Shown piece after piece: positions 1 to 32,661 of a stretch of 32,661 bases of DNA. Each line of letters starts with the position of its first letter. Within the stretch, counting starts at the first letter, position 1. The notes beneath the pieces were generated by a model, which was given only the letters and a program-made list of their open reading frames with translations, ran no database searches and was not told the DNA's origin. The DNA comes from Chitinophagaceae bacterium (GTDB lineage: Bacteria > Bacteroidota > Bacteroidia > Chitinophagales > Chitinophagaceae), in the NCBI GenBank assembly GCA_017882215.1, contig JADGPX010000004.1:1-32661 (forward strand), read 5' to 3'. The position numbers and the translations under genes are program-made.

Positions 1-2
1 AA

Positions 3-62
3 TACGAAGTACCCGTAAACAAAAATGCTGCCATGCAACTGCGAACAGGAAAAGTATGTTAA
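3..62 (+). CDS. 3' end of an unidentified CDS truncated by the window edge (…YEVPVNKNAAMQLRTGKVC*)
   Basis: Open frame from the window edge to TAA at 60-62, just upstream of the 85..417 gene on the same strand. Confidence 0.45.
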   Translation, partial: YEVPVNKNAAMQLRTGKVC

Positions 63-84
63 TTTTAACGCTAAAATATAATTT

Positions 85-417
85 ATGGTAGACCAACAAC
101 TAATTACAGCCAGTAACCAGCTTGAAGGTTACAAGATCACAAAACATTTAGGCATAGTACGCGGCATTACTGTTCGCTCACGAAGTATTTTCGGAAATAT
201 TGGCGCAGGATTGCAAACCCTGGTGGGCGGGAAGATCACCATTTTTGTTGAGCTCTGCGAAAGAGCAAGAGAGGAAGCTTTTCAAGCTATGATACAACAT
301 GCCAATGAAAGAGGCGCTAATGCAATTATCAATATTCGCTACGATGCAAACGAAGTAATGCAGGGCGTTACTGAAGTTTTGTGTTATGGCACGGCAGTGC
401 AGGTGGTGAATGTGTGA
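85..417 (+). CDS. YbjQ/UPF0145-family protein (heavy-metal-binding domain)
   Basis: 110 aa with family-like GITVRSRSIFGNIGAGLQTLVGGKI...ERAREEAFQAMIQHANERGANAIINIRYDANEV. Confidence 0.85.
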   Translation: MVDQQLITASNQLEGYKITKHLGIVRGITVRSRSIFGNIGAGLQTLVGGKITIFVELCERAREEAFQAMIQHANERGANAIINIRYDANEVMQGVTEVLCYGTAVQVVNV

Positions 418-520
418 GGTGTGATGAATGAAATAAATAAACAGGTTTGAAAATAGGACTTCTTTAGGGAGTTCGTATATTTATTAGTTATAAGTTTTTT
501 AAAATATTATTAAAAAAATT

Positions 521-1048
521 ATGAAGATATTTATTATTTTAATCTCAATTTGTTTTTCTATCGTTGGATACGGACAACAACAGAAAACTAAACCTATTTC
601 ACAATGACAACCCATTTATTTCATTGATTCTGTAAAAATAGATTTGCCGCAATTGTTTTTCGATCCAAATAAAATTGCAGATATTAATGTTGTTAGTAAT
701 TACTATGATTCCGCAAAACAAATTCATGGCAAGATGTTCATTACATCCAAAGATCCAAAAGATTTTAATTTTTTATCCGTTGCTGACATAACAAACGCTT
801 ATAAAAAGGGCACAAAAACACCAACAATTTTTATGTTGGACAATGAATTTCTGAAAGACATTGCTGCATTTAAAATTGACTCATCATATATTTTAAAGGT
901 TGAAGTTTTACGAGCATCAGAAATTGAATATTTAAAAAACACTCTTCCCAATTTAACGATTGTGAAAATAATAACACGAACGAAAGAAAATCTTGACAGG
1001 CAAAATCAAATAAGAATTCAGGGAACAGAAACCACTTTGAGAAAATAA
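521..1048 (+). pseudogene. Small exported protein resembling a TonB-receptor plug domain, interrupted by an in-frame TGA
   Basis: ATG at 521 opens MKIFIILISICFSIVGYGQQQKTKPISQ, TGA at 605-607, then the same frame continues QPIYFIDSVKIDLPQLFFDPNKIADINVV...IHGKMFITSKDP to the stop at 1048. The signal peptide lies upstream of the stop and the body downstream. Confidence 0.65.
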
Positions 1049-1083
1049 ATCTGCCACCAACTTTGCATGTTGCAAATTTAAAA

Positions 1084-2766
1084 TCAACTCAAATACTTTC
1101 CAACAATAGGCACTCTTCTTCCAACACCAAATGCTTTTGGTGAAATACGAATAATGGGACAAAACTGGTTGCGTTTGTATTCATTAATGTTCACCAGTTT
1201 TAAAACTTTATCAACCAGAGCAGGATCAAAATCCTGTGCTTTTATCTGGTCAGGTCCCTGTGTTCTTTCAATGTATTGATATAATATTTTATCAAGAATT
1301 GCATATTCAGGAAGACTGTCACTGTCTTTTTGATCAGGACGTAATTCTGCTGAAGGCGCTTTGTTAATGATGTTAGCAGGAATTATTTCTTTCTCGCGAT
1401 TTATATATTTTGCCAGCTCATAGATTTGCATTTTATAACAATCACCAAGCACACCTAAGCCTCCTGCCATGTCACCATATAAAGTTCCATAACCGGTAGC
1501 CAGCTCACTTTTGTTGGATGTATTAAGTAAAATATATCCAAACTTATTGGCAATAGCCATCAACAAATTTCCTCTTATCCTGCTTTGAATATTTTCTTCT
1601 GCAACACTAAATGGAAGATCTTTAAAAACAGGTTTCAGTTCTTTTAAAAAATCTTCATAAATATTTTTTATCAGAATAATATCATAAGGATTGCCGTTAT
1701 TCTTACTTAATTTTTCTGCATCACCGATTGAATGTGAAGATGAATATTGGGAAGGCATTAAAACAGCTCTTACATTTTCACAACCTAAAGCTCTGCAGGC
1801 GAGTGCAATAGTTACAGCGCTATCTATACCACCACTGCTGCCAACGATTGCTTTACTAAAACTCATCTTGGTAAAATAATCTCTTATCCCAAGAATCAGT
1901 GCATCATGAACCTGGGCAACGTTCAATGTTTCAGTAAATTGTATTGGCTCCAAAAGCTGATACGGCATGGCTTGCACCGGTTCTATAACAGGTGCTTCAA
2001 TAGTTCCGTCATCATTTAAAATTATTTCTTCAAGATGTTCTTTAAACTGGGGAAATTCTTTACACAGGTTTCCATCTTTATCAAATACCAGCGAAGCGCC
2101 ATCAAACACCACTTCAGTTTGTGCGCCAATTGCATTGCAGTAAAAAAGGGGAAGTTTATATTTTATAACATTCGACTTAATGGTTGCTTTCCGGTCTTCA
2201 TCATGTGTATAATCAAAAGGAGATGCAGAAAGATTGATCATTACATCAGGGTGCTGCTCCATCAGTTTATCCATCGGGCAAATTCTATACAAAGGATTGT
2301 TACCTAAATTCCAAATGTCTTCGCAAATAGTTACCGCCAGCCGCTTTCCTTTAAACTCCATTATATTCCACGTAAATGCAGGTTCAAAATAACGGTACTC
2401 ATCAAACACATCATAATTAGGTAAACAGGTTTTGTGAGCAACGGCTTTTATTTCTTTTTCATAAAGAAGAAAAGCCCCATTAAAAAGATCTTTGCCATCC
2501 CATGCTGTATTTCTATCAGGTGAGCCAACCAAAACACCGATAGTATCAGCATGTTGTTTTATAATATCAATCGCATTGTAGCATTTATCAATAAAATCTT
2601 TAAAATCTAAAAAATCTTTCGGGGCATAACCGCAAATACACAATTCGCTAAACACAATAAGATCTGCATGCTGAGTTTTAGCATGTTGTATTGCATCAAT
2701 TATTTTGGCTGTATTACTTTCAAAGTTTCCTATATGATAATTCTGCTGTGCAAGAAAAATTTTCAT
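1084..2766 (-). CDS. nadE: Glutamine-dependent NAD+ synthetase
   Basis: N-terminal nitrilase-like domain (FSELCICGYAPKD, TICEDIWN) plus NAD synthase domain (GSSGGIDSA, LNTSNKSELATGYGTLYGDMAGG). Confidence 0.95.
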   Translation of the reverse strand: MKIFLAQQNYHIGNFESNTAKIIDAIQHAKTQHADLIVFSELCICGYAPKDFLDFKDFIDKCYNAIDIIKQHADTIGVLVGSPDRNTAWDGKDLFNGAFLLYEKEIKAVAHKTCLPNYDVFDEYRYFEPAFTWNIMEFKGKRLAVTICEDIWNLGNNPLYRICPMDKLMEQHPDVMINLSASPFDYTHDEDRKATIKSNVIKYKLPLFYCNAIGAQTEVVFDGASLVFDKDGNLCKEFPQFKEHLEEIILNDDGTIEAPVIEPVQAMPYQLLEPIQFTETLNVAQVHDALILGIRDYFTKMSFSKAIVGSSGGIDSAVTIALACRALGCENVRAVLMPSQYSSSHSIGDAEKLSKNNGNPYDIILIKNIYEDFLKELKPVFKDLPFSVAEENIQSRIRGNLLMAIANKFGYILLNTSNKSELATGYGTLYGDMAGGLGVLGDCYKMQIYELAKYINREKEIIPANIINKAPSAELRPDQKDSDSLPEYAILDKILYQYIERTQGPDQIKAQDFDPALVDKVLKLVNINEYKRNQFCPIIRISPKAFGVGRRVPIVGKYLS

Positions 2767-2811
2767 ATTGCAAAATTAACGATTAGCAGATTGTTTCATT
2801 GGGTAAATTTG

Positions 2812-2857
2812 TTGTCTGGACTATGATTTATAGGATTAAAAGATTGTTGGATTAAAC
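2812..2857. repeat. TGTCTG(A/G)AC(C/T)ATG-headed element with 9-nt period (copy 1)
   Basis: TTGTCTGGACTATGATTTAT AGGATTAAA AGATTGTTG GATTAAAC. The first 20 nt match the reverse complement of the uvrC 3' end (12974..12993) at 18 of 20 positions. Confidence 0.7.
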
Positions 2858-2861
2858 ATAG

Positions 2862-3884
2862 ATGATATTTATGAAAAGAATTTATTTTGTTCTCTTGCTA
2901 TGGATTTTTTTTTCGTGTAAGAATAATGGCATTCCTGATGTTTCAGGAATAAAAATAGAGCTGAAAGTGCAGCGCTTCGAGAAGGATTTTTTCTCCATTG
3001 ATACCAATAATATCTTAAACGAATTGCAGCGTTTGAGAATTAAATATCCTTCTTTCATTAATGATTTTACCAGCCAGATCCTTGGTTTTGATGATAAAAC
3101 TCCGCCTGATTCTCTTACAAAATATGTTCATTTATTTATAAGAGATTATCGCTTTGTAAAAGACAGCGCCGACAAGCTTTTTGGAGATTTTGAACCGCAA
3201 GAAATAGAAATAAAAAAAGGGTTGCAATTTGTGAAACATTATTTTCCTGAATACAAAGCGCCGGGTAAGATCATCACATTCATCGGTCCATTTGATGGGT
3301 ATAGTGATGTGTTAACTTCGGATGCATTTGCAGTTGGCTTACAGCTTCACATGGGCAGTAATTTTTCTTTTTTTAAAAGTGATATTGCACAGGATCTTTT
3401 CCCCAAGTACATATCCCAAAAATTTACGCCTGAATATATTCCTGTTAACTGCATAAAAAATATTATTGATGATATGTTTCCTGATAAAAGCGTTGGTAAG
3501 GCTTTAATAGAACAGATGGTTGAGAAAGGAAAACGCTTATATCTTCTTGATAAATTTTTACCTTATACTCCTGACTATTTAAAAATTGGTTATACAGAAA
3601 ACCAATTAAAAGATTCGTATACCAATGAAGCAGTTATCTGGGATTTCTTTTTAAACAATGACTTGCTGAATAATGCCGATCAAAACATAGTAAAAAATTA
3701 TATTGGTGAAAGTCCAAAAACGCAGGAATTGGGAGAAGGCTCGCCGGGTAATATCGGGGCATTCAGTGGCTGGCAGATCGTAAAAAAATACATGAGTAAA
3801 TATTCAAAAACAAGTTTACAGGAATTGATGAAAACAGATGCAAGGGAAATTTATAATCAATCAAAATACAAACCGAGGAATTAA
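2862..3884 (+). CDS. gldB: Gliding motility lipoprotein GldB
   Basis: Lipoprotein signal (MKRIYFVLLLWIFFSCKNN), GldB-like body, adjacent to nadE. ATG at 2871 is an alternative start. Confidence 0.85.
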   Translation: MIFMKRIYFVLLLWIFFSCKNNGIPDVSGIKIELKVQRFEKDFFSIDTNNILNELQRLRIKYPSFINDFTSQILGFDDKTPPDSLTKYVHLFIRDYRFVKDSADKLFGDFEPQEIEIKKGLQFVKHYFPEYKAPGKIITFIGPFDGYSDVLTSDAFAVGLQLHMGSNFSFFKSDIAQDLFPKYISQKFTPEYIPVNCIKNIIDDMFPDKSVGKALIEQMVEKGKRLYLLDKFLPYTPDYLKIGYTENQLKDSYTNEAVIWDFFLNNDLLNNADQNIVKNYIGESPKTQELGEGSPGNIGAFSGWQIVKKYMSKYSKTSLQELMKTDAREIYNQSKYKPRN

Positions 3885-3892
3885 AGATAAAT

Positions 3893-3984
3893 AGTCAATT
3901 GGTCAATTGGTCAATTGGTCATTAGTCAAAATAAAATTAAAATATAATTACAGTAAATGACAAATGACTTAATGACTAATGACT
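3893..3984. repeat. Intergenic hairpin with arms of iterated GTCAATTG/GTCATTA units, between convergent gldB and apaG
   Basis: Left AGTCAATTGGTCAATTGGTCAATTGGTCATTAGTCA (3893..3928). Right TGACAAATGACTTAATGACTAATGACT (3958..3984), whose reverse complement is also GTCATTA-type repeats. Confidence 0.7.
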
Positions 3985-3990
3985 GTAGAG

Positions 3991-4386
3991 TTAATTTAAT
4001 TTGAATGGAACTGTCATCTCGAATGACGGAATATTTACGTAAAACGTTTTCTTATTATTAAGATTTTCCATAAAATAAGTTCCGTGCATTTTGCCCAACT
4101 CTGTGCGAAGATTACAACCGCTGATGTATTGGTATTTTTCACCGCTATTAATTTGCGGCTGATTACCAATAACTCCTTCACCTTCTACTTCACGATGTGT
4201 GCTGTCACTATCGAAAATATACCAGTGCCGGCGCAATAATTTTACCGGGAAAGAATTGTTGTTCTCAATTGTAATGCGATAAGCAAACATGTATTCGCTT
4301 CTGAGTGGATTACTGTAATCAGGCTGGTAAAATGTTTCAACACTTATGGTTACTCCCTCCGATATTTTTGATACCATGTTGTTCAC
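3991..4386 (-). CDS. apaG: Co2+/Mg2+ efflux protein ApaG
   Basis: ApaG-like AYRITIENNNSFPVKLLRRHWYIFDSD...EVEGEGVIGNQPQINSGEKYQYISGCNLRTELGKMHGTY. Confidence 0.93.
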   Translation of the reverse strand: MNNMVSKISEGVTISVETFYQPDYSNPLRSEYMFAYRITIENNNSFPVKLLRRHWYIFDSDSTHREVEGEGVIGNQPQINSGEKYQYISGCNLRTELGKMHGTYFMENLNNKKTFYVNIPSFEMTVPFKLN

Positions 4387-4486
4387 TATGTAAAAATAAA
4401 TTAAAAACGTATAAACGTTAAAAATGTTTCAACGCTCAGTATTATTTACATAAAATACCGCCATCGGGTAAAAGGTAACCTTTCTG

Positions 4487-4828
4487 TCAGATCTTTTTTG
4501 CTTTTGAAAAGCCTTGCTTATGAAGCCATGATAATATTTTATCCCGATTATCGCCTTGTATTATTATTTCATTTTCTTTTACTGAACCACCGGTTCCGCA
4601 AAATGACTTCAGCTTTCTGCTCAATTCTTGCAGATCAGTATCTTTTCCTTCGAATCCCTGGATCAATGTAACTATTTTACCTGCTCTTTGCTTTGCATCT
4701 AAACGTATCTGTAAATTTTGTTGTGCTGGAGGAAGAGTTGTTATATCATCTGTATTTTCATCAGGCAACTTAAAATTTGGATCGGTTGAATAAACCAAGC
4801 CGGATAAATTTGATCTTTTCTTAGACAT
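4487..4828 (-). CDS. yciH: Translation initiation factor SUI1/YciH family
   Basis: C-terminal GKIVTLIQGFEG...LSRKLKSFCGTGGSVKENEIIIQGDNRDKILSWLHKQGF is SUI1-like. Confidence 0.92.
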   Translation of the reverse strand: MSKKRSNLSGLVYSTDPNFKLPDENTDDITTLPPAQQNLQIRLDAKQRAGKIVTLIQGFEGKDTDLQELSRKLKSFCGTGGSVKENEIIIQGDNRDKILSWLHKQGFSKAKKI

Positions 4829-4832
4829 ATTT

Positions 4833-5684
4833 TTATAATAGCCGTGCTTTCAAACTCAGGTCTAAACTTTTTGCCTGGTGTATAATTGCACCGCTTGAAA
4901 TATAATCCACTCCTGTTGCTGCATACTCCTGAATATTTTCTAAGTTAATCCCTCCGCTGGCTTCAGTTTCATATTTTCCATTAATGATCTTTAAAGCCTT
5001 TTCAATTTGTTGTGGAGTAAAATTATCCAGCATGATCCTGTGTACTTTACCAACTTGTATTACTTTTTTTACATCGTCTAAACTTCTTGTTTCAATTTCA
5101 ATTTTCAGATCCAGGTTTTTTTGCTGAACATAGGTATTTGCTTTTGCAATTGCTTTTTCAATTCCGCCGCAATAATCAATGTGATTATCTTTCAGCATTA
5201 TCATATCATATAAACCAAAGCGATGATTAGTTCCACCACCGATGCGTACGGCTTCTTTTTCAAGCAAGCGAAAATTAGGGGTAGTTTTTCTTGTGTCTAA
5301 AAGTTTTGTGCTGTAGCCTTTGAGTTTATCAACGTATTGCCGGGTTAAAGTTGCGATGCCGCTCATACGCTGCATACAGTTTAATACCAGCCGCTCACAA
5401 GAAAGTATGGTATGCACTTTTGCCTGCACTTCAAAAGCAATTTCTCCAAACTGCATTTTATCTCCATCCTTTTTGTAAGCAGTAAAAAGAACAGCGGGCT
5501 CAACATATTTAAAAATAGTTTCAGCCACTTCAATGCCTGCTAAAATACCTTCTTCTTTTATTTTTAAAATTGCTTTCCCTTTTGCATCAGCATCTATACA
5601 ACACAATGTTGAATGATCACCATCACCAATATCTTCTTCCAAAGCATTTTTTATAAGGAAATCGAGTAGCTCTTTGTAATTCAT
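4833..5684 (-). CDS. nadC: Nicotinate-nucleotide diphosphorylase (carboxylating)
   Basis: EEDIGDGDHST, ERLVLNCMQRMSGIAT, LDTRKTTPNFRLLEKEAVRIGGGTNHRFGLYDMIMLKDNH, SSGAIIHQAKSLDLSLK. The ATG at 5684 is preferred to the upstream TTG at 5702. Confidence 0.95.
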   Translation of the reverse strand: MNYKELLDFLIKNALEEDIGDGDHSTLCCIDADAKGKAILKIKEEGILAGIEVAETIFKYVEPAVLFTAYKKDGDKMQFGEIAFEVQAKVHTILSCERLVLNCMQRMSGIATLTRQYVDKLKGYSTKLLDTRKTTPNFRLLEKEAVRIGGGTNHRFGLYDMIMLKDNHIDYCGGIEKAIAKANTYVQQKNLDLKIEIETRSLDDVKKVIQVGKVHRIMLDNFTPQQIEKALKIINGKYETEASGGINLENIQEYAATGVDYISSGAIIHQAKSLDLSLKARLL

Positions 5685-5721
5685 CTCAACAAAACTAAAC
5701 AATGATTTTTTGTGATGGATT

Positions 5722-5744
5722 AAAAAATCCCGCCAAATGGCGGG
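5722..5744 (-). terminator. Intrinsic terminator downstream of the DUF4783 gene
   Basis: Minus strand: CCCGCCA-TT-TGGCGGG followed by ATTTTTTA. Confidence 0.8.
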
Positions 5745-5759
5745 ACAATTCTAATAGAG

Positions 5760-6134
5760 CTATTTTTCAAATCTTAGTTCCTGCAGTAATTGCTTATCGC
5801 CTTTTTGCTTCATATAAATGGTTGTACGATATTCACCATTTTTTGTTTCCAAAGTACCGATAATAAATTGAGCACCTGCATTATTTCCTTTATGCACTAT
5901 TTCAAAACCTTTTACAACATTATTACTAAAAAAATCTTTTAAAACCAACTCGGCCTGGCTTTTACTATATGTATTGCTTTTATCAGTAAGCGTAATTTCA
6001 ATTGTATTATCAAAATATTTTGAAAGTTGTGAAGCATTTCCATTTTTTATTGCACTTTCCACTTCATCTACCGAAACAAATGAAGTCAAACAAAACAACA
6101 ACACAATTAAGCCATATTTTAAAAATCTGTTCAT
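5760..6134 (-). CDS. DUF4783-family exported protein
   Basis: Signal peptide plus VESAIKNGNASQLSKYFDNTIEITLTDKSNTYSKSQAELVLKDFF, a DUF4783-like pattern. Confidence 0.8.
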   Translation of the reverse strand: MNRFLKYGLIVLLFCLTSFVSVDEVESAIKNGNASQLSKYFDNTIEITLTDKSNTYSKSQAELVLKDFFSNNVVKGFEIVHKGNNAGAQFIIGTLETKNGEYRTTIYMKQKGDKQLLQELRFEK

Positions 6135-6178
6135 GTGTATAAGTTAACTACATTAAATTTTGCCAAAAACGTGCCAAC

Positions 6179-6186
6179 TAACTTTG
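6179..6186 (+). promoter_or_regulatory. Candidate Bacteroidota -7 box upstream of gpmI
   Basis: TAACTTTG matches TAnnTTTG. A second identical 8-mer lies at 6214..6221, directly before the ATG at 6226. Confidence 0.4.
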
Positions 6187-6225
6187 ATAGTGCATCTTTT
6201 AATTCTAATAAATTAACTTTGATTT

Positions 6226-7746
6226 ATGGTAGAGAAAAAACTTATACTAATTATAATGGATGGATGGGGACTTGGAAAAATAAAATCAAGCGATGCAATT
6301 CAAAATGCTAATGTTCCATTCGTTAGTTCATTATATTCTAAATATCCAAATACTACTTTAGTTACATGCGGTGAAGCAGTGGGGTTACCTGCAGGTCAAA
6401 TGGGTAATAGTGAAGTAGGGCATTTAAATTTAGGCGCAGGAAGAATTGTTTACCAGGAATTGGAAAGGATAAATGTTGCTATCAGGAACGGGGAATTCAA
6501 AAAAAATGAATCGCTTTTAAATACCATCCAATATGCAAAAAATAATAATAAGCCTTTACATTTAATGGGACTTGTAAGCGATGGTGGTGTTCATTCCCAT
6601 ATTGAACATCTAAAAGCAATCACAAGTATTTGCAAAGAAGAGGGATTACAAAACGTATTTGTTCATGCATTTACTGACGGCAGAGATACAGATCCTAAAA
6701 GTGGCATTCATTTTTTAAAAGAATTACAGGATCATTTAAATAATACAACAGGAAAAATAGCAACAGTTGTTGGGCGTTATTATGCAATGGACCGTGATAA
6801 GCGCTGGGAAAGAATTAAAATTGCTTATGATGCTTTAGTGAACAGGATTGGCAGAACGACCAGTGATATTTTTGATGCTGTAGAACAATCTTATCAAATG
6901 AATGTTACAGATGAATTTATAAAGCCAATAATTAATCAGGAAATTCCGGATTCAAATATAAAAGATGGAGACGTGGTACTATGCTTTAATTTTCGTACCG
7001 ATCGTTGCAGGGAGATAACACAGGTGCTTACGCAAACGCCGATACCTGATTTTGGCATGAACCCATTGTCACTTTATTTTACTACAATGAGCCGTTATGA
7101 TCATACATTTAAAAACATCAATGTGATTTTTGAAACCGATGATCTTAAAAATACACTCGGAGATATTCTTGCACAACAACATAAAAAACAAATACGAATT
7201 GCTGAAACAGAAAAATATCCGCATGTAAGTTTCTTTTTCAGTGGCGGCAGAGAAGTGCCTTTTGAAGGTGAAAAAAGAATTATGATCCCCTCACCAAAAG
7301 TTGCAACGTATGATCTGCAGCCGGAGATGAGTGCATATGAGGTAACAGAAGCTCTTCTCCCTGAAATAAAAAATAAAACAGCTGATTTTATCTGTTTGAA
7401 TTTTGCCAACACAGACATGGTAGGACATACAGGCGTTTGGGAAGCGGTTATAAAAGCCGCTGAAACAGTAGATAAATGTGTAGAAAAGGTTGTTACTGCT
7501 GCATTGGAAAATGGATATACAATCTTCTTAACTGCAGATCATGGTAATGCAGATTATATGATAAATGAAGATGGCACACCCAATACTGCGCATACATTAA
7601 ATTTGGTTCCGTTCTTTATTATTGATAAAGAATGGAAGGGAAATATAAAACCAGGTAAACTTGGCGATATTGCACCCACTATTTTAACCATGATAAAATT
7701 ACCTATACCAAAAGAAATGACAGGTAACATTTTAATAAACTCTTGA
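6226..7746 (+). CDS. gpmI: 2,3-bisphosphoglycerate-independent phosphoglycerate mutase
   Basis: LIIMDGWGLG, GQMGNSEVGHLNLGAGR, SDGGVHSHIEHL, FTDGRDTDPKSG, TADHGNADYM. Confidence 0.97.
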   Translation: MVEKKLILIIMDGWGLGKIKSSDAIQNANVPFVSSLYSKYPNTTLVTCGEAVGLPAGQMGNSEVGHLNLGAGRIVYQELERINVAIRNGEFKKNESLLNTIQYAKNNNKPLHLMGLVSDGGVHSHIEHLKAITSICKEEGLQNVFVHAFTDGRDTDPKSGIHFLKELQDHLNNTTGKIATVVGRYYAMDRDKRWERIKIAYDALVNRIGRTTSDIFDAVEQSYQMNVTDEFIKPIINQEIPDSNIKDGDVVLCFNFRTDRCREITQVLTQTPIPDFGMNPLSLYFTTMSRYDHTFKNINVIFETDDLKNTLGDILAQQHKKQIRIAETEKYPHVSFFFSGGREVPFEGEKRIMIPSPKVATYDLQPEMSAYEVTEALLPEIKNKTADFICLNFANTDMVGHTGVWEAVIKAAETVDKCVEKVVTAALENGYTIFLTADHGNADYMINEDGTPNTAHTLNLVPFFIIDKEWKGNIKPGKLGDIAPTILTMIKLPIPKEMTGNILINS

Positions 7747-7755
7747 ATAATTTAT

Positions 7756-8247
7756 ATGAAAAAGATCTTTAAAAGAATTTTAATCGCATTGCTGATAATT
7801 TTTATTGCCATTCAATTTATCCGTCCGGCAAAAAACAGATCAGAAGGTATAAGTGCTAATGATATTTCAACTAAATATCCTGTTCCTGACAGCGTTCAGG
7901 CTATTTTAAAAGTTGCCTGTTACGATTGTCACAGTAACAATACAAGGTATCCATGGTATGCAGAAATTCAACCTGTTGCATGGTGGCTTAATAACCATAT
8001 TAAAGATGGAAAAAGTGGATTGAATTTTTCTGAATTCACATCTTACCGTATAAAAAAACAATTTCACAGATTAGATGATATAAATAAGCAGGTAAAGAAA
8101 AATGAAATGCCCCTAAGCTCTTATACTTTAATTCATACTGATGCAAAATTAACCGAGGGGCAAAAGCTTGCAATTGCTGCATGGGCAACATCAATAAGAG
8201 ATTCTATCAAGGCTCATTATCCACCGGACAGCCTGGTTAAGAAGTAA
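7756..8247 (+). CDS. Heme-binding domain-containing protein (Haem_bd-like)
   Basis: N-terminal TM segment and CYDCHSNNTRYPWYAEIQPVAWWLNNHIKDGKSGLNFSEF, including a CxxCH motif. Confidence 0.85.
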   Translation: MKKIFKRILIALLIIFIAIQFIRPAKNRSEGISANDISTKYPVPDSVQAILKVACYDCHSNNTRYPWYAEIQPVAWWLNNHIKDGKSGLNFSEFTSYRIKKQFHRLDDINKQVKKNEMPLSSYTLIHTDAKLTEGQKLAIAAWATSIRDSIKAHYPPDSLVKK

Positions 8248-8362
8248 ATAACATAACTTAAAAATCTTTAAATAGTTAAATAATACCTCATATTTTATTT
8301 GATAAGCAGCGATTTTTTATAATTTTTTGTCTTAACTTGAGGGTTAATACCAAGCAAAATAT

Positions 8363-8941
8363 ATGACAGAAGAGCTTATGCTTCATGGCTGTCTTAATAA
8401 TGTTGCATCCGCACAGGAGGCATTATACAATCGTTTTAGCCCTCGTATGTTAGGTGTTTGTTACAGGTTTGCCCGTAATCGTGAAGATGCGGAAGATATG
8501 TTGCAGGAGGGATTTATAAAGGTATTTACCCAAATACAACAATTTCGCGGACAAGGTGCATTGGAAGGTTGGATAAGAAGAATTATTGTGCATACATGTA
8601 TCAATATTTTAAAGAAGAATAAAAAATTTATTGATAGTGTAGACCTGATCCATGCAGGCAGTTTGTACCTGAACGAAAATAATATTCTTTCCATACTGGA
8701 AACTAAGGAAGTAGTAGAATCTGTAAGACAACTGCCACTAGGATACAGAACAGTTTTAAATCTTTATGCAATTGAGGGATTTAATCATAAAGAAATTTCG
8801 CAAATGCTGGATATAGAAGAAAGTACCAGCAGATCGCAATATACCAGGGCAAAAGTAATGTTAGAAGGGATATTGATTCATAAGAAAATTATACAAAAAC
8901 CAAAAGAAAGGATAAGAATGCTAATTGGAGCTAATAACTAA
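8363..8941 (+). CDS. RNA polymerase ECF-type sigma-70 factor
   Basis: Region 2 (MLGVCYRFARNREDAEDMLQEGFIKVFTQIQQFRGQGALEGWIRRI) and region 4 (LPLGYRTVLNLYAIEGFNHKEISQMLDIEESTSRSQYTRAK). Confidence 0.93.
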   Translation: MTEELMLHGCLNNVASAQEALYNRFSPRMLGVCYRFARNREDAEDMLQEGFIKVFTQIQQFRGQGALEGWIRRIIVHTCINILKKNKKFIDSVDLIHAGSLYLNENNILSILETKEVVESVRQLPLGYRTVLNLYAIEGFNHKEISQMLDIEESTSRSQYTRAKVMLEGILIHKKIIQKPKERIRMLIGANN

Positions 8942-8999
8942 TACCATAAAAACCAATAAGAAAACAATTGACAATTACCGCTACTGAAATTTATGTGAA

Positions 9000-10373
9000 A
9001 TGGAAAGAAAATTTTACCCGGCAAATTTTGAAAAATTCCTGAAAGGGCATGCAGATCAGTTTAAAATGACACCTTCAAAAAAGGTATGGCATGGAATTTA
9101 TAATGATCTTCATCCGGGAAGAAGATGGCCATCTGTTGCTATGAGCATGGTCTTTATTTTTACACTTGTTATAATAGGCCACTTAAATACTAATAATGGA
9201 CATAATACACCATTGTATGATTTAACTTCTTTACATAGTTCCAATCTTATAAAACCTATAAGAACTTCAGAAGCGGTAAAACAATCTGACACAAAGAGTA
9301 TAGTAAACGGGGATAATTCCACCGGGAATATTGCCGGTGATAATGATCCTGTTAATGCTGCCCGGCAATTATCAGTTATAAAAAATATTCAGCATTCTTC
9401 AAATACAGCAACTGACTTTCCGAATATAAATGAAAGCAAATCCAATAATGCTGTTTCGGAAAATAAAAATGAAAATCCTTCTTCTGATAAAATTGAAAAT
9501 AATGTAACCAAAATTTCTTACCTAGACGATCCGGTTACTAAGTCTTCACAAGATTTAAACGATGTAAAGAATGAGGAAGAATCTGTAAACACAACAACAT
9601 CAAACATCAATAAAGAAATAAGTTCATCTTTTAAAGAGACTACTTCAAATATGCCTGCGCAGGCTAATGCAACAAATATTCATAAACCAAGGAGAATTAA
9701 TAATGTTACCTGGACATATTATGTATCTCCTTCTTTCAGTTATAGATATTTATCTGATGATAAAATAAATAATTCTGTTATTCATAAACCTATGATAGGA
9801 TATGAGGCAGGAACGGCAATGAGCTTTAATATTTTTAAAAAATTACAATTTACAACAGGAGTACAGCTAAATTATTCAGGTTATAACATTAAAGCCAATA
9901 ATACGCACCCTATTATTGCTACATTAATTTTAAACAGTGAAACTCCGGGGCAATACAATGTATATTCTACAATGTCTCATTATGGTAATGGTACAGGAAA
10001 CGAGTTTACAAGATTAAAAAATTATAGTTTACAGGCATCTCTCCCAATTGGTTTGCAATATGTGTTTGCAGCAAATGATAATATTAAATTTAGTGCAGCT
10101 GCTGCTTTTCAGCCTTCTTTTATTATTGCCAGCCAGGCTTATTTACTTTCCACTGATAAAAGAAATTATTTGACAGATCCGGATTTATTTCGCAAATGGA
10201 ATATGAACACCAATCTTACAACATACATTTCATTTACATCTAACTCATTTACCTGGCAGATCGGGCCACAGGTACGTTACCAGCTCTTATCTACTTATTC
10301 AACACGCTACCCGGTTAAAGAATATCTTATCAATTATGGTATCCGCGTAGGTATCAGCAAAATCTCAAAATAA
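9000..10373 (+). CDS. Single-TM protein with long Asn/Ser-rich linker and C-terminal outer-membrane-beta-barrel-like domain
   Basis: About 45-aa N-terminus (FEKFLKGHADQFKMTPSKKVWHGIYNDLHPGRRWPS), one TM helix, about 150-aa low-complexity linker, then alternating beta-strand-like C-terminus. Directly follows the ECF gene. Confidence 0.7.
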   Translation: MERKFYPANFEKFLKGHADQFKMTPSKKVWHGIYNDLHPGRRWPSVAMSMVFIFTLVIIGHLNTNNGHNTPLYDLTSLHSSNLIKPIRTSEAVKQSDTKSIVNGDNSTGNIAGDNDPVNAARQLSVIKNIQHSSNTATDFPNINESKSNNAVSENKNENPSSDKIENNVTKISYLDDPVTKSSQDLNDVKNEEESVNTTTSNINKEISSSFKETTSNMPAQANATNIHKPRRINNVTWTYYVSPSFSYRYLSDDKINNSVIHKPMIGYEAGTAMSFNIFKKLQFTTGVQLNYSGYNIKANNTHPIIATLILNSETPGQYNVYSTMSHYGNGTGNEFTRLKNYSLQASLPIGLQYVFAANDNIKFSAAAAFQPSFIIASQAYLLSTDKRNYLTDPDLFRKWNMNTNLTTYISFTSNSFTWQIGPQVRYQLLSTYSTRYPVKEYLINYGIRVGISKISK

Positions 10374-10428
10374 TTTACAATAAAAATTCAGTGCAGGTCG
10401 TTATATACAAACTATAACTTTCTGTCCT

Positions 10429-10462
10429 AAACCGTTGCTTCGTACCCTGCAGCGGTTTTTTA
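10429..10462 (+). terminator. Intrinsic terminator after the 9000..10373 gene
   Basis: AAACCGTTGC...GCAGCGGTTTTTTA. Confidence 0.6.
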
Positions 10463-10500
10463 TTTGTCCAAAGAAACTTCTTTTTAAAGTATTTTTGAAG

Positions 10501-11100
10501 ATGCAAATTAGGTTCTTATCAGCTGTATTTTTTCTGATGTTTTTATTTTGTGGTTGTACAGAACAAAAATCACAAACTTCTCAACAAACAAAAAAAGATT
10601 CTACAGAAGAGCATACTTTTTTTCCTGTAACAGAATATATCCGCGGTCAGTTAAGTGAAATAGACAGCCTGCCTATAACTCCTTTAAAAATTATTAATTA
10701 TAATGGCAAGCAAGATTCAATATGGATGAAAAAAGAAAATATCCGGGTTTTTGCTGAACCATTTCTTCATCCTGAAATCGATACAACAAATTTTAAATAT
10801 CTGTTTATCGAAAAGTCATTTTTAGATCAAACGATTAATGCCTTTACATTTTCTTACGATCCTGTTGATAAGCTACCCGATTCATTACAACTAAAGAGAT
10901 GGGATGTTTATATTGATCCAAAAAAGAATACAATAAAAAGAATTTACATTGTAAAAGAAGTCAATAATAACGGCACTTTACAAACTGTGCAGCTCACATG
11001 GAAATCGAACCAATGGTGTAAAATAACAACCATAACAGAGCAGGCAGGCAAACAACCTGATATTAAAGAAGAACTGATGAAATGGGATTTTAGTGAATGA
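10501..11100 (+). CDS. Putative lipoprotein of unknown function
   Basis: MQIRFLSAVFFLMFLFCGCTEQ lipoprotein signal. The upstream TTG start in the ORF track (10435) lies inside the terminator hairpin. Confidence 0.75.
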   Translation: MQIRFLSAVFFLMFLFCGCTEQKSQTSQQTKKDSTEEHTFFPVTEYIRGQLSEIDSLPITPLKIINYNGKQDSIWMKKENIRVFAEPFLHPEIDTTNFKYLFIEKSFLDQTINAFTFSYDPVDKLPDSLQLKRWDVYIDPKKNTIKRIYIVKEVNNNGTLQTVQLTWKSNQWCKITTITEQAGKQPDIKEELMKWDFSE

Positions 11101-11146
11101 TCTTCCTGCCAAACACATATTTTGAAAGCGGTAAATTTGCAGATCT

Positions 11147-13000
11147 ATGACACCGGAGTCCTATCAAAATATAATAAAAACACTTCCCAACCAGCCTGGC
11201 ATTTATAAATACTTTGATGAAAAAAATGAAATGCTTTATGTAGGAAAAGCAAAACATCTGCGCAAAAGAATAAGTTCTTATTTCACAAAAACTTTTACCG
11301 GCTATAAAACTCACGAATTAGTCCGCCGGATACATCGTATTGAATTTACCATTGTTGATTCTGAGCAGGATGCATTTTTATTAGAGAATGCACTTATAAA
11401 ACAATTTCAGCCAAAATTTAATATTAATCTTAAGGATGATAAATCATATCCTTACTTAGTTATTAAAAATGAGCCTTTCCCACGTGTATTTTTAACCCGT
11501 ACAAAAATTAATGATGGCTCGCAATATTTAGGACCTTTTACTTCGGTAGCGAAAGTGAGGGAGCTACTCGATTTTATTAAACAGAATATTCAATTACGAA
11601 CCTGTAAGCTCAATCTTACAGAATCAAATATTCAAAAAGGCAAATTTAAAGTTTGCCTGGAATATCACCTGGGCAATTGTAAAGGCCCCTGCGAAGGATT
11701 TCAGTCAGCAGAAGATTATAGCCAAGGATTATCGCAATTAAAAAATTTAATGAAGGGAAATCTTTATCCCGTTATTCAACACTTTAAACAGGAGATGCAG
11801 CAACATGTTGAAAAGATGGAGTTTGAAAAAGCCGGGTTCATTCGAAAAAAAATTGAGCATCTACAAAATTATCAATCCCGCTCAAAAGTGGTAAACGGGC
11901 ATGTTGGTAATGTTGATGTTTTCTCTATTTTAAAAGATGGTGACTGTGCTTATGTAAATTATTTAATGGTAAATAATGGTACAATTGTTCTTACTAAAAC
12001 AATAACACTGGAGCAAAAACTTGATGAAACACCACAGGAGGTTCTATTGTTTTCTATCGCACAATTGAGAAGCACTTTTAACACCGAAGCAAAAGAAATA
12101 ATTGTTCCTTTTGAAATTATTTATCCTGAGCAGGAAATAATTGTAACTGTTCCCAAGGCAGGAGATAAGAAAAAATTATTAGATCTCTCCGAAAAAAATG
12201 TAAACTATTTTAAAGAAGAATTGAACAGAAAAAAAATGCTGCAACTGGAAGGCAAAAGCGATAGCGAAAAAAGAAAAGCGCTGGAACAGTTACAGAAAGA
12301 TCTGCATTTACCTGCTACCCCGGTTCACATAGAATGCTTTGATAATTCCAACTTCCAGGGAAGCTATCCTGTTTCTGCAATGGTGTGTTTTAAAAATGGT
12401 TTGCCAGATAAAAATAATTACCGAAGATTTAATGTAAAAACAGTGCAGGGTATTAATGATTTTGCTACCATGAAAGAAGTTGTTTTAAGAAGATATAAAA
12501 GACTGGTTTTGGAAAACCATCCCCTTCCCGAGCTTATAATAATTGACGGAGGTAAAGGACAATTAAATGCTGCTGTAGAAAGTATAAATGAATTAGGTCA
12601 GCAAGGCAAAGTATCTATTGTTGGCCTGGCTAAAAATGAAGAAGAGATATTTTTTCCCGGAGACCAGCAATCAATAAAATTACCATGGAACAGCGAAAGC
12701 CTTAAACTGATAAGGCGCATAAGAGACGAAGTTCACCGCTTTGGTATAAATTTCCATCGCAACCAGCGAAGCCGCGGAACATTTGTAAATGAGCTCGAAC
12801 AAATAAAAGGTATTGGCAAAGCAACTGCAGATGCTTTATTGAAACAATTTAAATCAGTAAAAAAAATAAAAGAATTATCTCAGGAAGAATTAAGTAAAGC
12901 AGTTGGAAATTCAAAAGCAAAAATTATTTTAAACTATTTCTCCAATGTCAATCCCATTAATCCCACAAATCTCATAAATCATGGTTCAGACAATCAATAA
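11147..13000 (+). CDS. uvrC: Excinuclease ABC subunit C
   Basis: GIY-YIG-like N-terminus (LPNQPGIYKYFDEKNEMLYVGKAKHLRKRISSYF), UVR motif, RNase H-like domain (IECFDNSNFQGSYPVSAMV, IIDGGKGQLNAA), HhH (LEQIKGIGKATADALLKQF). Confidence 0.97.
   Translation: MTPESYQNIIKTLPNQPGIYKYFDEKNEMLYVGKAKHLRKRISSYFTKTFTGYKTHELVRRIHRIEFTIVDSEQDAFLLENALIKQFQPKFNINLKDDKSYPYLVIKNEPFPRVFLTRTKINDGSQYLGPFTSVAKVRELLDFIKQNIQLRTCKLNLTESNIQKGKFKVCLEYHLGNCKGPCEGFQSAEDYSQGLSQLKNLMKGNLYPVIQHFKQEMQQHVEKMEFEKAGFIRKKIEHLQNYQSRSKVVNGHVGNVDVFSILKDGDCAYVNYLMVNNGTIVLTKTITLEQKLDETPQEVLLFSIAQLRSTFNTEAKEIIVPFEIIYPEQEIIVTVPKAGDKKKLLDLSEKNVNYFKEELNRKKMLQLEGKSDSEKRKALEQLQKDLHLPATPVHIECFDNSNFQGSYPVSAMVCFKNGLPDKNNYRRFNVKTVQGINDFATMKEVVLRRYKRLVLENHPLPELIIIDGGKGQLNAAVESINELGQQGKVSIVGLAKNEEEIFFPGDQQSIKLPWNSESLKLIRRIRDEVHRFGINFHRNQRSRGTFVNELEQIKGIGKATADALLKQFKSVKKIKELSQEELSKAVGNSKAKIILNYFSNVNPINPTNLINHGSDNQ
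12950..12992. repeat. 9-nt tandem array plus ATGGTTCAGACA head, forming the 3' end of uvrC (copy 2)
   Basis: AATCCCATT AATCCCACA AATCTCATA AATC ATGGTTCAGACA. Encodes NPI-NPT-NLI-NHGSD. Confidence 0.8.
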
Positions 13001-14019
13001 CTCCACAAATTTTGCTCGTAATTAAATATCCTGTCTTTTATAGTTTCACCTTCGAGCAATTGTAATATTTTATTATCTTTTAAACCGCCATAGTCTGATA
13101 AAAATCTGTCATACGGATTATCCAAAGTGCTCTTAATAATCCGCCCATAAAACATCCTGCTTTCAAACAATTCTTCCCAGGTCATTCTTGCCCCAAAGTT
13201 CTTTCCGTTATACACTTCATACTTCGCAAAGATGGGTCTCATATCAGGATAATAAACCCAGAACAATTCTGTTTCGCCAAGATTTACACCCTGGGAAGTA
13301 ATTACATTTTTTACAGGAGCAATACCTAATATTCTCCAGAACAAACGCGAACTTTCTTTATCAAATATCACTTCTTCCTTAATTCTGAATTTATAAAAAG
13401 AATCCAGGTTAACTTCTGCAGTAACATTTTTGGTACCTGTTACATTTCCCAAAGAATCATAAATAGGAACTGATACTGTACCACCTGAAATTTTTTCGGC
13501 TACTTCAGATACCGTTAATGGGGTTGTGAACCTATCATCAACTGGACTAAATACAGTTACGCCGCCACTATCAGGACCATTCTGTATTGCTTTAAATAAT
13601 ATTGAAATGAAACGTTGATTACCATTGTCCTCATCCGCTGCATAGCGAAAAGGCAAATTCATTTTCTCTCTTATATCTATTTCTCTCCAAAGTTTCTCAC
13701 GATATACCGCATCATCTTCGCGGAGGTATTCGTATGCCAAAGGTGTTCTGTCTTTCACCAGGTTTCTTTCTATAGCATCGTTTGACCGCAATGATTTTTT
13801 TACAATAGGTATAGGCAAGCTATCCACTTTAACGGGAAGAGGTACAACAGCAACCACTGTATCCTTGGTTGGATTGATGCTCACCTTTGTTTTAGTGTTG
13901 GTAGTTCTTTTTGCAGTGGTGCGTTTTTTTACAGTACGCTTTGTTTGTGCATCACAAATATTTGTGACCATTGCAAAGCAAACAGCCAACAGAAAATATT
14001 TTACAAATAGCTTTTTCAT
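12994..14019 (-). CDS. gldN: Type IX secretion / gliding motility protein GldN (PorN)
   Basis: Downstream of gldKLM. Body includes YREKLWREIDIREKMNLPFRYAADEDNGNQRFISILFKAI and TELFWVYYPDMRPIFAKYEVYN. Confidence 0.92.
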   Translation of the reverse strand: MKKLFVKYFLLAVCFAMVTNICDAQTKRTVKKRTTAKRTTNTKTKVSINPTKDTVVAVVPLPVKVDSLPIPIVKKSLRSNDAIERNLVKDRTPLAYEYLREDDAVYREKLWREIDIREKMNLPFRYAADEDNGNQRFISILFKAIQNGPDSGGVTVFSPVDDRFTTPLTVSEVAEKISGGTVSVPIYDSLGNVTGTKNVTAEVNLDSFYKFRIKEEVIFDKESSRLFWRILGIAPVKNVITSQGVNLGETELFWVYYPDMRPIFAKYEVYNGKNFGARMTWEELFESRMFYGRIIKSTLDNPYDRFLSDYGGLKDNKILQLLEGETIKDRIFNYEQNLWSY

Positions 14020-14036
14020 AGCATTTATTTTATTTA

Positions 14037-15578
14037 TTAATAGAGTATGAACCCGGGACCCTGAATAACCCGAACTGTTCCGTCAGGCCCCTGCACTTTT
14101 ACATTATCAAAAGTTATGGATGTACCCGGAATACATTTAAGTAACTGGGCATTTAACCCTGCTAAACTACCACCACTGATTGTTGCAGTTTGTACATTTG
14201 CAAAATTAGCACCTGCAAAATAAACAGTAGCGCTAACCACACTGAACCTTGCATCAAAATCAAAATTTTCAAGATCTGCCCTGCAGAATTGTTGGTTCTT
14301 AAAAACAACAGATTGCATTCTTCCACCTTTACTTGGACCAACCATAAATACAGGATCAGGAATTCTCTTAACTCTGAATTCATAAGTGCTGGCTTTGCCA
14401 TCTGCATTTACTGTTATAGATGATTTACCTACCGTACTTACATTTACTGTGTATTTACCCGGCCCGCCTGCAGAAGCCAAAGTTCCGCCTGTCATTGATA
14501 CGTGAGTTTTATCCCAGCCAGTACCGGATGAAATACTTACCGGATTTGGAACACCAATATAAAATACATTCATCTTATCCAGCATCACTGCTGCACCGCC
14601 CGGCGTACCAACTGTATATTCAACATTAAATGATCTAGTTTCTTTAGTACCGTCAGGTTTTGTAAAAGTTACATTTACAGGAACACTGTGATTACCTGCT
14701 CCGCTTGCCTGAAATTTATATACTGCTCTGCCATCAATATCTAAAGACTGAGAAGTTCCTCCTATTGTTATTTGAGGCTGTGCTGCTTTGCTGTATGCAC
14801 CCACACCTGCGGTAATTTGAATTTCCTGACCGGGCATTACATAATTAGAACTTTGCCCTACCAATGCAGCAAACTGATCGTAAACAACTTTTACAGCGCC
14901 TACCTGATTGTGACAATAAGTTACCACCTGGTTCTCTGCATTCTTCACATTATTTTGAAATTTGCTTAGCATTGTTATCGCAGCAATTGCAGGCGTCATG
15001 TGAAAATAATTGAAGGTCCAGTCCTTAATTTCATTGCCGGTACGTAGATTACCGGAATGAGTAGGAGGAATAGACATATCAATTGGGAAGTTGTTTTTAA
15101 AATTTGTATTGATGGAAGCATCAATGCCCAGCATATTTTTAATATAGGCCTTAAGGCTATCATGCAATTCTTTTCCCTTACCATTATTTTCAAAAACTCT
15201 TGTTGAAGCTTCCAAATAATCTTCTTTATAATCCTGAGTGCCATCTTTATTTATTTTGAGATCTGCCTCTTTTAATACCTGGTCCTTTAAACTATTGATA
15301 TAATTATAAACGCTTGCTGAATACGCCTGAGCCATTACAGCCTTATCATTCCAGTACTTAGCTTTTTCAGCAGTCTGCGGATCAGCTAATTTTGCCTGAA
15401 GAGATTTATACAATGTATTATTCGAATTAGCAATGTTCTCATTGGAATTCATCAGGCTTGTATTTACTGTTCTAAACGCATTAATAACCTCGTTTGATAC
15501 ATTTAATGCTAAGATGGCTGTCAATACCAAATACATAACATTGATCATCTTTTGCCGGGGCTCTCTAGGTAAAGCCAT
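14037..15578 (-). CDS. gldM: Type IX secretion / gliding motility protein GldM (PorM)
   Basis: MALPREPRQKMINVMYLVLTAILALNVSNEVINAFRTVN and large periplasmic body. Confidence 0.97.
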   Translation of the reverse strand: MALPREPRQKMINVMYLVLTAILALNVSNEVINAFRTVNTSLMNSNENIANSNNTLYKSLQAKLADPQTAEKAKYWNDKAVMAQAYSASVYNYINSLKDQVLKEADLKINKDGTQDYKEDYLEASTRVFENNGKGKELHDSLKAYIKNMLGIDASINTNFKNNFPIDMSIPPTHSGNLRTGNEIKDWTFNYFHMTPAIAAITMLSKFQNNVKNAENQVVTYCHNQVGAVKVVYDQFAALVGQSSNYVMPGQEIQITAGVGAYSKAAQPQITIGGTSQSLDIDGRAVYKFQASGAGNHSVPVNVTFTKPDGTKETRSFNVEYTVGTPGGAAVMLDKMNVFYIGVPNPVSISSGTGWDKTHVSMTGGTLASAGGPGKYTVNVSTVGKSSITVNADGKASTYEFRVKRIPDPVFMVGPSKGGRMQSVVFKNQQFCRADLENFDFDARFSVVSATVYFAGANFANVQTATISGGSLAGLNAQLLKCIPGTSITFDNVKVQGPDGTVRVIQGPGFILY

Positions 15579-15653
15579 AATATTTTAATTTACAGTTTGT
15601 TTAAATTTTTGTTTGGTTATAAGTTTAAGATTAAAGGAACTTTAAACCCTTTC

Positions 15654-15673
15654 AACCTTAAACGTTTTAAACG
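15654..15673. repeat. TTTAAACG-type repeat in the gldL-gldM gap (exact 20-mer shared with 22622..22641)
   Basis: AACCTTAAACGTTTTAAACG at both sites. Confidence 0.65.
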
Positions 15674-15675
15674 TT

Positions 15676-16440
15676 TTATCTGCCTTGCATAGCACTAAGC
15701 ATGTTACCATAAACCTGGTTTAATTTACCAAGATTATTTGCCAAAGTAGTAATCTGTTCTTTTGCTCTGCCTGCATCATCTATAGTGCTTACCATTACAT
15801 GGCTGGCTTCAGCCAATTTACCATAAAAGCTGTTTAATGATTTAAGGTGATTATTACTTTCATTCAACTCTAATTCATAAATAGTATTTAATGAAGAAAG
15901 ATTTTTTGTAAGCACCTGCACCTGGCTATGAAATCCTTTTGCACTGTCTGCTGCATCATTAAAATAAGACATTGTGTTTGCTGATGTGGTATAAGCATCT
16001 CTTAAGCTGGTCATTGCAGAAGTAGCCTCCTTTGTTTTTGCAGAAAAATCAGTTGTAGATTTTACCACATCTCCTACTTCGCCAATTTGCGAAACAGTAG
16101 TACCAAGTTTTTGGAAATTATCTCCCAATCTTTTTAAATTGGCAGGAGTAATGTCTGCTTCCATAAGCATTTTGTCCATTGATTGTAATGCAGTATTACC
16201 TACAACAACTTCTTCAATGTCGCCCGGCTGAATATCTTCTTCATGTTTTTTAGGTTTAACCCACTCAATAATTGCATATACCATAAATATGGCAGTTTCA
16301 GTCCACATACCAATCGTAAGCATTTTATCAGCATAAGATTGATGCGTTAATTTAGCCCATGCGGCAAATATAACTACTGAAGCGCCTGCGCTTACAAATA
16401 CATCAATCAGGGTTAAAAAGGTTCTTTTTCTGTGAGCCAT
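15676..16440 (-). CDS. gldL: Type IX secretion / gliding motility protein GldL (PorL)
   Basis: Two N-terminal TM segments (FVSAGASVVIFAAWAKLTHQSYADKMLTIGMWTETAIFMVYAIIEW) and coiled C-terminus, in gldKLMN order. Confidence 0.95.
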   Translation of the reverse strand: MAHRKRTFLTLIDVFVSAGASVVIFAAWAKLTHQSYADKMLTIGMWTETAIFMVYAIIEWVKPKKHEEDIQPGDIEEVVVGNTALQSMDKMLMEADITPANLKRLGDNFQKLGTTVSQIGEVGDVVKSTTDFSAKTKEATSAMTSLRDAYTTSANTMSYFNDAADSAKGFHSQVQVLTKNLSSLNTIYELELNESNNHLKSLNSFYGKLAEASHVMVSTIDDAGRAKEQITTLANNLGKLNQVYGNMLSAMQGR

Positions 16441-16579
16441 GATAATAGTTTTTTAAGTTTTAGATTTTTAGTTTTATGTTATTGGGATAAAGAAATGGCA
16501 ATACCAATATCTTTTTTGAATTAAAGCAATAAATTTTGATAAAAAAATCTTTCGAATAAGTGGTATTGAAATTAAGGAT

Positions 16580-17881
16580 TTACTTTCTGCCTTTTTTGTT
16601 CATTGTTGGTGGTAAATCAATCACAGTCCTAAAGCCAATATAAGATTTAGCCGTGTCCTGGTATTCGTAAGCCCTTGTACTGGTTTGTAAAAAATAGGCT
16701 ACATCTTTCCAGCTGCCGCCGCGGATAACTTTACGCTTCATAAGCGGAGGATCCTGATCTTTTGCATTATAACGAATATCCGGATTCATATCATGTTGAA
16801 AATTATAGCCTCCTTCGTAATAAAGAGAAGATGTCCATTCTGATACATTGCCTGCCATATTATATAAACCAAAATCATTTGGCCAATAAGCATCCGCTCT
16901 TACAGTATAAAATCCTCCATCTTCAGGGTAGTTACCACGGCCTGGCTTAAAGTTGGCAAGCAGGCAGCCTTTTTTATTTCTTAAGTAAGGTCCGCCCCAT
17001 GGGTATGACGACTGTGAACGTCCGCCTCTTGCAGCATATTCCCACTCTGCCTCCGTAGGTAAACGGAAAGGTGATTCTATAGTTCTCTTTTTAGAAATCA
17101 AAAATGAAGTTAGATAATGAGTTCTCCATTCACAGAACGTAGTTGCCTGTTTCCATGTAATACCAACAGTAGGATAATTTCCAAAAGCAGGATGACTGTT
17201 GTATTGTTTTGCCATCGGCTCATTGTATGAGTAAGAAAAATCTCTCATCCATACTAATGTATCGGGATAAACAGGAATATCAGTTTTTACAATAAATTGA
17301 GAGATTGGTTTACGTGCATTTTCTCTTCTTGCAGCTTCTTTAAAATCAACCACCTCTGAATGATAAATTATTTTATTAGGATCTATTGCTTTTTGACCGT
17401 ACAGCCTGTTATCAGGTGCAAGAATAATAGCATCTATTTTTTCAATAACCGTTCTGTCATTATATTTAATAGTGCTTGCTCTTTTCCAGTCAATAGCTTC
17501 AACTCCATCTGCACCCTGCTTTACGTAAGGAGAACCCAACAGCTTTGCCGCAATTGAATCACGAACCCAATTGGTAAACTGGCGATATTCGTTATTGGTA
17601 ATTTCTGTAGCATCCATCCAAAAGCCACTAATGGAAACTGCCTTATTGCGGGCAGTAAAAGCATAGTTTACATCTTCATCACTCGGACCCATATGAAATG
17701 TTCCTGGTGGTATATAAACCATTCCGGGAGGTTTGGGAGGAGTATAACGGGCAGAAGGCGCTATGCCATGCAGCTGACCATCATTAGGCAAGCCTTTAGA
17801 TTTGGATTTACCTAATTTACCGCAGCTGGATAAAAAAACAATAGCTACGATTGCTATTACACTTAACAAGTAATTCTTCAT
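16580..17881 (-). CDS. gldK: Type IX secretion lipoprotein GldK (PorK), formylglycine-generating-enzyme-like domain
   Basis: MKNYLLSVIAIVAIVFLSSCGK lipobox; MVYIPPGTFHMGPSDED, FRLPTEAEWEYAARGG, GNVSEW, RGGSW. ATG at 17881 preferred to TTG at 17908. Confidence 0.96.
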   Translation of the reverse strand: MKNYLLSVIAIVAIVFLSSCGKLGKSKSKGLPNDGQLHGIAPSARYTPPKPPGMVYIPPGTFHMGPSDEDVNYAFTARNKAVSISGFWMDATEITNNEYRQFTNWVRDSIAAKLLGSPYVKQGADGVEAIDWKRASTIKYNDRTVIEKIDAIILAPDNRLYGQKAIDPNKIIYHSEVVDFKEAARRENARKPISQFIVKTDIPVYPDTLVWMRDFSYSYNEPMAKQYNSHPAFGNYPTVGITWKQATTFCEWRTHYLTSFLISKKRTIESPFRLPTEAEWEYAARGGRSQSSYPWGGPYLRNKKGCLLANFKPGRGNYPEDGGFYTVRADAYWPNDFGLYNMAGNVSEWTSSLYYEGGYNFQHDMNPDIRYNAKDQDPPLMKRKVIRGGSWKDVAYFLQTSTRAYEYQDTAKSYIGFRTVIDLPPTMNKKGRK

Positions 17882-17905
17882 GTGTTTAACTTTGAGGGTA
17901 TACGA

Positions 17906-17913
17906 CAAATGTA
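17906..17913 (-). promoter_or_regulatory. Candidate -7 box for the gldKLMN operon
   Basis: Minus strand TACATTTG matches TAnnTTTG, about 25 nt upstream of the gldK ATG. Confidence 0.45.
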
Positions 17914-18024
17914 TAATTATTTTTTATTAAACTAATCATCAAAGCTTTTCTGATTTCTTAAAGTTTTGCAAACAATTACTGACCAATTTTACAAACGGAC
18001 GAACAGTTTAAATATTGTAAGCAA

Positions 18025-20148
18025 TTAATTAAATTTTGGATTATTAACAATTTGATTAATAATTGATGGTATATTATCTACGGGAGATTGACAGGTATAG
18101 TTGCGACATAAATAAATTAATGGTTTAGTAGAAACACTTTTTTGGGCTAACAATGGGTATTCATCCTCCTGAGGATTGTTGGTACATTGAAGCACTTTAT
18201 TTGGAATGAAATGGGTGATTAATTCATCTCTTAAATTTTCAAATCCATTGCCGCAAATGGCTATTTCATTTATACCGGCAAATATATCAATAAGCAAACA
18301 AGCCCAGTTACCAAAAGAAGTTGGGTATTTAATTATTAATTCTGATAAGTTATTTAAAAATCCGGCAGCTTTTTGTTTCCATGTTGTGTTATCTAAAATT
18401 ACAGAAAGATAAAAAAGATTACCAGCCATAACGGAATTTCCTGAAGGCACAGCGCCATCATAAATTTCTTTTTTCCGTACAATAACATCATTTTGTTTTT
18501 TGCCTGAATAATAAAAAAAATCTTCTTCCGAAGCAGTAAAATTTTCAAAAACATATTCTGTTAACGAGCGGGCATACTCTATATATTTATTATCAGATGT
18601 TATTTCCTGCAGAGAAATGCAAGCCTCTATCAAACATGCATACTCATCTAAAAAGGCAGGGTATTTTGCCATCCCTTCTTTATATGTATGATACAATTCA
18701 AAATCATTATCATTTACTTTAAAATTGGAAAATAAAAAATTAAAATTTTCGATAGCCATTTCTTTATAGCGGCTTATATCCAATGCTGCGGCAGCTTTAC
18801 ACAAAGTGGTTATCATTAAAGCATTCCATCCAAGTAATATTTTATCATCGGTAAGTGGGCGAATTCTTTTGTTCCTGATTTTTAAAAGTTTCTCTTCTGA
18901 AGATTTTAGTTGTTGTTCAGCTTTTCCTTCATCTAAATTTTTTTGTCTGGCAAAATCATGTAACGGTGTAAGTACCCTCAAAATGTTTTTATGTTCCTCC
19001 TTCTCCAAAGGAGTCCTTTTGGACATAGGAGTCCTTTCGGACCAATTACCATTTGGTGTAACATCATAATATTCACAAAACAAAACTGCATCATTACCCA
19101 AAATCTCATTTATCTCTTCATAACTCCATACATAATATTTACCCTCCTCTCCTTCGCTGTCTGCATCAAGTGCAGAATAGAATCCTCCATTTTCATGCAT
19201 CAATTGTTTTTCAACAAAATCAATTGTTTGTTCTATTGTTTTTTTATAAGATGCATTTGGGGTTATTTGGTAAGCATCACTTAATGTGCGGATCAGTAGC
19301 GCATTATCATACAACATTTTTTCAAAGTGAGGAGCCAGCCATTCAGCATCTGTCGAATACCTTGCAAACCCTCCTCCTATCTGATCATAAATACCGCCTT
19401 GTATCATTTTATCCAGGCTAAGGCATGCCTGATTTAATGCCTCTTCATTTTTTGTATAATGGTGATAGCGCAACAGGTAGTTGATGGTAAAAGTTTGCGG
19501 AAATTTTGGAGCATTGCCAAAACCACCCCATTTTTTATCAGCCTGCTTCATTATGTTTTCAAAAATTTCATCAACTTGTTGCTTTGTGAAAATTTCCCCG
19601 GGCAGATCTATAGATAAATTTTTTATTTGTGTATTTATATTAGAGCGACCAATGTGTTGTGTAAGTTCTTCTGCCTGCGCTTCTACCTCTTGCCTTTTTT
19701 CTTTGAATAATTTAGAAACGCCTTGTAAAACTTCTTTCCACGAAGCCCTGTTAAAAGCCTTTTGCGGAGGAAAATATGTTCCGCCATAAAATGGTTTTCT
19801 ATCTGGCGTAAGAAAAACATTTAATGGCCAGCCTCCGCTACCAGTCATAGTTTGCACTGCACCCATATAAATATGATCAAGATCAGGCCGCTCTTCCCTG
19901 TCAATTTTTATATTGATGAAATTATCATTCATCAGCTTTGCCGTTTCTTCATCTTCAAAACTCTCGTGTTCCATTACATGACACCAATGGCAGGCTGAAT
20001 AACCAATGCTTACAAGGATGGGTTTATCTTCTTCTTTTGCTTTTTGCAATGCTTTATCTCCCCAGGGATACCAGTTTACAGGATTATGTGCATGTTGTAA
20101 AAGATAAGGGCTTGATTCATCAGCAAGTTTATTGGTAAATTTTGGCAT
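18025..20148 (-). CDS. Thioredoxin domain-containing protein (DUF255 / YyaL / SSP411-like)
   Basis: [63 protein letters not shown]. Confidence 0.95.
18999..19043. repeat. Multi-palindromic in-frame insertion with 18-nt tandem duplication inside the DUF255 gene
   Basis: CTCC-AAA-GGAG, GTCC-TTTT-GGAC and GTCC-TTTC-GGAC hairpins. AGGAGTCCTTTTGGACAT / AGGAGTCCTTTCGGACCA repeat at period 18. Encodes [16 protein letters not shown]. Confidence 0.7.
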
Positions 20149-20241
20149 GAGTTTTTTGAGACAACAAAGATGCCAAATGAATTCTTATTTTTAACTCAAA
20201 CCAAAGTTCTTACTTATTATTTTTTTTTATCACAAAAAGTA

Positions 20242-20249
20242 TATTTTTG
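20242..20249 (+). promoter_or_regulatory. Candidate -7 box upstream of acpP
   Basis: TATTTTTG matches TAnnTTTG, 28 nt before the acpP ATG. Confidence 0.45.
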
Positions 20250-20276
20250 TAGCAGTTTAAACTAAACTTTACTATC

Positions 20277-20513
20277 ATGTCAGACATAGCGTCAAGAGTT
20301 AAAAAAATTATTGTTGACAAATTAGGTGTTGACGAAGCAGAGGTTACACCAGAAGCTTCTTTCACTAACGATTTAGGTGCCGATAGTTTGGACACCGTAG
20401 AATTAATTATGGAATTTGAAAAGGAATTTAATATTTCTATTCCTGATGAGCAGGCTGAAACCATTACTACTGTTGGGCAGGCTGTAACGTACTTAGAAGA
20501 ACACGCTAAGTAA
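20277..20513 (+). CDS. acpP: Acyl carrier protein
   Basis: [54 protein letters not shown] phosphopantetheine site. Confidence 0.98.
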
Positions 20514-20545
20514 TTATCTTTTATAATTATTGCAGGTAAGCTTTT

Positions 20546-21799
20546 ATGGAATTAAAAAGAGTTGTTGTAACCGGGATGGGTGCTATAACGCCATTGGGCA
20601 AATCTGTACCAGAATATTGGGATGGATTGATAAATGGCGTGTCAGGCGCTGATAACATTACACAATTTGACACCTCAAAATTTAAAACCAAATTTGCCTG
20701 CGAGGTAAAAGATTTTGAACCCACCAATTATTTAGAGAGAAAGGAAGCCCGAAAAATTGACCGGTTTACACAATTTGCATTAATAGCCAGCGATCAGGCA
20801 GTTAATGATGCGGGCATTTCAAAAGATAATGTAAATGTTGACAGAGTGGGAGTGATTTTTGCCAGTGGTATTGGAGGTTTAATTACTTTCCAGGATGATG
20901 TAATGGAATTTGCCCGCGGTGACGGCACTCCACGTTTCAATCCTTTCTTTATCCCCAAAATGATATTGGATATTGCTGCAGGACAAATATCAATGCGCCA
21001 TGGTTTCAGAGGCCCAAACTATGCTGTTGTCAGCGCATGTGCATCAAGCACAAATGCAATTATTGAAGCTTTTGATAATATTCGTATAGGAAGAGCAGAT
21101 ATAATTATTACCGGCGGCAGTGAAGCAGTAATAAGAGAGGCTGGCGTTGGGGGATTTAATGCAATGAAAGCCTTAAGTGAAAGAAATGATGATCCTAAAA
21201 CAGCATCCCGCCCTTTTGATAAAGACAGGGATGGATTTGTGATGGGTGAAGGTTCAGGTATTGTAGTTCTTGAATCTCTTGATCACGCTTTGGCAAGAGG
21301 AGCAAAGATTTATTGTGAGATTGCAGGTGGCGGAACTACTGCAGATGCATATCATATTACAGCGCCACATCCTGAAGGTTTGGGTGCACAAAATGTAATG
21401 ATTGTTGCGCTGAAAGATGCAGGAATGAAAACGGAAGATATTGATTACATAAATGTTCATGGCACATCTACTCCTCTTGGCGACATAGCAGAAACAAAAG
21501 CGATTTTAAATGTGTTTGGAGAAAATGCATATAAATTAAATATTAGCTCTACTAAATCAATGACAGGTCATTGTCTTGGCGCTGCAGGAGTTATGGAAGC
21601 GCTGGCTTGCATTTTAGCGGTAACAAAAGATGTTATTCCTCCTACAATAAATCATTTTACTGATGATCCTGATCTTGATCCTAAATTAAATTTTACTTTT
21701 AACAAAGCACAGCATCGTGTAGTTAATGCAGCGCTAAGCAATACATTCGGATTTGGCGGGCATAATGCATCTGTTATAATAAAGAAGTACAGAGCCTGA
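20546..21799 (+). CDS. fabF: Beta-ketoacyl-ACP synthase II
   Basis: RVVVTGMGAITPLG, VSACASSTNAI, NVHGTSTPLGD, SMTGHCLGAAGVMEA, NTFGFGGHNA. Confidence 0.98.
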   Translation: MELKRVVVTGMGAITPLGKSVPEYWDGLINGVSGADNITQFDTSKFKTKFACEVKDFEPTNYLERKEARKIDRFTQFALIASDQAVNDAGISKDNVNVDRVGVIFASGIGGLITFQDDVMEFARGDGTPRFNPFFIPKMILDIAAGQISMRHGFRGPNYAVVSACASSTNAIIEAFDNIRIGRADIIITGGSEAVIREAGVGGFNAMKALSERNDDPKTASRPFDKDRDGFVMGEGSGIVVLESLDHALARGAKIYCEIAGGGTTADAYHITAPHPEGLGAQNVMIVALKDAGMKTEDIDYINVHGTSTPLGDIAETKAILNVFGENAYKLNISSTKSMTGHCLGAAGVMEALACILAVTKDVIPPTINHFTDDPDLDPKLNFTFNKAQHRVVNAALSNTFGFGGHNASVIIKKYRA

Positions 21800-21861
21800 T
21801 AATTCATTCTCATTTTATAATTGACTTAATAATATTACTTTCGGGTAAATAAATTTCTTTT

Positions 21862-22584
21862 GTGCAATTCCTGAAAAACTTTCTTGATAATAAATCTGAT
21901 AAAGAATTTAAAAAACAACTTCGTAATGTGCTCGGTTTTGTTCCCGAAAATTTAAGTTTATACAAAACCGCATTAAGCCATCGATCAATAAGAGAAGGAA
22001 CTGATGAAAATAATGAACGGCTTGAATTTTTAGGAGACGCTGTGCTTAGCTCACTTGTAGGGCATTATCTTTTTATGCGATACCCATATAAGGACGAAGG
22101 GTTTTTAACTGAAATGAGAAGCAAGATGGTGAACAGGAATCAATTAAATGATATCGCTTTAAAAATGGGTTTAAAGAAGATAACCTTCTATAATAAATTT
22201 GATAGCTCACTTAAAATATCACAGATCTTTGGTAATACTTTAGAAGCCGTTGTAGGTGCTGTTTATCTTGATAAAGGATATAAAAAAACACAGAAGTGGG
22301 TTACCAGGCATATTATCAATCCCCATCTTTATATGGATGATCTCGAAAATCTTGATATCAATCAGAAAAATAAATTGTATGGCTGGGCAAATAAGAATGG
22401 CAAGATCCTGGAATTTGAAACTTTGGATGAAAGAATAGAAAACGGAAGAAGATTATTTACCATTGGCGCAATGGTAAACGGAGAATTGATTGCACAAGCA
22501 AAGGCTTATAATAAAAAAGACGCAAGCCAGGTAGCTGCGCAAATTGCTGTTGAAAAATTAGGCATTGAACTAAAACCGATGTAG
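21862..22584 (+). CDS. rnc: Ribonuclease III
   Basis: NERLEFLGDAVLSSLVGHYLF, EAVVGAVYLDKGY, C-terminal dsRBD. GTG start. Confidence 0.96.
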   Translation: MQFLKNFLDNKSDKEFKKQLRNVLGFVPENLSLYKTALSHRSIREGTDENNERLEFLGDAVLSSLVGHYLFMRYPYKDEGFLTEMRSKMVNRNQLNDIALKMGLKKITFYNKFDSSLKISQIFGNTLEAVVGAVYLDKGYKKTQKWVTRHIINPHLYMDDLENLDINQKNKLYGWANKNGKILEFETLDERIENGRRLFTIGAMVNGELIAQAKAYNKKDASQVAAQIAVEKLGIELKPM

Positions 22585-22587
22585 AAT

Positions 22588-22660
22588 GGTTTAACGTTTA
22601 AAGGTTTAAAGTTGGATGTTTAACCTTAAACGTTTTAAACGACTTAAACGCTTTAAACGA
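22588..22660. repeat. TTTAAACG-type hairpin/tandem repeat between rnc and gpsA
   Basis: GGTTTAACGTTTAAAGGTTTAAAG, spacer, then AACCTTAAACGTTTTAAACGACTTAAACGCTTTAAACG. Ends 4 nt before the gpsA ATG. Confidence 0.7.
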
Positions 22661-22664
22661 ATAC

Positions 22665-23735
22665 ATGGTTCAGACATTTAAATTCGGCATAATTGGCAGC
22701 GGCAGCTGGGGAACGGCTTTGGCTAAAATTCTAACCGATAATAAAAACAAAATCAATTGGTGGATACGAAGCGAAGAAACTATCAAACATTTATTAACCC
22801 GCCGTCACAATCCGCAATATTTAAGCAGTGTTTTTTTTGATACAACTTTATTACATCTTACTGCAAACGTATCTGAAGTAATTAAAAATTCTGATTGCAT
22901 TATCATTGTCGTTCCTTCAGCATATGCTGTAGATACACTAGGTAATCTAGATAAAAATATTTTTAAAGAGAAAAAAATTGTATCTGCCATTAAGGGAATA
23001 TTACCAGACCAAAACTTATTGCTTAATGATTATTTAAAACAGCAATTTAATGTTGAACTCGAAAATTATTTTGCCGTATTAGGCCCATGCCATGCAGAAG
23101 AAGTTGCTTCAGAAAAATTATCTTACCTAACCTTTTCAGGCATTGATGAAAATGCCACAAGACTTATTGCTACTTATTTTAAAACAGATTATCTCAACAC
23201 AATTATAAACCATGATATTTACGGAGTTCAGTTTGCGGCTATCTTAAAAAATATTTATGCATTAGGTGCAGGTATTGCTCATGGCCTGGATTATGGTGAT
23301 AATTTTTTGAGTGTTCTTATTGCTAACAGCGCTGATGAAATGGCAGGATTTTTACGCAAGGCAGGCATAAAAAATGTGGAGGTTGGTACTATTGAGCATA
23401 CTGCTGTAACAAAAAATGCTTCTTCGACAGGCTCAGGACGGGAAACAACAAATTATGCGGCTTCCGTTTACTTAGGCGACCTTTTAGTTACCTGTTATTC
23501 ACTTTACAGCCGGAACAGAACTTTTGGCAATATGATCGGCAAAGGATATTCTGTAAAAGCCGCCCAGCTTGAATTAAGCATGGTTGCCGAAGGGTACAAT
23601 GCCAGCAAGTGCATGTATATAATCAATAAAAGTATACATGCTGATATGCCCATTGCAGAAACTATTTATAAAATTTTATGGGAGAATCTTTCGGCATCTC
23701 AAGGATTTAAAAAGATAGAAGAAACGCTGGTTTGA
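22665..23735 (+). CDS. gpsA: Glycerol-3-phosphate dehydrogenase [NAD(P)+]
   Basis: FGIIGSGSWGTALAKIL, VPSAYAVDTL, LGPCHAEEVA, LKNIYALGAGIAHGL, MVAEGYNASK. Confidence 0.96.
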   Translation: MVQTFKFGIIGSGSWGTALAKILTDNKNKINWWIRSEETIKHLLTRRHNPQYLSSVFFDTTLLHLTANVSEVIKNSDCIIIVVPSAYAVDTLGNLDKNIFKEKKIVSAIKGILPDQNLLLNDYLKQQFNVELENYFAVLGPCHAEEVASEKLSYLTFSGIDENATRLIATYFKTDYLNTIINHDIYGVQFAAILKNIYALGAGIAHGLDYGDNFLSVLIANSADEMAGFLRKAGIKNVEVGTIEHTAVTKNASSTGSGRETTNYAASVYLGDLLVTCYSLYSRNRTFGNMIGKGYSVKAAQLELSMVAEGYNASKCMYIINKSIHADMPIAETIYKILWENLSASQGFKKIEETLV

Positions 23736-23751
23736 TTCTGTAATTTTAAAT

Positions 23752-23940
23752 ATGGAAAGTGTTTTAATAACTCCGAGGGATAAAAATGAATTGAATCTGA
23801 TTAAAACTTTATTGGAAAAAATGAATATTTCTAAAAAAAATTTATCTGATACTGAAAAGGAGGATTGGGCTTTGCTTAAATTAATGCTTCAGGCAGACAG
23901 AAATAATTTAGTTTTAGAGAAAGAAATATTTAAACTTTAA
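23752..23940 (+). CDS. Small antitoxin-like protein without an adjacent toxin
   Basis: 62 aa, MESVLITPRDKNELNLIKTLLEKMNISKKNLSDTEKEDWALLKLMLQADRNNLVLEKEIFKL. The pattern resembles small Bacteroidota antitoxin-like proteins. Confidence 0.55.
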   Translation: MESVLITPRDKNELNLIKTLLEKMNISKKNLSDTEKEDWALLKLMLQADRNNLVLEKEIFKL

Positions 23941-25078
23941 TTTCTAAAAAAAATAGATCTGCAGCAATTCCATCTGCAAATAATTTCCCTTCTTTAGTTA
24001 GAATAATTTTCTCATCTTCAATTTTTAATTTTGAATTGATCTCATACTTCCTGCTTGCAGCTTGCACTTTACAGCATTTCTCTTCTCCAAATTTTTCTTT
24101 TACAAAACTCAAATCCAATCCTTCCAACGTTCTCAAAGAAGTCATAATATATTCATTCAGTTTTTGCACCTCAGAAAGTTTTTCTTCCTCATAAGGAATT
24201 TTATTCTTTTGCAATGATTGAATATAGAGAGCATTGTTACTCACATTCCACCGCCGAAAATTTCCATCAAATGAATGCGCTGATGGACCAATGCCAATGT
24301 AAGATTTACGCTGCCAATAGCTACTGTTATGTTTGCTTCTGTAACCAGGCTTTGCAAAATTCGAGATCTCATAATGCTCATATCCTGCATCCTGAAGCCA
24401 ACTTGTTAATAATAAAAATTGAGCTGCCTGTTTTTCCGGATCAACATCTTCTTTCTTCTTTAATTTGATCATTTTCTGCAAGGCAGTATTGGGTTCTACA
24501 GTTAATGCATAACAGGAGACATGAGGCACATTAAGATCAATTATAGTTTGAACATTTTTTTTCCAATCATCATCAGATAAAGTTGGAGTGCCATAAATAA
24601 GATCAACAGAATAATTTTGAAAACCTGCGTCTTTAACTAACTGAATGCATCGTAACGCCTGTTCTGCATTGTGTGCCCTGTTCATCCAATCAAGATCTTC
24701 CTGTTTAAAAGATTGAACACCTATACTGAAACGGTTTATTCCAATTGATTTCCATTCGGCTAATTTTATTTCATTGATGTCATCCGGATTTGCCTCCAAA
24801 GTAATTTCTGCATCTTCTGCTACCTGAAAATGTTGATGAGCCGTATCCAACAATTTCTTTATTTCATTAACCGTTAATATACTTGGTGTACCTCCGCCAA
24901 AATAAATAGTGTCAGCCCCACCTAAATCCTCCCCTTTAGGGAGGACTTTTGTGAGCTTCATTTCATTAATCATTGCATCGATCATTTCATCCTTTTGCTT
25001 TAATGAAGTAGAAAAATGAAAATTGCAATAATAACAAGCCTGTTTGCAAAAAGGAATATGGAAATAGATACCAGACAA
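23930..25078 (-). CDS. hemW: Radical SAM family heme chaperone HemW (coproporphyrinogen III oxidase-like)
   Basis: GIYFHIPFCKQACYYCNFHFS, DTIYFGGGTPSIL, EANPDD, GINRFSIGVQSF, SVDLIYGTPT. Confidence 0.95.
   Translation of the reverse strand: MSGIYFHIPFCKQACYYCNFHFSTSLKQKDEMIDAMINEMKLTKVLPKGEDLGGADTIYFGGGTPSILTVNEIKKLLDTAHQHFQVAEDAEITLEANPDDINEIKLAEWKSIGINRFSIGVQSFKQEDLDWMNRAHNAEQALRCIQLVKDAGFQNYSVDLIYGTPTLSDDDWKKNVQTIIDLNVPHVSCYALTVEPNTALQKMIKLKKKEDVDPEKQAAQFLLLTSWLQDAGYEHYEISNFAKPGYRSKHNSSYWQRKSYIGIGPSAHSFDGNFRRWNVSNNALYIQSLQKNKIPYEEEKLSEVQKLNEYIMTSLRTLEGLDLSFVKEKFGEEKCCKVQAASRKYEINSKLKIEDEKIILTKEGKLFADGIAADLFFLEIKV
24915..24950. repeat. Palindromic in-frame insertion in hemW
   Basis: GCCCCACCTAAATCCTCCCCTTTAGGGAGGACTTTT with TCCTCCC-CTTTA-GGGAGGA stem. 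Encodes KVLPKGEDLGGA just before the conserved DTIYFGGGTPS. Confidence 0.7.
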
Positions 25079-25095
25079 AGTTTTTAGATTTAACT

Positions 25096-25111
25096 ACCGA
25101 TAGCTGTCGGT
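25096..25111. repeat. 16-nt near-perfect palindrome ACCGATAGCTGTCGGT
   Basis: 7 Watson-Crick pairs plus one G-T pair across 8 positions; intergenic between hemW and the decayed OMP gene. Confidence 0.6.
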
Positions 25112-25136
25112 GATTATAATTTAGATTTGAACATTA

Positions 25137-26137
25137 ATGAAAGCCTTCCAAAGAAAATATTAGTTTTTTCATATTTTATTCATTTCATGCTGCTGCTTAA
25201 TTAGTACAGATGCTTTTTCTCAAAATAATTATCGCCTGATAATACATTCGGCTGACAAAGATAGTTCCTTATCACAAAGTAGTAAGTTAAACAGAATACA
25301 ATCCCTTAAACTGCAAACTTCATTTTTCAACAGGCAGCTGTGCACAAATTATATATCCAAGCTGCCTGAAATACTTGCTGCCAAAGGATATCCGGCTGTA
25401 TCGGTAGACTCAGTATTTTATGATTCAACATCAACTCATATCAATTTATATTTAGGAGAGCAGTATAAATGGATTGAAATAAATACTGATAGCATAGATA
25501 AAAAGCTGCTAAATGAAACCGGCTGGAACGCCAGGCTATTTCATAATAATAAAATGGATTTCTCCCAATTACAGAACCAACAACAAAAAATTTTAGATTA
25601 CTATGAAACAAGAGAATATCCTTTTGCTACGATAAAATTGGACAGTATTAAAATTAAAGAAGATAAAATAAAAGCACAACTAAAAATAGATAAAGGATCC
25701 TTATATCTTATCGACAGCATTCGTGTATATGGCAAAGTAAAAATTAAAAATCTTTTTTTGCAGCGATATCCTGGTATTGAAAAAGGAAGCCTTTACGATA
25801 AAATAAATTGCAAAATATCAGCAAAAGGCTTTTGGAACTTCCCTATTTTGATGAGGAAAGTATCTATGCATAACAATATGCAATATTCACTGCTGAATAC
25901 AGGTACCTGACAGGAATTAATTCTTATCTGTTTGGATTTACTGATATAAGGATCACAAAAACTCATTTTCAAACAACTAATTTTACCAATAATTATTTTT
26001 CAGCAGGTTTAGGATTGAGTTTTGAAACTAAGTTTGGAATATTAAATGTGAGCTATGCAATTGGCAAAAGGAATGATATAAAATTTGACCTGCGTGAAGC
26101 TTCCAAAATACATTTTGGGTATATAAATTATTTTTGA
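25137..26137 (+). pseudogene. Decayed Omp85/BamA-TamA-like outer membrane protein gene
   Basis: MKAFQRKY*FFHILFISCCCLISTDAFSQNNYR... (TAG 25161-25163), POTRA-like region, frameshift at the A-run 25800-25803, resumed frame LQNISKRLLELPYFDEESIYA*, then a short barrel end ...FSAGLGLSFETKFGILNVSYAIGKRNDIKFDLREASKIHFGYINYF*. Confidence 0.75.
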
Positions 26138-26141
26138 TTGA

Positions 26142-27041
26142 ATGAAAGCTTATAGAATACAAACCTTTTTTATCGCTCTTGTCTTTATATTTTTTGTTAG
26201 AGACTGTCCGGCGCAGGTAAAAAATGACAGTTCAATAATAAAGCTTGATTCTTTACAACTATCTGATTCAATCAATCCCGATAACTATCAGGATAAAAAT
26301 CACACAACCACTTTAGATTTTTTCTTAAAAAAAAATAAATATCTTAATGCTACAACAACACCCGTTTCTTTAGCAGCAAAACAAAAGACCAAAAATGGAA
26401 AAGAATTTTTATTTTATCTTTTAGGCATAGTCATTTTATTACTTGCCCTGTTTAAAATTTTTTATATCAGGTATTTCAACAATATTTTCAGAGTTTTCTT
26501 TAATACTTCACTCCGGCAAAATCAACTTACAGATCTTTTATTACAAGCTAAACTGCCATCGTTGATATTTAATATTTTTTTTGTGATCAGTGCAGGATTG
26601 TATGCATGGCTTCTGTTAGATCACTATCATCTGCTTAAAGAAAGCAATAATTATATCTTTATAGCATTATCAATTTTATTTGTGGGAATCATATATTTCG
26701 GAAAATTTCTATTACTAAAACTTATTGGATGGATTTCCGGTATGGGTGCCGCAACTGATCAATACATCTTTGTTATATTTTTAATTAACAAGATAATTGG
26801 CATTCTTCTTATCCCCTTTATTATTCTATTAGCTTTTGCACCATCTAATTGGCTAACTGCTATAATTATATTATCCTTCTGTGTTATAGGCATACTTTTT
26901 TTACTGCGCTATTTACGATCGTATGGATTGTTACAAAATCAGTTAAAAATTAATCGCTTCCACTTTTTACTTTATATAATTGGTATGGAACTTTTACCAA
27001 TTCTACTAATTTATAAATTGGTAATCCGGGTGTTATTGTAA
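26142..27041 (+). CDS. DUF4271 domain-containing membrane protein
   Basis: Signal peptide plus several TM helices; located upstream of hemD. Confidence 0.75.
   Translation: MKAYRIQTFFIALVFIFFVRDCPAQVKNDSSIIKLDSLQLSDSINPDNYQDKNHTTTLDFFLKKNKYLNATTTPVSLAAKQKTKNGKEFLFYLLGIVILLLALFKIFYIRYFNNIFRVFFNTSLRQNQLTDLLLQAKLPSLIFNIFFVISAGLYAWLLLDHYHLLKESNNYIFIALSILFVGIIYFGKFLLLKLIGWISGMGAATDQYIFVIFLINKIIGILLIPFIILLAFAPSNWLTAIIILSFCVIGILFLLRYLRSYGLLQNQLKINRFHFLLYIIGMELLPILLIYKLVIRVLL
26275..26294. repeat. 20-nt palindrome ATCCCGATAACTATCAGGAT inside the DUF4271 gene
   Basis: 8 of the 9 outer positions pair; encodes NPDNYQD. Shares core CCGATARCTRTC with 25096..25111. Confidence 0.5.
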
Positions 27042-27136
27042 CTTCTAAATCCCTTTCGTTAATATTTTTGTAAGGCTAAATAAATGATTTTCTACAAAAA
27101 ATGCGTACATTTGCGAACCCGCATGAATTATACACA

Positions 27137-27931
27137 ATGATTAAAAACACTGCTACACTGGAAGTTAAGGCTGTAAAACAAATACAAAATATACTTATTA
27201 CACAGGCCAGACCCGAAAATGAAAAGTCTCCATATTTTGAGATGGCCCGGAGGTATAAAGTAAATCTTGAGTTCCAGCCATTTATCAGGGTTGAGGGAAT
27301 TCCTGCAAAAGAATTTCGTAAACAAAAAATTGAGATCCCGGGTTATTCAGCTGTAATCTTTACCAGCCGTAATGCAATTGATCATTTTTTTAGAACCTGC
27401 GAGGAAATGAAGATCACAGTTTCGCAGCATACCAAATATTTTTGTATAACAGAAGCGGTTGCCTTGTACCTGCAAAAATTTATTTTATACAGAAAACGAA
27501 AAGTTTTTTATGGCGCCGATGGTACCAATAAAAGTTTGTTTGATGTTATCAGCAAGCATAAAGAGCAGGAAAGCTTTTTATACCCTTGCTCAGAATCTTT
27601 TGATAGCGAAATAACCAACTGGCTCAAAGCAAATGAGTGCGAATATGCCACACCGGTATTATACAGGATAATCAGCAATGATGTGAAAGATATCTTTGCA
27701 AAAAATAATTACGATATTATTTGTTTTTTTACTCCCGGAGGAGTAAAAAGTTTTATAGAAAATTTCCCAAAATTTAAGCAGAACGGAACAAGGATTGGCG
27801 CATTTGGTGATAATACTTTTAAGGCAGCATCTGCAGCCGGACTTACGCCTGATATAAAAGCACCTCAACCTAAAATGCCAAGTATGGTATCAGCACTGGA
27901 AAATTATCTTTTATCAGTAAAAAAGAAATAA
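27137..27931 (+). CDS. hemD: Uroporphyrinogen-III synthase
   Basis: NILITQARPENEKSPYFEMARRY, VIFTSRNAIDHFF, YATPVLYRI, FFTPGGVKSFIENF, RIGAFGDNTFKAASAAGLTPDI. ATG at 27137 preferred because TACATTTG (27106..27113), a -7-box match, overlaps the start at 27101. Confidence 0.88.
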   Translation: MIKNTATLEVKAVKQIQNILITQARPENEKSPYFEMARRYKVNLEFQPFIRVEGIPAKEFRKQKIEIPGYSAVIFTSRNAIDHFFRTCEEMKITVSQHTKYFCITEAVALYLQKFILYRKRKVFYGADGTNKSLFDVISKHKEQESFLYPCSESFDSEITNWLKANECEYATPVLYRIISNDVKDIFAKNNYDIICFFTPGGVKSFIENFPKFKQNGTRIGAFGDNTFKAASAAGLTPDIKAPQPKMPSMVSALENYLLSVKKK

Positions 27932-27947
27932 AAAAAATTGCTTTCAG

Positions 27948-27974
27948 AAAAGCAGCTTTATCGCTGCTTTTTTT
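27948..27974 (+). terminator. Intrinsic terminator after hemD
   Basis: AAAAGCAGC-TTTATC-GCTGCTTTTTTT. Confidence 0.85.
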
Positions 27975-28075
27975 ATTAGGTTTAGCTACTGCCATTTACA
28001 ACGCTGATAAATAAATAAAAAAAAAATTGTATATTTATTTTCCGATATCAGGTAACGATTGTAATTATAACCGCC

Positions 28076-28507
28076 ATGCCGATTAAACAAATAGATCACG
28101 GAACAAAGGAATACCAGCAAATGGTTGAACTTAGAAATGAAATTCTGCGCAAACCTTTAGGACTTGTTTTTGATCCGGAAGAATTAGCCAGGGAAAATGA
28201 AGACATCTTAATTGCCGCATTTGAAGAGGATATAATGCTTGGCTGTTGCCTGCTTACAAAAGTTGATAACCAGTGTGTGCGGCTAAGACAAATGGCTGTG
28301 CAAAATAATTTACAGGGTAAAGGGATTGGCTCAGCCATGATGAATTATGCGGAGAATGTAGCAAGAGATGCAGGTTACAATAAAGTAATAATGGATGCCC
28401 GAAAAACTGCTATAGGTTTTTATGAAAAACTTGGTTATAAAGTTACCGGTAACGAGTTTGAAGAAATAACCGTCCACCATTTAATTATGGAAAAAAAACT
28501 CCGGTAG
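28076..28507 (+). CDS. GNAT family N-acetyltransferase
   Basis: VRLRQMAVQNNLQGKGIGSAMMNYAENVARDAGYNKVIMDARKTAIGFYEKLGYKVTG. Confidence 0.92.
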   Translation: MPIKQIDHGTKEYQQMVELRNEILRKPLGLVFDPEELARENEDILIAAFEEDIMLGCCLLTKVDNQCVRLRQMAVQNNLQGKGIGSAMMNYAENVARDAGYNKVIMDARKTAIGFYEKLGYKVTGNEFEEITVHHLIMEKKLR

Positions 28508-28513
28508 AAAACA

Positions 28514-29020
28514 TTAACCTTTCTTCATTATTTTATTTGCCAAAAATTTTCTTGCATCATGTACTGTATCACCTTCAAAGGCATCTTTAGGAATAAGAAA
28601 AAATGAACGGCTGTCGAAATACAGATGAAAAAAATGGGGGCTTTCAATAAGACTGCTGAAAGCCGTCCAGGGCCAGCTTTTACTGCCCCTGTCATTTTCT
28701 AAAAACAGATGCTGATCTTCAAAGCTTACTTTAAATCCATCTTTAAATGTTGCTGCCTTTCGATATATCGAATAGGGAAGTATAAACCAAAAAGCGATCA
28801 TTAAAGTAAACCATAGAACAGAGCTTACTAAAAATGCTAACGGAGATATTTTCTTAAAAAAGAAAAGTCCGGCTGATAAAATGGCGAAAACATTTACCAG
28901 TATTATCATTGTTTTTATTTCTCTCCGGGTAATAAAATGATAGCGTAAAGCCTGTATAACTTTCGATTTATTATAAGTGAAAAAGGAAGAGGTCATAAGA
29001 GGCAAAGATAAAGGAAGCAT
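28514..29020 (-). CDS. YcxB-like membrane protein
   Basis: Two TM helices followed by VSFEDQHLFLENDRGSKSWPWTAFSSLIESPHFFHLYFDSRSFFLIPKDAF. True start may be the ATG at 28996. Confidence 0.7.
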   Translation of the reverse strand: MLPLSLPLMTSSFFTYNKSKVIQALRYHFITRREIKTMIILVNVFAILSAGLFFFKKISPLAFLVSSVLWFTLMIAFWFILPYSIYRKAATFKDGFKVSFEDQHLFLENDRGSKSWPWTAFSSLIESPHFFHLYFDSRSFFLIPKDAFEGDTVHDARKFLANKIMKKG

Positions 29021-29022
29021 TC

Positions 29023-29085
29023 AATCGTGAGACGTGAAAGGTGAGACGTGAGAATCTCACGTTTCACGTCTGACCTTTCACGATT
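29023..29085. repeat. 63-bp intergenic hairpin made of GTGAGACGT units
   Basis: 31-nt arms separated by 1 nt: AATCGTGAGACGTGAAAGGTGAGACGTGAGA / TCTCACGTTTCACGTCTGACCTTTCACGATT; 25 of 31 positions pair. Confidence 0.8.
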
Positions 29086-29089
29086 ACTG

Positions 29090-32000
29090 TTACTTTTTTA
29101 TTTCCTCCTTACTAAGCTTAGGTTGTAATTCTTTTTTTATTGCTGCAGTTTTATCCAAAGCTTCTTTAGCTTTTGCAAAATAAGTCTTGGTTAGGTTATC
29201 ATTAGTTTGTTGCGCCTTATTAACTTCCTGCTGTAGTGCATTTACCCTTTTAATTTGCAAATTGGATGGAGCAGCTTCCTGCATAGTAACAGCTGAATAA
29301 ATTTCGCTTATCCGTTCACGCAAACGTTCTTCATCTGCAAAAATTGATTTTTGTTTTGTAGCCAATAGTTCACTACGTAAGCTTTCAAGCTTGTCATTAT
29401 ATTCCTGCAATAAAGCTTTTACTTTTTTATCATTTGTACTGTCTATTCCTCTCTTCAGCATTTTTTGTTTGCCGTTAATATCATCAACCACTTTGGCAAG
29501 ATGCTCATGAAGCGCATATATATCCATAGCAGTTTTATATTGCAGCTTTCTATCTTCCAAAGTAAAATCTTTACGGGAAGCATCATGTACTAACTTGAGT
29601 AGTGATGTATATTCCTTATCTCCCACTTTCAATTTCATTGTATAATCTCCGGGTAAAACCATAGGAGCAAAAAAGCCACTGTTATCCATTTTTGTTCCGC
29701 CGGTTGCAACCTTGGGAGGTATCATACGCAAATTCCAATACACTTTATTAATACCTTTTCTTTTACTGCCCGGTATTGATTGTACAAGTTTATTGTTAGC
29801 ATCATAAATTTCAACTGTTACTTCGCCTGAACTTACCCGGTCTTTTAAATAATATTGAACAGGAGGTATTGAGGGACGATTATTGGCTACCCATCCGCCA
29901 GTGCCCGGAAAGCCACCGCCACCAAACATACCGTTAGTTAAATTAACCGGCTTATTATTAAAAACATAAACATCTTTATCAATAATATCTTTTGTAAGAT
30001 TTCTTATCGGTGAAATGTCATCAACTATCATTATTCCCCTGCCATGTGTTGCCAGTATCAGATCGTTTGTTTTTTGATCAATTTGAATATCACGTACAAG
30101 AGCATATTCCGGAATATTATTTTTCATGCGAAACCAGTTTGCTCCCCCATCCACTGTTCCAAACAATCCCATTTCAGTGCCGAGGAAAAGCAGGTCTTTA
30201 TTTACAAGATCTTCTTTTATTTTATGGGCAAACCCTGTAAAATCTTTAGATGAAAAAATACTCCATGTTTTTCCCATGTCTGTTGATCTGGCTACATAGG
30301 TTTTATGATCTCCATACATATGATTATCAAAAGTTACATACACAGTATTTTTATCAAACCTTGAAGGTTCTACACTGCTTACCCATGTTTGCGCAGGGAT
30401 ACCGGCAGCAACATAATTTTTTGAAACATTGGTCCAGTTCTTTCCGCCATTTACAGTAAACTGCAAATTGCCATCATCAGTTCCGGCCCAAATAATATTT
30501 TCATCCAATGGCGATTCTGCAAGCGTAAAAATTGTACAATGATTTTCTGCTGAAGTATTATCAGCGCTTAAGCCTCCGCTGTTTTCCTGCTTTTGTTTTT
30601 TTGGATCATTGGTAGTAAGATCAGGTGAAATACGTGTCCAGTTTCTGCCCTGGTCAGTTGATCTGTATAAATATTGAGATGCTATGTATAAGTTCTTTTT
30701 ATTTGCTGCACCTGTAACTATTGGGGAATTCCAGTTCCATCTCAATTTATCTTCACCTGTACTTTGTTGTGGCTTTATGTTTACCGATTTTGTAGTTTGT
30801 TTATCAATCCGTGCAACAGTTGCTCCCTGCGCTTCTGCATAAACTATATTGGGATCATTTGGATCAGGCTGTACCCAAAATCCATCACCACCATATAAAG
30901 ATTTCCAGTTACTGTTGCTTATTCCTCCCGGTGCCGAAGATGGCGCTATCCAGCTTCCATTATCCTGCAAACCACCCATTACATTATAAGGTGTTTCATT
31001 ATCGATCGCCACATGATAAAATTGACCTACCGGTAAATTTTGTATGAACATCCATGTAACTCCTTTATCTAAACTAAAGTATACACCGCCATCAGTTCCC
31101 AGGTATATTTGATTTGTATTGTTTGGATTTATCCAAAGTGCATGCATATCACTGTGAAGCCATCCTCCTTCATTAGTAGCATCTGCAAATGAATATCCAC
31201 CATCTGTTGAATAAGAAAATACATATGCCGGACGATACACTCTTTTGGGATCTTTTGGATCTACCTGTATCACACTAAAATAAAAAGGACGGGCTTCAAC
31301 ATTTGAGGTAGCGCTTTGTTTCTTCCAGCTTTCTCCTCCATCAGAAGAAATATATAAACCGGTTGATTCAGACTCAACTATAGCAAGCATATTTTGAGGA
31401 GAACTTGGAGCAAGTGCAAAAGCTATCCGTCCAAATGGTTTTGTTGGAAGACCATTGGTTAACTCTTTCCATATTTTACCACCATCATTACTTTTATACA
31501 ATCCGCTGCCTGTACCGCCTGAATTAAATGCATAAGGCAAGCGACGAAACTCCCATGTAGAAGCAAAAACTATGTTTGGGTTTTGAGGATCTACTGCTAC
31601 ATCTGCACAACCTGCTTTTTCATTTATGTATAAAATTTTATCCCATGTTTTACCGCCATCTGTTGATTTATATAAGCCACGGTGTTTACTATCGCTCCAT
31701 AAAGGACCGGGAGCTGCAACATAAATATTATCTGAATTTTTTGGATCGATAACAATTTTTGCAATATGCTCTGTGCTGTCTAAACCAACCTTAGTCCAGT
31801 TGTCACCTGCATCTGTAGAACGATATAAGCCATTCCCAATGGAAACTGAATTTCTCATATTGCTTTCACCGGTGCCCGCAAAAATGATATTAGGATTGCT
31901 TTGATTGATAGCAACAGCGCCTATTGACTGGCAGTATTTATCAAAGATGGGTTTAAATGAAGCTCCTGCATTTGTTGATTTCCAAATTCCACCGCCGGCA

Positions 32001-32182
32001 GTACCAACGTAAATTGTTTTTCCATCACTGGCGCTGCCATCAATAGCAGTTATGCGGCCACTCATTGTACCCGGACCTAACTGGCGGGCTTCCATTGTAC
32101 CAAATGTTGCTGAAGAAACCTGGGCAATACTGCTATTTACATATAAAAAAATACCGGCGAAGAATAATACTTTTTTCATCAA
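29090..32182 (-). CDS. Exported Asp-box/BNR-repeat (VPS10/sortilin-like) glycosyl-hydrolase-type protein
   Basis: Signal peptide; at least ten Asp-box-like motifs (STNAGASF, STDAGDNW, STDGGKTW, SNDGGKIW, SSDGGESW, STDGGYSF, STDQGRNW, TVNGGKNW, STDMGKTW, TVDGGANW). Confidence 0.88.
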   Translation of the reverse strand: MMKKVLFFAGIFLYVNSSIAQVSSATFGTMEARQLGPGTMSGRITAIDGSASDGKTIYVGTAGGGIWKSTNAGASFKPIFDKYCQSIGAVAINQSNPNIIFAGTGESNMRNSVSIGNGLYRSTDAGDNWTKVGLDSTEHIAKIVIDPKNSDNIYVAAPGPLWSDSKHRGLYKSTDGGKTWDKILYINEKAGCADVAVDPQNPNIVFASTWEFRRLPYAFNSGGTGSGLYKSNDGGKIWKELTNGLPTKPFGRIAFALAPSSPQNMLAIVESESTGLYISSDGGESWKKQSATSNVEARPFYFSVIQVDPKDPKRVYRPAYVFSYSTDGGYSFADATNEGGWLHSDMHALWINPNNTNQIYLGTDGGVYFSLDKGVTWMFIQNLPVGQFYHVAIDNETPYNVMGGLQDNGSWIAPSSAPGGISNSNWKSLYGGDGFWVQPDPNDPNIVYAEAQGATVARIDKQTTKSVNIKPQQSTGEDKLRWNWNSPIVTGAANKKNLYIASQYLYRSTDQGRNWTRISPDLTTNDPKKQKQENSGGLSADNTSAENHCTIFTLAESPLDENIIWAGTDDGNLQFTVNGGKNWTNVSKNYVAAGIPAQTWVSSVEPSRFDKNTVYVTFDNHMYGDHKTYVARSTDMGKTWSIFSSKDFTGFAHKIKEDLVNKDLLFLGTEMGLFGTVDGGANWFRMKNNIPEYALVRDIQIDQKTNDLILATHGRGIMIVDDISPIRNLTKDIIDKDVYVFNNKPVNLTNGMFGGGGFPGTGGWVANNRPSIPPVQYYLKDRVSSGEVTVEIYDANNKLVQSIPGSKRKGINKVYWNLRMIPPKVATGGTKMDNSGFFAPMVLPGDYTMKLKVGDKEYTSLLKLVHDASRKDFTLEDRKLQYKTAMDIYALHEHLAKVVDDINGKQKMLKRGIDSTNDKKVKALLQEYNDKLESLRSELLATKQKSIFADEERLRERISEIYSAVTMQEAAPSNLQIKRVNALQQEVNKAQQTNDNLTKTYFAKAKEALDKTAAIKKELQPKLSKEEIKK

Positions 32183-32200
32183 TTAGTTTTGTAAGATTAT

Positions 32201-32228
32201 AAAAAAATAACCCGACAAAAGCCGGGTT
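32201..32228 (-). terminator. Intrinsic terminator between the 32242 gene and the Asp-box gene
   Basis: Minus strand AACCCGGC-TTTT-GTCGGGTT followed by ATTTTTTT. Confidence 0.8.
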
Positions 32229-32241
32229 AATAAAACATATC

Positions 32242-32661
32242 TTATTTGGAAGGTTTAAAAATATTCTCATCAATAGGTTTATTAATTTCTACTTTGCTGA
32301 TTACCATTTCAGCAAATGGCAAGCCGATTGACAAAGGAACCATTATGCCTTCAGGTAATTTTTGATAATTATTTAAGTTAGTTGTAACATCAACCTCATT
32401 ACCATTAGCCTTTTGTTTAGATATTACCCTGATAATATAATACGTTTTTGGATCGATGAATATAGTTTGGGTTTTACCGCTCTTTAAAGTTTCTTTTAAT
32501 TTAAAAGCATCAACACCGTCTACATCATCAGTACCAAGTAATTCCACAGTATGACCTTTTGTTTTATAATCTACCAGACTACCCTGAACATCTAATTCAT
32601 CCTGAGCTTCTTTTAAGTCATCAGCAGTTATTGGCTCAACCTCTTTTTGTCCCTGGAAGGG
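32242..32661 (-). CDS. Outer membrane lipoprotein-sorting-like (LolA-type) protein, N-terminus beyond window
   Basis: Frame stays open to the window edge (…PFQGQKEVEPITADDLKEAQDELDVQGSLVDYKTKGHTVELLGTDDVDGVDAFKLKETLKSGKTQTIFIDPKTYYIIRV…). Confidence 0.7.
   Translation of the reverse strand, partial: PFQGQKEVEPITADDLKEAQDELDVQGSLVDYKTKGHTVELLGTDDVDGVDAFKLKETLKSGKTQTIFIDPKTYYIIRVISKQKANGNEVDVTTNLNNYQKLPEGIMVPLSIGLPFAEMVISKVEINKPIDENIFKPSK

Follow-up and report, generated by a model that had tools for sequence, protein, structure and literature searches.

An in-frame palindrome in hemW of a Chitinophagaceae bacterium is one copy of a triplex-type repeat that also brackets DUF559 domains embedded in conserved enzymes of Bacteroidota

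The DNA analysed here, referred to as the window, is a stretch of 32,661 nucleotides from a Chitinophagaceae bacterium (assembly GCA_017882215.1, contig JADGPX010000004.1, positions 1 to 32,661 of the forward strand). One of its minus-strand genes, with its start side at 25078 and its end side at 23930, is clearly a hemW by TIGR00539 and contains the palindrome TCCTCCCCTTTAGGGAGGA at 24927-24945. A first-pass annotation of the window had placed an in-frame palindrome in this gene just before the DTIYFGGGTPS motif; this was confirmed, and the exact repeat unit was found to occupy 24914-24949. The coding strand of the unit reads AAAGTCCTCCCTAAAGGGGAGGATTTAGGTGGGGCT and is translated directly before DTIYFGGGTPS, the last base of the unit being part of a GCT codon. 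The features of the locus are the following:

23930..25078, minus strand: hemW (radical SAM heme chaperone), the host gene; TIGR00539 E=1.6e-84, with Radical_SAM and HemN_C domains
24914..24949, minus strand: in-frame palindromic unit of 36 nt, or 12 codons, translated as KVLPKGEDLGGA; a right-end-type triplex element of subfamily E
24938..24945, minus strand: 5' pyrimidine arm TCCTCCCT of the unit, which pairs with the purine arm
24927..24934, minus strand: 3' purine arm GGGGAGGA of the unit; hairpin in the DNA fold, -7.5 kcal/mol, z -2.2
24916..24923, minus strand: third-strand tail AGGTGGGG of the unit, a mirror image of the purine arm

Among hairpins with a perfect stem of at least 7, the one in hemW was the GC-richest inside any identified conserved gene. 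Another palindrome, ACCGATAGCTGTCGGT, lies at window positions 25097-25112, immediately upstream of the hemW start.

A search with the 33-nt pattern AAGTYYYYYYNNNNNRRRRRRATTTAGRDDRGG, allowing at most 1 mismatch, returned at least 24 copies in the window's own genome and 0 copies with a reversed-pattern control, so that the hemW palindrome is not unique. The same search returned 35 copies in genome G010, 16 in G011 and 9 in G008; the remaining members of the genus have few copies or lack them. Strict matches were present in 21 of the 396 sampled Bacteroidota genomes, scattered across several families and numbering up to 27 copies; among named contigs, the nearest come from Chitinophagales and Ferruginibacter drafts. 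Taken alone, the hemW copy is a mere 7-bp stem with a z of -2.2, and might be read as ordinary coincidence or as an mRNA hairpin kept for hemW regulation; such a reading is already refuted for the family by 24 copies in unrelated places, in both orientations, with a fixed frame and a mirror tail, and we regard it as very improbable. A further inverted repeat of the window, AAAGGAGTCCTTTTGGACATAGGAGTCCTTT at 19007-19037, lies inside a DUF255/thioredoxin-domain gene and had been counted as a second palindrome of the same kind, but it has a different sequence, occurs once in the genome and is unrelated to the hemW repeat. What stands of the first-pass annotation is therefore an inserted in-frame palindrome that belongs to a genome-repeated family and has empty sites in relatives, without the link to DUF255; it missed the mirror-repeat (triplex) architecture, the reading frame that stays constant over dozens of genes, and the link to in-frame DUF559 endonuclease cassettes.

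To place the insert in HemW, 30 HemW proteins were compared. Only the closest relative (82-83% identical) shares the insert, decayed to KILPAGQDLERA, so the insert is not ancestral; it dates from the common ancestor of two close species, unless it was gained twice. In the two relatives that follow (78% and 74% identical), HemW is 5 residues shorter at this position, and these represent empty sites in a comparison of species. HemW had been thought to run directly into the motif; relatives in fact have a variable loop there, and the net excess is only +5 residues against the nearest empty relatives and about +3 against the family consensus. Because the gain is 3-5 residues and not 12, loop residues were also lost, and the unit took the place of a portion of a variable loop instead of just lengthening it by 12 residues. 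The AlphaFold model of HemW shows the insert as coil, preceded by helix 26-42 and followed by strand 55-62, and residues 47-51 have a pLDDT below 50 (mean 92); the insert thus falls in a low-confidence loop that leads from helix 1 to strand 2. In a radical-SAM barrel, helix-to-strand loops are on the side opposite the cluster, which makes tolerance of the insert by HemW plausible, and the insert may well be neutral for the enzyme.

The repeat unit has the form AAG-(8 Y)-loop-(8 R)-TTT-(8 R), with a short loop and a purine-rich tail of 8 nt that is the mirror, and not the complement, of the purine arm. At least 7 of the 8 stem pairs are kept at 152 of 157 anchored sites, and all three arms change together across subfamilies, as in TCCTCTCC/GGAGAGGA/AGGTGAGG and TCTCCCCC/GGGGGAGA/AGAGGGGG. 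In a three-way match test on 57 distinct combinations, the tail matched its own arm at 5.35 of 6 free positions, compared to 4.00 +/- 0.15 for shuffled tails; none of 2000 shuffles reached the observed value, although this is not a strict probability because related copies are not independent. The copies had been collected with a pattern that demands purine-rich arms, and the tail shuffle keeps composition. In the main subfamilies, as in the hemW unit itself, the sole departure from a perfect mirror is a T opposite A, which is permitted in purine-motif triplexes. The element therefore has the pyrimidine arm, complementary purine arm and mirror purine tail of a class II intrastrand triplex.

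The consensus 5' flank of the element is CTTCRAAAG or GCGTTAGCAAG. Non-coding copies (e.g., L061, L108, L119 and L130) carry the 5' flank TTTGTGCGTTAGC where coding copies carry CTTCRA, and this difference suggests two element forms or a longer unit. At L039, on contig 118 of the window's own genome, a reversed palindrome of the left type adjoins a right-type element, back to back and without an intervening DUF559, which resembles an internally deleted cassette.

The same design is known from the E. coli TM motif, CCCTCTCCC-GGGAGAGGG-TTA-GGGTGAGGG, a class II intrastrand triplex for which folding was shown in vitro but not footprinted in vivo, and which is always intergenic (PMC4666352). The TM_ECO or PIT repeats (Hoyne, Maher; Holder et al. 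2015, PMC4666352) share the order of Y arm, loop, R arm, short linker and mirror R tail, they too have T opposite A in GGxTGAGG, and inverted pairs also occur in E. coli. By analogy, the element described here may fold as a triplex in vivo. Dissimilar from the E. coli repeats, which are always intergenic and unlinked to mobile elements, it is often translated in frame within conserved genes and brackets a nuclease.

In-frame use was examined in 50 copies that lie in ORFs of at least 200 aa. The forward frame KVxxxGxDLxxA was used by 38 of the 50 and the reverse frame APSKSPPxGETx by 9; two other frames are often stop-free, yet one forward and one reverse frame dominate. The forward-frame share has a binomial p of ~5e-12 if copies are independent, although copies in orthologous genes are not fully so. 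Host genes in the window's own genome and its relatives, named by NCBIfam and Pfam, include argB, leuD, aroA, nuoB, nuoD, nadE, methylmalonyl-CoA mutase, tyrA, murC, purH, truA, metG, leuS, coaX, nadB, uvrA and cca; the aroA of G010 carries two copies in a single gene. Some copies close to the N terminus (leuC, nuoB, tyrA and an ABC protein) may lie upstream of the true start.

Besides hemW, empty sites were found in relatives for leuD, argB, uvrA and an alpha-2-macroglobulin-like gene. The cleanest is argB, which is polymorphic within one genus: the empty site reads KKRPVK-EIDYG and the filled site KKRPII-KVSPTGGDLEGA-TIDYG, a net difference of exactly +36 nt. In two families, elements of different subfamilies occupy the argB and leuD loops, indicating recurrent permissive sites. 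The argB loop behaves as a hot spot: in relatives of G137 (L380, L383, L384 and L386) the same position is taken up by a 14-residue insert of unrelated sequence, TKTYGxExGPMAGAV. At one cca loop the element is reversed in the window's genome (L129) and forward in three relatives (L153, L193 and L216). A second palindrome of 21 nt, CCTGCCTRCCGGACAGGCAGG (LPTGQAG/LPAGQAG), is found in the linker of the triplex element in the cca of G011 (L216) and the argB of G456 (L393); these insertions, in two unrelated genes and genomes, are clean, keep the frame and show no visible target duplication. With regard to MITEs, which have terminal inverted repeats and a target-site duplication, inverted ends were seen in DUF559 cassettes and in back-to-back pairs, and no target duplication is visible in argB when empty sites from other species are used.

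The LeuRS gene of G137 that carries the palindrome encodes an extra DUF559-like domain before it. A search of 35 genomes with PF04480 showed many DUF559 domains inside ORFs of ~400 to 1,350 codons. By Pfam, DUF559 splits chorismate synthase (AroC) and the MetH activation domain in two, and lies between two AMP-binding domains, between the B12-binding and MeaB domains of IcmF, and within LeuRS; argB, hisF and trpA have N-terminal DUF559 fusions. The window's own genome encodes four DUF559 domains, in leuS, icmF and aroC and one free-standing. On the 5' side of embedded DUF559 domains a triplex palindrome was present in reverse orientation at 15 of 31 and forward at 2 of 31, and on the 3' side forward at 19 of 31 and reverse at 2 of 31. 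Both sides had correctly inverted triplex ends at 14 of 31; for control windows the figure was 1.8%. Perfect GC-rich hairpins occurred on at least one side of 23 of 31, compared to 4% of control windows. About a third of the embedded domains, including the N-terminal argB and hisF fusions and both metH copies, are without a detectable triplex at their ends.

Between the hemW unit and the right end of the G137 LeuRS cassette, the only differences are 2 bases of the loop, and the right ends of other cassettes are those of solo subfamilies A, C and D. One IcmF site is occupied by DUF559 and the palindrome in G319 and G271, and by the palindrome alone in G010 and G011. Within one genus, LeuRS reads PPLARAEGW-cassette-YELSTMPGW with the cassette and PPLARAENWTPKEGGHYELSTMPGW without it. 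In a tree of 44 DUF559 domains, strong clustering by host site was observed; the LeuRS copy of G043 grouped with aroC copies (100/98), and the LeuRS copies of G137 and G195 with IcmF copies (95/94), and three separate arrivals are needed at one LeuRS site, an indirect hint that the empty site may be cleaved specifically. Across genomes, the element and DUF559 were correlated with a Spearman coefficient of 0.39 in a hand-picked set; several genomes have DUF559 without the strict pattern, and G166 has 6 copies of the element with no DUF559 over threshold.

At least 95% of 30 embedded copies retain the residues of the nuclease motif (T..E, RRQH, DF, E.DG..H), and the DUF559 profile matches the 'Mobile intron protein' 3r3p (E=4e-7) and the endonuclease-like 3hrl. 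PDB 3r3p is the EDxHD homing endonuclease I-Bth0305I, and DUF559 resembles this protein and the Vsr family both in the profile match to the 3r3p chain and in occupying conserved coding sites of conserved genes. Catalytic-fold homology and a conserved nuclease motif thus place it with EDxHD/Vsr-like enzymes, and the embedded domains are predicted to be active nucleases. Known EDxHD enzymes are found in introns, in inteins or free-standing; here the domain is translated within the host enzyme and has triplex palindromes at its ends. A Pfam search of 10 proteins for a Hint splicing domain around DUF559, as in an intein, found only DUF559 and host domains, which makes splicing of DUF559 from the host protein unlikely.

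The association with DUF559 bears on two other accounts of how the palindromes spread. They could be RPE- or REP-like palindromes mobilised by an agent other than DUF559, such as a Y1 REP-associated transposase, with DUF559 using the same permissive loops or arriving later; the element of G166, present without DUF559, is consistent with this, as are the Y1_Tnp genes found in 13 of 14 genomes tested, and in-frame REP/RPE insertions are known for Rickettsia (PMC3733652) and O. terrae (PMC10969869). However, the element occurred at only 1 of 30 Y1_Tnp loci, ~0.95 kb from the gene, and palindromes near Y1_Tnp genes were about as frequent as in the background (3 of 30 per side). DUF559 cassettes, in contrast, have inverted triplexes in the correct orientation at their ends. 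The Y1 transposase (RAYT) is therefore not supported as a partner, and we consider this account unlikely. Alternatively, spread could be passive and need no dedicated enzyme, if abundant palindromes form foldback single strands that are then copied through template switching or break repair. The short unit, the argB site without a target duplication, the 21-nt palindrome set cleanly inside the element linker twice, and the orientation at the cca loop, which differs between the window's own genome and G010, would fit such a process, but it leaves the inverted bracketing of DUF559 and the conserved nuclease residues unexplained, and appears quite improbable.

The known kinds nearest to the hemW family are RPE-like coding palindromes, TM/PIT triplex repeats and EDxHD endonucleases. 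Like RPEs and intragenic GTAG/CGTC REPs (PMC3733652, PMC10969869), the element is a palindromic repeat that has inserted in frame into a wide range of unrelated conserved genes and is missing from the corresponding sites of relatives; RPEs differ in length (~150 bp) and lineage and are not known to have a triplex tail or a DUF559 cassette, and the GTAG/CGTC tag is absent from the element here. REP/RAYT systems likewise combine a nuclease-type gene that has matching palindromes with scattered solo palindromes; here DUF559 takes the place of the Y1 transposase, whose genes are not flanked by the element, the location is in frame, and there is no GTAG (or CGTC) end tag. In the open-access literature, no report was found of in-frame palindromes in Bacteroidetes or of palindrome-flanked DUF559.

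We therefore favor, as a somewhat probable explanation, that the hemW palindrome is a solo terminal repeat, either a non-autonomous copy or a deletion scar, of a family of in-frame, apparently non-splicing mobile DUF559 cassettes of Bacteroidota. The full cassette would consist of a DUF559 (Vsr/EDxHD-like) endonuclease domain with class II intrastrand-triplex palindromes in inverted orientation on its two sides, and would be read through as part of the host protein with no splicing domain. DUF559 would be the mobiliser, and mobility would probably be nuclease-driven, by a break in the target or by processing of a folded single-stranded end, with copying as the next step. Survival would be limited to insertions that preserve the frame and land in surface loops; the 36-nt end is stop-free in the K-V-x-x-x-G-x-D-L-x-x-A frame and encodes a Gly/Asp/Pro-rich, loop-like peptide, and so could be tolerated in conserved enzymes such as HemW. 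The computations establish the repeat, its architecture and frame, the empty sites and insertion polymorphism, the inverted bracketing of DUF559 and its separate arrivals at one gene; the mobiliser role of DUF559, triplex folding in the cell and harmlessness to HemW are inferences.

The full cassette itself has a fair chance of being a new kind of element. Whether it is a new type in the wider sense, one in which a nuclease domain moves, in frame and without splicing, to surface loops of conserved enzymes, uses triplex-folding palindromes as its ends and leaves 36-nt solo ends as a fixed 12-residue loop in proteins such as HemW, is in our judgement evenly balanced. We know of no origin or function for the triplex-forming PIT/TM repeats of bacteria, and, to our knowledge, protein-coding palindromes (RPEs) have no known mobiliser. 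If the explanation is true, these two old puzzles would meet, with triplex repeats being the ends of nuclease cassettes and their solo copies being protein loops, and the family would provide a natural, testable case in which mobile DNA adds domains and loops to conserved enzymes and no splicing takes place.
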